Positions 1-58,411 of a stretch of DNA of 58,411 nt are shown one piece after another. Both the position numbers and the translations under genes were made by a program. Source of the stretch: Lachnospiraceae bacterium (GTDB lineage Bacteria; Bacillota; Clostridia; Lachnospirales; Lachnospiraceae); contig JAFVAL010000033.1 of the NCBI GenBank assembly GCA_017480565.1, positions 1-58,411 of the forward strand. The letters are read 5' to 3'. Below the pieces are notes generated by a model. That model did no database searches and was not told the origin of the DNA. It saw only the letters and a list, made by a program, of their open reading frames with translations. How positions within the stretch are numbered: position 1 is the stretch's first letter; each line of letters starts with the position of its first letter.

Positions 1-137
1 TCGTCAGGCCAAGGGTTTGCCTACAGCTTCCTTCAGATTCCACCTCGTGATGGACACCCTTGCTGTTCAGCTATGTACTTCGTCGTTGCCTACGCGTACT
101 CGGGACTTTCACCCGTTAGAGCGCGCCCATGGCGCGC
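1..137 (-). mobile_element. Group IIC intron, 5' end (partial, runs off the left edge)
   Basis: Read on the minus strand from 137, the sequence begins GCGCGCC, then GGGTGAAAGTCCCG, then AAGGGTGTCC, then GTGGAATCTGAAGGAAGC. This matches the start of domain I of bacterial group IIC introns such as the Oceanobacillus iheyensis intron (from memory). The 5' end is placed at 137 because the sequence just upstream is a terminator hairpin and its T-rich tail, which is where class C introns insert. The usual GTGYG start reads GCGCG here. The reverse transcriptase gene and the 3' end would lie left of the window. Confidence 0.8.
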
Positions 138-143
138 AAACGC

Positions 144-170
144 AAAAGGGCGAAGCATCTCACTCCGCCC
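144..170 (-). terminator. araB terminator, intron insertion target
   Basis: On the minus strand an 8-bp stem (GGGCGGAG with CTTCGCCC, one G-T pair) and a 7-nt loop are followed by TTTT. It lies about 25 bp behind the araB stop. The group IIC intron begins six bases past the T run. Confidence 0.8.
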
Positions 171-194
171 TCACTTCTTCCGTGTGAATTATGA

Positions 195-1829
195 TTAAAT
201 TTGATCTACGAAAGCTCCGATCTCGCAGTACTTCCGGTACAATCCTTCGTATCTCTTCGCGTTTTCCTTGTTCGGGAAGAAATTTGCCTCGTACTTCTCA
301 CAGAACACTTCCTGCGCTGCCGGCAGGCTCTCATAATACCCTGCTGCCACCGCGGCAAACATCGCGGCTCCCTTTGCGCACATCTGTGTCTCCTGCGCGA
401 CCATGATCGGCCGGTCAAATAAATCCGCCATCAGCTGCATGATGTAGGAAGACTTCTTTGCGATACCACCGACCAGCACCATACGCTCGACTTCCACGCC
501 CTTCTCCACGTAGCCGTCGAACATGCGCTTTGCGCCAAAGAGCGTTCCCAGAATCAAAGAACGATACAGATCCGGGACAGACGTACCCATCTTGATGCCT
601 GTGATCGCACCCTTCGCGTTCTCGTTTAAGTTCGGATATCTGCGGCCGTTCAGCCATTCGATCGAGACAAGGTCTTCGTTGAGCTTCTCGTCGTCGATCC
701 GCTTCTCCATCTCGTAGAGAAGCCGATCGCGCAGCTGCTCATACATCGCTTCATCCTTTGCGACCTCACGGATCGGCCAAAGCAAGGTCTCTCTGAGCCA
801 TGCATAGACATCGCCAAAGCCTGCCTGTCCAGCCTCTACACCCATCAGACCCGGAATGATCGAATCCTCAGCCAAGCCAAGGTAAGCTTTCGTATCCTTG
901 CCCGCAAAATTCTCACGGTGCTCCACGGTCATATCCACCGCGGACGTACCAACCACTTTCACCAGCGTGTGCAACTGTGCGCCCGCACCGACACCGCCGG
1001 CATGCGCATCCAGCGAGCTTCCTGCGATCAACACATCGTCACGCACGCCAAGCTTTTCGGCCCATTCTTTGCTGATCGTTCCCACCGCCGTGCAGGACGG
1101 TCTCGGCCCTTCCTTCGGGAAGCGCTCCGCGACTTTCGCAAGATACGGATCTAATTTGCTAAGCGTCTCTGCATCCGGCAGGCCGCCAAACTCCGAGTTC
1201 CACAACAGCTTATGGCCTGCTGCACAGCTGTCTCTGTATGCATTTGCAGGATCGGTATTACCAGTTAAAAGTGCCGGCATCCAGTCCGCATGCTCCATCC
1301 AGGTAAAGGCAGCCTCCCTCACCGCAGGATCAATTCTTGTCGTGTGCAGCACCTTTGCCCAGAACCACTCGGACTGATAGATGCCCTGATACTTCAGATA
1401 ATCGACCGGCCCCTCCGAGAAGACACGGTTGATCTCCTTTGCCTCCTCCTGCGCGGTGTGATCTTTCCACAAATGAAACATCGCGTTCGGGTTTTCCGCA
1501 AATTCCGGCAAAAGCGCGAGCGGTGTTCCCTTCTCATCCACCGGGCAGGGCGTCGAGCCGGTGCAGTCAAACCCAATCGCACGAAGGCCTTCTCTTGCCT
1601 CGTCCCCGGCGATCGCTAACGCTTCTAAAAATGCCTTCGTAAATGCTTCGATATAGTCAAGTGGATGCTGGCGAAACTGATTGTGCTCCGGATCGCAGTA
1701 AAGGCGCTTGGCCCAGCGTGGATAATTGCACACACCCTGGCTTAAGGTCTCGCCGGAATGCACGTCAACGATGACCACACGCACCGAATCGGAGCCAAAG
1801 TCTGCCCCGGCAACAAATTGTCTATTCAA
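195..1829 (-). CDS. araB: Ribulokinase (FGGY family)
   Basis: It phosphorylates L-ribulose (and probably related ketopentoses or pentitols) with ATP in the cytoplasm, feeding the pentose phosphate pathway. The N-terminus has the FGGY ATPase motif GADFGSDSVRVVIVD and the ribulokinase-type GFDCTGSTPCPVD. The C-terminal half carries GTSAVDMTV, GSSLDAHAGGVGAGA and LVGGIAKKS. The TTG at 1829 is chosen because GGAGG lies 8 nt upstream and the protein then begins LNRQFVAGADFG like its relatives. An upstream in-frame ATG at 1910 would overlap the preceding gene and add 27 unlikely residues. Length 544 aa is normal. The polyol dehydrogenase at 3628-5244 on the same strand suggests pentose/pentitol use, but an AT-rich gene pair separates the two. 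Confidence 0.92.
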   Translation of the reverse strand: MNRQFVAGADFGSDSVRVVIVDVHSGETLSQGVCNYPRWAKRLYCDPEHNQFRQHPLDYIEAFTKAFLEALAIAGDEAREGLRAIGFDCTGSTPCPVDEKGTPLALLPEFAENPNAMFHLWKDHTAQEEAKEINRVFSEGPVDYLKYQGIYQSEWFWAKVLHTTRIDPAVREAAFTWMEHADWMPALLTGNTDPANAYRDSCAAGHKLLWNSEFGGLPDAETLSKLDPYLAKVAERFPKEGPRPSCTAVGTISKEWAEKLGVRDDVLIAGSSLDAHAGGVGAGAQLHTLVKVVGTSAVDMTVEHRENFAGKDTKAYLGLAEDSIIPGLMGVEAGQAGFGDVYAWLRETLLWPIREVAKDEAMYEQLRDRLLYEMEKRIDDEKLNEDLVSIEWLNGRRYPNLNENAKGAITGIKMGTSVPDLYRSLILGTLFGAKRMFDGYVEKGVEVERMVLVGGIAKKSSYIMQLMADLFDRPIMVAQETQMCAKGAAMFAAVAAGYYESLPAAQEVFCEKYEANFFPNKENAKRYEGLYRKYCEIGAFVDQI

Positions 1830-1856
1830 TGATTGTTCCTCCGTTATTCTTTCTGT

Positions 1857-1884
1857 GAGCCCTGCACGCATAGCGTGCGGGCTC
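1857..1884. other. Strong hairpin in the araB leader
   Basis: GAGCCC and GCACGC pair with GCGTGC and GGGCTC around a 3-nt loop, with one bulged base. It lies between the upstream gene's stop (1900) and the araB ribosome binding site. There is no T run on the minus strand, so it is not a normal terminator for that direction. It may stabilise or attenuate the araB message. Confidence 0.5.
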
Positions 1885-1899
1885 GCGAGGCTCGCCCTT

Positions 1900-2553
1900 T
1901 CATTCATCATCTGTCGGAAACAGATAAAACTTACGAATCTTCACCTCTGAACTCTCAAATTGCCTGGGGAGCAACACATACAGAGCCTTGTTCTCAGGGT
2001 CATAGTCCATTCCGCATGCCCATAAATACGGATCATTTGTAAATCGATCCTTGTCAGGAAATGCATAACGATCTACTTCTTTATTCCAGCGAACTGGCAG
2101 GATACTGATTGTTCCTTTGCCCCAATCTGCATAGTGGTTGTCCTGTTCTCTTTCCACCCCTTCTACATAACGATCATAAGCAGCCTCTTCCACGTATAGA
2201 TTGCCGTCGTAGAAGATCCACTCGTACATGAGCTCTCTGAGAACAAATAGGTGAAAAGAAGAAACTTCTCTTATATATATTTTCTCTGGAGTCTTTGGAT
2301 TTGAAAAGACAGCTACTTCCTCACAATCAGAGTCCCTCTTCCAACCATTTGGCAATATAGTCGCTATCTCATCTGTTCGCTCATAAATCCGATCTTTATA
2401 TGAAATAGATATCTCTCCATCTGCGGTGCCTTGTAAATACTCAGGGAACTCAGGCAAATCCGAGAAATCTATATTTCCCTTTTGGCAAGTAGATATCGTC
2501 ATCACACATAGGAACAAGGCAAAGATTGTAACTGCACGTTTAAGACCCAACAT
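1900..2553 (-). CDS. Putative secreted or lipid-anchored protein, unknown function
   Basis: I do not recognise the family. The 217-aa product starts with a hydrophobic segment (residues 5-22) ending ISTC, which resembles a weak lipobox (Thr at -1 is unusual), so it is probably exported or lipid-anchored. The mature part is acidic with many Tyr and Trp and has no motif I can name. It overlaps the end of the upstream cysteine peptidase gene by 14 bp and has its own AGGAG nine nt before the ATG, so the two are translationally coupled. Base composition is clearly more AT-rich than araB. An inhibitor or partner of the peptidase is possible by analogy with protease/inhibitor pairs, but this is only inference. 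Confidence 0.7.
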   Translation of the reverse strand: MLGLKRAVTIFALFLCVMTISTCQKGNIDFSDLPEFPEYLQGTADGEISISYKDRIYERTDEIATILPNGWKRDSDCEEVAVFSNPKTPEKIYIREVSSFHLFVLRELMYEWIFYDGNLYVEEAAYDRYVEGVEREQDNHYADWGKGTISILPVRWNKEVDRYAFPDKDRFTNDPYLWACGMDYDPENKALYVLLPRQFESSEVKIRKFYLFPTDDE

Positions 2554-3568
2554 AAATCCATGCTCCTAGAGCCCAATTGTAATTGTTATATGTAAACTTC
2601 AATCTTGTTGCACTTGTTACACTTACACTTACATATCCCCCCATTTTAGGATCAATGATTTTTAGATATAATGATGAGCTCGATGAGCTATAGCCTCTTA
2701 CAGTAAACATATGATCAAACGTCGCACCCGTATTCACGTGTGTGCCTGTATAACCAGTTAAGAATGGCTTCCCTGCACATATCTTGTCAAAACGCACGCT
2801 TGTCGTCAACTGATTTCCCGCTCCAATCGTTGAAGGGGTTACTCCATATGATTGTAAAACGGTCCGAACCTGTCCCATAGTTGCCCCATTATATAGTCCG
2901 CTAGACACCATAACGCCATAACAAGTATAAGCCGACTGCTTAATATACTGGAGAACGCTAGCACATCCCGCTGCCCAACAACTCGTATCATCATATTGCT
3001 TTTTTGCCGGAACATTTAAAGAGTATGCGTTTGGTGTTGTTAACACGCTTTCAGGAGAAACGTTTTTTGTTATATGGAGTCTCTTTGAAACCGCATGCGC
3101 GTCTGCAAAATCACAAATATATTGAAACGCGACGCAGTTGACGTCATCGGAATGATCCCTTAATAAAAATCTACTTCCCTTGTCAAATAAAATAGCAACC
3201 TTATCCTTTGAAGTCTCCATCTCCTTTGCAATACCCTCTTCATAGGAGAACGCATAACCTGTCTCACTGTTCCTCTGGACACACAGCACTCCCTGAACCA
3301 CTCCCTCTGCGATGACAGCATAGCAGGTACACTGTGCTTTTGCATATACATCATTCCCCATATTGCTATAGCATGGTATTGGATAACTTAGTTCAAATTC
3401 ATTAAACGAACTTAGTTGATATACATCATCATCTAATACTGCATTTGCAAAAAAAGACTCAAGCGCGCTCTGAAATGCTACATTTTCCTTAGCTACTGCG
3501 ACATTGTTAGGGATCAGGCCCACCATAAATGTGATTAATACAATCGCGATAACTCGATATGCTTTCAT
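2540..3568 (-). CDS. Secreted papain-like (C39-type) cysteine peptidase
   Basis: Probably an exported cysteine protease. Residues 1-26 form a signal peptide (hydrophobic core IVLITFMVGLI, ending VAVA). The N-terminal half looks like a propeptide. The catalytic domain has DDTSCWAAGCASVLQY with the likely nucleophile Cys197, the His in DHMFTVRGY (about 286) and the Asp in KIIDPKMGG (about 306). This is the order seen in C39-like and papain-like clan CA enzymes. AGGAGG lies 7 nt before the ATG. It overlaps the downstream lipoprotein-like gene. Both genes are AT-rich compared with the sugar genes around them, which hints at acquisition. The substrate is unknown; surface protein turnover or bacteriocin-like processing are options. 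Confidence 0.78.
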   Translation of the reverse strand: MKAYRVIAIVLITFMVGLIPNNVAVAKENVAFQSALESFFANAVLDDDVYQLSSFNEFELSYPIPCYSNMGNDVYAKAQCTCYAVIAEGVVQGVLCVQRNSETGYAFSYEEGIAKEMETSKDKVAILFDKGSRFLLRDHSDDVNCVAFQYICDFADAHAVSKRLHITKNVSPESVLTTPNAYSLNVPAKKQYDDTSCWAAGCASVLQYIKQSAYTCYGVMVSSGLYNGATMGQVRTVLQSYGVTPSTIGAGNQLTTSVRFDKICAGKPFLTGYTGTHVNTGATFDHMFTVRGYSSSSSSLYLKIIDPKMGGYVSVSVTSATRLKFTYNNYNWALGAWIYVGS

Positions 3569-3627
3569 TATGCTTCCTCCTAGTCTTTCCCCAGAATTTA
3601 ATCGATAATAATACGCTTCACTCTATA

Positions 3628-5244
3628 TCACGCCGTATACTTTTTAAGTGTCTCTCTCACCGCGCCACGTCCAGCCACAAGCTCTGCAAAGTACTTCTCG
3701 ACCTTCTCGCCAAGGCCAACCTCATACAGATTCACGGCAAAGATCTTCGCGTCCGACAGAATCGGTGCCAGATCCTCGTGGAAATCGCGCACTTCGCCAA
3801 GCTTCACATTTGCCAGGTAAGGACGAACATCGTCAAGCAACGGATCCGGGCTCAATTCGAACGCATTTCCCTCATCATCGATGCCCAGCAGATACCGGCA
3901 CCATCCGGCCTGCACAAGCGGAATAAGATTCAGTGATGCAGGATCTTTATCTTCGTCTCTTAAGTAAGCTTTGATCGTCTCGCCGAAACGAATCGCCAGC
4001 TTCTGGGAAGTATCGGTCGCAATTCTCTGCGGCGTGTCAGGCATGAACGGGTTCGGGAAGCGCTTCGTAAGCACCTCATCGATAAATGCCTTCGGCGAGA
4101 TGATGCCAGGATCCACTACCACCGGTAGGCCTTCTACATAGCCGATTGTGTGGATTAACTTCACCAGATCTTCATCCTGCATCTCGTCGCAGATCTTCTG
4201 ATAGCCAAGCAGGCAGCCGTAAACTGCAAGCGCGGTATGCAGCGGGTTCAAGCAGGTGCAGACCTTCATCTTCTCAATCTTATCAACGGTCTCTCTGTCA
4301 GTGAAAATGATGCCGCCCTCTTCCAGTGCCGGATGTCCGTTCGGGAACCAATCCTGGATCACCAGATACTGCGCTTCTTCTGCATTCACAAATGGAGCCA
4401 CATAGGTCTTCTTCGATGTTACCACCGACTCGGTATCTTCAAAACCGTCATCCTCCAGCATCTTCTTCACACCCGGGTCCGGACGAGGGGTAATCTTATC
4501 GATCATGCTCCAAGGGAAACCGACTTTTGCAGGATCGTTGACATATGCCGCAAAACCAGCCTTGACGAGTCCATTTGCCTCCCAGGCCTGTGCATATGCA
4601 TTCACCGCGTCATATAACTTTGTGCCGTTGTGCGAGCAGTTATCCATCGAAACCATCGAGATTGGCAGTGCGCCTACCTCAAAACGATGATACAAAAGCG
4701 AAGCAACCTTGCCAATATAGCTCTTCGGGCACGCCGGGCCTGCTGCGAAATCATCCGCCACCAAAGGCGCAATCTCGCCCTTCGCATTTCTCAGGCTGTA
4801 GCCCTTCTCGGTGATCGTAAAGCTTGCCATCTGCAGGGAAGGCGCTTCAAAAATCTTCAAAAGCTTGCCCCACTCCTCTGCATTTTCAGAATCCACAATC
4901 ACAGAATCCACGATCGAAGCGACCACGTCTTTGTCAATCGAACCGTCCGCCTTTAAGGTCACTGCCAGAGCGAGGTTGTCGTGCGGGCGATACGAACTTG
5001 TGATAATCTCATAGTCAAATCCTTCCGCAGCGATGATACCGGTCGTTCCCTTACCGGCCTCCAACACCTTCTGCCAGGTGTTCGCCACAAACGCACGGAA
5101 GATATTTCCTGCGCCAAAATGCACCCACTCAGGTGCCTCTGCAGTCTTAGCTGCAACTGCCTCACGGTCAAATGCAGGCAGATGATAGCCCTTTGCCTCC
5201 CAGGCTGCACGGTTGTTAACAACATCATTCCACTGTAACTTCAT
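3628..5244 (-). CDS. Mannitol dehydrogenase family oxidoreductase (polyol or hexuronate)
   Basis: NAD(P)-dependent long-chain polyol dehydrogenase family, which includes mannitol and arabinitol dehydrogenases and fructuronate reductase. The N-terminal Rossmann part shows VHFGAGNIFRAFV. The catalytic motif K-x5-N-x2-H is present as KVCTCLNPLH. The start at 5244 follows AGGAGG with a 7-nt gap; a longer in-frame start at 5280 would lie upstream of that site. Length 538 aa fits the longer members of the family. Neighbouring araB suggests oxidation of a pentitol or reduction of a ketose, but the sequence alone does not fix the substrate. UxuB-like fructuronate reduction remains an alternative. Confidence 0.88.
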   Translation of the reverse strand: MKLQWNDVVNNRAAWEAKGYHLPAFDREAVAAKTAEAPEWVHFGAGNIFRAFVANTWQKVLEAGKGTTGIIAAEGFDYEIITSSYRPHDNLALAVTLKADGSIDKDVVASIVDSVIVDSENAEEWGKLLKIFEAPSLQMASFTITEKGYSLRNAKGEIAPLVADDFAAGPACPKSYIGKVASLLYHRFEVGALPISMVSMDNCSHNGTKLYDAVNAYAQAWEANGLVKAGFAAYVNDPAKVGFPWSMIDKITPRPDPGVKKMLEDDGFEDTESVVTSKKTYVAPFVNAEEAQYLVIQDWFPNGHPALEEGGIIFTDRETVDKIEKMKVCTCLNPLHTALAVYGCLLGYQKICDEMQDEDLVKLIHTIGYVEGLPVVVDPGIISPKAFIDEVLTKRFPNPFMPDTPQRIATDTSQKLAIRFGETIKAYLRDEDKDPASLNLIPLVQAGWCRYLLGIDDEGNAFELSPDPLLDDVRPYLANVKLGEVRDFHEDLAPILSDAKIFAVNLYEVGLGEKVEKYFAELVAGRGAVRETLKKYTA

Positions 5245-5562
5245 GACATATCCTCCTACATCAATGTATTTATTTATCATGTTCTACTTATATAAATGAG
5301 CCAGCTATTTAATTCTATCGTAACTGGTTCAAAAATGATCTGATACTTGGGATTTTTCAATCGGTCATTGTTCATCAATGAAATAATAACACAATTTGCT
5401 ATTCTGAACAATCAAAACTGCATCTCTTTGGCATTTCATTTTGCAAAAATCCCTAGCTTTTATGTTGATCTCTCGGTGTTGTGTTTCTGAACAGAATGAT
5501 ATATTTAGGTTGAGAAGTTCGATCGTTCTTTAAAAATCAATTGTTTTTATACAGGAGGTTCT
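5245..5562. promoter_or_regulatory. AT-rich divergent intergenic region with repeated TTCTGAACA
   Basis: This 318-bp gap separates the divergent dehydrogenase and the secreted-protein genes. It is AT-rich and contains TTCTGAACA twice (near 5402 and 5488). The second copy extends to the palindrome TTCTGAACAGAA. A possible -10 (TATATT near 5500) lies just past it. I see no gene and no named riboswitch here. Confidence 0.4.
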
Positions 5563-5787
5563 ATGAATCAACATCTCTTTAAATTTGTCATCTGTTTACT
5601 GCTAACCATAACTTTGATCTTTGGTCCTGTGTCGTCCGTTTTAGCAAAGAATACGAGTCAAGTATCTTCTAAATCGTTCGAAAACATGAGCGATGAAGAA
5701 TGTCTTGCCTTCATTCGCTCACAAGATAATGTTACTGAAATGAATGGACTTGGAGCGGCTCACCCATGTTCAGTCATACTGATATGA
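5563..5787 (+). CDS. N-terminal part of a secreted protein, probably frame-interrupted
   Basis: The 74-aa frame opens after AGGAGG (4-nt gap) with a clear signal peptide: hydrophobic residues 8-24, cleavage near VLAKN. It continues with an acidic segment (MSDEECLAFIRSQ) of a type found after signal peptides in clostridial secreted proteins. It stops at 5787, while the overlapping frame one base back (5766-6182) carries on with a beta-rich sequence that has no export signal of its own. The simplest reading is one gene with a single-base deletion near 5766-5785, but two overlapping genes cannot be excluded. Confidence 0.6.
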   Translation: MNQHLFKFVICLLLTITLIFGPVSSVLAKNTSQVSSKSFENMSDEECLAFIRSQDNVTEMNGLGAAHPCSVILI

Positions 5788-6182
5788 TGGCAATCGGAAA
5801 CACAGAATCATATTATTTAAATACGTCTGCCAGTTCGGCCTATGTATCTTATCGCACCTCAACAGGTATATTGTATCAAACCTATAAAACAGTCACTGCG
5901 ATTAACAGTGGTTTAGGAGCAAAAGCAACATTCCCTGTCATCGGCAAAACCACCTATGATAATCTTGGGAATCCCACTGTGTACACTGTGAATCGTGGGT
6001 ATTTAAAGGCTTCTGTTTACAGAGAAGGTCACTATTATAACAACCTCGGAATGACAGGGGCATACGGACACAGTCAGATTACAGCGACTCCCTCTGTATC
6101 TCTTTCACTCAGCGGTGTTTCTGTTACCATTACATTCAGCGCAAGTGTAACAAAACTTGGAGAAGCAAGCGCTTACCTATAA
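5766..6182 (+). CDS. C-terminal part of the same secreted protein (hypothetical)
   Basis: This 138-aa frame overlaps the signal-peptide frame by 22 bases and is shifted by -1. It is rich in Ser, Thr, Tyr and Gly and predicted to be mostly beta strand (for example GNTESYYLNTSASSAYVSY and SVSLSLSGVSVTITFSASV). That composition is typical of exported proteins, yet it has no signal peptide and its ATG lacks a ribosome binding site. It is therefore best seen as the disconnected C-terminal half of the gene starting at 5563. No family was recognised. Confidence 0.6.
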   Translation: MFSHTDMMAIGNTESYYLNTSASSAYVSYRTSTGILYQTYKTVTAINSGLGAKATFPVIGKTTYDNLGNPTVYTVNRGYLKASVYREGHYYNNLGMTGAYGHSQITATPSVSLSLSGVSVTITFSASVTKLGEASAYL

Positions 6183-6205
6183 CTTGCTTAAAAGGAGGTC
6201 ATTCT

Positions 6206-6421
6206 ATGTATAGCCAAAGTTTCTTTGCCATTCTCTATGGGATTATTTATTACACCTGGTGGTTGTACCCTTTCCTGCTGATCTACCTGTTTATTAATCT
6301 TTTAAAGACCGTTCTCTCAGATGGTTGGAAACGCAAGGCCATAATAGAATTGATTTGCACAGGATTTGTGTTATTATTGATGTATGTTTCTGTGGTAGAT
6401 AAGCCTCAAATGTTCTATTGA
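6206..6421 (+). CDS. Small two-helix membrane protein
   Basis: The 71-aa product has two hydrophobic segments (about residues 5-33 and 46-62) joined by a basic loop (SDGWKRKA), so it should span the membrane twice. It follows AAAGGAGG at a good distance and lies 23 bp after the broken secreted protein, probably in one transcript. Family unknown. Confidence 0.65.
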   Translation: MYSQSFFAILYGIIYYTWWLYPFLLIYLFINLLKTVLSDGWKRKAIIELICTGFVLLLMYVSVVDKPQMFY

Positions 6422-6497
6422 CATTGCAAGACTCGGTTTCATAAAGCGGCTATAGCAGATATAGATATCTTGTATTAAAAATGGTTCATCTACAACA

Positions 6498-6528
6498 AGA
6501 GGTTTCCCTGACTGGAAGGGAAGCCTCT
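6498..6528 (+). terminator. Terminator-like hairpin
   Basis: A 12-bp stem (AGAGGTTTCCCT with AGGGAAGCCTCT, one G-T pair) with a 7-nt loop lies between the small membrane protein and the TetR gene. The T run after it is poor, so termination may be inefficient. Confidence 0.55.
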
Positions 6529-6562
6529 TACTATTGTCTCTGAAACGAAAGGGGATTTTTCT

Positions 6563-7147
6563 ATGAATCATAATCAAAAATACAAAAACACGGAGCAGCT
6601 TCTTTATGACGGATTCATTAGTCTTCTGGGTGATAAACTTCCCAGTGAAATTAAGATGACCGATCTCATAAATGCTAGCGGTGTACATACGACAACCTTT
6701 TATTATCACTTCCCTGATGGAATGCCAGAATTTTTACGAAAATTTGCTGTTCAAGCACTCGAGTCTACGCCTGACCAGCTTCTGTTTATCTACCAGAATC
6801 CTGTCGAGGAACTTTTGTCTGAATCATTGCCCAATGCTTTGTTTCCATTTCGCTCCTCTCTTGAGAAGCCTGCGGTTTTCCAATCCAAGGATATGATCTG
6901 GTTTCTTGATCTGGCAGAGAATTACATTGTTCAATCGTATCAAGCTAAGTCTCAAAAACAAACAGATTCATTTTCGTGGAAGGTATGTGCAACTTTAAGA
7001 GCAAGCTGGGGTAGTATGATTGAACTGATCAATTATCTTAATACTGGCAAACCTGCCAAAGAGGAAGTCGGTCCAATCATTGAGTTAGTGAAAGAAGAGG
7101 CCTATCTTATCATACAGCATGCATTTCCCGAGAAGCTGAAAATCTAG
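6563..7147 (+). CDS. TetR/AcrR family transcriptional regulator
   Basis: This is a DNA-binding dimeric repressor type. The N-terminal helix-turn-helix ends in the typical recognition helix and TFYYHFPDG at about residues 45-56. The C-terminal ligand domain (about 70-194) is variable and its ligand unknown. AAAGGGG precedes the ATG. The NUDIX gene begins immediately downstream, so the two may be cotranscribed. The target is unknown; the gene itself or the upstream secreted-protein genes are the nearest candidates. Confidence 0.82.
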   Translation: MNHNQKYKNTEQLLYDGFISLLGDKLPSEIKMTDLINASGVHTTTFYYHFPDGMPEFLRKFAVQALESTPDQLLFIYQNPVEELLSESLPNALFPFRSSLEKPAVFQSKDMIWFLDLAENYIVQSYQAKSQKQTDSFSWKVCATLRASWGSMIELINYLNTGKPAKEEVGPIIELVKEEAYLIIQHAFPEKLKI

Positions 7148-7183
7148 ATGAAACAACTTAAAATGTCAAGGAGGTTCCCCCCT

Positions 7184-7663
7184 ATGCCCGACCAAAAACA
7201 CCTTACCACCCTCTGCTACATCGAAAAAGACGGCTGTTATCTGATGATGCACCGCACCTCCAAGGAAAATGACTACAACGCCGGCAAATGGATCGGCGTG
7301 GGCGGGCATTTTAAGGACGCAGAAAGCCCGGAAGAATGTCTGCTCAGAGAAGTCAAGGAAGAGACTGGTCTTATGCTCACTTCCTATCGCTTCCGAGGCA
7401 TCGTCACCTTCGTCTCCGACGTCTGGGGCTTTGAATACATGCATCTTTACACGGCTGACGCGTACGACGGAGAACTCTCCGAAGCGCGCATGCAGGATTG
7501 TCCAGAGGGGCGTCTTGCCTGGATCCCGAAAGAAGATGTGATGGATCTACCGCTCTGGGAGGGTGACAAAGTATTTCTCCCCATGCTTTTAGAAGAAGGC
7601 CCGCCGATCTCCTTAAAACTCACCTATCACGGAGACGAGCTCGTCGGTTGCAAATTCTTCTGA
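7184..7663 (+). CDS. NUDIX hydrolase (8-oxo-dGTP diphosphatase type)
   Basis: A cytoplasmic enzyme predicted to hydrolyse nucleoside diphosphate derivatives such as oxidised dGTP to the monophosphate. The Nudix box is complete: GGHFKDAESPEECLLREV followed by KEETGL, with metal-binding glutamates. The start at 7184 is chosen because AAGGAGG lies nine nt upstream; the ATG at 7148, right after the TetR stop, has no such site. Length 159 aa is standard for MutT-like proteins. Substrate is inferred from family only. Confidence 0.88.
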   Translation: MPDQKHLTTLCYIEKDGCYLMMHRTSKENDYNAGKWIGVGGHFKDAESPEECLLREVKEETGLMLTSYRFRGIVTFVSDVWGFEYMHLYTADAYDGELSEARMQDCPEGRLAWIPKEDVMDLPLWEGDKVFLPMLLEEGPPISLKLTYHGDELVGCKFF

Positions 7664-7676
7664 TCTCTGCTAAAAT
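7648..7676 (+). promoter_or_regulatory. Promoter for the second TetR gene
   Basis: TTGCAA (7648-7653), a 17-bp spacer and TAAAAT (7671-7676) form a sigma-A-like promoter. The -35 lies inside the last codons of the NUDIX gene. Confidence 0.6.
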
Positions 7677-7722
7677 AGTTTCCATTACCAGATGATCTTG
7701 TTGGTGAGAAGGATGGGGCATT

Positions 7723-8292
7723 ATGGCAAGTTTTACAAAAAAAGCGATCAAGGAAACCTTTCTGCAGCTGTTGGATGAAAAGCCTTACAGCCAGATTACG
7801 GTAAAGGACATTGTAGAGACCTGCGGTATCAACCGCAATTCGTTCTATTATCATTATGCGGATCTGCCTGCACTCGTAGAAGAGATTATTGAGGATGATA
7901 TCTTAAAGCTGATGTCGGATTCCACCTCTCTTTCTTCTTTGCAGGAGAGCTTGTCGGCCTCCCTGCAATTTTCCAAGGATCACAAACGTGCGGTCTATCA
8001 CCTGTATCGCTCCGTCAACAGAGAGCGCTTCGAACAGTACCTGATGAAGAACTGCGAATTTGTCGTCTCGCGCTATGTTGATACCTTATTAAAAGACGTC
8101 GGCGCGTCAGACAATGACCGCAGACTGGTCATCAATTATTTTAAATACCTTTGCTTCGGTGCTGTCATCGAGTGGTTGGAGAGCGGCATGAAGCTCAACA
8201 TTGAGAATGATTTCGCGCGCATCTGTGAACTGATGGTAGACCCAGCCCTCAAAAACGCTGGTCTTAGCACACTTCTCTCCCCTAACGAATAA
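7723..8292 (+). CDS. TetR/AcrR family regulator, likely of the MMPL operon
   Basis: The 189-aa protein has a TetR helix-turn-helix (ITVKDIVETCGINRNSFYYHY, about residues 24-45) and a C-terminal ligand-binding domain. It lies just upstream of, and in the same direction as, an MMPL transporter and its secreted partner, which have their own promoter after two terminator hairpins. The layout suggests local control of those transporter genes. The ligand is unknown. Confidence 0.84.
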   Translation: MASFTKKAIKETFLQLLDEKPYSQITVKDIVETCGINRNSFYYHYADLPALVEEIIEDDILKLMSDSTSLSSLQESLSASLQFSKDHKRAVYHLYRSVNRERFEQYLMKNCEFVVSRYVDTLLKDVGASDNDRRLVINYFKYLCFGAVIEWLESGMKLNIENDFARICELMVDPALKNAGLSTLLSPNE

Positions 8293-8296
8293 CCTT

Positions 8297-8326
8297 AGAC
8301 ACGGTCACGGCCGTGTCTGTTTTTTT
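8297..8326 (+). terminator. Terminator of the TetR gene
   Basis: An 8-bp stem (AGACACGG with CCGTGTCT) with a 6-nt loop is followed by GTTTTTTT. Confidence 0.85.
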
Positions 8327-8334
8327 GTCATTTT

Positions 8335-8369
8335 AAGGTCTGTGTCCGCAATTTGGGCACAGGCCTTTT
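8335..8369 (+). terminator. Second, tandem terminator
   Basis: AAGGTCTGTGTCC pairs imperfectly with GGGCACAGGCCTT around ATTT-rich loop bases and is followed by TTT. It sits directly after the first terminator and may isolate the MMPL promoter. Confidence 0.6.
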
Positions 8370-8412
8370 CTTTGTCCATTTCTCTTTTCTCAAACTCTTG
8401 GTATCCTCTCCT

Positions 8413-8441
8413 TTGCAAATGAATCAGAGAGGCTGTATCAA
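8413..8441 (+). promoter_or_regulatory. Promoter of the MMPL operon with CCTCTC/GAGAGG inverted repeat
   Basis: TTGCAA (8413-8418), a 17-bp spacer and TATCAA (8436-8441). CCTCTC just upstream of the -35 and GAGAGG in the spacer form a spaced inverted repeat, a possible operator for the upstream TetR protein. Confidence 0.5.
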
Positions 8442-8476
8442 GCATCTCTGCCCATAAGAAAGAAGGTTATTTTTTA

Positions 8477-10618
8477 ATGAAATTAGCAAGGGGAATCGTA
8501 AAGCATAAGCTTTTCATTCTGATCCTGGCACTCGCACTTTGTATCCCCTCCATCTTCGGGATGGCTGCGACCAGAATCAATTATGATATGTTAACTTATT
8601 TACCCGAAGATATGGATACGGTCATCGGGCAGGATGAACTGATGGAGGACTTCGGCAAAGGCGCGTTCTCCCTCATCGTCATCGAAAATATGACACCGCA
8701 GCAGGTCTCGGATCTGCACAAGGAAATCGAAAAAGTGGATCACGTCGATTCCGTGATCTGGTACGACAGTATCATGGACGTATCGGTCCCGATGGAGCTG
8801 CTGCCCGACAACATTTACAATGCGTTTAATTCCGGAAATGCGACCTTGATGGCTGTCTTTTTTGACAGTTCCACCTCGGCGGACGTCACGATGGACGCGG
8901 TTGCCGAGATCCGCAGGGTTTGTGGCGAAAATTGTTTTGTCGCCGGCATGTCCGCTCTGGTTCTCGATCTGAAGAACCTCTGTGAGAAGGAAGAGCCCAT
9001 TTACGTCACAATCGCAGTCTTGATGGCTGCCGCCGCGATGATGCTTTTCCTGGACAGTTACCTTGCCCCGTTTGTCTTCTTAGCCTGCATCGGCATCATG
9101 GTTCTCATCAACATGGGCACCAATATTTTCCTCGGTGAAATCTCCTACATCACCAAGGCACTCTCTGCCGTGCTGCAGCTTGCGGTCACGATGGACTACT
9201 CGATCTTCCTTTGGCACAGCTATAACGAACAACTCCTAAGCCATCCGGACGATCATGCGGAAGCGATGGCAATTGCGATCCACAACACATTTGCAAGCGT
9301 CCTTGGAAGCTCGATTACAACCGTTGCGGGCTTCATCGCCCTCTGCTTTATGTCCTTTACGATGGGCCGTGACCTTGGAATCGTCATGGCAAAAGGCGTG
9401 ATCTTAGGCGTGCTTGGTTGTGTAACCGTGCTTCCGGCACTGATTCTTTTGCTAGATAAACCGCTGCAGAAGACAATGCACAGATCCTTGATTCCCAACA
9501 CGCAGAAGTTCTCCGAAGGCTTGTTAAAGATCGTTCCGGTCATACTGATTTTATTTATTTTAGTGATCCCGCCAGCTTACTACGGCTATGACAAAACCAA
9601 CGACGAAGTCTACTACGACATGGGCGAATGCCTGCCGCAGGATATCGATTATGTCATCGCAAACTCCAAGCTGCGCGATGAATTTGACATCGCCTCCACT
9701 CACATGCTTCTGGTCGACGCAGATACCTCTGAGGAAAATGTACGCGCGATGATCGACGAGATGGAGCAGGTGGACGGGGTCAAATATGTTCTTGGCCTTG
9801 AAAGCGTGATTGGTTCTTCGGTTCCAATGGAGATCATCCCGGACTCCGTAAAAGAAATCCTGGAAAGTGATCGCTGGAAACTCATGTTAATCAACTCCGA
9901 ATACAAGGTTGCAAGTGATGCCGTCAATGACCAGATTGATGCCTTAAACCGCATTTTAAAGACCTACGATGCCGGTGGTATGCTGATTGGTGAAGCCCCT
10001 TGTATGAAGGACTTAATCGAGACGACCGGACATGATTTTGCAGTTGTCAATGCAGTCTCGATAGCTTTGGTCTTTTTGATCATTTTCTTCGTGGAAAAGA
10101 GCTTGACGCTGCCGATTCTTCTAATCTCTGTGATCGAAGTCGCCATCTTTATCAACTTAGGACTGCCACATTATCTTGGCACAAGCCTTCCCTTTATCGC
10201 ACCGATCGCGATCAGTACAATTCAGCTTGGTGCGACCGTGGATTACGCGATTTTGATGACCACCCGTTACAAGGATGAGCGCATCGGAGGCGCAAACAAG
10301 CACGATGCGGTCTGGACCGCGCTCTACACCTCGATCCCTTCGATCATCGTCTCGGGCATGGGCTTATTTGCCGCAACCTTCGGCGTTGCCCTCTACTCGA
10401 ACATTGATATCGTGAGCTCGATGTGCATGCTTTTAGCTCGCGCAGCCATCGTCAGCATGATCTGCGTCATCTTCGTGCTGCCGGCACTGTTAGCGGTCTT
10501 TGACGGAATCATTTGCCGGACGACGATCGGCATGAAGCAGATCCGTGTGAAAGAAAAAGCAGCAAAAGTCATGAAGGAACGGAAAGAAAGAAACGCTGTG
10601 AAGGAGGTACAGATCTAA
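8477..10618 (+). CDS. MMPL-type RND transporter
   Basis: This is a large inner-membrane transporter of the MMPL/RND superfamily, 713 aa, probably proton driven and moving lipidic or surface molecules. It has two similar halves, each with one N-terminal helix, an extracytoplasmic domain (about 35-170 and 370-510), and a block of helices carrying the MMPL signature (LQLAVTMDYSIFLWHSYNE in half one, IQLGATVDYAILMTTRYKDE in half two). The Asp and Tyr in these motifs are those expected for proton relay. The C-terminus is basic and cytoplasmic. Its stop codon overlaps the start of the next gene (TAATG), so the two are coupled. The substrate is unknown. Confidence 0.93.
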   Translation: MKLARGIVKHKLFILILALALCIPSIFGMAATRINYDMLTYLPEDMDTVIGQDELMEDFGKGAFSLIVIENMTPQQVSDLHKEIEKVDHVDSVIWYDSIMDVSVPMELLPDNIYNAFNSGNATLMAVFFDSSTSADVTMDAVAEIRRVCGENCFVAGMSALVLDLKNLCEKEEPIYVTIAVLMAAAAMMLFLDSYLAPFVFLACIGIMVLINMGTNIFLGEISYITKALSAVLQLAVTMDYSIFLWHSYNEQLLSHPDDHAEAMAIAIHNTFASVLGSSITTVAGFIALCFMSFTMGRDLGIVMAKGVILGVLGCVTVLPALILLLDKPLQKTMHRSLIPNTQKFSEGLLKIVPVILILFILVIPPAYYGYDKTNDEVYYDMGECLPQDIDYVIANSKLRDEFDIASTHMLLVDADTSEENVRAMIDEMEQVDGVKYVLGLESVIGSSVPMEIIPDSVKEILESDRWKLMLINSEYKVASDAVNDQIDALNRILKTYDAGGMLIGEAPCMKDLIETTGHDFAVVNAVSIALVFLIIFFVEKSLTLPILLISVIEVAIFINLGLPHYLGTSLPFIAPIAISTIQLGATVDYAILMTTRYKDERIGGANKHDAVWTALYTSIPSIIVSGMGLFAATFGVALYSNIDIVSSMCMLLARAAIVSMICVIFVLPALLAVFDGIICRTTIGMKQIRVKEKAAKVMKERKERNAVKEVQI

Positions 10619-13161
10619 TGAAACAGCAAATGAAACGAATCCTTGCGCTCGTCATCGCCCTGACGTTAGTGGCGGGTGCGGGTACATTTACCAATACACA
10701 AAAGACAAAAGCAGAAACCCTCGCGGAAGTCAAATCCACATCCCCAAATGCGGCTGACGCCTTTACTTCCACCGATGAAACCGTCTATGTCCTTGCGGGT
10801 CCGGACGGCTCGGTTGGCAAAATCATTGTCAGTGACAAGATGAAAGATGAAAATGGCAACGCCACGACTTCCCAGGAGACCCTGGAGGCGGCCTTGCCTG
10901 TTGACCTCGCCATCACATATTATCTTGATGGCGTGCAGGTCACTCCCGACGATCTTGCAGGTAAGAGCGGAGATGTCACCATCCGTTTTGATTACACCAA
11001 CAATCAGTACGAGATGAGAGACATTGACGGGAAGCAAGAGAAAATCTTCGTTCCGTTTCTCATGATCTCCGCTCTGATCCTGGACAATGCACATTTTACA
11101 GACATTGCCGTCACAAACGGTAAAGTTTTAAACGATGGGAACCGCACGGTTGTCGTCGGTTATGCACTCCCAGGACTTTCTGAGAGCCTTGCCCTCCCGG
11201 ATGATCTGGACGTGGACGTTACGATCCCGGATTACGTGGAGATCACTGCAAAAGCAACGAACTTCAAGCTTGGTTCGTCCTTCACAGTCGCGGCCAACAA
11301 CCTCTTTAACGAATATGACGAAGACGACCCGGATGCCCTTGACAAGCTCTTTGACGATATGAATGAGCTGACGGATGCGATGGATCAGCTTCTTGACGGA
11401 ACGAAGCAACTCAGCGAAGGCCTTGATACCTTACTTACAAAGACCGATGACTTGGTCGAGGGTGTGGATCAGCTGGCAGATGGTGCATCACAGGTCGCTT
11501 CTGGCGCAAACCAGGTTGCTTCCGGTGCCGATCAGTTAAAAACCGGCGCTTCCAGCCTTGCTTCTGGCGCAAATGATGTTAAAACCGGTGCAAATGCACT
11601 TGCCGCAGGCGCAGGTGATTTACTCTCCGGCGCAAACGCTTTATCAGGTGGTGCAGATGAACTGGCTGCAGGGCTGAATCAGATCAGCGGAAACTCCTCC
11701 CAGATCAATGCAGGCGCAACGCAGGTATTCAATGCGCTCCTCTCCACTGCAAAAACGCAGCTAGAGGCCAATGGTCTGACCGTTTCTTCTCTGACGATCT
11801 CGAACTATCAAGGTGTTTTAAACGGTGTCATCGATTCCCTGGATGCTGAGAAGGTCTATCAACAGGCACTCACTCAGGTTACCGCAGCCGTAGAGGCGCA
11901 GCGCGGCTACATCACAGAGCAGGTTACCGCTGTAGTCAAGGAACAGGTCACTGCACAGGTGACTGCCGCTGTCAAGGCAAATGTCACCGCGCAGGTCACA
12001 GAAGCGGTCAAAGAACAAGTCACCGCTGGCGTGGAAGCGCAGCGTGATGTTATCACTGCACAAGTGACCGAGGCAGTAAAGGCAAATGTCACCGCAGCCG
12101 TCACTGAGGCAGTCAAAGAGCAAGTCACCGCACAGGTGATCTTAGCCGCAACCGGGATGAGTGTCGAGGACTACAATGCCGCAGTCGAAGCAGGTCAGAT
12201 CGACGAGGCAACACAGGCACAGATTACCGCTGCCATCACCGCACAGATGGAGTCGGATGAAGTCAAAGCAATGATTGCTTCCCAGGTAGAGGCAAAGATG
12301 AGCTCTGACGAAATCAGAGAGACCATTTCCGAAAAGACAGAAGAAACCATCCAGGATCTCATTTCCGCAAAAATGGCTTCTTCCGAGATTCAAGACACCA
12401 TCGCTGCAACAGTAGATGCACAGATGGCTTCTGACTCGGTAAAAGAGCTCATCGCGTCCAACATCGAAGCGCAGATGGCTTCCGAGGATGTAAAGAACGC
12501 GATTGAAGAAAATGTCGAGGCGCAGGTACAGAAAGCCATCGCAGATACCATGGCAGGTGAGGAAGTGCAGGCGAAACTTGCACAGGCCGCCGAAGGCGCT
12601 AAGGCTGTGATCTCGCTTAAGACATCTCTCGATCAGTACAATGCCTTCTATCTTGGTGTGAAGGCTTACACAAACGCAGTAGACAGTGCCGCAGCAGGCG
12701 CGAGCAAGCTCTCCTCCGGTGCCAAAGAGCTAAAAGCCGGCGCAGCATCTCTCTCTGACGGTGCAAAGACACTGGCTGCGGGAACCGATGCATTGGCGGA
12801 CGGCGCAAATACCGTAGCTGCCGGAACGAGCAACCTTGCTAACGGAATCGATTCCCTGGCCGCAGGTGCCTCCTCCTTGGCAGATGGCACGAAAAAGCTC
12901 AAAGACAATATGCCTGCCTTAAAAGACGGTGTCACGCAGCTTCGTGACGGTGCGGATGAGTTAAACGAAGGCCTGAACAAATTCAACGAAGAAGGCATTA
13001 AGAAGCTTGCAGATCTCGTCAACAACGATGTCGGTGGCGTCGCAGAACGCTTAAAAGCAGTCGCGGAACTCGGCAAGAATTATAAAACCTTCTCCGGTGT
13101 CACCACCGATGAAGACAGTGAAGTGAAGTTCATTTACCGAACCGATGCAATCGGGGAGTAA
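10618..13161 (+). CDS. Secreted heptad-repeat protein partner of the MMPL transporter
   Basis: The 847-aa product starts at the ATG overlapping the MMPL stop, with AAGGAGG seven nt upstream. It has a signal peptide (residues 1-30, ending TKAEA-like), a globular N-terminal domain (about 35-230), then long repeat regions. Heptads of the form xxLxxGA (for example QVASGANQVASGADQLKTG) lie near 288-360 and 690-790. Between them are 11-residue repeats related to QVTAAVKANVT (about 420-507) and about 22-residue repeats containing AQMASDxVKxxI (about 540-647). All should form long helices or coiled coil, as in YhgE/Pip-type proteins. No C-terminal membrane anchor is seen. Probably it extends the transporter through the cell wall; that is inference. 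Confidence 0.88.
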   Translation: MKQQMKRILALVIALTLVAGAGTFTNTQKTKAETLAEVKSTSPNAADAFTSTDETVYVLAGPDGSVGKIIVSDKMKDENGNATTSQETLEAALPVDLAITYYLDGVQVTPDDLAGKSGDVTIRFDYTNNQYEMRDIDGKQEKIFVPFLMISALILDNAHFTDIAVTNGKVLNDGNRTVVVGYALPGLSESLALPDDLDVDVTIPDYVEITAKATNFKLGSSFTVAANNLFNEYDEDDPDALDKLFDDMNELTDAMDQLLDGTKQLSEGLDTLLTKTDDLVEGVDQLADGASQVASGANQVASGADQLKTGASSLASGANDVKTGANALAAGAGDLLSGANALSGGADELAAGLNQISGNSSQINAGATQVFNALLSTAKTQLEANGLTVSSLTISNYQGVLNGVIDSLDAEKVYQQALTQVTAAVEAQRGYITEQVTAVVKEQVTAQVTAAVKANVTAQVTEAVKEQVTAGVEAQRDVITAQVTEAVKANVTAAVTEAVKEQVTAQVILAATGMSVEDYNAAVEAGQIDEATQAQITAAITAQMESDEVKAMIASQVEAKMSSDEIRETISEKTEETIQDLISAKMASSEIQDTIAATVDAQMASDSVKELIASNIEAQMASEDVKNAIEENVEAQVQKAIADTMAGEEVQAKLAQAAEGAKAVISLKTSLDQYNAFYLGVKAYTNAVDSAAAGASKLSSGAKELKAGAASLSDGAKTLAAGTDALADGANTVAAGTSNLANGIDSLAAGASSLADGTKKLKDNMPALKDGVTQLRDGADELNEGLNKFNEEGIKKLADLVNNDVGGVAERLKAVAELGKNYKTFSGVTTDEDSEVKFIYRTDAIGE

Positions 13162-13200
13162 TGCTGGTGTCTTCTCAAGAAATCCATTTTACCCTCAGAA

Positions 13201-13240
13201 AATCCCGGAAGGAGCTTTTTCTTGCTCTTTCCGGGATTTT
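13201..13240 (+). terminator. Terminator of the MMPL operon
   Basis: AATCCCGGAAGGAGC pairs with GCTCTTTCCGGGATT (one mismatch) around an 8-nt loop, followed by TT. It is the strongest hairpin in this gap. Confidence 0.8.
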
Positions 13241-13250
13241 GTTGTAGAAT
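13222..13250 (+). promoter_or_regulatory. Promoter of the GntR regulator
   Basis: TTGCTC (13222-13227), a 17-bp spacer and TAGAAT (13245-13250). The -35 lies within the upstream terminator hairpin. Confidence 0.5.
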
Positions 13251-13282
13251 GATGTCATCAAAGGTAGAAAGGTCTTACATTT

Positions 13283-13984
13283 ATGGCGAATGATCTTGGT
13301 TTCGATAAAGTAGAACGTCAAAGTCTCTCCGATCAGGTGATCGAGCGCATCAAATCTCTGCTGATGGAAGGCAAGCTTTTGCCCGGCGACAGACTCCCGC
13401 CGGAGCGTGATCTTGCCCAGTCATTCGGTGTGAGCCGTGCTTCCGTGCGTGAAGCCATTCACTCTCTCTCCACGATGGGCATCTTAGAGTCCAGGGTCGG
13501 TGATGGCACCTACGTCTCTGACAACAGCCAGACTGTGCTCGAGCAGCTCTCCTGGGCTGTCTATATGAGCGATGCGAACGAAGCGCAACTAAAGGAAGCT
13601 CGCAAGCTGATTGAGCCTGCCATTGCGGGGCTTGCGGCAGAGCGTGCTACCAAGGATGACGTTGCGCGTCTCGCAGAGATTCTTAAGAAGATGGAAGCCT
13701 CTCTTGGCGATCCCGTGATCGCTGCAGGCTATGATTACGAATTCCATGTTGCGCTCGCAGAGATTGCCGGAAATGAGATCTTGCAGGGTATTTTGGTCGG
13801 CCTGCAGTGGATGCTTCGCACCTCGATTCAAAAGAAGTTAAAAGAGAACCCGGATCTCGATGTGCTTTGCCTCTCCGAGCACAGAGACATTTTCAAGGCG
13901 ATCCAGCAGGGCGATACGAAGAAGGCAAAGAAAGCCATGCGCCTGTCCGTGAATGAGTCAAAGCTCGACGCGGAAGAAAAATGA
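13283..13984 (+). CDS. GntR-family regulator, FadR subfamily
   Basis: A 233-aa transcriptional regulator. The N-terminal winged helix (about 10-75) shows the GntR signature LLPGDRLPPERDLAQSFGVS followed by RASVREAIHSL. The C-terminal FCD domain (about 90-225) has the metal/ligand-binding Asp and His residues expected for organic-acid sensing (EARKLIEP, FHVALAE, SEHRDIFKAI). It sits directly upstream of a racemase-family gene and a four-carbon acid sugar kinase, whose promoter carries a FadR-type palindrome at 14053-14070. It is therefore likely a local regulator that responds to a sugar-acid intermediate. Confidence 0.9.
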   Translation: MANDLGFDKVERQSLSDQVIERIKSLLMEGKLLPGDRLPPERDLAQSFGVSRASVREAIHSLSTMGILESRVGDGTYVSDNSQTVLEQLSWAVYMSDANEAQLKEARKLIEPAIAGLAAERATKDDVARLAEILKKMEASLGDPVIAAGYDYEFHVALAEIAGNEILQGILVGLQWMLRTSIQKKLKENPDLDVLCLSEHRDIFKAIQQGDTKKAKKAMRLSVNESKLDAEEK

Positions 13985-14006
13985 TTGTGAAAAAAATACT
14001 TTTGAA

Positions 14007-14037
14007 AAACCCCTTGACGAACTGCATCAAGGGGTTT
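14007..14037 (+). terminator. GntR terminator overlapping the next promoter
   Basis: An 11-bp perfect stem (AAACCCCTTGA with TCAAGGGGTTT) and 9-nt loop, followed by ATATTAT. The T run is weak, and the stem contains the -35 of the next promoter. Confidence 0.65.
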
Positions 14038-14042
14038 ATATT
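14014..14042 (+). promoter_or_regulatory. Promoter of the racemase/sugar-acid kinase operon
   Basis: TTGACG (14014-14019), exactly 17 bp, then TATATT (14037-14042). The operator candidate follows about 10 bp downstream, near the expected transcription start. Confidence 0.7.
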
Positions 14043-14052
14043 ATAGCCAGAC

Positions 14053-14070
14053 GATTGGTCTGACCTTTAG
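14053..14070 (+). promoter_or_regulatory. FadR/PdhR-type operator candidate
   Basis: ATTGGTCTGACCTTT contains the perfect inverted repeat GGTC-T-GACC. This fits the TTGGTnnnACC pattern of FadR-subfamily GntR regulators such as PdhR. Its place just downstream of the -10 suits repression by the GntR protein encoded upstream. Confidence 0.6.
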
Positions 14071-14098
14071 ACATTATGTAGAAAGAAGGGATTTTATC

Positions 14099-14761
14099 AT
14101 GAGTAAGTCTATCGCAATCATTCAAACCAGTACCATTTCCACCGCAGATCTGACGCGCCTTTGTAACGAGATCCTGCCTGGTGTGAAGATTTATCATATC
14201 ATCGACAGCTCTCTGCTCGACGAAGTCGTAGCCAACAACCATCCGACATCCGGCGTTTACTCCCGGATGTTCCAGTATTACAAGAACGCGCAGGATCTCG
14301 GCGTGGATGCGATCTTAAATCAGTGCTCTTCTGTCTCTGAAGTCGCGGAGTACATGAAGCAGTTTATCGATGTTCCGATCGTCAAGGTCGACGAGGCGAT
14401 GGCGAGAAAAGCTGTCTCCATGGCTGATAAGATTGCTCTGGTTGCCACCGCGCCATCTACACTGGCGCCGAGCCACCGTCTGCTTGATTCTGCCGCAGCG
14501 GAAGCCGGCAAGGACGTCAAGATCACCGAGTACCTTTCTGCAGGCGCGATGCAGGTTCTCTTAGCAACTGGTGACAAACAGAAGCACAACGAGATGATCA
14601 TCGATACCGTCCGTCAGGCTGCCGCAGAGAATGACGTGGTTGTGCTTGCACAGGGCAGCATGCTTGCCCTTGAGCCGATGCTCTCTACGATTGATAAACC
14701 TGTTCTCACAAGCCCCAAACTTGGTGTAGAATATCTGAAGGAAGTCCTCGATCGCGCTTAA
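14099..14761 (+). CDS. Aspartate/glutamate (hydantoin) racemase family protein
   Basis: A 220-aa cytoplasmic enzyme of the Asp/Glu racemase superfamily, which uses two cysteines or related residues to move a proton at a carbon next to a carboxylate. The first half has ILNQCSSVSEV with Cys in the expected place of the first catalytic residue. At the second position (EYLSAGAMQVLL, VVVLAQGSMLAL) no cysteine is seen, so classic two-Cys racemisation is doubtful. It is cotranscribed with a four-carbon acid sugar kinase (35-bp gap), so it may isomerise or epimerise a sugar-acid intermediate. The exact reaction is unknown. Confidence 0.75.
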   Translation: MSKSIAIIQTSTISTADLTRLCNEILPGVKIYHIIDSSLLDEVVANNHPTSGVYSRMFQYYKNAQDLGVDAILNQCSSVSEVAEYMKQFIDVPIVKVDEAMARKAVSMADKIALVATAPSTLAPSHRLLDSAAAEAGKDVKITEYLSAGAMQVLLATGDKQKHNEMIIDTVRQAAAENDVVVLAQGSMLALEPMLSTIDKPVLTSPKLGVEYLKEVLDRA

Positions 14762-14796
14762 TGTGATCGATTCACCATCAAAAGGAGTTTATGATC

Positions 14797-16224
14797 ATGG
14801 AAATGAACTTGCCCGTTTCTATTTTATCCACTTATGCCACGCCTGACATGGCGATCGTTGACGCACTTCTTGCCGATGAGCTTGCCGCGTCTTCCTTCAA
14901 ACTTGTCGTTTTAGATGATGATCCGACCGGTGTGCAGACCGTCCATGACATCTCTGTCTTCACAGACTGGAGCGAAGAAAGCATTCGCGAAGGTTTTTTA
15001 GAAGAGAACCGTTGCTTTTACATTTTAACGAATTCTCGCGGCATGACGGTGGAGGAGACCACAAAAGCTCATCAGGAGATCGGCCGCAGGGTAGCCCGCA
15101 TCGCCAAGGAAACAGGGACTCCTTATCTGATTTTCTCCCGCAGCGACTCAACACTGCGCGGTCACTATCCGCTAGAGACAATTTTGCTTCGCGACGAGAT
15201 AGAAGCTTCGGGAACCCATGTGGACGGTGAAGTGCTCTGCCCGTTCTTCCTAGAAGGCGGCCGCTACACGCTAGGCAATGTGCATTATGTGAAGCAAGGC
15301 GAGGATCTTGTCCCCGCCGCCCAGACGGAATTTGCGAAAGACAAGACCTTCGGCTACACCCACTCTTCTCTGCCGGAATATATCGAAGAGAAAACCGCCG
15401 GAGCTTATGCAGCCGAGGATGTCGTCTGCATTTCCCTCGAAGATCTGCGTGCATTGAAGATCGATGAGATCACCTCACAGCTCCTTTCCGTCCATGATTT
15501 TGGCAAAGTTGTCGTCAATGCGATCGATTACTGCGACGTAAAGGTCTTCTCCGTTGCACTCTATCGTGCACTCGCGCACGGTAAGACCTTTCTCTTCCGC
15601 ACCGCGGCAGGGCTTGTCAAGGTGATGGCTGGTGTCACGGATCAGCCGCTCTTAACCCACGATCAGCTGATCCCGGAAGCGAGCAAAAACGGTGGTGTCA
15701 TCGTGGTTGGCAGCCACACGGCAAAGACCACGGCACAGCTAAACGCCCTGCTCACGCTGGAAGGCGTCGTCGCAATTCCTTTTGCTTCCGACACCGTTTT
15801 GGAAGGCGAGGAGGCGTTTGAAGCCGAAGTAAAGCGCTGCATCGCACTCGAGGAAGAAGTCATTTCCTCCGGCAAGACGGCGGTATGCTTTACCAGCAGA
15901 AAGCTTCTCTCCCTTCCCGACGACACACCGGAGAGCGCTCTGATTCGCAGCGTCAAGATCAGCGACGGTGTGCAGCGCCTTGTCGGGCAGCTGAAGGTTC
16001 GCCCTGCATTTGTCATCGCGAAAGGAGGGATCACCTCCAGCGATGTCGGAACCAAGGCCTTGAAAGTCAAGCGTGCAACGGTGCTTGGCCAGATTATGCC
16101 AAGCGTCCCGGTCTGGAAAACCGGCGCAGAAAGCACCTTCCCCGGCATCTCCTACATCATCTTCCCCGGCAACACCGGAGATGAAGACACCTTAAAGAAA
16201 GCTGCAGAGATTTTGATCGGATAA
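14797..16224 (+). CDS. Four-carbon acid sugar kinase family protein (DUF1537)
   Basis: ATP-dependent kinase of the OtnK/DygK/PdxA2-associated family that phosphorylates four-carbon sugar acids such as tetronates or oxo-tetronates. The N-terminal sugar-binding domain shows VLDDDPTGVQTVHD (near residue 38) and FSRSDSTLRGHYPLE. The C-terminal nucleotide-binding domain shows FVIAKGGITSSDVGTKAL and IIFPGNTGDEDTL. The ATG at 14797 is preferred because it lies nine nt after AGGAG; the one at 14791 is too close. Length 475 aa is normal. The racemase-family gene upstream and the GntR regulator make a compact catabolic cassette; the aldolase or isomerase that would complete the pathway is not in the window. 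Confidence 0.9.
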   Translation: MEMNLPVSILSTYATPDMAIVDALLADELAASSFKLVVLDDDPTGVQTVHDISVFTDWSEESIREGFLEENRCFYILTNSRGMTVEETTKAHQEIGRRVARIAKETGTPYLIFSRSDSTLRGHYPLETILLRDEIEASGTHVDGEVLCPFFLEGGRYTLGNVHYVKQGEDLVPAAQTEFAKDKTFGYTHSSLPEYIEEKTAGAYAAEDVVCISLEDLRALKIDEITSQLLSVHDFGKVVVNAIDYCDVKVFSVALYRALAHGKTFLFRTAAGLVKVMAGVTDQPLLTHDQLIPEASKNGGVIVVGSHTAKTTAQLNALLTLEGVVAIPFASDTVLEGEEAFEAEVKRCIALEEEVISSGKTAVCFTSRKLLSLPDDTPESALIRSVKISDGVQRLVGQLKVRPAFVIAKGGITSSDVGTKALKVKRATVLGQIMPSVPVWKTGAESTFPGISYIIFPGNTGDEDTLKKAAEILIG

Positions 16225-16268
16225 AGCGATGGCTCAGAACATTGGGAAGCCGTCATCCTTCACTTTCT

Positions 16269-16301
16269 AAGCCCGTTGGATTTGTTCCGACGGGCTTTTT
16301 T
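16269..16301 (+). terminator. Terminator of the sugar-acid kinase operon
   Basis: AAGCCCGTtgGA pairs with TCCGaCGGGCTT and is followed by TTTTT. The last T bases run into the first TTGATC box of the array at 16300. Confidence 0.88.
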
Positions 16302-16639
16302 GATCCAAAAAGACTTATCTTCTCTTGGAAGATCAATTGGAATTATATGGACTTTCCAGAATTGATCTAAGACTTCAAAACACGCTAAAAAGGATAACCC
16401 TGCATTAGCTCATGCAATCTCTCATTGATCCATCAAGATGTATTTCCATGCAAAAAGATCAAATCGCCTTTCTTCGATTTGATCTTCCGTCTGACGTTTT
16501 CGAATTTAGGATCAATCTTGTCTATCTGCATGATAAAGATTTGATCTTTCTTCACACATTGAGCCTCTTTAGATCAACTCAGCCCTACCCAGAAAAGTTT
16601 GATTGATCTTTACCTTAAAAATCCAACCAATTGGATCAG
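16300..16639. repeat. Alternating-box array: TTGATC / GATCAA every 31 bp
   Basis: Exact TTGATC boxes start at 16300, 16362, 16425, 16479, 16541 and 16603. Exact GATCAA boxes start at 16331, 16457, 16510 and 16572. Degenerate GATCAA boxes lie at 16393 (GATAAC) and 16634 (GATCAG). The twelve boxes alternate orientation without exception, and spacers are 25 or 26 bp except one of 16 bp. Each GATCAA...TTGATC pair can fold as a hairpin whose stem often continues with unrelated bases. The best is 12 bp perfect at 16455-16486; 16331-16367 has 8 bp plus GGAA/TTCC. The 25-bp stretches between hairpins are all different. The sequence fills the gap between the kinase terminator and the convergent CapA-like gene; I see no credible gene in it. 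Function unknown. Confidence 0.85.
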
Positions 16640-16692
16640 GCTTTTCTACCAGTCATGATATTCAAGGCCTAAACAGCTCTTTCATCTTCTCT

Positions 16693-17913
16693 TTACTCTC
16701 CCATCACCTGGTCCCACAGCTTCTCCAGATACGCAATCGAAAACCGCGAGTCCAGTTTGTTGATGTGGTTTTTCTTGGCAAGTTCTTCCGTATAGTTCTC
16801 AAGCTTGTACGTCGTCCACGCACCGACCCCGTAGGCGCGTTGCGTCACGAGCGGCTCCGCAGAATACTCTTTGACCCACACTTCGCCATTGCCTTCCTTC
16901 ACGAGCGTGACCTTCGCCATCGCGCCAAGCATCGAATACGCCTTATCCTGTGCGGAAATGTAATTCCCTACCGAATAGTAGACGAGCGTCTTGTCACCGT
17001 CCTTGCCTTCGACCCATTCAATCGGCTCGATCACATGTGGATGCGCGCCAAGCACCAGCGTCACGCCTTCGTCGGCGAACAGCTGCGCCCATTCTTTTTG
17101 ATAGTCGTCAGGTTCAAAGCGGTATTCTGTCCCCCAGTGTGGGAACACCACCACACAGTCTGCGAGCGCCTTTCCCCTGCGGATGTCCGAGATCACACGC
17201 TCTTTTTCCAGCAAGTCCACCAGGTACTCCTTGCCCTGCGGCATCCGAAATCCGTTCAAACTGTAGGTGTAGTTTAACAGTGCAATCTTAAATCCATCCT
17301 TCTCCCAGATCGTGAGCGTATCCGCTTCCTCCTCGGAATCATGAATGCCTAACACAATCTCCTCCGGGTGACGCTCTTTCCAGATCGCTATGCAGTTGCG
17401 CACGCCCTTCTCGCCCTGATCCCAGGTGTGATTTGTCGCGTGCAGGGTCACATCAAACCCAGCCTTTACAATCGCGTCAGACACTTCCTCGACGCAGTTA
17501 AATGTCGGATAATTCTGCATCCCGATCTCTTTACCGCCGATGATGACCTCTTGATTGACCACCGCGAGATCCGCTTCCGCCACATCCTCCAAAATATCTT
17601 GGAAGAAATGATCATAATTGTAGCTGCCGTCATCCATCACACCGGACTTCTGCACCGACCAGTGCAGGAGCATATCACCGATCATCAAGATATCCACCTC
17701 GACCGGCTCCGGCAGCGCTTCTGTCGTTGTCTCGGTCGTCTCCGTGGTTTCTTTCGCCGCATTTTCCTTCGTCTGCGTCTCTTGACGGATCGTCTCATAC
17801 GCCGACAGATCCTCCGGCAAGTCTCCGCCCGCGGGCTTCGCGCATGCTGTCACAAACATCGCCATCACCAGCAGCAGGCCTAGCCAGCATCGTTTCCATT
17901 TCCTCACAATCAT
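16693..17913 (-). CDS. CapA-family lipoprotein (poly-gamma-glutamate synthesis protein-like)
   Basis: A 406-aa lipid-anchored extracellular protein. Residues 1-23 are a signal peptide and VTAC (21-24) a lipobox. A Thr/Glu-rich linker (about 40-70) precedes a CapA domain of the metallophosphatase fold: DILMIGDMLLH, LAVVNQEV, TLHATNHTWDQGEKG, VVFPHWGTEY and VLGAHPHVIEPIE carry the expected Asp, Asn and His metal ligands. CapA proteins are linked to poly-gamma-glutamate or capsule export, but in Clostridia many single copies have no such cluster and none is present here. It faces the box array at its 3' end. Confidence 0.88.
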   Translation of the reverse strand: MIVRKWKRCWLGLLLVMAMFVTACAKPAGGDLPEDLSAYETIRQETQTKENAAKETTETTETTTEALPEPVEVDILMIGDMLLHWSVQKSGVMDDGSYNYDHFFQDILEDVAEADLAVVNQEVIIGGKEIGMQNYPTFNCVEEVSDAIVKAGFDVTLHATNHTWDQGEKGVRNCIAIWKERHPEEIVLGIHDSEEEADTLTIWEKDGFKIALLNYTYSLNGFRMPQGKEYLVDLLEKERVISDIRRGKALADCVVVFPHWGTEYRFEPDDYQKEWAQLFADEGVTLVLGAHPHVIEPIEWVEGKDGDKTLVYYSVGNYISAQDKAYSMLGAMAKVTLVKEGNGEVWVKEYSAEPLVTQRAYGVGAWTTYKLENYTEELAKKNHINKLDSRFSIAYLEKLWDQVMGE

Positions 17914-17958
17914 TCCACCCCCATCAGCCCCTCTTCACCGAGAGACAATTACTTTTAT

Positions 17959-18390
17959 TTACTGAAATCGTCTTGCAAAGTTTGCAAGCGGCTCAACGAC
18001 GTCCTTCAGATCTTCAATCGCCTGATTTAAGCTGTCGAAATCAATCTGGTTAAAATGCCCGACCGCCTGATTCACGTTGTCGGTGTTGTCGGTGACGAAA
18101 TCATCGACGCTCTTTACCATCGAATCGATCCCCGTCAGCGAATTCTGGCCGATGTTCACCAGCTTATCGATCTCGGCAAGCGATGCCTCCGCCTGTTCCG
18201 CCAGCGTATCCACTGTCTGCATCGTCTCATTCATCTGATTGATGGCGCGGTTCACCCTCGGAATCACAATCATCAAGGCAACCCCGATGATCAAAAACAG
18301 GGCGATCAGCGCAATCCCGGTGATCTTCTGCCACACCGCGGTCTTTTCCTGCATCCGAATCAGTTCCTGCATCATCGCATTCTCTTCCAT
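17959..18390 (-). CDS. Single-pass membrane protein with coiled coil
   Basis: The 143-aa product has a short cytoplasmic N-terminus, one transmembrane helix (about residues 24-46, ALIALFLIIGVALMIVI) and a helical C-terminal region with spaced hydrophobic residues (MNETMQTVDTLAEQAEASLAEIDKL pattern over about 52-110), as in DUF948-like proteins. GAGGAGG precedes the start. It follows trpA by 27 bp and may be cotranscribed. Function unknown. Confidence 0.75.
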   Translation of the reverse strand: MEENAMMQELIRMQEKTAVWQKITGIALIALFLIIGVALMIVIPRVNRAINQMNETMQTVDTLAEQAEASLAEIDKLVNIGQNSLTGIDSMVKSVDDFVTDNTDNVNQAVGHFNQIDFDSLNQAIEDLKDVVEPLANFARRFQ

Positions 18391-18417
18391 TTCCTTTTCC
18401 TCCTCGCAAATGTATCC

Positions 18418-19191
18418 TCAATCGATGGCTTCTCTCATGCTTTGCACGAACCTCGACACTTCCTCAATCGCGTCGTGGCCATAGTCCCCAATCAGCTTTA
18501 CAATCGCAGATCCCACGATCACACCGTCCGCGATCTGCGCCATCTCCGCGGCCTGTTCCGGCGTCGAGATGCCAAATCCGATCGCCACCGGAATGTCCGC
18601 ATATCTTCTGGCAGCCTCGACCATCGAACGAATATCCGTCGTGATCTCCTCTCTCATGCCCGTCACGCCAAGCGACGAAATACAGTACACAAAGCCCTCC
18701 GCTTCGCTTGCAATCTTCTCAATCCGATCCTCCGACGTCGGCGCAATCAGAGAAATCATGTCGATCCCGTAACGCCTGCAAATCGGCGCGAACTCTTCCT
18801 TCTCCTCAAATGGTACATCCGAAAGCAGCAAGCCATCGGCACCAGCCTCGCTCGCACGCATAATAAAACGCTCTTTTCCGTACGCGTAGACGACATTTGC
18901 ATAGGTGCGGATGATAATCGGAACCTCGATCTCTTCCCTTACGTGCTCCAGCAGCGCAAATGCATCGTCCACCTTAAGCCCCCCGTCGAGCGCGCGTAAA
19001 TTTGACTGCAAAATGACCGGGCCTTCGCCTGTCGGATCTGAAAATGGAAAGCCAAGCTCAATCATATCCACACCGACCTCATTTAACGCAAGCAAGATCT
19101 GCCTGGTCGTCGAAAGATCCGGATCTCCACAGGTCACGTAGGTAATAAAAGCCTTCTTCCCGGCAAATGCCTCACGAATCCAATGACTCAT
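18418..19191 (-). CDS. trpA: Tryptophan synthase alpha subunit (TrpA-like)
   Basis: It cleaves indole-3-glycerol phosphate to indole and glyceraldehyde 3-phosphate and passes indole to TrpB. The TIM-barrel features are present: YVTCGDPD, MIELGFPFSDP with the catalytic Glu (Glu45), ISSLGVTGMR, and the phosphate-binding GFGIS and VGSAIV. The second catalytic Asp (Asp60 in E. coli, in ADGP) is Glu here (GEGP, Glu56). This is a conservative change that also occurs in some clostridial proteins as far as I recall. It starts 4 bp after trpB and has 257 aa. No trpE, D, C or F gene is in the window, so the pair cannot by itself make tryptophan from chorismate. Its partner TrpB lacks the PLP lysine. 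Confidence 0.85.
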   Translation of the reverse strand: MSHWIREAFAGKKAFITYVTCGDPDLSTTRQILLALNEVGVDMIELGFPFSDPTGEGPVILQSNLRALDGGLKVDDAFALLEHVREEIEVPIIIRTYANVVYAYGKERFIMRASEAGADGLLLSDVPFEEKEEFAPICRRYGIDMISLIAPTSEDRIEKIASEAEGFVYCISSLGVTGMREEITTDIRSMVEAARRYADIPVAIGFGISTPEQAAEMAQIADGVIVGSAIVKLIGDYGHDAIEEVSRFVQSMREAID

Positions 19192-19195
19192 TTCG

Positions 19196-20404
19196 TCAGT
19201 CCTCCATTTCTAAAAGCCGCAGGATCTCCTCCGCGTCTTTATCCCCGCTTCCGGTCAAAAGCACCACCATCACCTGATCTTTAGGAAGCTCCGGCGCCAG
19301 AGAAATTGCGCACGCCAACGCATGTGCACTCTCAAGCGATGCCAGAATGCCTTCTTTCGCAGCCACTTTGGCAAATGCTTCCAGCGCTTCCGCGTCTGTC
19401 ACGGAAAGGATCTCTACCCGCTCTGAATCATAAAGTGCGGCAAGTTCCGGACTGACGCCCGGGTAGGCAAGGCCTGCCGCACAGGACGTCACAGGCTCGA
19501 TCTGTCCTTCCTCATCCTGGCAGAAATACGTCTTCATGCCATGGAAAATGCCTTTGCGGCCGGTCGTCAGTGCAGAAGGACTTAAGCTTGCCTCCAGTAC
19601 TTCCCCGGCTGCTTCACAGCCGATCAGCGAGATATTCTCTTCTTCCAAAAAAGCATCAAATGCCCCCAGCGCCGCCGCGCCGCCGCCGACAGGCGCAATG
19701 ATCATGTCCGGCAAACGGTTGATTTCATACAGACACCGCTCCTTGATCTCTTTCGAGAGCAGCGTCTGAAATTCCTTCACAATCGTCGGATACGGGTGCG
19801 GGCCGACCGCGGAGCTCATCACCAGGTTGGTATCCTCCACGCGGTTGCTCCACTCACGCATCGCCTCGGAGAGCGCATCCTTCCAAGTACCTTCTTCGAA
19901 CCCTCCGTTGGTGACAACATGCACCGTTGCCCCCAAAAGATGCATCTTATCCACCTGCCCACGCTGTCTGGCCATGTCGTCGATGCCCATAAACACATCG
20001 CAGGAAAGCCCCAGAAGCGACGCCGCAGAGGCCGTTGCCACACCGTTGCTGCCGGAAGCAGTGTCACAGATGACCCCCTTCTTGCCCATCCATTTCGCCA
20101 AAAGCACCTGCCCCAGCGCACTGTTGATGCAGTGCGATCCGGTCGGGTTTAAATCCTCGCGCTTAAAATAAATCTGCGCGCCCCCAAGCTCTTCTGAAAG
20201 GTTTTTTGCATAATAAAGCCGGGAAGGACGTCTCGCGACCCGTTTTAACAAGGCACGTAACTCTTCCTCGAACGCCTCATTTTCCCGACATTGATTGTAT
20301 GCGTCCTCCAACCCCGCAAGCACATTCATCAGCGTCTCCGGCACATACTGTCCGCCGTAGACATCAAATCTTCCCCGGGATCTGGAATCATTTTCATTTG
20401 CCAT
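19196..20404 (-). CDS. trpB: TrpB-like protein lacking the PLP-binding lysine
   Basis: The fold and length (402 aa) are those of tryptophan synthase beta: GRFDVYGGQYVPETLM at the N-terminus, YFKREDLNPTGSH, GPHPYPTIVKEFQ, GKGIFHGMKTY-like and LESAHALA. The lysine that binds pyridoxal phosphate (Lys87 in the enteric enzyme, in AHKxN) is Cys92 here (SHCIN, codon at 20129-20131). Other active-site positions also differ: the catalytic Glu109 is Asp114, GAGQHG reads ASGSNG, GGGSNAIG reads GGGAAALG, and SGRGDKD reads TGSGDKD. The frame is otherwise intact and coupled to trpA. Normal beta-replacement chemistry is not expected. An allosteric partner of TrpA, an indole carrier or a new activity are possible. 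Confidence 0.82.
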   Translation of the reverse strand: MANENDSRSRGRFDVYGGQYVPETLMNVLAGLEDAYNQCRENEAFEEELRALLKRVARRPSRLYYAKNLSEELGGAQIYFKREDLNPTGSHCINSALGQVLLAKWMGKKGVICDTASGSNGVATASAASLLGLSCDVFMGIDDMARQRGQVDKMHLLGATVHVVTNGGFEEGTWKDALSEAMREWSNRVEDTNLVMSSAVGPHPYPTIVKEFQTLLSKEIKERCLYEINRLPDMIIAPVGGGAAALGAFDAFLEEENISLIGCEAAGEVLEASLSPSALTTGRKGIFHGMKTYFCQDEEGQIEPVTSCAAGLAYPGVSPELAALYDSERVEILSVTDAEALEAFAKVAAKEGILASLESAHALACAISLAPELPKDQVMVVLLTGSGDKDAEEILRLLEMED

Positions 20405-20463
20405 ATCATCACCATCAATCCTGCCAAAAGCGGCAAGTCAAAAAAAGTTTATCGTTTTTTATT

Positions 20464-20492
20464 ATTTTACCACTGACCAGAGACATTGGCAA
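20464..20492 (-). promoter_or_regulatory. trpBA promoter, overlapping the divergent plsC promoter
   Basis: On the minus strand TTGCCA (20487-20492), a 17-bp spacer and TAAAAT (20464-20469). No T-box, TRAP or leader-peptide attenuator is visible in the short leader. Confidence 0.6.
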
Positions 20493-20514
20493 ATACTCCT
20501 CGTTATGATATAGT
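20486..20514 (+). promoter_or_regulatory. plsC promoter sharing the -35 of trpBA
   Basis: TTGGCA (20486-20491), a 17-bp spacer and TATAGT (20509-20514). The -35 hexamer is the same TTGGCAA used in reverse by the trpBA promoter, so both cannot be occupied at once. Confidence 0.65.
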
Positions 20515-20563
20515 AAGTTTAAGAAATTTAATCGCTGCCATATGCAGAACGGAGTAGAAAGCT

Positions 20564-21301
20564 ATGAGATCGTTATTGGTCATTCTCTATCTGATTTTAT
20601 ATTTGATTATCTCTTTGCCTTTGTTTCTTGTGGCCTTTATCCTTAAGAAAACCAAAGGTCCGAACGCCGCACACGCCTTCGCGCAGCCATTTGTCAACTG
20701 GGGCTGGCGCTGTATCCTGTGGCTCTCCGGCTCGTGCGTGACCGTGAAGGGACAGGAGAACATCCCGGACGGACCGGTGCTCTACATCAGCAACCACCGC
20801 AGTTACTGGGATATTATGGTAATTTATACGACCGTGCGCGGCTTAACAGGCTTTATCGCGAAGAAGTCGATGGGCAAGGTGCCGCTCATCTCCTACTGGA
20901 TGCGGTTTATGCACGGACTTTTCTTGGACCGCGAGAACATCAAGGAAGGGTTAAAGACGATCCTACAGGCGATCGACTATGTCAATGACGATCAGGTTTC
21001 GATCTTTATCGCCCCGGAAGGCACGCGCAATCACGAAGATCAGCTGCTGCCGTTTAAGGCAGGCAGTTTTAAGATCGCGCAGCGCACCGGATGTCCGATC
21101 GTTCCGGTCGTCAACATTAACACCGACGGCGCGTACGAGCTGCACCGTCCTTGGGTGAGACCCGCGAAGATGGCGGTCATTTACGGAGAACCGATCTATA
21201 TGGATCAGTTGGAGCCGCAAAACCGTAAGCATATCGCAGAATATGTGCAGGGAATCATTCAGAAAATGTATGATGAGAACAAGCATCTGGGAGAGGAATA
21301 A
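20564..21301 (+). CDS. plsC: 1-acyl-sn-glycerol-3-phosphate acyltransferase
   Basis: It acylates lysophosphatidic acid to phosphatidic acid at the membrane in phospholipid synthesis. One or two N-terminal transmembrane helices (about residues 3-27) are followed by the acyltransferase motifs NHRSYWD (NHx4D, catalytic His and Asp), the LFLDRENI block and APEGTRN (substrate binding). Length 245 aa is usual. It is transcribed from a promoter that overlaps the divergent trpBA promoter. Confidence 0.92.
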   Translation: MRSLLVILYLILYLIISLPLFLVAFILKKTKGPNAAHAFAQPFVNWGWRCILWLSGSCVTVKGQENIPDGPVLYISNHRSYWDIMVIYTTVRGLTGFIAKKSMGKVPLISYWMRFMHGLFLDRENIKEGLKTILQAIDYVNDDQVSIFIAPEGTRNHEDQLLPFKAGSFKIAQRTGCPIVPVVNINTDGAYELHRPWVRPAKMAVIYGEPIYMDQLEPQNRKHIAEYVQGIIQKMYDENKHLGEE

Positions 21302-21340
21302 TTCAGTAGATTTTTTCCCTCATGCGTGGTATACTTGTGT

Positions 21341-21360
21341 TTGTGTGAATGTTCACACAA
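21341..21360. promoter_or_regulatory. 20-bp palindromic operator candidate
   Basis: TTGTGTGAA-TG-TTCACACAA is a perfect inverted repeat with 9-bp arms. It lies just after a possible -10 (TATACT, 21330-21335) and about 27 bp before the start of the 174-aa protein. The regulator is unknown. Confidence 0.5.
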
Positions 21361-21386
21361 GGAGTAATGATAAGTGAGGAACCGTT

Positions 21387-21911
21387 ATGCAGACTTGGCA
21401 GATTGTAGTATTGATTGTTCTTGCAGTGTTGATTATCGCTGCAGTTGTTTTATATTTTCTCGGAAAGCGGCTTGAGAAGCAGCAGGATGAGAGCGAAGCG
21501 AGACTTCAGGTCGGTAAGCAGACCGTCACGATGTTGGTCATCGATAAGAAGCGCATGAAGCTGAAGGAGGCGGGGCTTCCGGATATCGTCACAGAACAGA
21601 CCCCTTGGTACTTAAGAGGTTCGAAGGTACCGATCGTCAAGGCGAAGGTTGGTCCGAAGATCGTGACGATGGTTGCGGATGAGAAGATCTTTGATTCGAT
21701 CCCGACTAAGAAGGAAGTCAAGGCCGTCATCAACGGCATCTATATCATGGAAGTGCGCGGCATGCGCGGTCAGGCGTTGGAACAGCCCGAGAAGCTCACC
21801 TGGACACAGAAGCTTCGCAAGAAGCTCCAGAAGGCGCAGGATGACAACAAGGCGAAGCGCAAAGCTTACGAAGCAGAGCAGGAAAAAGCCAAGAAAAACA
21901 AGAAGAAGTAA
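21387..21911 (+). CDS. Membrane-anchored protein with basic C-terminus, unknown function
   Basis: A 174-aa protein with one N-terminal transmembrane helix (about residues 6-27), a conserved-looking cytoplasmic domain (about 40-130: VTMLVIDKKRMKLKEAGLPD, VPIVKAKVGPKIVTMVAD) and a strongly basic, helical tail (KKLQKAQDDNKAKRKAYE, ending KKNKKK). GAGG lies seven nt before the ATG. It is probably anchored with its basic domain inside the cell and may contact nucleic acid or phospholipid. No family name is assigned. Confidence 0.75.
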   Translation: MQTWQIVVLIVLAVLIIAAVVLYFLGKRLEKQQDESEARLQVGKQTVTMLVIDKKRMKLKEAGLPDIVTEQTPWYLRGSKVPIVKAKVGPKIVTMVADEKIFDSIPTKKEVKAVINGIYIMEVRGMRGQALEQPEKLTWTQKLRKKLQKAQDDNKAKRKAYEAEQEKAKKNKKK

Positions 21912-21924
21912 TCATAAAAACACG

Positions 21925-21955
21925 AATCCCGCGGTTTTGACCGCGGGATTTTTTT
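21925..21955. terminator. Bidirectional terminator
   Basis: AATCCCGCGG pairs perfectly with CCGCGGGATT around TTTTGA and is followed by TTTTT on the plus strand. It separates the converging 174-aa protein and cvpA-like genes. Confidence 0.9.
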
Positions 21956-21957
21956 GT

Positions 21958-22668
21958 TTAAAACAGTATGGTGATTGCCGTAAGCAGCAGATTGTTGTTG
22001 TAGATCTTGCTTAAGATCACGCTCTGCTCGATCATCTCAAAGGCCTTACCGGCCCACTCTTTTGAAGCAAACATCGTCAGCACGATGCAGCCAATCCATA
22101 GCAGGAGAAATCCTTCCGCCACGCCTAGCAACAAGCCTGCGGCCTGATTCGCTCCTTTTAGTACCGGCAGTTTCGCAATCAAGTCCATTGCCCGGATGAT
22201 GAGCGCCACCGCTACAAAGAGGATCACGAATGTCACCACATACACCACCGCGCGAATCATCATCGCTGCAATCCGGTAGATCACATAGTTTTTAAAATTC
22301 TCTACGCCAAGCTCACTGTAAGCGCTTTTGGAATTGTCCTGCAGGATCGCGTTTTTCAACGCCTCCGGCAGTGACAGCTCTGCCACCGAAGCGGCCTGCT
22401 CCTCCTTCGCGGTTTCATTTTCCAGGTCGACATCTTCCTCCACCTTATCCGTGTAAAAAGCCACGACCTTCTCGCTTTCTAGCACCCAGTTCGTGATCAC
22501 CGGGCTGATCAGATGCGAGCCGAGCAGTGCGACGACTAACGAGACAACCCCAAACAGCGTCAGCAAAAAGCCCCTCTTATGCCCGCGCACCGCAAAAAAG
22601 ATCATGAAAATCAGAACCGCGATCGTAAGCCAGTTCAGATTTCCCAACAATTCACTTATCTTCTCCAT
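21958..22668 (-). CDS. CvpA family membrane protein
   Basis: A 236-aa integral membrane protein with four hydrophobic segments (about residues 12-28, 34-54, 137-162 and 178-202) and an acidic loop between the second and third, as in CvpA-family proteins. The family is linked to colicin V production and to envelope stress, with no defined biochemical role. The ATG at 22668 is used; a GTG at 22677 is also possible, and neither has a strong ribosome binding site. It is the last gene of the dnaX-ybaB-recR-DUF5711 operon. It starts just past the second stop (22680) of the interrupted DUF5711 gene, so translation was probably coupled. Confidence 0.78.
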   Translation of the reverse strand: MEKISELLGNLNWLTIAVLIFMIFFAVRGHKRGFLLTLFGVVSLVVALLGSHLISPVITNWVLESEKVVAFYTDKVEEDVDLENETAKEEQAASVAELSLPEALKNAILQDNSKSAYSELGVENFKNYVIYRIAAMMIRAVVYVVTFVILFVAVALIIRAMDLIAKLPVLKGANQAAGLLLGVAEGFLLLWIGCIVLTMFASKEWAGKAFEMIEQSVILSKIYNNNLLLTAITILF

Positions 22669-22769
22669 GATTCCCACATTTAATTGCTTGTCAGCTTGAT
22701 GATCTGCAGTTCACTGTCCGTGATCATCAGATATCGGCCGTTCTGTCCCAGCCCGAACAGATAGTTGAC

Positions 22770-23828
22770 CTACGCCTCCATCTGCTTCTGGAAAATGACG
22801 TCGCCCTTGGAATTTAAGATCATGCAGGACGCACCGGCGGTAAATAAGTACTCTCCGCCGCTCTCCCTCACGCTCTCATAATCATAGGAAAATGTCGTAT
22901 CAATCACGGCAGACTTCGACCCAAGCGTGTAGACCCGCAGGCGATACTTATCGGAGCCGCCCGGGTTGCTTGTGATAAAGCCCACCTGGCTGGAAGCATT
23001 GATCACGCTGATGATCTCCTCCTCCATCGCAACGGTGATCGATTCCTTCGGAATCTGCGATCCGGAAAAGACCGTAAATCCATGCTCGGTCAACACATAC
23101 GCCGTGCTGTTGTTAACATACCGAATCTCTGCCACCAGCTCGTCACCAAACTCCTTTGCGGAGACGATGTGATCGACAACATTTTTCCCATATTCATCGA
23201 AATTGTAGAACGTCACACGGCTGCTCGTCACACCGCTGTTGACATTGATATAATTCGTTGCCAGCATCTTGCCATCCGGGGACACCGCGATATTGATTGG
23301 AAATCCGTCATTTTGAATGCTGGTTGGCACTTCGTAAATGAGCTGGTTCGCGGAATCGTACGGATTATACATCGAGATCAGATTCGCATCCCCATTCTCC
23401 ATCAGCACCGCGACCGCACCCGCGTTCGTAACGCGCGCCTGCAAGATCGAATGCACCATCTCTAAGGATGTGCCGGAATCATTCCCGTTATAGACCGTCA
23501 GATGCGTGCTTCCGACATCCGCAATCACCGCATATTTCCCGCAGACATCGATCTGCGGATTGTTCATCTCATAACTGCCGTTCCAGAGCACCGTACCCTC
23601 CGGGGAGAGTGCCGACGCACCATCGCGGCTGTACTTGATCACATTGTTGCCATTGTAGGAGACGTAGCGGACCGTATTGCTGTCCTGGCGGGTCGTGGAA
23701 GAGACCACCTCATACTCATTAAACGTGGAACTCTTCTTGCCTCCCAGAATCGCTGCGATGACGGTCACTGCAATCAAAAGCAGCGCAACGGCAACGATAA
23801 GAATGGTCTTCTTATTGAGATTTTTCAT
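22770..23828 (-). CDS. DUF5711 family beta-propeller protein, truncated by an in-frame TAG
   Basis: A 352-aa membrane-anchored protein: one N-terminal transmembrane helix (about residues 9-29) and an extracytoplasmic region of repeated beta blades (NGNNVIKYSRDGASALSPEG, VSPDGKMLATNYIN). The TAG at 22770-22772 is followed in the same frame by 29 sense codons (VNYLFGLGQNGRYLMITDSE and nine more) and then TAA at 22680, just ahead of the cvpA start. This extra stretch reads like the missing last blade, so the TAG looks like a recent nonsense mutation (GAG or CAG to TAG). The gene overlaps recR by 4 bp (ATGA). The function of the family is unknown. Confidence 0.8.
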   Translation of the reverse strand: MKNLNKKTILIVAVALLLIAVTVIAAILGGKKSSTFNEYEVVSSTTRQDSNTVRYVSYNGNNVIKYSRDGASALSPEGTVLWNGSYEMNNPQIDVCGKYAVIADVGSTHLTVYNGNDSGTSLEMVHSILQARVTNAGAVAVLMENGDANLISMYNPYDSANQLIYEVPTSIQNDGFPINIAVSPDGKMLATNYINVNSGVTSSRVTFYNFDEYGKNVVDHIVSAKEFGDELVAEIRYVNNSTAYVLTEHGFTVFSGSQIPKESITVAMEEEIISVINASSQVGFITSNPGGSDKYRLRVYTLGSKSAVIDTTFSYDYESVRESGGEYLFTAGASCMILNSKGDVIFQKQMEA

Positions 23829-24421
23829 AGTTCTGTTCTGCCCTCCAGGGCTCTTAGCAAGGTAACCTCATCGATGTTCTCAAGGTCACCGCCCACCGGC
23901 ACACCGCTCGCAATCCGCGTCACCTTGATGCCCGTCGGCTTGATCAATTTGGAAATGTACATCGCCGTCGTCTCGCCCTCCAGGCTCGAGTTCGTCGCGA
24001 TGATCACCTCGTCCACATCCCCCGCAAGCCGCGTCATCAGCTCCTTTAAGCGAATGTCCGCCGGGCCGATGCCAAGCATCGGAGAAATCGCACCGTGCAG
24101 CACATGATAGACGCCCGTAAACTTGCCTGTCTTTTCGTACGCAGCCTGGTCTCTCGGGTTCTCCACCACCATGATCACATGATGATCCCGGTTGGGGCTT
24201 GCGCAGATCGGGCAGATCTCTCCGTCCGTGAGGGTCTGGCACTCCTTGCAGTAATGGATGTTTCGCTTCGCATCCACCATGCTCTTTGCCAGCGCATCCA
24301 CCTGCTCCTGTGGCATATTGATGATGTGATACGCCAGACGCTGCGCCGACTTACTCCCGATACCGGGAAGCGTCGAAAGGCGCTCCACGAGCGTTCCGAT
24401 CTGGTTACTGAAATACTCCAT
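23825..24421 (-). CDS. recR: Recombination mediator RecR
   Basis: RecR acts with RecO and RecF to load RecA onto gapped DNA. The 198-aa protein has the N-terminal helix-hairpin-helix (LPGIGSKSAQRLAYHI), the C4 zinc finger (CKECQTLTDGEICPIC, about residues 57-72) and the Toprim domain (VVENPRDQAAYEKTGKF, YHVLHGAISPM). Its ATG overlaps the ybaB stop (TAATG), giving the classic dnaX-ybaB-recR order. Confidence 0.96.
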   Translation of the reverse strand: MEYFSNQIGTLVERLSTLPGIGSKSAQRLAYHIINMPQEQVDALAKSMVDAKRNIHYCKECQTLTDGEICPICASPNRDHHVIMVVENPRDQAAYEKTGKFTGVYHVLHGAISPMLGIGPADIRLKELMTRLAGDVDEVIIATNSSLEGETTAMYISKLIKPTGIKVTRIASGVPVGGDLENIDEVTLLRALEGRTEL

Positions 24422-24774
24422 TAAAATCCGAGGCCCCCTAAACCTCCCAGGTTACCGCCGAGGTTCGCGCCCATCACCTTCTGATACTCTTCTTCCTGTG
24501 CACGCATTGCCTCGTTGACTGCAGCCACGATCAGATCCTCTAACATCTCGATATCTTCCGGATCCACGACCTCTTCCTGCAATTTGACAGCCAAAAGCTT
24601 GCCCTCACCGGACACTTCCGCGGTCACAGCACCGCCCCCAGCGGTCGCCGTAAAGACCTTCTGCGCAAGCTCCTCCTGCTTCTCCTGAAACTGACGCTGC
24701 ATTCTCTGAATCTGCTTCATCATATTTGCCTGACTGCCGGGCATACCACCCGGGAAACCACCACGTTTTGCCAT
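24421..24774 (-). CDS. YbaB/EbfC family nucleoid-associated protein
   Basis: A small DNA-binding protein of 117 aa that forms dimers and is nearly always found between dnaX and recR. A Met/Gly-rich N-terminus is followed by the helix QIQRMQRQFQEKQEELAQK, the core beta strands (VTAEVSGEGKLLAVKL) and DLIVAAVNEAMRAQEEEYQK. The C-terminus is glycine-rich (GGNLGGLGGLGF). Confidence 0.95.
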   Translation of the reverse strand: MAKRGGFPGGMPGSQANMMKQIQRMQRQFQEKQEELAQKVFTATAGGGAVTAEVSGEGKLLAVKLQEEVVDPEDIEMLEDLIVAAVNEAMRAQEEEYQKVMGANLGGNLGGLGGLGF

Positions 24775-24790
24775 GATCTCATCCTCCTCG

Positions 24791-26356
24791 TTATTCCATC
24801 TCTATCTTGATTCCCGCTTCTGCAAATGTCTTCGCAAGCTTCGACAAATCTAACACCTTTGCCTTCGCCTGTTCATTTGCTAAAAGTCTGGTCTGAATCT
24901 TCACACTTTTCTCGATGCGCTTCTCAATGATCGCCGCAATCCGCGCCTTATTCTCCTCGCGCCCTGCAAAATCACAGGACATCGCATCGGTAAACACAAG
25001 CTCCAGTGTATTGCCATCGCCTGTGCTGGGCGTCGCCTGCGAAAGCACGGCTTTGAGCGCATGATCCGCGCCCGCTACGATGTTCTGCCAGTTCGCAGCG
25101 ACCTGCTTTAAATCCTCAGAGACTGCCTCCGGGCGAATCACCTTCGGCTCTTCCGTCTTCTTTCCGGCCTCCGGCACCGCCATCTGCCGTACCGGCACAC
25201 CGTCGCGCACCTTATTCTCCAGCTGTCTTAACCGGTCTGTGACCGCGTCCAGGTTCTGCTCCATCTGCGGCTTGCAAAGCTTCACAAGCGTCATCTCCGC
25301 CGTCACACGTTTCTGCCCGGAATAGCGCATCTCCTGCAGCGCCTCCGACAGAACTCTAATGTAGCGCATCAGCTGCTCTGCGTCAAGTTCCTGCGCGATG
25401 CCAAGCATCTCCGTGATCTGGTCACTCGGCACGTCCACCAGATCCACCGCCTGCTCCGAAGCCTGCAAAAGAAGTACATTTCTCAAATACCAGGCAAAAT
25501 CCTGCAGGAAACGATCCAGATCTGCGCCGGCGATCACCTGCGCATCCAGAAGCTCCATCGCAGAGACCACATCTTCTTCCGCAATCATGCGAAGCAGCCC
25601 GCCAAATGTCACCGCATCCACGGTGCCAAGCTGCGCAAGCACCTTATCATACGTCAGCTTCTGGTCAAAATAAAACGAGATACATTGGTCTAAGATACTA
25701 AGACCGTCTCGCATCGATCCGTCTGCCATCTTCGCGATGTAACGGATCGCCTTCTCTTCATAATCCACGCCTTCCTGCGCAAGCAGATCCTCCAAATGTC
25801 CCGCGATCGTATCGATACTCATCCTGCGGAAATCATACCGCTGGCATCTCGATAAAATCGTGATCGGGATCTTGTGCGGCTCGGTCGTCGCCAGGATAAA
25901 AATCACATAGGACGGCGGCTCTTCCAGGGTCTTAAGCAGTGCGTTAAATGCCCCCGTAGAGAGCATGTGGACTTCGTCAATGATATAAACTTTGTATCGC
26001 CCCTCCGTCGGGGAATACTGCACTTCTTCAATGATCTGCCGGATGTTGTCGACACCGTTATTCGATGCGGCATCGATCTCGATCACATTCATCGATGTGC
26101 CCGATAAAATGCCCCGGCAGGAGGCACATTCATTGCAGGGGCTGCCATCCACCGGATGCTCACAGTTAACCGCGCGTGCAAATATCTTCGCAACCGAGGT
26201 CTTGCCCGTGCCCCGCGTCCCGCAGAAAAGATAAGCGTGACCGATTCGATTTGCCAAAATCTGATTCTTTAAGGTGGTCACAATCGCGTCCTGACCACGC
26301 ACCTGCGTAAAATCTACCGGCCGAAACTTCCGGTACAGGGCAGTATAAGAAGCCAT
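24791..26356 (-). CDS. dnaX: DNA polymerase III subunit gamma/tau
   Basis: This is the clamp-loader ATPase of the replisome. N-terminal AAA+ domain: Walker A GTRGTGKTS (about residues 46-54), four zinc-binding cysteines (CEHPVDGSPCNECASC), Walker B with sensor IIDEVHML and TTEPHKIPITILSRCQRYDF. Domain III follows to about residue 370; the C-terminal tau-like part is short, total 521 aa. No slippery A-run for a gamma frameshift stands out. It is the first gene of the operon, with AAAGGAG ahead of the start. No SRP RNA gene is seen upstream. Confidence 0.96.
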   Translation of the reverse strand: MASYTALYRKFRPVDFTQVRGQDAIVTTLKNQILANRIGHAYLFCGTRGTGKTSVAKIFARAVNCEHPVDGSPCNECASCRGILSGTSMNVIEIDAASNNGVDNIRQIIEEVQYSPTEGRYKVYIIDEVHMLSTGAFNALLKTLEEPPSYVIFILATTEPHKIPITILSRCQRYDFRRMSIDTIAGHLEDLLAQEGVDYEEKAIRYIAKMADGSMRDGLSILDQCISFYFDQKLTYDKVLAQLGTVDAVTFGGLLRMIAEEDVVSAMELLDAQVIAGADLDRFLQDFAWYLRNVLLLQASEQAVDLVDVPSDQITEMLGIAQELDAEQLMRYIRVLSEALQEMRYSGQKRVTAEMTLVKLCKPQMEQNLDAVTDRLRQLENKVRDGVPVRQMAVPEAGKKTEEPKVIRPEAVSEDLKQVAANWQNIVAGADHALKAVLSQATPSTGDGNTLELVFTDAMSCDFAGREENKARIAAIIEKRIEKSVKIQTRLLANEQAKAKVLDLSKLAKTFAEAGIKIEME

Positions 26357-26393
26357 GCTTCGCTCTCCTTTCTTTTCTGCTTCATATCACAAA

Positions 26394-26419
26394 GCAGTGG
26401 TGAGTTTCCCCACCACTGC
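26394..26419 (-). terminator. pfkA terminator (weak T run)
   Basis: GCAGTGGTG pairs perfectly with CACCACTGC around GGGGAAACT-like loop bases; on the minus strand TTTGTG follows. Partial read-through into dnaX is plausible because no clear dnaX promoter is visible. Confidence 0.6.
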
Positions 26420-26449
26420 GCGGATTCCTTATAAAATCATTCTCTTCGG

Positions 26450-27532
26450 TCAGTCCTTGGTACCAAAGCTGATGCCCAGTGCCTTCGCTTCCTTCACGAT
26501 GGAGCCGTGAGGATCGATGTATTTGAGTCTGCCTGCGATCTCAGCAAGCGGAACCGGAACGATCTCATTTCCCTTAAATGCAACCAGGAAACCGTACTTG
26601 CTCTCCTCGATCAGACGCGCTGCTGCCGCACCAAGACGGCTGGAAATGACACGGTCATACGCAACAGGGCTGCCGCCTCTCTGGGTATGTCCAGGGATCG
26701 TAATACGCATCTCCTGACCGGTTCTCTCCTTCAGTTCTGCCGCAATCTTGTAAGCTACAGAAGGATAAATCTTCGCATCTTCTGCCTGTTTCTTCTTCAG
26801 TTCCTTCTTGCCAAGCGCTGCATCTTCTTTGGAGATTGCACCCTCTGCGACCGCCATGATGGTGAAGTTCTTGCCTTCTTTTTCTCTCTTCTTGATGGCC
26901 TTTGCGACAACATCGATGTCGTAAGGGATCTCAGGAAGCAGGATGACATCAGCACCGGAAGCGATGCCTGCATGCAGGGTGATCCAACCAACTCTGTGGC
27001 CCATGATCTCAATGATAAATACACGGCCGTGAGAAGCAGCTGTCGTGTGAATCTGATCGATAACATTGGTTGCAATATCCACGGCACTCTGGAAGCCAAA
27101 TGTCATATCTGTGCCCCAGATATCGTTATCGATGGTCTTCGGAAGGCCAATCACATTCAGGCCTTCCTGGCTTAACAGGTTCGCGGTCTTCTGGCTGCCG
27201 TTTCCGCCCAATACTACCAGGCAATCCAGTTTCCACTTATAATAGTTATCCTTCATGGCTTTGACCTTATCAAGGCCATTCTCATCCGGCGTTCTCATCT
27301 CCTTAAAAGGCATACGAGAAGAGCCAAGAATCGTGCCGCCCTTGGTCAGAATGCCGGAGAAATCTGACGGCTTCATCTCTCTGCAATGGCCATAGATCAG
27401 TCCCTTGTAGCCATCCAAAACACCAATGATCTCGGTCTTCGGGTCCCACTCATATAAAGCTTTCGCTACACCACGCATCGTAGCGTTCAGAGCCTGGCAA
27501 TCACCGCCGCTCGTTAAAAATCCAACTCTCAT
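26450..27532 (-). CDS. pfkA: 6-phosphofructokinase, mixed-substrate group III
   Basis: It phosphorylates fructose 6-phosphate to fructose 1,6-bisphosphate in glycolysis. The 360-aa protein begins MRVGFLTSGGDCQALNATMRG. The phosphate-donor motif reads GGNGS (Gly at the position that favours ATP), while the catalytic loop reads PKTIDNDI with the Lys typical of PPi-type enzymes. This combination marks the group III family, many of which use ATP. The start at 27532 follows AAAGGAA; an in-frame ATG at 27598 would add 22 residues not seen in relatives. Confidence 0.94.
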   Translation of the reverse strand: MRVGFLTSGGDCQALNATMRGVAKALYEWDPKTEIIGVLDGYKGLIYGHCREMKPSDFSGILTKGGTILGSSRMPFKEMRTPDENGLDKVKAMKDNYYKWKLDCLVVLGGNGSQKTANLLSQEGLNVIGLPKTIDNDIWGTDMTFGFQSAVDIATNVIDQIHTTAASHGRVFIIEIMGHRVGWITLHAGIASGADVILLPEIPYDIDVVAKAIKKREKEGKNFTIMAVAEGAISKEDAALGKKELKKKQAEDAKIYPSVAYKIAAELKERTGQEMRITIPGHTQRGGSPVAYDRVISSRLGAAAARLIEESKYGFLVAFKGNEIVPVPLAEIAGRLKYIDPHGSIVKEAKALGISFGTKD

Positions 27533-27602
27533 GTTTCTTTCCTTTCGTCTCTTGGAAATCTTTCCGCTCATTAGGAAGCAATTCCTGCTTCGTGACAAAT
27601 CA

Positions 27603-27631
27603 ATTTTACTATACTCGGGGGGATTTTACAA
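27603..27631 (-). promoter_or_regulatory. pfkA promoter
   Basis: On the minus strand TTGTAA (27626-27631), a 17-bp spacer and TAAAAT (27603-27608). Confidence 0.6.
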
Positions 27632-27645
27632 GATGCGATGCACGG

Positions 27646-27671
27646 AAAAAGGCCCCCTTTTTCGGAGGCCT
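27646..27671 (-). terminator. Terminator of the PTS_EIIC_2 gene
   Basis: On the minus strand AGGCCTCC pairs with GGGGGCCT around GAAAAA and is followed by TTTTT. Confidence 0.85.
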
Positions 27672-27676
27672 AAAAC

Positions 27677-28735
27677 TCATACGTCAAGCTTCATATCGCC
27701 CTGATTGATCAGTTTGTGTTTTCTCATCCACTCAGAGATTCCCAGCGAAAGCAGTGCCGGTGCGACAAAATGAAGCACCGCAATCTTAATGAGAACCAAC
27801 CAGGCATCCTCGCCTGCGCCAACCATCGTCTGATAGGTCATAATCTGTCCGACGAGACCCGCGGTTCCCATGCCGGAACCGGTTGCATTGTTGGTCATGT
27901 GAAATACCATCGTCGAGATCGGTCCTAAGATGGCGCTCGAGATGATCGCAGGGAGCCAAATCACAGGCTTTTTCACGATATTTCCGATCTGCAGCATGCT
28001 CGTGCCAAGCCCTTGCGCCAAAAGGCCGCCCATCTTATTTTCCCGGTAGCTTGCCACCGCAAAACCGATCATGTTCGCACAACAGCCAACGGTCGCGGCA
28101 CCTGCCGCAATCCCGGACAGATTCAAGATAATACCAAGCGCTGCGGAGCTGATCGGGAGCGTTAAAATCATGCCCATCAAGACAGAAACCACAATGCCCA
28201 TCACAAACGGTGCCTGCTCGGTGCCCCAGTTGATCAGGCTGCCAAGCCACGTCATAAATCTTGAAATCGGAGGTCCAAGCACGAGGCCGACCGCACTGCC
28301 CGCGCAGATCGAAACGAGCGGTGTCAGCACGATATCAATCTTTGTCTTTCCAGAGATCAGGTGTCCGATCTCAATGCCCACATAGGCCGCAATGAATGCG
28401 CCAAGCGGCTCGCCAGGCCCAGAGAAGACCATCGCACCGTCCACGAGCACCTTGCCAGCCAGCAAATTCGATGCAAATGCACCCACCATACCGGACGTTG
28501 CCGCGGAAAGCACCACCAGCGGGCTCTCCTTAAATCTCACTGCCACGCCACAGCCGATGCCCGCGCCGGTCACCGCCGCAGCCACCTTGCCGATCAGGAA
28601 AATCGCGTCACCGACTTGTCCCCCGATCAGGTTGCCGATCTGCTGAATGATCGTACCGACAATCAACGTCGCAAACAAGCCCGAAGCCATGCCGGACAAG
28701 CCATCAATAAACACGCGGTTGAGCCATTTTTTCAT
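27677..28735 (-). CDS. PTS_EIIC_2 family membrane protein (PfoR-like)
   Basis: A 352-aa protein with about nine hydrophobic, Gly-rich helices and no cytoplasmic IIA or IIB domain. It resembles the PTS EIIC type 2 domain family that includes PfoR of Clostridium perfringens. Typical stretches are GMASGLFATLIVGTIIQQIG, FSGPGEPLGAFIAAYVGIEI and ISSAILGPISTMVFHMTNN. The start at 28735 is chosen because GGAGG lies nine nt upstream; the ATG at 28744 abuts that site. It is transcribed alone. Transport of a sugar or a regulatory role are both possible; no enzyme IIA/B partner is present. Confidence 0.82.
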   Translation of the reverse strand: MKKWLNRVFIDGLSGMASGLFATLIVGTIIQQIGNLIGGQVGDAIFLIGKVAAAVTGAGIGCGVAVRFKESPLVVLSAATSGMVGAFASNLLAGKVLVDGAMVFSGPGEPLGAFIAAYVGIEIGHLISGKTKIDIVLTPLVSICAGSAVGLVLGPPISRFMTWLGSLINWGTEQAPFVMGIVVSVLMGMILTLPISSAALGIILNLSGIAAGAATVGCCANMIGFAVASYRENKMGGLLAQGLGTSMLQIGNIVKKPVIWLPAIISSAILGPISTMVFHMTNNATGSGMGTAGLVGQIMTYQTMVGAGEDAWLVLIKIAVLHFVAPALLSLGISEWMRKHKLINQGDMKLDV

Positions 28736-28777
28736 ATGATTCATCCTCCCCCAAAAGGAAATGTTTTGGTCTGCTAA

Positions 28778-28806
28778 AGCATACCACAGGAGGGGGTAAG
28801 ATGCAA
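28778..28806 (-). promoter_or_regulatory. Promoter of the PTS_EIIC_2 gene
   Basis: On the minus strand TTGCAT (28801-28806), a 17-bp spacer and TATGCT (28778-28783). It lies just beside the second box array. Confidence 0.6.
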
Positions 28807-28819
28807 GAGCTGGGGCTGA

Positions 28820-29043
28820 GACCCTGCATGTACTTTTTCTCTCCTGCAGGGTCTGATTTGATCAAGCTAATTGTAGCTTCAGCGACCCTGTATTCACCTT
28901 TCCTACCTACAGGGTCTGAGAAATCATCCTTTTCATTTCTCCCAGTGACCCTAGCTAAGGTTATATCTCTCTTCAGGGTCTCGAAGCAAGTCATTTTGCT
29001 CGCTTTTGCAGACCCTGACATCTTAGCTTTCCTTCATAGGGTC
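28820..29043. repeat. Alternating-box array: GACCCT / AGGGTC, period 63-64 bp
   Basis: GACCCT boxes start at 28820, 28884, 28947 and 29011; AGGGTC boxes start at 28848, 28911, 28975 and 29038. They alternate strictly. Segments from AGGGTC to GACCCT enclose exactly 30 bases three times, and segments from GACCCT to AGGGTC enclose 22, 21, 22 and 21. The 30-base segments each contain an inner hairpin of unrelated sequence (AAGCTA/TAGCTT, GAGAAAT/ATTTCTC, AAGCaAG/CTcGCTT). The first two short segments extend the box stem by GCA/TGC and GTA/TAC. A degenerate partner (AGGGGGT, near 28790) and a lone GGGGTC (29100) flank the array. It lies between two divergent promoters. An ATG-started frame across it (28801-29085) has no ribosome binding site and is not accepted as a gene. 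Confidence 0.85.
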
Positions 29044-29173
29044 TCGCTCCAGCCATATCCACCTAATGAGAAGATCTTTGCCTAAACATTTCTCCTCGCG
29101 GGGTCTTCCGTCTTGCCCCGCACATTCATTTCTGGTATGATAAGTCCATCGTAACACAGGAGGTCACTACACG

Positions 29174-29455
29174 ATGTTTCGTATGTGGGGCAAGATCTGG
29201 AAAGATCATCATCTGATCGAAAATGAAGTCTATGAAAATGCAGACAAAAGCTTAAACCGCACCCGCAAGGTCTTCGACGGGGTCAAGTACTTTAGCTATC
29301 TCTGGAACCTTCAAGAGCCGATTTGGCTAGATAAAAATATCAATGAATTTAAGCGCCATGACCGCACGCGCTTTACGCAGGATTCCTTCATCGAAGAAAT
29401 CGATTTTGACTGTTTCGAGATCATTGTGATCGAAGAAGATGAGCCTTGGGAATAA
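29174..29455 (+). CDS. Small conserved-looking cytoplasmic protein, unknown
   Basis: A 93-aa protein with good ribosome binding site (AGGAGG, nine nt before the ATG) and its own terminator. It is rich in aromatic and charged residues (MFRMWGKIWKDHHLIENEVYE, FDCFEIIVIEEDEPWE) and lacks a signal peptide or membrane helix. I know no function for it. Confidence 0.75.
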   Translation: MFRMWGKIWKDHHLIENEVYENADKSLNRTRKVFDGVKYFSYLWNLQEPIWLDKNINEFKRHDRTRFTQDSFIEEIDFDCFEIIVIEEDEPWE

Positions 29456-29472
29456 CCCCAAGGCTCGTTTTT
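29441..29472 (+). terminator. Terminator of the 93-aa gene
   Basis: GAGCCTTGGG pairs perfectly with CCCAAGGCTC around AATAAC and is followed by GTTTTTT. The stem starts inside the last codons. Confidence 0.9.
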
Positions 29473-29509
29473 TCTCTCGACTCTTTCATTTACCAAATCA
29501 ATTCAGCTC

Positions 29510-30853
29510 TTACAGTCTCTTCTTCAGTTCTTCCCCAAGTTCCTCATAGCCAGGCTTTCCAAGCAGACCGAACATATTCCTCTTATAGCTCTCAACGCCT
29601 TCCTGATCGAACGGGTTGATACCCATCATGTAGCCGCTGATGCCGCAAGCAAACTCAAAGAAATAGAACAGCTGTCCCAGATAGAACTCGTTCTGCTCCG
29701 GAACCCTCACGTAGAAGTTCGGAACCTGTCCGTCGGTATGTGCAAGCACAGTGCCGCGCATAGCGTTCTTGTTGACGAAGTCAACGGTTCTGCCTGCAAG
29801 ATAGTTGATACCATCAAGGTCTACATCTTCCTTCTCGATGGTCAGCTCATGTCTCGGCTTCTCGATCTCGACAACGGTCTCAAAGAGGATTCTTGCGCCG
29901 TCCTGGATGAACTGTCCCATGGAGTGCAGGTCTGTGGTCAGATCCACAGCTGCCGGGAACAGACCCTTGTGATCCTTGCCTTCGCTCTCGCCGTAAAGCT
30001 GCTTCCACCACTCACCGGTGTAATGGAAGGAAGGCTCGTAGTTTGCCAGAACTTCAATCTTCTTGCCCTTGTTGCGAAGAATCTGACGAAGTGCTGCATA
30101 CTGCTCTGCACCATTCTCCTCATAAGGAGCGGTCAGGCAGATCTCACGCATCGAAGCTGCACCAGCCATCAGCTGATCAATATCTGCGCCGGAAACTGCG
30201 ATCGGAAGAAGACCAACTGCGGTCAAAACAGAATAACGTCCGCCGACATCATCCGGAACCACGAAGGTCTCATAGCCCTTCTCGGTTGCCAGAACCTTCA
30301 GTGCGCCGCGTGCCTTATCGGTCGTCGCATAGATTCTCTCAGAAGCCTTCTCACCATACTTCTCTTCTAACAGCTTCTTGAAAATGCGGAACGCAACGGC
30401 AGGCTCCGTGGTGGTACCGGACTTACTGATCACGTTGACAGAGAAATCACGGTCACCGATCGTCTCGATCAGATCTGCCATATAAGTGCTGCTTAAAGAA
30501 TTGCCGACAAAGTAAATCTCAGGTGTCTTGCGGATCTCACGGGAGACAACATTCGCAAAACTGTGGCTTAAAAACTCGATCGCTGCACGTGCGCCAAGAT
30601 AAGAACCACCGATACCGATCACGACCAAAACTTCGGAATCTTCCTGGATCTTCTTCGCCGCCTTCCTGATGCGTGCAAACTCTTCTTTGTCATAATCAAC
30701 AGGCAGATCAATCCAGCCGAGGAAATCGTTACCTGCGCCGGAGCGCTCTAACAGCTCAGCCTTTGCATAATCTGCATTTCTCTTCGCATACTTCACCTCG
30801 TGCTCATTGATAAAAGCCATCGCCGGTGAATAATCAAAACGTACATTGCTCAT
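29510..30853 (-). CDS. pgi: Glucose-6-phosphate isomerase
   Basis: It interconverts glucose 6-phosphate and fructose 6-phosphate in glycolysis. Sugar-isomerase motifs include [50 protein letters not shown] and [15 protein letters not shown]. The start at 30853 lies nine nt after AAAGGAG; the in-frame ATG at 30901 falls within the promoter. Length 447 aa matches the short Firmicute form. Confidence 0.96.
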
Positions 30854-30891
30854 GGGAATCCACTCCTTTCCAGTGTTTAACAGTTGGTTAT

Positions 30892-30920
30892 ATTTTATCA
30901 AACATTCCTTACATTGACAA
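30892..30920 (-). promoter_or_regulatory. pgi promoter
   Basis: On the minus strand TTGTCA (30915-30920), a 17-bp spacer and TAAAAT (30892-30897), placed directly behind the murG stop. Confidence 0.7.
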
Positions 30921-30925
30921 GGAAC

Positions 30926-31987
30926 TTATGACAATTCCTTCACGAGTCCGACGATGGTCTCGATCGCATTGCCCTGCCCGCTGTGCGCCATCGCATGGAT
31001 GTAAGTGTCGCGTTCCTCAAAGACTTCTTTGATCGCGGTCTTCAGGCTCTCCGGCGTCACATTTTCCTCCAAAAGCACATAGCTAAAGCCCTGTTTTTCA
31101 AAGGAATTCGCATTCAAAATCTGGTCGCCGCGGCTCTTGTCTGCCCCAAGCGGAATCAGGATGTTTGGCTTGTGCAGCGCTAGAAGTTCGCAGATTGCAT
31201 TTGCCCCGGCACGTGATACCACGATGTCCGATGCGGCAAATAAATCCGCAAGCTCTGCCTTGATGTACTCATACTGTACGTAGCCCGGTGTTCCTACGAG
31301 GCTTTCATCCACTTTGTCCTTACCGCACAGATGCACTACCTGGAACTTCTCCAGAAGGCTCGGCAAAATGCTGCGGATCGCATCGTTTACAATCGCAGAG
31401 CCTAAACTTCCGCCGATCACCATCAGTACAGGCTTCTCGTCGGTAAATCCGCAGAACGAAAGTCCTGCTTCCTTCTTTCCTGCAAATAATTCCTGCCGGA
31501 TCGGGGTGCCGGTAAGCACTGCCTTGTCGGCGGGCAGATTGTGAAGCGTCTCCGGGAAATTCGCACACACTTTCGTCGCACGCGGAATGCAAAGACGGTT
31601 CGCAAGGCCTGGCGTCATGTCGGATTCATGGATGATCACCGGAATATGCAGCCGCGCTGCCGCCATCACGACCGGCACCGCGACATAACCGCCTTTGGAA
31701 AAGACCACGTCCGGTCGAATCGCCTTGAGCGCTCTCGTCGCCTCCGCAAATCCATTGACCACCCGGAACGGATCGGTCAGGTTCTTCAGGTCAAAATAGC
31801 GGCGCAGCTTTCCGGTGTCGATCCCAGTGTAAGGGATGCCAAGTTCCTCGATCAGTGCACGCTCCATGCCCGCTTTTGAGCCGATGTAAGACACCTCATA
31901 TCCCTCTTCCTTCAGCCTTGGAAGCAAGGCGATATTCGGCGTTACATGACCTGCAGTACCACCGCCCGTTAATACAATCTTCTTCAT
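30926..31987 (-). CDS. murG: UDP-GlcNAc--lipid I N-acetylglucosaminyltransferase
   Basis: It converts lipid I to lipid II on the inner face of the membrane in peptidoglycan synthesis. The GT-B glycosyltransferase shows the N-terminal GGGTAGHVTPNIAL loop, FSKGGYVAVPVVMAA, a UDP-GlcNAc site with VIGGSLGSAIVNDA, and the C-terminal VVSRAGANAICELLALHKPNILIPL. Length 353 aa is normal. It is separate from any division/cell-wall cluster here and is followed 3 bp upstream by the TSCPD gene in the same direction. Confidence 0.96.
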   Translation of the reverse strand: MKKIVLTGGGTAGHVTPNIALLPRLKEEGYEVSYIGSKAGMERALIEELGIPYTGIDTGKLRRYFDLKNLTDPFRVVNGFAEATRALKAIRPDVVFSKGGYVAVPVVMAAARLHIPVIIHESDMTPGLANRLCIPRATKVCANFPETLHNLPADKAVLTGTPIRQELFAGKKEAGLSFCGFTDEKPVLMVIGGSLGSAIVNDAIRSILPSLLEKFQVVHLCGKDKVDESLVGTPGYVQYEYIKAELADLFAASDIVVSRAGANAICELLALHKPNILIPLGADKSRGDQILNANSFEKQGFSYVLLEENVTPESLKTAIKEVFEERDTYIHAMAHSGQGNAIETIVGLVKELS

Positions 31988-31990
31988 CTT

Positions 31991-32236
31991 TTATGCCTGT
32001 GCCTTTGCCAGTTTTAATGCCTTCGCCAGCTGATCCGGACATGACGTTCCTCTGCCGCCGCAGTTGATGCCTTCCATGCGGGAGATTGCCTCATCCACAT
32101 CCATGCCCTGAACAAGCGCTGCGACACCCTGGGTATTGCCATTGCAGCCGCCGGTAAACTTCACGTTCTTGATCACATTTCCCTCAAGTTCCACGTCGAT
32201 GAACTGGGAACAAGTACCTCTGGTTTTATATCTCAT
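31991..32236 (-). CDS. TSCPD domain protein (TIGR03905 type)
   Basis: An 81-aa protein with the TSCPD domain found at the C-terminus of some ribonucleotide reductases and as stand-alone proteins. Conserved cysteines lie in YKTRGTCSQFIDVEL, TGGCNGNTQGV and GINCGGRGTSCPDQLAKAL, a likely metal site. GGAGG lies nine nt before the start at 32236; an ATG at 32254 is less well placed. It ends 3 bp before murG, so the two probably share a transcript. Role unknown. Confidence 0.88.
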   Translation of the reverse strand: MRYKTRGTCSQFIDVELEGNVIKNVKFTGGCNGNTQGVAALVQGMDVDEAISRMEGINCGGRGTSCPDQLAKALKLAKAQA

Positions 32237-32309
32237 TTGAAATAGCCTCCTCATATAAAATCATTGCGACCTTATTTTACACCACTTGTGAAATCATGTC
32301 CATGCGAAC

Positions 32310-32338
32310 TTGCCTCATCTGCTGAAAAAGTGTATCAT
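32310..32338 (+). promoter_or_regulatory. mtnN promoter
   Basis: TTGCCT (32310-32315), a 17-bp spacer and TATCAT (32333-32338). Confidence 0.65.
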
Positions 32339-32369
32339 AAAAGTCAGATTGAGAAAGGAGTTTTTGCAA

Positions 32370-33077
32370 ATGAAGCGAATCGGAATCATCGGTGCCATGG
32401 ACGTCGAAGTGGACATTTTAAAAAAGGAAATGACGATTGATGTCATAGAGAACCATGCAGGCCTTGCCTTTTATGTCGGAACCTGGCAAGAGAAACCCGT
32501 CGTTGTTGTGCGCAGTGGGATCGGCAAAGTCAATGCCGCACTTTGCACCCAGATTCTGGCAGATCAGTATGATATCGGCCTTGTCATTAACACCGGCGTC
32601 GCAGGCGCATTAGCAGACGGTCTTCGCGTCGGAGACATCGTGATCAGTACCGACGCGATCGAACACGATATGGACACCACGCATCTGGGCGATACGATCG
32701 GCTGGGTTCCCGGCATGGATGTACGTGCCTTTCCGGCAGATAGGGAGCTCTCAAACCTGGCGCTCGCCGCAGGACGCGACGTTCTCCCCCATCTGCATCT
32801 GATCCAGGGCACCATCCTCTCTGGCGATCAATTCATCGACGATCCTGCTAAGAAGCATTGGCTGAAGGAGACCTTCTCCGGCGCTTGCTGCGAGATGGAA
32901 GGCGCTTCCATCGCCCACGTAGCCCACGTCAACAAGATTCCTTATCTGGTGCTTCGCGGTATCTCGGATAACGCCGACGGTTCCGCAGGCATCACCTATG
33001 AGGAATTTTTAGGAGCCGCCGTCATCAACATCACGGATCTCGTCAGAGAAGTCGTAGGGCGACTGTTACTGCTCTGA
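32370..33077 (+). CDS. mtnN: 5'-methylthioadenosine/S-adenosylhomocysteine nucleosidase
   Basis: It removes adenine from methylthioadenosine and S-adenosylhomocysteine, recycling by-products of methylation and polyamine synthesis. The 235-aa protein starts MKRIGIIGAMDVEVDIL with the catalytic Glu13, has NTGVAGALADGLRVGDIVIS, the substrate loop EMEGASIAHVA, and the catalytic Asp in GISDNADGSAG. The start at 32370 follows AAAGGAG by 8-9 nt. Further in-frame codons upstream overlap the promoter. Confidence 0.95.
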   Translation: MKRIGIIGAMDVEVDILKKEMTIDVIENHAGLAFYVGTWQEKPVVVVRSGIGKVNAALCTQILADQYDIGLVINTGVAGALADGLRVGDIVISTDAIEHDMDTTHLGDTIGWVPGMDVRAFPADRELSNLALAAGRDVLPHLHLIQGTILSGDQFIDDPAKKHWLKETFSGACCEMEGASIAHVAHVNKIPYLVLRGISDNADGSAGITYEEFLGAAVINITDLVREVVGRLLLL

Positions 33078-33089
33078 GAAAGGATTCTT

Positions 33090-34082
33090 ATGAATACACA
33101 ATTACAGGAAAAATGTGAACTCTTGGCCTTCAATCGATCCTTGGTGAAAAAAGGCTTCTTCTGGGAGTACGATCTGATGCGTACCGTCGCGGCGGCCATC
33201 TACACCGACGCAGACCAGACCGCTGACACCAACCGCATCAAGGAGTGCCGCAAGATGCTTAGAAAACGCCAAGGAATCTTCTCGGACTTTCGCAGTTACA
33301 CCGAGCTTTTGGTCTCGACAAAAATGTCACTAAAAGATGATCCGGAGCGTTATCTGGAAGACGTTTTGGAGGTCTATACTTCCCTGCGCAGCGGAAAATT
33401 CTTCACCTCGCAGTACATGGCACACGCAGCCTTAAACATCTGCGATCTGGCGCAAGGCTACCGCACCGAAATCATCGCCGGACGTACCCGTGAGCTGATG
33501 CGCGGCATGCGAAGTGCACACCCCTTCCTCACCTCGAATGAGGACATGCCCTTCGCCTCTCTGATCGCCTGCACGGAGAAAGACACCGACAGTCTAATCG
33601 AAGAAATCGAGGCCTGCTACCAGCTTCTGCGCAGCAAATTCGCACTGCACGATGACGCAGTCTACTCCCTCGCACAAGTCCTCTCCATTAGCACAATGGA
33701 AGTCACTCCGAAATGCCAGCGCGTCCTCGACATCTACTGGGCACTCAGGGACCGCGGCTATAAGTACGGCAAGAGCTACGAGCTTGCCTCTCTCGGCACC
33801 CTGATCGACCTTCCTCTCACCGCCGATGAGATCGCGGAGGAGATCATCGACGCGTCATTGTATCTAAAGACACAGAAAGGCTTCCGCGGCCTTGATATGG
33901 ACAAACGCACCCGTCTGATGTTCGCCGCGATGCTTGTGGCAAATGTCTACGCCCCGGAAGAATCTTCCTTAAGCGCATCGATCACTTCCAGCACGGTCAC
34001 CACTGCCGTCGCAGAAGAAATCGCTGTCATGATCATGATGATGATGGTATCTACCTCCTCCAGCGCAGCTGCAAGCAGCTGA
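33090..34082 (+). CDS. DUF4003 family protein
   Basis: A 330-aa, largely helical cytoplasmic protein of unknown function, seen mostly in Firmicutes. It starts 12 bp after mtnN with GAAAGGA upstream and is probably cotranscribed. Residues 1-290 look like the conserved domain (LVSTKMSLKDDPERYLEDVL, YELASLGTLIDLPLTADEIA). The last 30 residues are odd: a run of Met (MIMMMM) followed by Ser/Ala. The final residues are encoded by the arm of the terminator hairpin at 34058-34096, so the tail is probably not functional. Confidence 0.85.
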   Translation: MNTQLQEKCELLAFNRSLVKKGFFWEYDLMRTVAAAIYTDADQTADTNRIKECRKMLRKRQGIFSDFRSYTELLVSTKMSLKDDPERYLEDVLEVYTSLRSGKFFTSQYMAHAALNICDLAQGYRTEIIAGRTRELMRGMRSAHPFLTSNEDMPFASLIACTEKDTDSLIEEIEACYQLLRSKFALHDDAVYSLAQVLSISTMEVTPKCQRVLDIYWALRDRGYKYGKSYELASLGTLIDLPLTADEIAEEIIDASLYLKTQKGFRGLDMDKRTRLMFAAMLVANVYAPEESSLSASITSSTVTTAVAEEIAVMIMMMMVSTSSSAAASS

Positions 34083-34096
34083 TGCTGGAGTTTTTT
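34058..34096 (+). terminator. Terminator overlapping the DUF4003 3' end
   Basis: CTCCAGC-g-CAGCTGC pairs with GCAGCTG-at-GCTGGAG around AA and is followed by TTTTTT. The left arm and most of the right arm lie inside the coding sequence (stop at 34080-34082). Confidence 0.9.
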
Positions 34097-34136
34097 GTCT
34101 TGCCTAGCCTTTTTCGTCAGCTCTGCTCCACGCCTC

Positions 34137-35894
34137 TTACATTACAAGCGTGAGGTTATTTAACCCGAGCGAACTGACATAGTTCGCGTCTGTCACCATT
34201 TTCATAATCATACGGATACCAAAATGTGCCGTCGGGTCGTCATCCTCATGCAGTTTTACATAGGAAACCGGGTCAAAATTCACACAATTATCGCGGATAC
34301 GGATCATACGTTTTTCTTCTTTGAGCATGAGCCTTACCTCGATCGAGTGATCTTTCCTTTCATCCTTCGTAAAACCGTGATCCACAATATTCATGACCAT
34401 TTCCTCTATGCATAGAGGGATCAGCAGACAGCTTCTCTCGTCCAGATCATGCTCCCTGCAAAAAACGGAAGCCTGCTCGGAGGCCTGCATCGCCTCGTCT
34501 GCTGTGTGCACGCTCAGATCAAGGCAATCCTCCCTTCTTGCCCCAAACGCCGCCGGCAGCATCGCGTAGGCCTCTGCCTGCAGACTGATTTTTCGGTTCC
34601 GCGACCATACAAGAAGGGAAGTCACAAGCAGGGTCATTGCCTCACCGCAGACCCACCCAAGCCATATGCCTGTTGTTTGCAAGAAGCGGCTTAAGACAAA
34701 TGAGAACAGTACCGGAAGCAGAAAACTGCTCAAGAATGCAATCATCTCTGCGAAGCGGTTCCTGTGCACGCCCTGATAATAGTACTTAAATGCTACGTTG
34801 ATGGGGCTAAAGAACAAAGATAAGGAGAACAGGCGGAGCCCTGTCGCAGCCAGCGAGACCGCCTCCGGGTTGTCTGCCAGGAACAGCGCTACAATGCGTG
34901 GGGCAAAGATCAGAATCACAAGCACCACGACAGAAATGATGCGAAGCGCGTACTGCACCATCGTGCGCACAACCGTATATAGAGATTCTCTGTCCTCGTC
35001 TCCGTAAAAGATTGCGCCTAGTGTCATAGCAACGGCGCCGATGCCGGAGCCGACACAGTAGCAGAAATTGCCAAGCGTAGAGATCACCGAATAGGCGGCA
35101 ACCGCCAGATTTCCGTCGATCGCCAGCAAAAGCCGATTCATGCAAAAGGCAAGCAATATGCAGCTGATCTGGTTGACAACGGTCGGGATCGCCTGATGGA
35201 TCAGCTCTCCAAGCAGCTTCCGGCTAAGCCCTGCCTTTGTAAATTGGAACAGACAGTTTTTCTTTACAAAATAAGCGCCTCCGATAAAAAAAGCAATATA
35301 ATAGCTTAAGCTCGAAGCAATCCCCATGCCGAGAATGCCTCCGTGAAACACAAAGACATTTAACAAATCAAAGACAATGTCTCCCACGGTCAGCGCCGCG
35401 ACCGCAACAACAAGCCGCAGGCGGTTGCCGGACAACTGCATATAAGGCACCATAATCTGCGCAAAAATAAACGCCGGAGCACCGATAATAAATCCCAGCA
35501 GATAATTCTTCGTCAGAAAATACACCTCATTGTCAGGGACAGGGTTGCCGGCACCAAGCAAGGTACAGATCGGTCCGCAAAAAACAAGCACGATGATCAG
35601 CCCTGCCCCCGCAACAACGCCTGCCGTCAGCACAGACAGCGTAAAACACGCATTCGTGCCCTCTTTGTCTCCGCAACCTATTCTTTTGCCACAGATCACC
35701 TGGATCCCGTTCGACAGAATCGTTCCCAGAGAAACAAACACCAGAAGCAGCGGGCTTGTCAGCCCGTACGCCGTCATGGCATTGATGCCCAAATAACGGC
35801 CGATCAGAATGCTGTCCACCAGCATACATATCATTACCGTCACGGATGAAACAATCTGTGTCAACAACATTTGTCCGAAAATCTTTTTTACCAT
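34137..35894 (-). CDS. MATE transporter fused to an RsbW-like ATPase domain
   Basis: A 585-aa fusion. Residues 1 to about 430 form a MATE-type multidrug/cation antiporter with twelve helices (SVTVMICMLVDSILIGRYLG, NGIQVICGKRIGCGDKEG, CSLMNRLLLA-type loops). After a short linker, about 450-585 is a GHKL ATPase domain like anti-sigma kinases: N box PLCIEEMVMNIVDHGF, G1-like IRDNCVNFDP and G2-like AHFGIRMIMKMV. The glycine of the DxG motif is Cys (DNC), so ATP binding may be altered. The start at 35894 follows GAGAGG; an in-frame ATG at 35927 is less likely. The fusion may link export with partner-switch signalling. Confidence 0.88.
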   Translation of the reverse strand: MVKKIFGQMLLTQIVSSVTVMICMLVDSILIGRYLGINAMTAYGLTSPLLLVFVSLGTILSNGIQVICGKRIGCGDKEGTNACFTLSVLTAGVVAGAGLIIVLVFCGPICTLLGAGNPVPDNEVYFLTKNYLLGFIIGAPAFIFAQIMVPYMQLSGNRLRLVVAVAALTVGDIVFDLLNVFVFHGGILGMGIASSLSYYIAFFIGGAYFVKKNCLFQFTKAGLSRKLLGELIHQAIPTVVNQISCILLAFCMNRLLLAIDGNLAVAAYSVISTLGNFCYCVGSGIGAVAMTLGAIFYGDEDRESLYTVVRTMVQYALRIISVVVLVILIFAPRIVALFLADNPEAVSLAATGLRLFSLSLFFSPINVAFKYYYQGVHRNRFAEMIAFLSSFLLPVLFSFVLSRFLQTTGIWLGWVCGEAMTLLVTSLLVWSRNRKISLQAEAYAMLPAAFGARREDCLDLSVHTADEAMQASEQASVFCREHDLDERSCLLIPLCIEEMVMNIVDHGFTKDERKDHSIEVRLMLKEEKRMIRIRDNCVNFDPVSYVKLHEDDDPTAHFGIRMIMKMVTDANYVSSLGLNNLTLVM

Positions 35895-35952
35895 GAAACA
35901 GTTCCCTCTCCCTTTCATCTTTGCCACAATTCAGGCCATTACATCGGTAGTC

Positions 35953-35981
35953 ATTATACTATAGCTCTGATAGAAAAGCAA
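35953..35981 (-). promoter_or_regulatory. Promoter of the MATE-ATPase fusion gene
   Basis: On the minus strand TTGCTT (35976-35981), a 17-bp spacer and a perfect TATAAT (35953-35958). Confidence 0.7.
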
Positions 35982-36041
35982 AAGAAACCCGGATGAATGC
36001 ATCACAGGCTTCGTCCTCGAAGGCAGAGCCTTTCTACTCCC

Positions 36042-36920
36042 TCACTCACTTTTCTTCCCTTCCGGATACTCACGGATCAGTTCCGCAATTTCGCCTAACG
36101 GAATCGTAAGCTCTCCCCCGTAAATTCCCACAGGTGCCTCACCGGTCAGTTCATACACCTTCCTTCCAAACGGATCCGCCTGGAAATCGTGTACATACAA
36201 GAGTTTCTTCATCGGATCGATGATCCAATACTCCTCGACCTTCGCAATCTGATACTTTCTTCGCTTAATAATCATATCCTTCTCCTTCGTAGAGGGAGAA
36301 AGTACTTCCAGAACGAAGTCCGGGGCACCAAACACACCGCCTCGCACCATCTTCTCCGGATCACAGACCACGACCAGATCCGGTTGCAGCATTGTCCGGT
36401 CATCCTGATCCAGCTGCACATCCAAAGGCGCAAAAAGAACCTTGCAACGCCCATGATGCGCATGAATATAACTATTAAACCGAAAACTGATATAGCTTAA
36501 AACGTCTTGATGCACAAAAGATGGCGCCTCCATCTCGTATAAAAAGCCATCAATCAGCTCATATCTCTTATCATCGGGAATCTGACGATAGTCCTCCACC
36601 GAGTAAAATCCTTGCATCGACTCCTCCACCCGAAACCCGATCGGTTTCCGTGCAGAGGAACCATATACAAACTCGGGTTCTTTCAGAACCTGACCAGCAG
36701 TCAGATCAGCCTCCCAGGAGAAATAATACTTCCCCGGATACTGACTCTCCTTCCCCAAAAGCACCTTCTCGATCGCAGCCAACGTCATCGCCCGCGGCTT
36801 CTTGGTCGCACCGGAAAATATCTTCTGCAGCGTAATCACCGGCACCCCCGAATACTTCGAAAGCAGCGCAAAGCTGTATCCGCGGTCATTCTTCACCTGA
36901 ACCATCTCTTCAATCGTCAT
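36042..36920 (-). CDS. Uma2 family endonuclease with N-terminal HTH
   Basis: The 292-aa protein has an N-terminal XRE-like helix-turn-helix (residues about 5-55, GYSFALLSKYSGVPVITLQK) and a C-terminal Uma2 (DUF820) domain of the PD-(D/E)XK nuclease fold: YELIDGFLYEM, QPDLVVVCDP (metal Asp), PDFVLEVLSPST and RRKYQIAKVEEYWIIDP. The start at 36920 lies seven nt after AGGAGG. Uma2 proteins are widespread, often multicopy, and of uncertain role. The catalytic residues appear complete. It has its own promoter, back to back with the second MATE gene. Confidence 0.88.
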   Translation of the reverse strand: MTIEEMVQVKNDRGYSFALLSKYSGVPVITLQKIFSGATKKPRAMTLAAIEKVLLGKESQYPGKYYFSWEADLTAGQVLKEPEFVYGSSARKPIGFRVEESMQGFYSVEDYRQIPDDKRYELIDGFLYEMEAPSFVHQDVLSYISFRFNSYIHAHHGRCKVLFAPLDVQLDQDDRTMLQPDLVVVCDPEKMVRGGVFGAPDFVLEVLSPSTKEKDMIIKRRKYQIAKVEEYWIIDPMKKLLYVHDFQADPFGRKVYELTGEAPVGIYGGELTIPLGEIAELIREYPEGKKSE

Positions 36921-36974
36921 CATAAGGCCTCCTCTCGATAGCAATAGATCTGTAAATATCTCGTCTCTGGCTTT

Positions 36975-37003
36975 ATGATAACATATTTATATATCTTTTG
37001 CAA
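36975..37003 (-). promoter_or_regulatory. Promoter of the Uma2 gene
   Basis: On the minus strand TTGCAA (36998-37003), a 17-bp spacer and TATCAT (36975-36980). Confidence 0.6.
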
Positions 37004-37018
37004 TCCATTTTATATTTC

Positions 37019-37047
37019 TTGACACTTTCTGCGATCTTTTATATGAT
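37019..37047 (+). promoter_or_regulatory. Promoter of the second MATE gene
   Basis: A perfect -35 TTGACA (37019-37024), 17 bp, then TATGAT (37042-37047). Confidence 0.75.
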
Positions 37048-37079
37048 TAACCGTGACATCACAAAAAGGAGGGGACGAG

Positions 37080-38450
37080 ATGAGCGCTAAGACACAGGAA
37101 GCCATCGATACCAAAGCATTTTACAACCGTCTGCTTACGATTGCCGCGCCGATTGCTTTTCAGAATCTGATGCTCGCGATGGTCGCTGCCTGCGACGCGC
37201 TGATGCTTGGCCGCATCGCACAAGATCAGATGACCGCGGTTTCCCTCGCCACCCAGATTCAGTTCGTCCAGAACATGTTTGTCTTTGCTGTCACCGCCGC
37301 AGGTTCGATCCTCGGCGCGCAGTATTGGGGCAAGCGTGACATCCGCACAATCCGTAAGATCTTTCATCTGATGCTTGTCTTTTCCGGTTTTCTTTCTTTT
37401 TTGTTCTTTCTGGCCTGTGAGCTGATTCCAGGCTTTTTGATGTCCATTTTCACAAATGATGCCGCACTGATGATCATCGGCAGTGGTTACTTAAGAATCG
37501 CCGGTTGGTCCTATCTTCTCTCGGGCATTTCGCAGTGTTATCTCGCGACGATGAAGGTTACCGACCACGTGCTGCCCACCGCATGGATCAGCTCCAGCGC
37601 GGTGGTTCTCAACATCATTCTCAATGCGATCTTTATCTTTGGGCTGCTTGGCCTCCCTGCCATGGAATCTAAAGGCGCCGCCCTTGCGACCACCATCGCT
37701 AGAGTCATTGAACTCGCCCTTTGCCTGATCATTTCCTCCGGCAAAGATTACATTCGCCCGCAGCTCTCCAAGCTCTTTTCCTGGGGCCGACAGCTTTTGA
37801 TCGACTTCTGGAAGCAGTGCCTGCCTTTGCTTGGCGGATCGCTTCTCTGGGGTGTCGGCTTCACCTCCTACACCGCAATTATCGGACACATGGGCGTCGA
37901 TGCGGCCGCTGCAAATTCTGTCTCCGCGGTAGTGCGCGATCTGGTTTGCTGTGCATGTAACGGCATCGGCAGTGCGGCCGGGATCATGGTGGGAAATGAA
38001 CTTGGCGCGGGCAAGTTGGAGCAGGGAAAAGCGGTCGGGATCAAGCTGATGCGCCTCTCCTATGGCATTGGATTTGCCTCCACTGCATTTGTGCTAGCGA
38101 TCACACCACTCATCGTCCGCATGGTTGTCTTGACTGATACCGCACGCAGCTATCTGACCGGAATGATGTGTATCATGGCTTTCTACATGATTGGCAGATG
38201 TGTCAATACCGTGACCATCAACGGTGTTTTGGACGGAGGCGGAGACACGATCTTTGACATGTATTCCCTGGCGGTCTGTATGTGGGGGATCTCCATTCCC
38301 GTCGCGATGCTCGGCGCTTTCATCTTTCACTGGCCGGTGCTTTTAGTGTACGCCTGCACCTGCCTCGACGAGGTCGGCAAGATCCCGTGGGTGATGATTC
38401 GCTTCCACAAGTATAAATGGGTGCAGAATCTGACGAAGGAGGACGCGTAA
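37080..38450 (+). CDS. MATE family efflux transporter
   Basis: A 456-aa cation-coupled multidrug exporter with twelve hydrophobic segments in two homologous halves. Typical features are PIAFQNLMLAMVAACDALML, the QFVQNMFVFAVTAAGSILGAQYWG block and YTAIIGHMGVDAAAANSVSA opening the second half. The start at 37080 follows AAGGAGG; the ATG at 37053 is upstream of that site. Unlike the MATE at 34137-35894 it has no extra C-terminal domain. The substrate is unknown. Confidence 0.93.
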   Translation: MSAKTQEAIDTKAFYNRLLTIAAPIAFQNLMLAMVAACDALMLGRIAQDQMTAVSLATQIQFVQNMFVFAVTAAGSILGAQYWGKRDIRTIRKIFHLMLVFSGFLSFLFFLACELIPGFLMSIFTNDAALMIIGSGYLRIAGWSYLLSGISQCYLATMKVTDHVLPTAWISSSAVVLNIILNAIFIFGLLGLPAMESKGAALATTIARVIELALCLIISSGKDYIRPQLSKLFSWGRQLLIDFWKQCLPLLGGSLLWGVGFTSYTAIIGHMGVDAAAANSVSAVVRDLVCCACNGIGSAAGIMVGNELGAGKLEQGKAVGIKLMRLSYGIGFASTAFVLAITPLIVRMVVLTDTARSYLTGMMCIMAFYMIGRCVNTVTINGVLDGGGDTIFDMYSLAVCMWGISIPVAMLGAFIFHWPVLLVYACTCLDEVGKIPWVMIRFHKYKWVQNLTKEDA

Positions 38451-38467
38451 TGACGGCCTCCTTTTTT
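38436..38467 (+). terminator. Terminator of the second MATE gene
   Basis: AAGGAGG pairs with CCTCCTT across a 14-nt loop that holds the stop codon, followed by TTTT. Confidence 0.65.
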
Positions 38468-38469
38468 AG

Positions 38470-38491
38470 CATTTGTTGGACATTTGTTGGA
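38470..38491 (+). repeat. Tandem 11-bp repeat upstream of the phosphatase operon
   Basis: CATTTGTTGGA occurs twice in a row, and the second copy extends into GTTG-GA-CAAC, a small inverted repeat. A -10-like TATACT follows at 38502-38507. It may be the operator or promoter of the SpoIIE/STAS operon. Confidence 0.5.
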
Positions 38492-38559
38492 CAACTGCTA
38501 CTATACTGGTGTAAACTTACATTTGGCAAAACTCCCTGTAAAGAGAGGATGGACATTCA

Positions 38560-40728
38560 ATGAAAATCATTCACGGAATCAAACTAGGCGGTTTACAACA
38601 GAAAATATTCAACCTGATGTTGATCTTTATCATCGCATTAATCGGTGTTTACGTCACGGTGAGTGTGGTGCTGCAGAGCAATCTTTCAAAGATCGTGCAG
38701 CGCACCAGCGAAGAGCAACAGAGTTCGATCGCAGCGGTGTCGGAACAGACCATGGAGACGGCAGTCACTGCCTCCATGACCAAGACCACGGCACTGCAGG
38801 CGTATATCGCGGACGACCTCTTCAGCGATGTGCGGACCGATGTTTTAACGTTACAATCCTTTGCGGAAGAACTGTTTGCGCATGCGGACACATTTCCGGC
38901 GCATGCTTTTTATCCCCCTGACAAGGCAAATGATGGCGTACCTTCGGTTCAGATGCAGCATGAGGCGGGCGTGGATCCGCAGACTTCCGAGGCGTTGGGG
39001 CTTGTCGCGAACATGAGTGAGATCATGCTTTCTATGTTTGAGAATTCCAATCGACTCAATTCCTGCTTCGTGGCAACGCCAGACGGATGTATTCTGTTTG
39101 CGGACGACCGGGCCGGATCGTACATCGCCGAAGATGGATCGGTTTACGACTTTGACGTGCGTTCACGTTCGTGGTATAAGCAGGCCGTGGAGGCTGGCGA
39201 ACTGATTTTCACAGGCGTGGAACTGGATGCATTTACCGGCATCGCAGGGCTCGTCTGCGCCGCACCGGTCTATCAGGACGGAAAGCTTGTGGCCGTGGTG
39301 GGCGCTGATATCTTTCTGACCGCCATCAGTGATTATGTCAAAACCACGGCAAACTACGGCGGATTTGTATGTGTCGTCAATGAAAATGGACAGGTGCTTT
39401 TTTCTCCTAACGCTGAGGGCACCTTCAAAGCGGAATTATCCAAGAATGCGCCAGATCTACGCAAGAGTGAAAACGCCGCACTGGGGCAATTCATCACCGA
39501 ATCACTGAAAGGATCCACCGGCGTTCAGAGCATCACTGTTGATGGTTCAGAGTATTATCTGGCGGGTTCTCCCATGCCCACACTTGGGTGGACCGTGATT
39601 TCCGCGGTGGAAAAAGCCGTCACCGATCAGCCCACCGTGCAAATGTTAAAAAGCTACGATGACATCAGCGACGGAGCGCTCTTCTCATACCGTGACGGGG
39701 CGAACCAAGCCACTCGCTCCGTGATCATCGCTACCATCGCAATCCTGCTGCTTGCCACCACAGGTGCGCTGGTTGTTGCGGCGCGTGTGGTGAAGCCCAT
39801 CGAGCATATGACAAAGCGCATCAACTCGCTTACTGGCTCAGACAACGTCTTTAAAATGGAGAAGATCTATCAGACAAACGACGAGATCGAAATCCTGGCG
39901 GAATCATTTGCCGCACTTTCCAGCAAAACGAGAGATTATATTAAGCAGATCACCGAAATCACCGCCGAAAAAGAACGAATCAGTACGGAACTGGCGCTTG
40001 CGACCCGCATCCAGGCAGACATGCTTCCGAACATTTACCCCGCCTTCCCGGACAGAACCGAGTTCGATGTCTATGCAAGCATGGATCCTGCCAAAGAGGT
40101 TGGCGGTGACTTCTACGATTTCTTCCTCATTGACGATGACCATCTGTGTATGGTCATGGCCGACGTCTCCGGTAAAGGCGTGCCTGCCGCGCTGTTCATG
40201 ATGGCTTCTAAGATCATGCTCTCAAACCATGCAATGACCGGCAAGAGCCCGGCCGAGATCCTGACTGCCACGAATACTGCGATCTGTGCAAATAACCGCG
40301 AGCAGATGTTTGTAACAGTTTGGCTTGGCATCCTGGAGATCTCTACCGGCAAGCTGACAGCCGCAAATGCAGGCCATGAATACCCGGTGATCCTGCAGGC
40401 AGGAGGCAAGTTTGAATTATTAAAAGACAAGCACGGATTTGTGATCGGAGGCATGGAAGGCATCAAGTATAAAGAGTATGAACTCAATCTCAAACCCGGG
40501 TCAAAGCTTTTCCTTTACACCGATGGTGTTCCGGAGGCGACAAACGTGGAAAATGAGCTATTCGGCACCGGTCGTATGTTGGAAACGCTGAACGAAAGCC
40601 TAGACGCAGCACCTGAAGAGATGCTCCGCAATATGCGCCGTGCCGTGGACGATTTTGTAAAAGATGCCGAGCAGTTTGACGATCTGACGATGCTCGCACT
40701 GGAATATAAAGGAGATGTAGTATCATGA
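38560..40728 (+). CDS. Membrane sensor with SpoIIE-type PP2C phosphatase domain
   Basis: A 722-aa RsbU/SpoIIE-like protein that should dephosphorylate a STAS anti-sigma antagonist when a signal is sensed. Order: transmembrane helix (about 19-40), extracellular double Cache region (about 45-370, with SRSWYKQAVEAGE and FTGIAGLVCAAPVY), second helix (about 385-410), HAMP (about 410-465), a coiled segment, and the PP2C domain (about 480-720). The latter has metal-binding Asp residues in EVGGDFYDFF, VMADVSGKGVPAAL, NAGHEYPVI, YTDGVPEAT and FDDLTMLALEY. It overlaps the next gene (ATGA), so both are coupled. The ligand of the Cache domain is unknown. Confidence 0.92.
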   Translation: MKIIHGIKLGGLQQKIFNLMLIFIIALIGVYVTVSVVLQSNLSKIVQRTSEEQQSSIAAVSEQTMETAVTASMTKTTALQAYIADDLFSDVRTDVLTLQSFAEELFAHADTFPAHAFYPPDKANDGVPSVQMQHEAGVDPQTSEALGLVANMSEIMLSMFENSNRLNSCFVATPDGCILFADDRAGSYIAEDGSVYDFDVRSRSWYKQAVEAGELIFTGVELDAFTGIAGLVCAAPVYQDGKLVAVVGADIFLTAISDYVKTTANYGGFVCVVNENGQVLFSPNAEGTFKAELSKNAPDLRKSENAALGQFITESLKGSTGVQSITVDGSEYYLAGSPMPTLGWTVISAVEKAVTDQPTVQMLKSYDDISDGALFSYRDGANQATRSVIIATIAILLLATTGALVVAARVVKPIEHMTKRINSLTGSDNVFKMEKIYQTNDEIEILAESFAALSSKTRDYIKQITEITAEKERISTELALATRIQADMLPNIYPAFPDRTEFDVYASMDPAKEVGGDFYDFFLIDDDHLCMVMADVSGKGVPAALFMMASKIMLSNHAMTGKSPAEILTATNTAICANNREQMFVTVWLGILEISTGKLTAANAGHEYPVILQAGGKFELLKDKHGFVIGGMEGIKYKEYELNLKPGSKLFLYTDGVPEATNVENELFGTGRMLETLNESLDAAPEEMLRNMRRAVDDFVKDAEQFDDLTMLALEYKGDVVS

Positions 40729-42305
40729 ACCAGGAAAAAGACATTGCAACGAGAATCGTCCTGTCCGGCAGGATTGATTCCACAAATGCTGCCGCGACCG
40801 AACATGAAATCATGAACCAAATTTCCGGCAGGGAAAAGCAGCCGATTGTGCTTGATATGACCGATCTGCAGTACATCTCAAGCGCCGGACTTCGCGTGAT
40901 CCTGCGGCTTAAGAAAACAAGTCCTGATCTTAGTCTTATCAACGTGAATCCGGAAGTATACGACATCCTCGATATGACGGGCTTTACCGAGATGATGTCC
41001 GTCGAGAAGGCTTACCGCGTCGTTTCGGTCGAAGGCTGCGAGGAGATCGGCCGCGGCGCGAACGGCACGATTTATCGCATCGATCAGGACAACGTGGTCA
41101 AGGTCTATAACAATGCAAACGCCCTTGCAGACATCCAGCATGAACGAGAGGTTGCGAAGCTCGCGCTTATTTTAGGGATCCCCACCGCGATTTCTTACGA
41201 TGTTGTGCGCGTCAATGAAAGCTATGGCTCGGTCTTCGAACTTCTCAACGCCCGCTCATTTTCCAAAATTCTCTCTTCCAGTCCGGATCAATTCGACTGG
41301 TGCGTCAAGGAATTCGCGGAAATGTTAAAAAAAATCCACTCCACCGTCGTTCCTGCCGGAAAACTCCCGGACATGAAGGAGAAAGTCGTTTCGTGGGCGG
41401 AGTTTATGAAGGATCATCTGCCAGAGGCATCGGGGCAAAAACTGCTTGCCCTGGTAAATGCCATTCCGCATGACGATCATATGATCCACGGCGACTATCA
41501 CACAAAGAACCTTGAGCTTCAAAATGACGAGGTACTGCTGATCGACATGGATACGCTCGCGGTCGGCCATCCAGTCTTTGAGCTTGGCTCGATGTATAAC
41601 TCCTTCGTCGGCTTTTCCGAATATGATCATGGGGTTATAAAGAAGTTTCAGGGCTTTGATTTTGAGACCGCAAAAGCGTTCTGGCGCGCGTCACTCGCCG
41701 CCTATCTCGGGACGAATCATGAGAAAAAGATCAAGGAAGTCGAGAATAAGGCGCGCATTATCGGCTACACCCGCCTGATTCGCCGCGCTATCCGCAGAAA
41801 TGCAATGGAAACGGATTCCGGCAGAGCTGAAATCGAGCTTTGGAAGAGTGAGCTGATCGACCTTCTCGCGAAAACTGACTCGCTTCTTTTTACAAGAAAT
41901 GAGGTCGAAATCGATGCCTTAAACGAGAACCTTCCGCAGGTGATCTCCTTTATCGAAGAGCACCTCGATGAAGTCGGCTGTTCCCCTAAAATCAAAATGC
42001 AGATTCAGATCGCAGCCGAAGAGATCTTCGTCAATATCGCAAACTATGCCTACCGCCCCGATGTGGGAAAGGCTTCCGTGCGCGTAGAGGTCTCCGACGA
42101 TCCGCTGTCCGTCGTGATCACATTTATGGATCACGGCAAGCCGTTCGATCCCACGAAAAATGCCGATCCAGACGTTACACTTTCCGCAGAAGCGCGCGAC
42201 ATCGGCGGTCTCGGAATCTTTATGACGAAGAAAATCATGGACGACGTCAAGTATGAGTACGTGGACGGACGGAATATCCTAACCCTGAAAAAAGACATTT
42301 CTTAA
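40725..42305 (+). CDS. STAS - APH-like kinase - RsbW-like ATPase triple fusion
   Basis: One 526-aa cytoplasmic protein unites three signalling modules. Residues about 5-98 form a STAS domain with the phosphorylatable serine in LQYISSAGLRVIL. Residues about 105-370 form an aminoglycoside phosphotransferase-like kinase: Gly loop GRGANGTIYRI, Lys in NVVKVYNN, catalytic HGDYHTKNLEL and metal Asp in VLLIDMDTLAVGHP. Residues about 385-526 form a GHKL ATPase of the anti-sigma type: AAEEIFVNIANYAY, MDHGKPFDP and GGLGIFMTKKIMDD. All key residues appear intact. The gene lies between a SpoIIE-type phosphatase and a free STAS protein, so it likely acts as kinase and antagonist in a partner switch. The APH-like substrate is unknown. 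Confidence 0.9.
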   Translation: MNQEKDIATRIVLSGRIDSTNAAATEHEIMNQISGREKQPIVLDMTDLQYISSAGLRVILRLKKTSPDLSLINVNPEVYDILDMTGFTEMMSVEKAYRVVSVEGCEEIGRGANGTIYRIDQDNVVKVYNNANALADIQHEREVAKLALILGIPTAISYDVVRVNESYGSVFELLNARSFSKILSSSPDQFDWCVKEFAEMLKKIHSTVVPAGKLPDMKEKVVSWAEFMKDHLPEASGQKLLALVNAIPHDDHMIHGDYHTKNLELQNDEVLLIDMDTLAVGHPVFELGSMYNSFVGFSEYDHGVIKKFQGFDFETAKAFWRASLAAYLGTNHEKKIKEVENKARIIGYTRLIRRAIRRNAMETDSGRAEIELWKSELIDLLAKTDSLLFTRNEVEIDALNENLPQVISFIEEHLDEVGCSPKIKMQIQIAAEEIFVNIANYAYRPDVGKASVRVEVSDDPLSVVITFMDHGKPFDPTKNADPDVTLSAEARDIGGLGIFMTKKIMDDVKYEYVDGRNILTLKKDIS

Positions 42306-42360
42306 GCTCATGCAGCAAGTAAGAATCAATGAAAGAAAGAATTGGATGGAGGAAACAATC

Positions 42361-42660
42361 ATGCTGAACATCGAAATCACCCCGAACGATAATGCGCTGC
42401 TCGTATCCCTTGGCGGCAGGCTCGACACCACCACCGCACCCGACCTCGAAAAGAGACTGAGCACGGATCTTGAAGGCGTCACCTCGCTGACATTTGATCT
42501 GGAGAACCTTGATTACATCTCCTCTGCAGGCTTGCGTGTGCTTCTCTCTGCACAAAAGCAGATGAATCAGCAAGGCGAGATGAAGGTCCTGCACGTTGGC
42601 GAGACAATCATGGAGATCTTCGAGGTCACCGGGTTTACGGACATCCTTACAATCGAATAA
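42361..42660 (+). CDS. STAS domain protein (anti-sigma factor antagonist)
   Basis: A 99-aa single-domain protein of the SpoIIAA/RsbV type. It has the phosphorylation-site loop LDYISSAGLRVLLSA, where the serine is the target of a GHKL kinase and of the PP2C phosphatase. GGAGG lies eight nt before the start at 42361; an ATG at 42310 lacks such a site. It is the third gene of the phosphatase/fusion/STAS operon and ends before a strong terminator. Which effector or sigma factor it frees is not in the window. Confidence 0.92.
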   Translation: MLNIEITPNDNALLVSLGGRLDTTTAPDLEKRLSTDLEGVTSLTFDLENLDYISSAGLRVLLSAQKQMNQQGEMKVLHVGETIMEIFEVTGFTDILTIE

Positions 42661-42678
42661 GGAGATTTTAAAAGCAAG

Positions 42679-42720
42679 AATGCCAACTTATCTCAAGAGT
42701 TCTGAAGATAAGTTGGCATT
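42679..42720. terminator. Bidirectional terminator with 15-bp stem
   Basis: AATGCCAACTTATCT pairs perfectly with AGATAAGTTGGCATT around a 12-nt loop. It separates the converging STAS and TIR-NACHT genes. T runs are short on both sides. Confidence 0.75.
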
Positions 42721-42728
42721 GATTCCTC

Positions 42729-45700
42729 TTACACCTGAATCTCTTCCGGCCTCACGGTATCGTACGCAAACCCGCCGTAGCCCTCGATCCGCGCGTCCTT
42801 CACCAGGAAGAACTTCTTTACGACACCGCCGCCGTTCGGGATCACGTCCTTCCCATCGCTGGTGTTGCCTTCCACCGTGTAGACGTACTTCCGGTCGTAG
42901 TCGACAACCAGGCCTGTATGGCAAATACGTTTCTCATTGCGGAAGAAGATCTGCGTACCTACCTTTGGCTCGGTGTACCACTGGCCGCGATCCATAAAAT
43001 ACTTTGCGGACTGAACCGTGAAATCATCAAAATCGCCCAGCAGCGCTCTCGCCCGCTCTACTCCGAATGTCTTATAGAAGCACCAGTCGACAAAAGCGTC
43101 ACACCAAGGCGCTGGGAAGTCCATGATCTTCGGCGAAATCGCATGCATGTCCCTGCCGTACTTCGTGTAATTGTCTTCACCTGCACCAACCGTTGGATCG
43201 TCTAGGCACGACGGATCCGCACGGTAAGCCTTTTTCGACTTCTCAAGATAACCCACCTCGGACGTTGCACGAAGGAGCACCGCCTCTCTTGCGATGCGGG
43301 AATACTCCTGACGGATCCTCTTCTCACTCACCTTGCCGGTTTGCTCCACCGCCTTTGTGATGGCAAGCTCTTCCCGGATCATTTTCCGCACTTCATCCAG
43401 TTTCGTATTCTGAAAGAGGTAAAGCCCGATGAGATGATGATAAGAAAAGTTCATATATAAGTTTGCTTCCGTGTATCCCGCCTTCCGGTTCTGATACCCT
43501 TTTTGGTACTGTTCCTCGGCTTTTGAAAAATATGTCGCTGCATTTGCCACATCGCCTTCCACACTCGCAATCTTTCCCATCCGCTCAAAGATCTCTCCGT
43601 GACGGTCGTAAAAATCAGGGATCTCTAACCCTGCCTTTCCGTGGATGACCGCATAAATCTCTTCCGCTTCTTCAATTAATTTCAGTGCGCGGTCAAACGA
43701 CAACGCATGTAACATGACCGCTGCCTGTAAATACTTTGCATTTGCAACATCATTCTGATCCGGCATAACTCCACTCCTCCGCAGGTCTTCCGCCATCGCA
43801 AGCACCTGCTCTGCTTTTTCCATATTTTGATTGCTCCGATGTGTCCACGCTTCCATCCGGTAAAGCTGGTAGGTCAGCTCCGGATACCGCGTTAAAAGCG
43901 TTTGATGTTCTTCCTTCAGGTTCCTTGCGATCTCAAGCGCATCCTTGTACTTCGAATCTGCGCGCAGTACGCCGATCAGCGCAATCTGCGCATTCAGCCA
44001 TTCAGAAGAATCACCGGCTTTATTTTCCTCCAGGAAAATGATCTGCTCCCGGTAAAAGGCAGCCGCTTTGACCAGATTGTTGAGCCTGAACTCACAGACA
44101 GCTGCCCGGTGCCAGAGCAAAAGCACATTTTCATGGTCTAATCTATTACGCAACTCGGGTGTGATCTCCGCAAGTTTCGCATACCACGCGGACGCTTGCT
44201 CCAATGCATTCCCTTGCTCGCAGATTCTCCCCTTCGCCAGCCAATAAATCAGCTTATGATTGAGCTCCTCTGTCTCTCCGATGACACCGGTCGCCTTGGT
44301 CAGCTGCTTCTTTTCCCTGCAAGAAATGATCACGTCCAGCGCTTCGGTGTACTTGCGAAGTTTGTCGAAGTCATAGCTTCGCAGGGCTTCTTTGATCTGC
44401 CTTGTCAGAAGATCGATGTAATCTGCGTGGTCGGAAAGCTCCGTAAGAAGCTCATCCCGCTCCTTTTGTTCTGCTCTCTTTTTCCAACCTTTCGGATCCC
44501 AAAGCAAGACTGGCAACGCAAGGATCTCATAGTCATTTGCTTCTTCCATCTCATAGCAGACCACATCAAAGGCACCCTTTGCAATATTCTGCTTTACCCT
44601 ACAAAAATCCTCCTCATCCATACCAAATCGTCCATCCACGCCATCCGAGACAAGCCAGTCACGCAATGACTTGTGAAAATATCGAACCGATCCCTGATCT
44701 CTCTTGAGAAAACTGGTCAGCTTTTCGTAAAAACGCAGTTCTCTCCTGCGATCCCAGCTTCTTCGATCATCCGCCTGACAAGCCCTGCGAAGCGTCACTT
44801 CCGGGATCCCCTCCGGCACAGCTGCCAGAATGGCCATCGGCTCAAAGTAAATCTCCTGGAACTTTTCGTCCTTCACATGCTTAAAGAGGCGCGCAAACTC
44901 CCTGTCATAATAGCCAAACAGGCCTTTGGGCAAATGATCAAGATCCTCCGTAAAGGATAATTTCCCCTTCTTGATATCGTCTGTGACCATTTTCGCGTAA
45001 AGAAAGATCCCTTCTGACTTCTCACAGACCGTCTCAATATTATGTTGAAAAACCTTTTTCCCCAGTTCCTCCTGATATTTTGAAAGCTCTTTGTTTAAAA
45101 ACAACCTGATGTCTTCTCGGTTATGCGCATCATCCTGCTCAATCGAGATCCGGTCCGTGGCATGATAATGTTCTGCCGTTTGCGGGCGAGAGGTTGCCAC
45201 AATCCGCAAATATTGTGGAAGCTGTTCGAATACAGAGCCCGTGATCAATTCCACGATTGGGTTCTCGACCTCCTCATCTTCGCTTAAAGTGTCTGCCTCA
45301 TCCAGGCCATCGATCATGATCACCATCTGACTGCGCGTTCCATCGATCAGATGCATCAGTGGCTCCAACAGCAAATGATTTCGCGTTGTATTTGCATCAC
45401 TTAAAACCGAAGGGTCTGCCTTGATACGGTCATACACTGTTTTCCGATAATCCGGTAGTTTCTGACAAAGTCTGAAAATCAACAAACGAATGAAACTGTC
45501 CTGGGTGTTCATCGCTGTTTCCGCATTACAATAGATCGTTGCGACTACATTTTTCACAAAAAGACTGCTGCGGGAGACAACCGCGCTCTTTCCAGTGCCT
45601 GATCCGCCCGTAATCCACAATACCCGGTCGGTATCATTCTCAACCCAGTGATTCACGCTCTCATAAAGCCATTCACGCCCATAAAATGGGGTCTCATCCA

Positions 45701-46238
45701 CAAATGCCTCCACCAGATCCAGCGTGTTCGGCCGTAACATTTCCTGGACAAATCGCACTTCTTCCGCATAGTTTTCCAGTTCTGGATCCTTGATGGCCGC
45801 AGCTAGTCTTCTAAGCTGTGCGTCATACCACGCTTTGTCAAATGTATTCGTTTTCTCGTCCCAGTGTCCCTTCCAGTCAGACATGTCGATGTCTTGCTTC
45901 TCTCTCAAACTCGACGGTACTGTGACATCCTTTTCCACCAAAATCGTCTGTACGGGTGCATAACTCACATTCATCGCGATTGAGAGTTCGTCTCTGCAAA
46001 CGCCGCCTTGTCTGAACGCATACTCGCTTGCAAATGCAAAGACAAACTGGCTCTTTTTGATACCCTCGTCGATTTTTCTGCGCCAGTGCTCATGTTCACG
46101 GATCTCGGTCTTGTCGATCCAGACCTTCAGCGGTGCGTCTTCAGGGAACAACTGCGGCAGGTCTTCTGCAAACTTCTCCACCAACACCTTGTTTTTATCG
46201 TGTCCGTAGCTAAAGAACACCTGCCTCATCTCACTCAT
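42729..46238 (-). CDS. TIR-NACHT-TPR-CHAP multidomain protein
   Basis: A 1169-aa cytoplasmic-looking protein (no signal peptide). Residues about 3-130 form a TIR domain (VFFSYGHD, KVWIDKTEI, GGVCRDELSIA with the likely NADase Glu). About 180-480 is a STAND/NACHT NTPase with Walker A GGSGTGKS (near 211), Walker B VIMIDGLDEAD (near 306) and the sensor RIVATSRPQ. A winged-helix region (to about 560) and TPR-like helices (about 640-980) follow. The end (about 1005-1169) is a CHAP/NlpC-like peptidase domain with Cys in APWCDAFVDWCF (near 1046) and His in ICHTGLVVDYD (near 1107). The ATG at 46238 follows AAGGTGG. The TIR-STAND core is that of antiphage and innate-immune proteins; the CHAP end is unusual. 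It overlaps the upstream small gene. Confidence 0.85.
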   Translation of the reverse strand: MSEMRQVFFSYGHDKNKVLVEKFAEDLPQLFPEDAPLKVWIDKTEIREHEHWRRKIDEGIKKSQFVFAFASEYAFRQGGVCRDELSIAMNVSYAPVQTILVEKDVTVPSSLREKQDIDMSDWKGHWDEKTNTFDKAWYDAQLRRLAAAIKDPELENYAEEVRFVQEMLRPNTLDLVEAFVDETPFYGREWLYESVNHWVENDTDRVLWITGGSGTGKSAVVSRSSLFVKNVVATIYCNAETAMNTQDSFIRLLIFRLCQKLPDYRKTVYDRIKADPSVLSDANTTRNHLLLEPLMHLIDGTRSQMVIMIDGLDEADTLSEDEEVENPIVELITGSVFEQLPQYLRIVATSRPQTAEHYHATDRISIEQDDAHNREDIRLFLNKELSKYQEELGKKVFQHNIETVCEKSEGIFLYAKMVTDDIKKGKLSFTEDLDHLPKGLFGYYDREFARLFKHVKDEKFQEIYFEPMAILAAVPEGIPEVTLRRACQADDRRSWDRRRELRFYEKLTSFLKRDQGSVRYFHKSLRDWLVSDGVDGRFGMDEEDFCRVKQNIAKGAFDVVCYEMEEANDYEILALPVLLWDPKGWKKRAEQKERDELLTELSDHADYIDLLTRQIKEALRSYDFDKLRKYTEALDVIISCREKKQLTKATGVIGETEELNHKLIYWLAKGRICEQGNALEQASAWYAKLAEITPELRNRLDHENVLLLWHRAAVCEFRLNNLVKAAAFYREQIIFLEENKAGDSSEWLNAQIALIGVLRADSKYKDALEIARNLKEEHQTLLTRYPELTYQLYRMEAWTHRSNQNMEKAEQVLAMAEDLRRSGVMPDQNDVANAKYLQAAVMLHALSFDRALKLIEEAEEIYAVIHGKAGLEIPDFYDRHGEIFERMGKIASVEGDVANAATYFSKAEEQYQKGYQNRKAGYTEANLYMNFSYHHLIGLYLFQNTKLDEVRKMIREELAITKAVEQTGKVSEKRIRQEYSRIAREAVLLRATSEVGYLEKSKKAYRADPSCLDDPTVGAGEDNYTKYGRDMHAISPKIMDFPAPWCDAFVDWCFYKTFGVERARALLGDFDDFTVQSAKYFMDRGQWYTEPKVGTQIFFRNEKRICHTGLVVDYDRKYVYTVEGNTSDGKDVIPNGGGVVKKFFLVKDARIEGYGGFAYDTVRPEEIQV

Positions 46239-46761
46239 TGCTTCCACCTTTTGTCCTAATCAGCTCGCGTAATGCGGCTACAGGATCCTCCTTCAAATCT
46301 ATCACTTGATACGTTTCTTCAAAGTCGAACTTCTGTATCCCGTGGATACCACCGTCTTCATTTACGACCAGAAAGCCGCCTGCCTCAACGATCATCTCAC
46401 CCCAAGAGGTCAGAAAAATGATGTCCTCATCCACCGGAACAACAATGACAGGTTCCCCCTTTGGAAGAAATCTTCCCTCCTCATCCGGATCAGGAAGATA
46501 TCTCTCCCGAAAGGATCGGTCTCTGATGATATACTGCTCTCCGTTTTTTCCCGTAACAACCCATTCCGGCACACCGGTTTTCTCGTCTCGCGAAACCGTA
46601 TTCACCGTCTCGATAAGCCCCGTCGATGTAACCGTAACAATCTGCTCTCCAACCTTCCCCGGAAGCGCCAAGACGCCAGTGATTTTCTTTGCATAGAAAG
46701 GCACGATGCCACGATCTAATAAGTCGATGATGTAGGATTGGATGTTGGTTATCTGCTTCAT
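46231..46761 (-). CDS. Small protein coupled to the TIR-NACHT gene, unknown
   Basis: A 176-aa protein without signal peptide or membrane helix. The sequence (YAKKITGVLALPGKVGEQIV, GKNGEQYIIRDRSFRERYLP) suggests small repeated beta units and faintly recalls PGDYG-type domains, but I cannot assign it. Its stop overlaps the TIR-NACHT start by 8 bp and its own start (46761) lies just inside the operon after the metalloprotease-like gene. A direct role with the TIR-NACHT protein, as sensor, inhibitor or substrate, is suggested only by this coupling. Confidence 0.7.
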   Translation of the reverse strand: MKQITNIQSYIIDLLDRGIVPFYAKKITGVLALPGKVGEQIVTVTSTGLIETVNTVSRDEKTGVPEWVVTGKNGEQYIIRDRSFRERYLPDPDEEGRFLPKGEPVIVVPVDEDIIFLTSWGEMIVEAGGFLVVNEDGGIHGIQKFDFEETYQVIDLKEDPVAALRELIRTKGGSNE

Positions 46762-46775
46762 TGCGACCTTTTCCC

Positions 46776-47753
46776 TCATTCCTTCAGCGGATTTGCATTC
46801 TCCACCATATCTTTCGTCACATCTTTGAGCTCTTCCATCAGCGCAAGCGCCTGCTCATCCGGCGCATCCATCCACCCGATCATAAATGCCGTGAAATCAT
46901 CCACATAAGGCTGTGCGGTAATCATGATGCTTCCCGGGAATCTCGCTCTGGCAGCCTCGTCTGTGACCTCCGGGAAATACAAATCCGGCGCGCCAAACTG
47001 ATGAAACAGCTCGTGCATGACGTTGTTCTCCTTGCTGACGCTCTTCCCATAAAAGACCGAGAACTCTTCCCGCCAGCGATCCCCCTGACGGATCATATAA
47101 GTGTAGGAGCGCCCTTCTTCATTGAAAATGAACAGCGGCGCGATGTCATCGACACCGTACAACGGCTCATATTTCACGTGCATGTCCTCCATCGTCGAGA
47201 ACTGGTAAGCCTCCATGATGTCCCAGTACCACTTCAGATCCCGATCCAGATCGTACTTGCACTGAATGTTCGCGTGCGCCAGCATGAGATCCAAGTTTGC
47301 CCCATACCGGCTCGCCTCGCCCTCAATCACGTTGACGCAGTTCCAGGTATCCGCGATAAACGTCTCAATCTCACTCTCCGACCAAGCACTTGACGGCGTG
47401 TCCACGAAAAAGAGCACAAGACAAATCTTTCCCACTAGCTTTTTGCTTGGCCCGATATTGCGGCTTTTCAGATAATAAATGTCCTTGTAAGCTCCTTCAT
47501 AGTCCAGTGACTCGGCCTCAGCGATTGCCTGCGTTGTCGTCTCCGCCAACGTGGTCTCCTGCGTGGCGGTCTCTTTCATCGTGGTTTCCTTTGTCGTGGT
47601 CTCTGTCACCGTCACATTCTTCGTTGTAGTCATCCGCGTCGTTGTCTCCGTTTTCTGATCGTTATCGCCCCCGCACTGAAACATTTGCACCACAAACATG
47701 ACGATAAACGCCCACACAAAAACACGCAGGAGAAACCCGAAAAACTTTTTCAT
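46776..47753 (-). CDS. Membrane- or lipid-anchored HExxH metalloprotease-like protein
   Basis: A 325-aa exported protein. An N-terminal hydrophobic helix (about 4-24) ends QMFQC, a poor lipobox, followed by a Thr-rich linker of TTT and KET repeats (about 35-80) typical of wall-spanning spacers. The extracellular domain carries HELFHQFGAPDLY (residues 247-259), the zinc motif HExxHxxGxxD of metzincin-like or M6-type proteases, and SIMITAQPY as a possible Met turn. GGAGG lies seven nt before the start at 47753. It is the first gene of a three-gene operon with the TIR-NACHT protein. Confidence 0.78.
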   Translation of the reverse strand: MKKFFGFLLRVFVWAFIVMFVVQMFQCGGDNDQKTETTTRMTTTKNVTVTETTTKETTMKETATQETTLAETTTQAIAEAESLDYEGAYKDIYYLKSRNIGPSKKLVGKICLVLFFVDTPSSAWSESEIETFIADTWNCVNVIEGEASRYGANLDLMLAHANIQCKYDLDRDLKWYWDIMEAYQFSTMEDMHVKYEPLYGVDDIAPLFIFNEEGRSYTYMIRQGDRWREEFSVFYGKSVSKENNVMHELFHQFGAPDLYFPEVTDEAARARFPGSIMITAQPYVDDFTAFMIGWMDAPDEQALALMEELKDVTKDMVENANPLKE

Positions 47754-47792
47754 CCTTCTCCCTCCCCTCACATACATTTCTCACTTTGCTTT

Positions 47793-47822
47793 ATCATACC
47801 ACGAATGCAAATGTCCCTACAA
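47793..47822 (-). promoter_or_regulatory. Promoter of the metalloprotease / TIR-NACHT operon
   Basis: On the minus strand TTGTAG (47817-47822), an 18-bp spacer and TATGAT (47793-47798). Confidence 0.5.
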
Positions 47823-47838
47823 GAAGCAAAACTTGTCA

Positions 47839-47867
47839 TTGCCACGCATGAAATCTAAACTTATAAT
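47839..47867 (+). promoter_or_regulatory. Promoter of the Sel1/metalloprotease gene
   Basis: TTGCCA (47839-47844), exactly 17 bp, then a perfect TATAAT (47862-47867). It lies about 17 bp from the divergent promoter of the TIR-NACHT operon. Confidence 0.75.
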
Positions 47868-47903
47868 TGAATCTAAGAAATCATTTGAGAGGTAAGGTCC
47901 ATT

Positions 47904-49028
47904 ATGAATCAGGAAGAACTTGCGGCTCTGCGAGAAGAAGCCAAGAAAAAATACTTTGAGGGAGAGACAGATAGCGAGATAACCGAAGGCCTGGCGCTCT
48001 TAGTAAAAGCTGCCAACTTGAGCGACCCTGAGGCCAATTATCTGCTCGGAGATCTTTTGGTCAGAAAAAAGGTGTTTGTGCGAAATGCAGACCCCATAGC
48101 CGCCGGCCTAAATCGCTTAACACGCGCCTCCGATCTGGGGTGCCAGGAGGCACGTCTCCTGCTCAACTCCATTTGCCAAACCAGATATCGGAAAGCCATG
48201 AAGGAACGCGCGACCTTCGATGGCCGCGAGAAGTCCGCACCGCATCCATTGACGGATTTTAACGGCAAGGAGATCACAATTGACCGCAAAGGCGTCTTCA
48301 TCCCAGTGGATGCGAAGCTCTCTTTTGAAAATGGTCAAAACATTCTTACACTCTCCGCGAATCTGAAATACCATTTTTACGGAAATGAAACCGAAGAAGA
48401 GCTGGTTGCGTTTATGGTTGCCGTGGAAAAGGGGATCAAGGACTGGGAAGGTGTCTACTCGGTCTTTGAGGATCAGCAGGTGCGGGTGGTCATTCATCTG
48501 ACTTATGAAGACCGTCTTCTTGACAATGTCAATGTCTTCAAGATTACCGATGCCATGTCAGATTCCATGGCAGATCTCTATGACAAATTGCCACAGACCA
48601 AGAACGTTGAGCGCATGCGAGGCACAGTGGCAGATCGTCGATCTTTTGCAATGCTTGGTCTTGGGACAAAGTGGTCTGTCAGCTCGCCAAAACAAATCTT
48701 TATCATGCTTTCAGACGAAGATGCCCGCAACTCTGAGCGGGTTCGCAACACAGCTCGCCACGAATTCGGTCATGTACTGGGTCTCGGTGATCTTTATGAA
48801 GACCGCTCGCTCTCTCTTGCCGGAGTCGAGAAGAACCAGTATGCTGAGCTTGACGCCTTCCATCTCTATGACCGCAGATATCACCAGGTCATGTGTGACC
48901 CTTCTGCACCGGTCAGCAACAACGACATCGAGATGGTGATCCTCGCCTTTTCAAAGAACCGGTATCAACGGTTTCAGGAAGATCAGACCGGCACGATTAT
49001 CTCTGATGCGCTCGGTCTAGGGAATTAA
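47904..49028 (+). CDS. Sel1-repeat protein with metzincin-like HExxH domain
   Basis: A 374-aa protein without a signal peptide. Residues about 5-95 contain Sel1/TPR-like helices (EGLALLVKAANLSDPEANYLLGDLL, LTRASDLGCQEARLLL). The rest looks like a protease domain with TARHEFGHVLGLGDLYED (zinc motif HEFGHVLGLGD at 286-296) and VMCDPSAPVSNNDIEMV, a likely Met turn. It is transcribed away from the other HExxH protein, with promoters about 17 bp apart. As it seems cytosolic, it may cleave intracellular targets, perhaps linked to the TIR-NACHT neighbour; that is inference. Confidence 0.78.
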   Translation: MNQEELAALREEAKKKYFEGETDSEITEGLALLVKAANLSDPEANYLLGDLLVRKKVFVRNADPIAAGLNRLTRASDLGCQEARLLLNSICQTRYRKAMKERATFDGREKSAPHPLTDFNGKEITIDRKGVFIPVDAKLSFENGQNILTLSANLKYHFYGNETEEELVAFMVAVEKGIKDWEGVYSVFEDQQVRVVIHLTYEDRLLDNVNVFKITDAMSDSMADLYDKLPQTKNVERMRGTVADRRSFAMLGLGTKWSVSSPKQIFIMLSDEDARNSERVRNTARHEFGHVLGLGDLYEDRSLSLAGVEKNQYAELDAFHLYDRRYHQVMCDPSAPVSNNDIEMVILAFSKNRYQRFQEDQTGTIISDALGLGN

Positions 49029-49050
49029 GTACATTTTAAGGAAAATGTAT

Positions 49051-49093
49051 GGGGCTACGATCATTGAAAACAAATGATCATAGCCCCGTTTTT
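49051..49093 (+). terminator. Terminator of the Sel1/metalloprotease gene
   Basis: GGGGCTA-c-GATCAT pairs with ATGATC-a-TAGCCCC around nine bases and is followed by GTTTTT. A smaller hairpin (TACATTTT/AAAATGTA, 49030-49049) precedes it. Confidence 0.9.
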
Positions 49094-49196
49094 ACATGTT
49101 ATTCTGGATGGTTCATATCAAGTTTTTTGCGAAACTCTGAGAGTCTCTTTCTTACACTTTCCGTCTGCGGATCGTTTTCTCCCTGCAGATGACACC

Positions 49197-49817
49197 TTAC
49201 ACAATCTCATCATCTTCCGGAAAAATCGAGAATACTCTCTCATCGTTCTGGAGGAATTTGACAACATCATTAATTCCTTCTGATGAAGAACGTCTTCCCA
49301 CATCAATGCCCATCGCATATTCTTTTAAATCTTCTCCTAGAGAAAATAAACGATCCGTCATTTCTTCCGTAATTGAAGGATGAATGTAGACCTTATTCGT
49401 CGAGCTTTCATGTTCTCCGCTCACAAGTCTGAGTTTCATGACTCTTTCTTTCTCGGAATCAATGTAGATATTCCCGACATACTCTCCAGACCTGTCATTG
49501 GGGATGGCGAGAACAACCTCGTTATCTTCGTTAACTAACTTGATATCCTCGGTGACATTTTCACCCCAAAGCGCAGTGATCTCCGTCCGTGAATCGGTAT
49601 CATCGGTGTGAAAATCCGCTTCTGTCAGATATAAAATCAAGTCATCCGGCTGCACAAAGGAATACCGGTCTTCTGGTGATTCCTCACTTTTCTCGGCCGA
49701 AAAGAGCGCTCCATCTCCTATCTGTTTTACGAAAAACACAACGCATCCCACCACCAAAAGTGCCAGGAGGCAACCCAAGATAACGCGTTTCAGCTTCACA
49801 AATGTATCGCCTGCCAT
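49197..49817 (-). CDS. Single-pass membrane protein, unknown
   Basis: A 206-aa protein with an N-terminal transmembrane helix (about residues 12-31, VILGCLLALLVVGCVVFFV), an acidic linker and a beta-rich extracellular domain (SFVQPDDLILYLTEADFHTD, ENVTEDIKLVNEDNEVVLAI). No known motif. Its ATG is 5 bp from the stop of the upstream lipoprotein gene, so the two form a transcription unit. Confidence 0.75.
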   Translation of the reverse strand: MAGDTFVKLKRVILGCLLALLVVGCVVFFVKQIGDGALFSAEKSEESPEDRYSFVQPDDLILYLTEADFHTDDTDSRTEITALWGENVTEDIKLVNEDNEVVLAIPNDRSGEYVGNIYIDSEKERVMKLRLVSGEHESSTNKVYIHPSITEEMTDRLFSLGEDLKEYAMGIDVGRRSSSEGINDVVKFLQNDERVFSIFPEDDEIV

Positions 49818-49822
49818 CCTAT

Positions 49823-50644
49823 TTATCTCACCTCAATCCACATTGCAGGACGCACGGCCATGCTGTTATGTCCAACGCCTTCATATTCCGCAACGCCGCC
49901 ATCAACCCACATTCCATACATGTTAAGGCCGCCGAAATGCGTCACATAAGCCGCAATATCACTCTGTTTTCCAGGTGTTCTAAGCCACCATTCTGTACAA
50001 TCATCGCGTTTCCCGATTAACACGCCTTGTTCAGTGGCATATTCGCTGGGCTCGCACATTCTCGCATCATCTGAGTCAAAGTAACGATCGGCTTCTGACA
50101 TGCTCAAGATGAAGATGCGATCCTCTGTGCTGTTGCCTGGATCCACGTCATAATCCGGATTTTTATCCGCCTCCAGCGTTACCTTTGCGATCTTGGATTG
50201 TTCGGCTGCATTAAAAGACTCCTCAAAAAAAGCACCGTTTAACCATTCGCGCAGTGAAGAAGTTTCCCAGGTGGTCTTTTCGTATTCTGTGTTGTATTGA
50301 ATGCAGTCAAGCGCATACTTGCTGATCACAAGAATTCTGTTATCCTCCTTGGCGAGCACAAGCCACTCGATCTCCTCCTTGCCATTATCCGTATTGTTGT
50401 CCTGTTCATACACGCCAAATGTAATCGTTGTCCCCACCTCTGCAGCGGTCATGTCAGGCAGGTCTTCCAGCGTGGTTTCTTCCTGTACTTTCTCGGTTTC
50501 ACTTGATTTCTCTGCAGGATCTGTTCCCTGCGTCTGCTTCGTTTCTTGTCCTGCAGAAGCAGGATCCTCTTTGGACGCAGTGCCACAGGCAGTAACAAAC
50601 AGTAACATCATGATCATTCCGGCAAGCAAACATCTCTTCTTCAT
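49823..50644 (-). CDS. DUF6273 lipoprotein
   Basis: A 273-aa lipid-anchored protein: signal peptide and lipobox FVTAC (near residue 20), a Ser/Thr/Glu-rich linker (about 22-65), then a DUF6273 domain (about 75-273) with EWLVLAKEDNRILVISKYAL, TWETSSLREWLN, WWLRTPGKQSD and a C-terminal AVRPAMWIEV. This domain is common in clostridial surface proteins and resembles C-type-lectin-like folds in layout; its ligand is unknown. The start at 50644 follows GGAG; the upstream ATG at 50671 is less likely. Confidence 0.85.
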   Translation of the reverse strand: MKKRCLLAGMIMMLLFVTACGTASKEDPASAGQETKQTQGTDPAEKSSETEKVQEETTLEDLPDMTAAEVGTTITFGVYEQDNNTDNGKEEIEWLVLAKEDNRILVISKYALDCIQYNTEYEKTTWETSSLREWLNGAFFEESFNAAEQSKIAKVTLEADKNPDYDVDPGNSTEDRIFILSMSEADRYFDSDDARMCEPSEYATEQGVLIGKRDDCTEWWLRTPGKQSDIAAYVTHFGGLNMYGMWVDGGVAEYEGVGHNSMAVRPAMWIEVR

Positions 50645-50805
50645 CTTTTTTCTCCATTCTTTACATTTCACTATCCCCTGTCATCTTTCCCGATAGCATA
50701 ATAGAATATTATACCATTCCCATTTTCTGCCTGTGTAAAACTGAAAGTCCCTTGGCATGTGACCTCATTTTCTCCAAATGTAATGGCCGGAGCCGTAGAA
50801 TCTAC

Positions 50806-50834
50806 TTGCGATTTACCAACCGGACTTTTATAAT
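50806..50834 (+). promoter_or_regulatory. Promoter of the kinase operon
   Basis: TTGCGA (50806-50811), 17 bp, then a perfect TATAAT (50829-50834). Confidence 0.7.
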
Positions 50835-50895
50835 GAGGAAGATATTTGACAAAAACTGACTAGCATAAATTATGCAGGAACTGAGGGGATGTGAT

Positions 50896-52128
50896 GTGGC
50901 AGTGCAGGATTATTGTGGGAAATGGGATCTTTCCGGAATGATCCGCGACTATGAGTTTACCAGGCGTTCTGCCGCGAATCTGAGGCTGCTTGGCGAGTCG
51001 GAGCGGTTTGCCGGCGAGGATTCGGATGCGATTTTTCAGTATCTGAGGAATCAGATGGAGATCGTGTATTTCGGTGATTTTCTGCGCAGGTATCTCTATG
51101 AGCGCTGTCAATTTACGGATGCCTTCCCAGATGTTCCGGAAGAAGACTATATCCACGTGATTGAGGATAGCTTCGCCATGAACCGTGCGCCGCATGCCTT
51201 TGGCCCGGTTACGTCCAAGTGGAGAAATATCGTCAAGCGTTGGCTGCATGCTGGTGCTGTCAAACGATCTACCGTTTTTCTTTTGGGGTTTGGTCTTAGA
51301 ATGCCAGACCAAGACGTCTCTATGTTCCTCACTAAGGTGTTAAAAGAGCAGGATTTTAACCCAAATGATCCGGAAGAAGTGCTTTATTGGTACTGTTTTC
51401 ACCAGGGACTTTCTTACGCGGAAGCGTTGAAACTGCGCCGCGAAATGGAGCAAGAAGGGGACGCTTTACCTGCAGAAGATCGCACCGAATTCTGGCATTC
51501 TGTGCAAAATGAACTGCCTCTTTACCTGAGTAATCCCAAGATGCTAAAGGAGTATTATGGTTGGTTAAATGCGCGAGCAGAGGCTCCGAAACTGAGGCTT
51601 TTTGAGGCCTTTCAGACGCTCTACGAACGCTGTCTTGCCGGTGCTGATCAGATCGTCACTCGAGAAAATCTGAACCTTGCGACGCGAGGTTCTTCGTCCG
51701 GTGCTTACGTCATTGAGCGGCTGCTTTACAGCGGTGTGCCTCGCTCCGATCAACGAAATCTGGAGCCTGTCGCGAGCTCTCTGCTGCAGCCGATTCTGCA
51801 GAGCAAACGTCTCGACAGACAGCGTCTGGGACGTCTTCTTTCCGAGCAAGCACCCGTGGAACGTTTTGATCTTTTGACCCTTCAGTTTTTGGCGAATCTT
51901 CTCACAGAGCAGACATCTGGAATCGCTCTTGCTCCAAAAGATCGCCTGCTTCGTTTTGTTGATGAGGCAAATGCCTTGCTGACCGGGTTAAACCTCTGGG
52001 AGATCTATCCGGTCAATCCCTATGAAAGTTTTCTGCTTTTGTGTCTATTAACAGAGGATCCTCTCTGTGCCTACAATGATGTTTGGGAGTTGTCTTATGA
52101 ATCATCCTCTTCCTTGGCCCGGGATTGA
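50896..52128 (+). CDS. Helical protein coupled to the Ser/Thr kinase, unknown
   Basis: A 410-aa cytoplasmic, mainly helical protein with no signal peptide. I do not recognise it. The N-terminus (DLSGMIRDYEFTRRSAANLRLL) and C-terminus (EIYPVNPYESFLLLCLLTEDP) look well folded. The GTG at 50896 is preferred because AGGGG lies seven nt upstream; an ATG at 50872 has no such site. It overlaps the kinase gene by 32 bp, so the two are translationally coupled, which suggests it is a substrate, scaffold or activator of the kinase. Confidence 0.75.
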   Translation: MAVQDYCGKWDLSGMIRDYEFTRRSAANLRLLGESERFAGEDSDAIFQYLRNQMEIVYFGDFLRRYLYERCQFTDAFPDVPEEDYIHVIEDSFAMNRAPHAFGPVTSKWRNIVKRWLHAGAVKRSTVFLLGFGLRMPDQDVSMFLTKVLKEQDFNPNDPEEVLYWYCFHQGLSYAEALKLRREMEQEGDALPAEDRTEFWHSVQNELPLYLSNPKMLKEYYGWLNARAEAPKLRLFEAFQTLYERCLAGADQIVTRENLNLATRGSSSGAYVIERLLYSGVPRSDQRNLEPVASSLLQPILQSKRLDRQRLGRLLSEQAPVERFDLLTLQFLANLLTEQTSGIALAPKDRLLRFVDEANALLTGLNLWEIYPVNPYESFLLLCLLTEDPLCAYNDVWELSYESSSSLARD

Positions 52129-54601
52129 ACTCGGAGATGAAATCGGATATGGCTCTTACGGAACGGTTTACCAGGTCACATTAGACGGTCAGACCTATGC
52201 ACTTAAGACCATTCATATTCCGGAAACCGCCAAAGATGTGCAGTCATTTGCAAGGCAGTTGGGAGGAGAAGAGGCGGCACGTGCGTACTTTCAGAAGGCT
52301 GCAGAGTCGCTTCTAGAAGAGCTTTCTGTGCTTCAAAAACTCTCGGATGATCCACACATCGTCTCCCTCTTAGATTACCGGATGCAGGAAGGCGAGTTTG
52401 GCTATGAGATTCACATTCTCATGGACCGTCTGGAGTCATTTACCGAATATGAAACCACGCATTTGATGGAAGAAAAGGACGCGATTCAGCTTGGCATTGA
52501 TCTGTGCAGCGCGCTGGAATCCTGCGAAAAAAACAAGATTCTTCACCGCGATTTGAAGCCGGAAAATATCCTCGTCACGGAGGATGGTGCATTCCAACTT
52601 TGCGATTTTGGAGACGCAAAAATCCTGCGCGAGACGCTTCACGCGGGGTCTGTTCGAGGCACTTTTTCTTACATGTCGCCGGATGTTTACCACGGCAAAA
52701 AATATGACCACCGCGCAGACATTTACTCCCTGGGCATGATTCTTTATCAGGTGCTCAACCAGGGGAAAGAGCCGTTTTTGTCGGAGTGGCAGCGAATCGC
52801 GGTGCCCAAAGAGCGCGAAAAAGCACTGGGCAGACGTATGAACGGGGAGGCTCTTCCGGCACCCTCTGATGCTTCGGAAGCGATGACGGAGATCCTGCTT
52901 AAAGCCTGCGCCTATGCGCCGGAGAAGCGCTATAAAAATGCGGCAGAACTGAAAAAAGATCTGTTGGCTTTGCAGGAAGGCCGCTACCATCTCAAAGGCA
53001 AAAAGAACCGCCAGTATGCGAAAAAAACAAAGACAGATTACCTGAAAATCGCGGCGATTGTGGCTCTATGCATCGCCATCCTCATCCCGCTCTTTTTCTT
53101 TGCACGCTACGAATACCGGGAACATTTTATCAACTATTGTGATACAGAATTGCAGCGTGAGATGGAGGAAACGTACGGCCTTTCTCTGACTGCCAGACTT
53201 AACGGAAACGGTGTCCTCACGATCGACAGCAACGATGATTTTTACAGCACCGGCGAGGGCATGTATCCCTGGACATTGCAGAAGGATCATATCAAGAAAA
53301 TCGTGTTTGGAAAAGACGTCACCGGCTATCAAAAGCCTCAAAATCCAAACAATGAAGCCTTCTACTTTCCATCTGGATCGAATGGCTTAACCATCGCACA
53401 AGAGCAATCCACGATCTTGACCGCTTCCCGCGAGATCTTTAAAAACTGCAGGAATCTGACCGAGGTCGTGATCGAGGGAGATTCCTTCGATTTTAACGCA
53501 GTCATTTCCTTTATGGGATGTCCGAAACTTGAGCGCATTGAGTGTCCGCAGGACGCGGAAGTACTTGTCGGCTGGGATACGTCCGTCATCTCCGAAACGC
53601 CCTGGTATCAGGCGGAAGGCTGCCACATTCTCGGTACGACTCTCGTGCGCTACAATACCACGCAGGACGTGGTCTCGGATATCCCAACACATTTGAAAAG
53701 GATTGGCGAAGAGGCTTTTCGGGGAAATGAATCCGTCCGGGAAGTGGTTCTCCCAGACGACCTAGAAGTGATCGAATATGCGGCTTTTAAAGGTTGTACA
53801 AATCTTTCGCACATCACCATTCCGGAAGGCGTAAAGACCATCGATTCCGCCGCCTTTGCCGACTGCGTAGCACTGGAAGAGATTGTTCTTCCGGCCTCTT
53901 TGGAATCACTGGAATACGATGCATTTCACGGGTGTGCGGGCGTTCAGACGCTCACCATCGCAGAAGGGAATCTTTCTTATCTGGCAGAAAACGGGGTTTT
54001 GTATGACCATGATCAGACGAAACTCCTCTGGTGTTCCCCGGCTGTAGTGGGTGAATTTGTGATTCCGAACCACATTAAAGAGGTCTCTAATCTTGCCTTT
54101 GTAGATGCCTCGAACCTTCAAAAACTAACCATCCCGGCGGGCACCCTCCTGTCAAATTCCGTCTTTGGTCCTTGTCCAGCCTTGACTGAAATTGTGATCT
54201 CTGAGGAGAATCCAAGCGTCATGCGAGTGGACGACCTGGTTTTGTCACGCGACGGCGTTTCCCTGCTCTTTTGCCTGAGAGATGCGCACGGTATCATCGA
54301 GGTTCCAGACGGGGTTCATGCGGTCATGGAGGAAGCTTTTTCTGGCTGTACGGGCGTCACCGAGATCTACTTACCGGACGCCGCAACCCACATCATGAGC
54401 AACGCGTTTGATGGCTGCACGGGGGTTCAGGCGATTCATCTGCCGGGATCTTTAAGTGGCATTATGCAGGATGCATTCATCGGCTGCACTTCTCTGACAG
54501 ACATCTATTTTGGGGGAAATGAAGCCGCCTGGGAGGCCCTTCTTGCACGCATGGAAATCGGCCTTGACACGGACCATATCACAGTTCATTTTGCCGAATA
54601 A
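52097..54601 (+). CDS. Membrane Ser/Thr kinase with extracellular BspA-type LRR region
   Basis: An 834-aa receptor-like kinase. Residues about 8-300 form a Hanks-type kinase: glycine loop GYGSYGTVY, Lys in YALKTI, HRDLKPENIL, DFGDAKI and YSLGMILYQVL, all catalytic residues present. One transmembrane helix (about 320-345, IVALCIAILIPLFFFA) divides it from an extracellular region. From about 415 to 820 the region is made of BspA/LRR_5 repeats of the form CTNLSHITIPEGVKTIDSAAF. The start at 52097 lies seven nt after GGGAG. It lacks PASTA repeats, so it is not the usual cell-wall kinase. The LRR part may bind surface or host ligands. Confidence 0.92.
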   Translation: MNHPLPWPGIELGDEIGYGSYGTVYQVTLDGQTYALKTIHIPETAKDVQSFARQLGGEEAARAYFQKAAESLLEELSVLQKLSDDPHIVSLLDYRMQEGEFGYEIHILMDRLESFTEYETTHLMEEKDAIQLGIDLCSALESCEKNKILHRDLKPENILVTEDGAFQLCDFGDAKILRETLHAGSVRGTFSYMSPDVYHGKKYDHRADIYSLGMILYQVLNQGKEPFLSEWQRIAVPKEREKALGRRMNGEALPAPSDASEAMTEILLKACAYAPEKRYKNAAELKKDLLALQEGRYHLKGKKNRQYAKKTKTDYLKIAAIVALCIAILIPLFFFARYEYREHFINYCDTELQREMEETYGLSLTARLNGNGVLTIDSNDDFYSTGEGMYPWTLQKDHIKKIVFGKDVTGYQKPQNPNNEAFYFPSGSNGLTIAQEQSTILTASREIFKNCRNLTEVVIEGDSFDFNAVISFMGCPKLERIECPQDAEVLVGWDTSVISETPWYQAEGCHILGTTLVRYNTTQDVVSDIPTHLKRIGEEAFRGNESVREVVLPDDLEVIEYAAFKGCTNLSHITIPEGVKTIDSAAFADCVALEEIVLPASLESLEYDAFHGCAGVQTLTIAEGNLSYLAENGVLYDHDQTKLLWCSPAVVGEFVIPNHIKEVSNLAFVDASNLQKLTIPAGTLLSNSVFGPCPALTEIVISEENPSVMRVDDLVLSRDGVSLLFCLRDAHGIIEVPDGVHAVMEEAFSGCTGVTEIYLPDAATHIMSNAFDGCTGVQAIHLPGSLSGIMQDAFIGCTSLTDIYFGGNEAAWEALLARMEIGLDTDHITVHFAE

Positions 54602-54610
54602 GACAGCTTA

Positions 54611-54631
54611 AGCCGGGCACTTGGCCCGGCT
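54611..54631 (+). terminator. Terminator of the kinase operon
   Basis: AGCCGGGC pairs perfectly with GCCCGGCT around five bases and is followed by CTTTT. It lies between converging genes. Confidence 0.8.
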
Positions 54632-54634
54632 CTT

Positions 54635-56254
54635 TTAATCGATCCATGCTTCAGTTTTTACTTCTCCTGCGAACCCTTCTTCGTAGATCACCTTCACCTT
54701 CGGACACTCCTTAAATGTCCCATACCCAATCCGTTCGACCCCTTTGGGAATCGTGATTTCCTCGAGATTTTCACACTTCTGAAACACGCCGTAGCCGCTG
54801 TAAGCAAACCCGCCGTCGAGCCGATCTCGTAGATACCCCTGATCATAGGTTGAGATTAAATCTTCCGGCAAAACTACCTTCTTAAGACCCGTACAATGAT
54901 AGAATGTCCCCGCGTTCAGCCATTTCACTTGCGGCGGCAAGACAATTTCAGTAAGTGAATAACACTCACTAAAGGCATCACTTCCGATGCTTGTAAGCCC
55001 TTCCGGAAGTGTGATTTTTGCAAGGTGGGTACAGTGTGCAAACGCGCTGCTGCCGATCGATGTCACGCCCTCTGGAATCTCGATCTCCTTCAGCCCGACG
55101 CACCCGGAAAAAAGCCCCATCGGGATCGAAGTAATACCCCCTGGAAGCACCACATGCTCCAGGCTCCAGCACCGGGAAAACATGTCCTTGGAAAGCTCCG
55201 TAAGCCCTGCGGGGAGGACCACTTCCTTTAAACACTGACAGTTTTGAAAGACATTGCTTCCGATCTCCGTCACCGTCTCCGGAATCACCACGCGCTCGAC
55301 GGTCTTATTCTCGAAAAATGCATAGGCTTTGATCTTTGTGACGCTCTCTGGAATCACCACCTGCGGTTCCTTCCCCCGATAGCTGATCAGCACATCGTCT
55401 TCGATGAGAAAATCTCCCCGCGCCAGATCCCACGGGGTACCTGTAAAACTCTGCGCATGATAGGTGTATCCCTCCGCCGCAAACGTCACCGTCTCAAGCT
55501 TCGGGCAATTCTCGAACGCCTTGTAGTTGATCGTGACCGGCCCCTCAAACCGAACTTCTTTTAACGCCTTATTCTCCTTAAATGCCTCCCGATCCACGTA
55601 CGTTACAGTCTTCGGAAAGACCAGTTGTTCAAATCCACATCCTGCGAACGCAGAATCGTCGATCCATCTGAGCTTTTCAGGGAAATTCACTTCCCTCAGC
55701 GCCTTACAGTCATAAAAACAACCACGCCCGAGCTTCTCAAGCTTCTCAGGCAAATGCAGCCGTTCGATCCTCAGACATCTCGCAAAGACATAATTTCCAA
55801 TCGTCTTCACCGCATCCGGCAGGACAAGCTCCGTCAAGCTGTAGATGCGTCCAAAAGCACTCTCCTCAATCTCCGTGAGCTTCTCCGGAAACGTAATTTT
55901 CTCAAGGCTCTTGCAGCCGTAAAACGTATACTGCTTGATCTTTCGCACCTTCTCCGGAATTGAAATCTCTCGAAGGCTGCTGCAGCGCAAAAAGGTCTTC
56001 TCTCCTAAGTCGCGCAGTGTGCCGGGAAACGTCACAGACTTTAAGTTCTTGCAACCGTTAAACGCATTGTTGCCAAGCTTGGTAACACCTTCCGGGATCA
56101 CGATGCTCTCAAGCCACTCACACTCATAAAAGACCCTTGCCATGATCCTTGTGATTCCCTCCGGCAGGACGACATGCGCCTCCTCGCCGGAGATCCCATA
56201 AAGGCCGCCATCTTTGACTTTCAAGGTCAGATTCCCTGCTTTGATTTCTTCCAT
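54635..56254 (-). CDS. BspA-type leucine-rich repeat protein without signal peptide
   Basis: A 539-aa protein made almost wholly of LRR_5 repeats of about 23 residues (LESIVIPEGVTKLGNNAFNGC, LAKITLPEGLTSIGSDAFSEC). No signal peptide, membrane helix or wall-sorting motif is visible, so it is either cytoplasmic or exported in an unusual way. The ATG at 56254 follows GGAGG with only a 4-nt gap; other starts are weaker. It converges with the LRR receptor kinase and shares its repeat type, which suggests a common origin of the LRR blocks. Confidence 0.88.
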   Translation of the reverse strand: MEEIKAGNLTLKVKDGGLYGISGEEAHVVLPEGITRIMARVFYECEWLESIVIPEGVTKLGNNAFNGCKNLKSVTFPGTLRDLGEKTFLRCSSLREISIPEKVRKIKQYTFYGCKSLEKITFPEKLTEIEESAFGRIYSLTELVLPDAVKTIGNYVFARCLRIERLHLPEKLEKLGRGCFYDCKALREVNFPEKLRWIDDSAFAGCGFEQLVFPKTVTYVDREAFKENKALKEVRFEGPVTINYKAFENCPKLETVTFAAEGYTYHAQSFTGTPWDLARGDFLIEDDVLISYRGKEPQVVIPESVTKIKAYAFFENKTVERVVIPETVTEIGSNVFQNCQCLKEVVLPAGLTELSKDMFSRCWSLEHVVLPGGITSIPMGLFSGCVGLKEIEIPEGVTSIGSSAFAHCTHLAKITLPEGLTSIGSDAFSECYSLTEIVLPPQVKWLNAGTFYHCTGLKKVVLPEDLISTYDQGYLRDRLDGGFAYSGYGVFQKCENLEEITIPKGVERIGYGTFKECPKVKVIYEEGFAGEVKTEAWID

Positions 56255-56375
56255 ACAACCTCCGTTCTGCATCATTGTTTATTTATTTTGCCATGGCTAT
56301 ATCTTACCATAGGAAAACTGCCATGAAAAGCAAAGTTTGTCACAGGAATTTTAGACATTTGCCGAAACCTCACTC

Positions 56376-56404
56376 TTGCCTCTCCCCTCTCAAAGGATTA
56401 AAAT
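56376..56404 (+). promoter_or_regulatory. Promoter of the GPH symporter operon
   Basis: TTGCCT (56376-56381), 17 bp, then TAAAAT (56399-56404). Confidence 0.65.
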
Positions 56405-56436
56405 AGAACAATCATAATAACAGTGAGGCGTCTTCT

Positions 56437-57810
56437 ATGAAAGCGAAAAAAGAAAAACCTGATTATGCAGCGATGAGCCCGGCGGATCGTCCGATTCCGC
56501 TTAAGCATCAGCTTGCGTATGCATTTAACGAACTGGCTTCAAACCCGATTTATACGATTTCTCTGTCGTTTTTGACCTTCTTCTACACCGATGTGCTGGG
56601 CATGGATGCCGGCTTGGTCGGTATGATCATCCTGGTGAGCAAGATCTTTGACGGCATCACCGACCTCTGGGCAGGCAACCTGATCGATCACACGCACACA
56701 AAACAAGGCTCCGCAAGGCCTTGGATTTTGCGCAGCGCGATCCTGCTCGCAGCTTCCTACATCCTGCTCTTTACCGTGCCAAATGCAGGCGTCGTGGGCA
56801 AGGCGATCTATATCTTTGTAACCTACAACTTCGCGATGAGCATTGCCTTTACGATCTTAAATGCGGCGATCAACGCGATGCCGGTTTATATGTCCAACGA
56901 TTCCTCCAGCCGTGCCTCTGCGTACTCAATCCGCATGATCTTCGCAGGCATCGTGCAGATGGTTGTCTCGATGGTTTGCTTAAACATCGTCGATGCGATG
57001 GGCGGCGGACAGCGTGGCTGGGTGCTCATGGCCGCGATCTTTGCCACGATCTCCCTGCTGGTTCTTTTGGTCGTTTACTTTGGTACCAGAGAGACCGTCA
57101 CCGAGCTTGCCGAGGCCGAGGAAAATGTACCCTTCAAGGACGCGATCCGCGCGGTGTTAAAGAACAAGTACTGGTTCCTGGTGCTTGGCATGATCGTGAT
57201 TATCGTTTTCCACCAGGTCGCCACCTTAACCGTCGGTGTTTACTATGCGAAATATATTCTCTTCGATGAGAAGCTCGCAGGGAGCTTAGTCACTTATCAC
57301 CACGTCGGTGCGGCGGTCGGTATGCTTGCGATGCCATTTGTCTTAAAGGGAAATGTATCCAAGAAGAAAGCGGTCGTTGTCGCAAGCTGCGTGATGCTGC
57401 TTGGCGCGGTGATCTCGGTCTTTAAGAGTGAAGGTATCTTCCTGATCCTCTCCCTCGCGCTTCGCGGTGCCGGCTTCGGTGTCGTCAACAGCCTCTACTA
57501 TGGCATGCTGGCAGACTCGGTCGATTACGGCGAGTGGAAGACTGGCGTGCGCTCTGCCGCAGTCACAACCAGTGCGGGTACGGTCGGCCAGAAGTTAGGC
57601 TCCGGCCTTGGCACAGCCCTTCTTGGCATTGCGCTTTCCGCCACGGGCTATGACGGTCTCGCCGCGGTGCAGACCCCTGCGGCGGTCTCCTGCATCAAGA
57701 TCATCTTCACTGCATTCCCGGTGATCTTATATGTCCTGATGCTGGTGCTCATGCATTTTTATGATCTGGATGAGATGCTGCCCAAGATCAAAGAGGAGTT
57801 AAAGCAATGA
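56437..57810 (+). CDS. GPH-type glycoside:cation symporter (MFS)
   Basis: A 457-aa membrane transporter with twelve helices of the glycoside-pentoside-hexuronide:cation symporter family (MelB/XynB/UidB relatives). Typical elements are YAFNELASNPIYTISLSFLT at the first helix, SKIFDGITDLWAGNLIDHT, and MLADSVDYGEWKTGVRSAA in the second half. It imports sugars or glycosides with Na+ or H+. Its stop overlaps the start of the MBL-fold gene (ATGA), so both are in one operon. The sugar is unknown. Confidence 0.92.
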   Translation: MKAKKEKPDYAAMSPADRPIPLKHQLAYAFNELASNPIYTISLSFLTFFYTDVLGMDAGLVGMIILVSKIFDGITDLWAGNLIDHTHTKQGSARPWILRSAILLAASYILLFTVPNAGVVGKAIYIFVTYNFAMSIAFTILNAAINAMPVYMSNDSSSRASAYSIRMIFAGIVQMVVSMVCLNIVDAMGGGQRGWVLMAAIFATISLLVLLVVYFGTRETVTELAEAEENVPFKDAIRAVLKNKYWFLVLGMIVIIVFHQVATLTVGVYYAKYILFDEKLAGSLVTYHHVGAAVGMLAMPFVLKGNVSKKKAVVVASCVMLLGAVISVFKSEGIFLILSLALRGAGFGVVNSLYYGMLADSVDYGEWKTGVRSAAVTTSAGTVGQKLGSGLGTALLGIALSATGYDGLAAVQTPAAVSCIKIIFTAFPVILYVLMLVLMHFYDLDEMLPKIKEELKQ

Positions 57811-58411
57811 CAAATCATGCCCATGACACAACCTGGACGGTCGGTCCGTATGAGATCGAGCGAATCACGCCTTCTGTCTATGCGATCGACGATGTCGAAG
57901 GCGAATCGATGTATCTGATCTGCGGTTCGGAGCGTGCGCTTTTGATCGACACCGGCAGCAACGATATGTCCATCCTTCCGATCGTGCGGGATCTCTACAA
58001 AGGTCCGATCGACCTTGCGCTCACCCACGCACATTTTGACCACATGTATCACTGTGACGCCTTTTCGCGCGTCTATCTGCACAAGGATGAGATCAAGGCC
58101 TGGAAGAAGATTCTGGGGCTTGTGGTGCAAGTCAGCGCCGTCGCGAGCGGCAAGAAAGCGAAAAACTACCACGTTGGCGACTTCATTTCTCTGACAGAAG
58201 AAAGCAAGATATCCCTGGGAGACCGCATCATCTCAGTGATCGCTGCGCCGGGGCATACACCGGGGTCGGTCATCTTTGTGGACGATCATGACAAGCTGCT
58301 TTTTATGGGCGATGCGATCGGCTCCGGCGATTACGCCTGGATGTGGATGCCGGGGTGCCTCTGCCTGACGGAGTACATGGAGACGCTGCGAAACCTCCAG
58401 ATGGAGCTTGC
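57807..58411 (+). CDS. MBL-fold metallo-hydrolase (partial, runs off the right edge)
   Basis: The first 201 codons of a metallo-beta-lactamase-fold hydrolase. It has the zinc motif THAHFDHMYH (HxHxDH), an earlier LLIDTGSN loop, the third ligand region AAPGHTPGSVIF and the bridging Asp in LLFMGDAIGSGDY. The ATG overlaps the symporter stop, with GAGGAG upstream. The family includes glyoxalase II-like and lactonase-like enzymes; cotranscription with a GPH symporter suggests a role in using the imported sugar, for example as a lactonase. The 3' end is missing. Confidence 0.88.
   Translation, partial: MTNHAHDTTWTVGPYEIERITPSVYAIDDVEGESMYLICGSERALLIDTGSNDMSILPIVRDLYKGPIDLALTHAHFDHMYHCDAFSRVYLHKDEIKAWKKILGLVVQVSAVASGKKAKNYHVGDFISLTEESKISLGDRIISVIAAPGHTPGSVIFVDDHDKLLFMGDAIGSGDYAWMWMPGCLCLTEYMETLRNLQMEL

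Follow-up and report, generated by a model that had tools for sequence, protein, structure and literature searches.

STAR elements and BIMEs are the nearest known kinds of sequence to the arrays that we describe here, and a defining feature of each is missing from these arrays. The STAR elements of Staphylococcus aureus are intergenic, occur at many loci, and are built on a 14 bp core, T(G/A/T)TGTTG(G/T)GGCCC(C/A), which forms direct repeats of one GC-rich word; the spacers, 40 bp or longer, vary from locus to locus. The elements are distributed unevenly among related species, and their function is given there as unknown (PMC3532100). Our arrays resemble them in being intergenic (the 15 examined), multi-locus (at least 27 loci) and patchy in occurrence (2 of 40 genomes, with at most 100 candidates scored in each), but are composed of alternating TWGAYYCTG half-sites rather than a directly repeated STAR core. 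They are unlike STAR elements also in their fixed three-turn step, in their word classes, and in their spacers, which are near chance even within one array. REPs and the BIMEs they form are characterized as regularly spaced, alternating, extragenic and protein-bound, the REPs being palindromes tagged GTAG or CGTC (PMC2817692, PMC3733652). The arrays, too, alternate, are regularly spaced and lie outside genes, but possess no conserved palindromic stem, and neither tag was noticed in the table of their pooled half-sites.

Two families of operators also invite comparison. BusR binds a pair of motifs at a fixed distance, three turns together, that is read by a coiled-coil ‘molecular ruler’, and its operators are few, with four determined sequences (PMC8517857). 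The arrays are like these in their fixed three-turn geometry, whereas BusR has no long arrays. MerR-family operators sit in the 19/20-bp spacer of promoters (PMC7722741); the arrays differ in having a core-to-core distance of ∼28 bp. Within the literature that we searched, which was judged by title and the start of the abstract and included few subscription papers, there was no description of such arrays.

Two arrays in one window

The window (the whole stretch of Lachnospiraceae DNA analysed, 58,411 nucleotides) contains two arrays (Table 1). The preliminary description reported the first as twelve alternating boxes, ten exact and two degenerate, and this is confirmed. The exact hexamers are at 16300, 16331, 16362, 16425, 16457, 16479, 16510, 16541, 16572 and 16603, and the degenerate ones at 16393 (GATAAC) and 16634 (GATCAG). 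Orientation alternates strictly, and successive steps are 31, 31, 31, 32, 32, 22, 31, 31, 31, 31 and 31 bp. When steps of 30–33 and one mismatch per box are tolerated, the longest unbroken run in array 1 is six. Dinucleotide shuffles of the whole window (n = 200) gave runs of four at most, reached in 3, and local shuffles of 500 bp (n = 2,000) likewise gave four at most, also reached in 3. Across the host genome a three-box pattern occurs at 8 places, and its reversed control at 0. The coordinates given earlier for array 1 were correct, but a second such array lies elsewhere in the window. Array 2 was detected by a word-free search, described below, and has steps of 31–32 bp; its core half-sites are 0.95 identical, its dyad interiors 0.32 and its linkers 0.22, in an array found without reference to any word. 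Tandem Repeats Finder, at a score of 40, missed both.

Table 1. Positions in the window of the two arrays, their dyads and one RNA family match
Feature	Position	Strand	Description
Array 1	16300..16639	.	GATMAA word class; 12 alternating half-sites = six dyads
Array 1, dyad 1	16300..16336	.	TTGATC-N25-GATCAA
Array 1, dyad 2	16362..16398	.	TTGATC-N25-GATAAC, right half degenerate
Array 1, dyad 3	16425..16462	.	TTGATC-N26-GATCAA
Array 1, short central linker	16463..16478	.	16 bp; step 22 instead of 32
Array 1, dyad 4	16479..16515	.	TTGATC-N25-GATCAA
Array 1, dyad 5	16541..16577	.	TTGATC-N25-GATCAA
Array 1, dyad 6	16603..16639	.	TTGATC-N25-GATCAG, right half degenerate
Array 2	28818..29107	.	GACCC word class, AGACCCTG / CAGGGTCT; ten alternating half-sites = five dyads
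Array 2, dyad	28818..28855	.	GAGACCCTG ... CAGGGTCTG
Array 2, dyad	28882..28918	.	GCGACCCTG ... CAGGGTCTG
Array 2, dyad	28945..28982	.	GTGACCCTA ... CAGGGTCTC
Array 2, dyad	29009..29045	.	CAGACCCTG ... TAGGGTCTC
Array 2, dyad	29071..29107	.	AAGATCTTT ... CGGGGTCTT, left half weak
Group II intron end (RF02001)	1..54	minus	cut by window edge

A family of arrays in the host genome

The host assembly is 98.76% complete and comprises 76 contigs, here numbered with the prefix C. GATMAA arrays occur in it six times: array 1, on C24, and the arrays at C12:42476, C32:170, C40:10410, C44:5262 and C59:17735, over which the box generalizes to GATMAA/TTKATC. A sequence-only model of four boxes of these arrays (model R1) has at least 32 matches in the genome, and among the best 150 of 589 candidates all of them fall inside the six arrays. 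Those on C12 and C32 have an identical series of 11 steps (31, 31, 31, 32, 31, 32, 31, 32, 31, 31, 31) and unrelated spacers; the C44 series departs from it at one step, by one base; and array 1 and the arrays on C59 and C40 have in common a short central linker, with a step of 22, ten below 32. The segments between boxes, called unrelated in array 1 at the outset, prove so across all six arrays, spacer identity being 0.294 at matching positions (147 pairs) versus 0.284 at non-matching ones (660 pairs).

The word-free search looked for any hexamer that alternates with its own reverse complement at a constant step, in at least six boxes, and covered 1.89 Mb (overlaps included). It yielded two new arrays—array 2, and a CCGAAA/TTTCGG array adjoining a GATCAA array on C89 of RUG14165, a genome to which we return—and the remaining matches were confined to Thermoanaerobaculia repeats and one low-complexity place. 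Since it found other words with the same step, the idea of a single-word DNA site was dropped. An IHF-like site was rejected as well: the IHF consensus, WATCAANNNNTTR, agrees with half of the GATMAA box, but no TTR follows downstream, and the words differ in other arrays. Within 917 kb of the host genome, a sample that deliberately includes six array regions, runs of five or more boxes occur at steps of 30–33, and the range from 18 to 60 holds a single other match (step 22). The same search gave no runs in 10 shuffled windows, none of five or more in 136 kb of G001, a relative of the same genus, and two matches, at steps 21 and 54, in 400 kb of four other Lachnospiraceae. Chains of four boxes at steps of 30–32 numbered 4 in those 400 kb and 1 in the G001 sample, which is the level seen at other steps.

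A search with the half-site class GAYYY/RRRTC at the true steps found 11 chains of at least five boxes in the 917 kb; at five control offsets there was no chain of five or more, and one of four. Chains of at least five numbered three in RUG14165, and none were present in G001 or the other Lachnospiraceae. A second model (R2), for which 32 windows of two dyads each were taken from every word class, has at least 41 matches at 27 or more host loci, with at most 100 candidates scored per genome; scans added two further loci (C55:26663 and C15:39028), bringing the number to 29. Setting aside those on C27, C29 and C67, six are of the GATMAA class, about eleven GAYCC and about nine GACTC; at least three arrays (C55, C31:131452 and C30) mix classes. 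Some arrays are located at the end of a contig or close to one (C31:131452-131588, C58:8299-8592, C32:170 and C5:6909-7232 in the host; C17, C57 and C161 in RUG14165), and so short-read assemblies may break on arrays and undercount them.

Anatomy of half-sites and dyads

Pooled in left orientation, 138 half-sites from 14 arrays give the consensus TWGAYYCTG. In each of the three word classes the dyad centre is an A/T-rich triplet (AWT) at +17 to +19, and a dyad comprises TWGAYYCTG, ∼8 bp, the AWT centre, another ∼8 bp, and the reverse complement, 37–38 bp in total. Half-sites flip every 31–32 bp, about three turns, and dyads repeat every 62–64 bp, about six. Because periods of 62 to 64 bp correspond to 10.3–10.7 bp per turn, helical phase is unequally exact between the classes. 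Steps within dyads (n = 69) are 31 (46), 32 (22) or 30 (1); steps across linkers (n = 55) are 31 (16), 32 (34), 33 (2) or 22 (3), of which 22 is shorter by one helical turn. The words kept in drifted arrays are GATCY or a TATCY variant (in the six GATMAA arrays), GACCC/GATCC and GACTC. GATMAA arrays accept weak half-sites, with core identities of 0.69–0.84. The host genome has 22 exact GATCAA/TTGATC pairs whose gap is 25–26, and 19 of them are inside arrays. The three solitary pairs are at C9:14308, C74:903 and C14:51459; only the last has dyad orientation, and those on C14 and C74 are, by eye, apparently coding.

Occurrence in other genomes

When model R2 was applied to 40 genomes, with at most 100 candidates scored in each, it matched the host and one place in RUG14165, an uncultured Lachnospiraceae of a different genus; the other 38, the same-genus relative among them, had no match. 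The arrays are so far known from two genomes of one bacterial family. Three-box patterns were sought in overlapping samples of 98 relatives, 397 genomes of the family, 391 of the class and 145 relatives of RUG14165. More than one match occurred only in the host and RUG14165, and the remaining genomes had none or a single one (4 of 98, 13 of 397, 9 of 391 and 6 of 145, respectively); the reversed control matched in 4 genomes of the family set, 5 of the class set and 3 of the RUG14165-relative set. We put the single matches down to chance, though not necessarily each one: true matches outnumber control matches (13 versus 4, and 9 versus 5), and a few isolated sites elsewhere may thus be real.

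RUG14165 carries arrays on four contigs (C17, C57, C89 and C161) and a single dyad on C168. Its GATCAA arrays have a dyad step of 32, once 33, compared with 31 in the host. The CCGAAA/TTTCGG array on its contig 89 (L181:2744-2905) has a step of 31–32 bp and a position ∼95 bp ahead of a GATCAA array, and its word does not belong to the GAYYC class. Genes assigned by eye, on their translations, to EamA-like transporters adjoin three RUG14165 arrays (L111, L127 and L310) or lie close by. Arrays of the GATMAA word are absent from three genus mates of RUG14165 and from the genus mate of the host. The preliminary description had held that absence of the pattern from the corresponding gaps of close relatives would count against it; in G001, the sole relative examined, there is no array beside the orthologue. 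The neighbouring gene differs in G001, which makes this a case of absence of the array from that species rather than of its chance occurrence in the host, and which also means that G001 gives no clean empty site.

A scan of 84,980 species genomes gave, among the 117 stretches listed, chains of at least four exact boxes only in RUG14165 and in Thermoanaerobaculia repeats. The latter have a period of ∼21 bp and were set aside. On four contigs of the Thermoanaerobaculia MAG Chersky.31_28 (L105, L108, L112 and L185) these repeats are degenerate, and TTGATC alternates with GATCAA (or GAACAA) each 10–11 bp, one helical turn; they are possibly a one-turn analogue of the arrays. A low-complexity match at step 51 (L094) was discarded. 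Model R1 matched weakly in 33 further genomes of 387 (best 1.6e-4), and the word-free search found no array in the loci fetched for these matches (L267-L294). In 43 viral stretches, no chain exceeded five boxes.

Neighbouring genes and candidate readers

Each of the 15 arrays examined lies between long open frames. Array 1 separates two genes that converge on it, one with PF07005/PF17042 domains and the other of the PGA_cap family (PF09587); the starts that flank array 2 diverge, and belong to a PTS_EIIC_2 gene and an unassigned 93-aa frame; and others occupy tandem spacers or, on C12, the space where two genes converge. On C31, a GACTC array has a gene of the YhgA-like transposase family (PF04754; L334:8868-10112) 4 bp away. 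The C40 array adjoins a small helix-turn-helix gene (HTH_3, PF01381), and among nine array-neighbouring proteins scanned for families none besides this one is, by family, a reader of DNA sites. No array neighbour stands out as a protein that would read all arrays. MerR-family (BmrR/Mta) half-sites such as GACYCT/AGRGTC resemble the words of the arrays, and RacA, a chromosome-anchoring protein, has a MerR-like domain. Simple regular expressions—a weak, crude and partial test, on frames from overlapping loci—found no MerR/RacA-like frames in a third of the host genome (6,626 frames) or among 927 frames of RUG14165.

What the arrays may be

Three options had been offered for array 1. The phased protein-binding array fits best, the repeat element fits in part, and the multi-hairpin RNA does not fit. 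We give about even credence, from the sequences, to the arrays being phased lattices for a putative dimeric ‘ruler’ DNA-binding protein. A protein that reads DNA would most simply account for half-sites that stay fixed at a three-turn spacing, for the variant shorter by one turn, for the A/T-rich dyad centre and for spacers that drift freely. Each array would constitute a linear lattice of candidate sites for a protein that binds a specific sequence, probably as a dimer or tetramer, and because the dyad repeat is about six turns, successive proteins would occupy roughly one face of the helix. The protein may gauge the distance between half-sites with a rigid ruler, as BusR does, and the word classes GATCY, GAYCC and GACTC may be read by related paralogues. 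Since arrays sit in convergent, divergent and tandem spacers alike, and since solitary sites are rare, the lattice might organize the chromosome—its anchoring, segregation or topology—rather than regulate single genes. Arrays would be seeded and amplified as 62–64 bp tandem repeats, and would then drift, selection keeping the half-sites and their spacing. Taken as a whole, a new chromosome-organizing system of 27–29 phased lattices, with paralogous coiled-coil rulers for different words, acquired sporadically and renewed by amplification of the six-turn unit, is a tentative proposal that we consider rather unlikely.

A serious rival, if in our estimation an unlikely one, is that these are selfish interspersed repeats of the REP/BIME or STAR kind: a transposase, a recombinase or replication slippage would spread and expand the 62–64 bp unit, and the half-sites would be what that enzyme requires, without function for the host. 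The arrays are indeed a dispersed family, some members of which have recently been amplified in tandem, and to this extent the repeat-element option was right, though it is only part of the picture. Loci on C30, C5, C43 and C37 share sequence at ∼68–78% identity over 80–220 bp, those on C31b, C9, C46 and C61 match over shorter lengths or more weakly, and fresh 62–64 bp tandem amplifications have unit-to-unit identities of 85% (C12a), 94% (C20) and 87% (C5). The restriction of R2 matches to 2 of 40 genomes, with at most 100 candidates scored in each, and the transposase-family gene beside the C31 array also favour selfish spread. Old arrays, however, hold 8–12 half-sites in register despite linkers that are near chance, which is unexpected of dead copies. 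Of 25 arrays, 15 have linkers at most 0.38 identical but core half-sites with identities of 0.69–1.00, a comparison for which two arrays had too few linkers and which is biased towards intact half-sites because several arrays were located by the half-site class or its model; among the 15, three drifted arrays retain an identity of 0.41–0.57 in the dyad interior. Nor did the young arrays C12a and C5 match phage and plasmid records, respectively (one array per collection), and no autonomous copy came to our notice in passing.

It is also conceivable, though we regard it as very unlikely, that the arrays are BIME-like sites at which DNA gyrase, or some other general enzyme of topology, acts. BIMEs are likewise alternating, regularly spaced extragenic palindromes, BIME-2 is bound by gyrase (PMC2817692), and one array begins directly after the gene for gyrase/topoisomerase IV subunit A. 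Gyrase is general, however, whereas the arrays occur in 2 of the 40 genomes (at most 100 candidates scored per genome) and are without the conserved hairpin of REPs. We consider it just as improbable that the arrays are clusters of operators for an ordinary transcription factor: the sites are dyadic and certain arrays occupy spacers between divergent or tandem genes, but array 1 and the C12 array are between convergent gene ends, and exact GATCAA/TTGATC pairs, the word class counted, are mostly inside arrays.

A multi-hairpin structured RNA is highly improbable, and we reject it. The inverted layout makes half-sites complementary, and the perfect 12-bp stem reported at 16455-16486 can be read from the sequence, but that stem is confined to one short central step. 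Paired but unconserved stems had been taken as a sign of selection on structure, for which compensatory changes would speak; on 266 pair cells (19 windows of GATMAA arrays) there are 0 double changes against a shuffle mean of 5.8, and 85.3% of cells are paired, below the 87.9% of shuffles. Dyad partners in the 14 arrays agree at 6.39 of 9 letters (69 pairs), across-linker neighbours at 6.53 (55 pairs), and other opposite half-sites of the same array at 6.62 (237 pairs). Partners are no more complementary than unrelated half-sites, and hairpins are therefore not the conserved feature; each half-site seems to be maintained on its own account. Genes around the arrays are of mixed orientation, the sole Rfam match in the window at gathering scores is the group II intron end, and Rfam searches of five array loci (E up to 0.1) gave one tRNA only.

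A CRISPR-like memory array, in which the 25-bp segments would serve as spacers, would account for short repeats between unique segments of 25–26 bp, but is extremely unlikely, as the boxes alternate instead of repeating directly and young arrays duplicate segments along with boxes. At E up to 5, array 1 matches 77 phage and 3 plasmid records; the matches listed (8 of the 77, and the 3) have E ∼4 and cover 9% of the array, which is chance level, and lend spacers no support, while six of the phage matches beyond those 8 are at least 99% identical. IMG/VR, searched with 2 of the 11 array 1 spacers, gave 0 exact matches and again no support.

Significance

The intergenic repeats known from bacteria keep their sequence, or a hairpin; what the old copies of the arrays described here preserve is little more than half-sites set out by a helical ruler. 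Should a protein read these, STAR- and BIME-like arrays would become open to direct tests of function, because sharp predictions follow from the half-sites and their spacing. The arrays would then represent a new kind of chromosomal landmark, one that can be detected by a word-free search for alternation.
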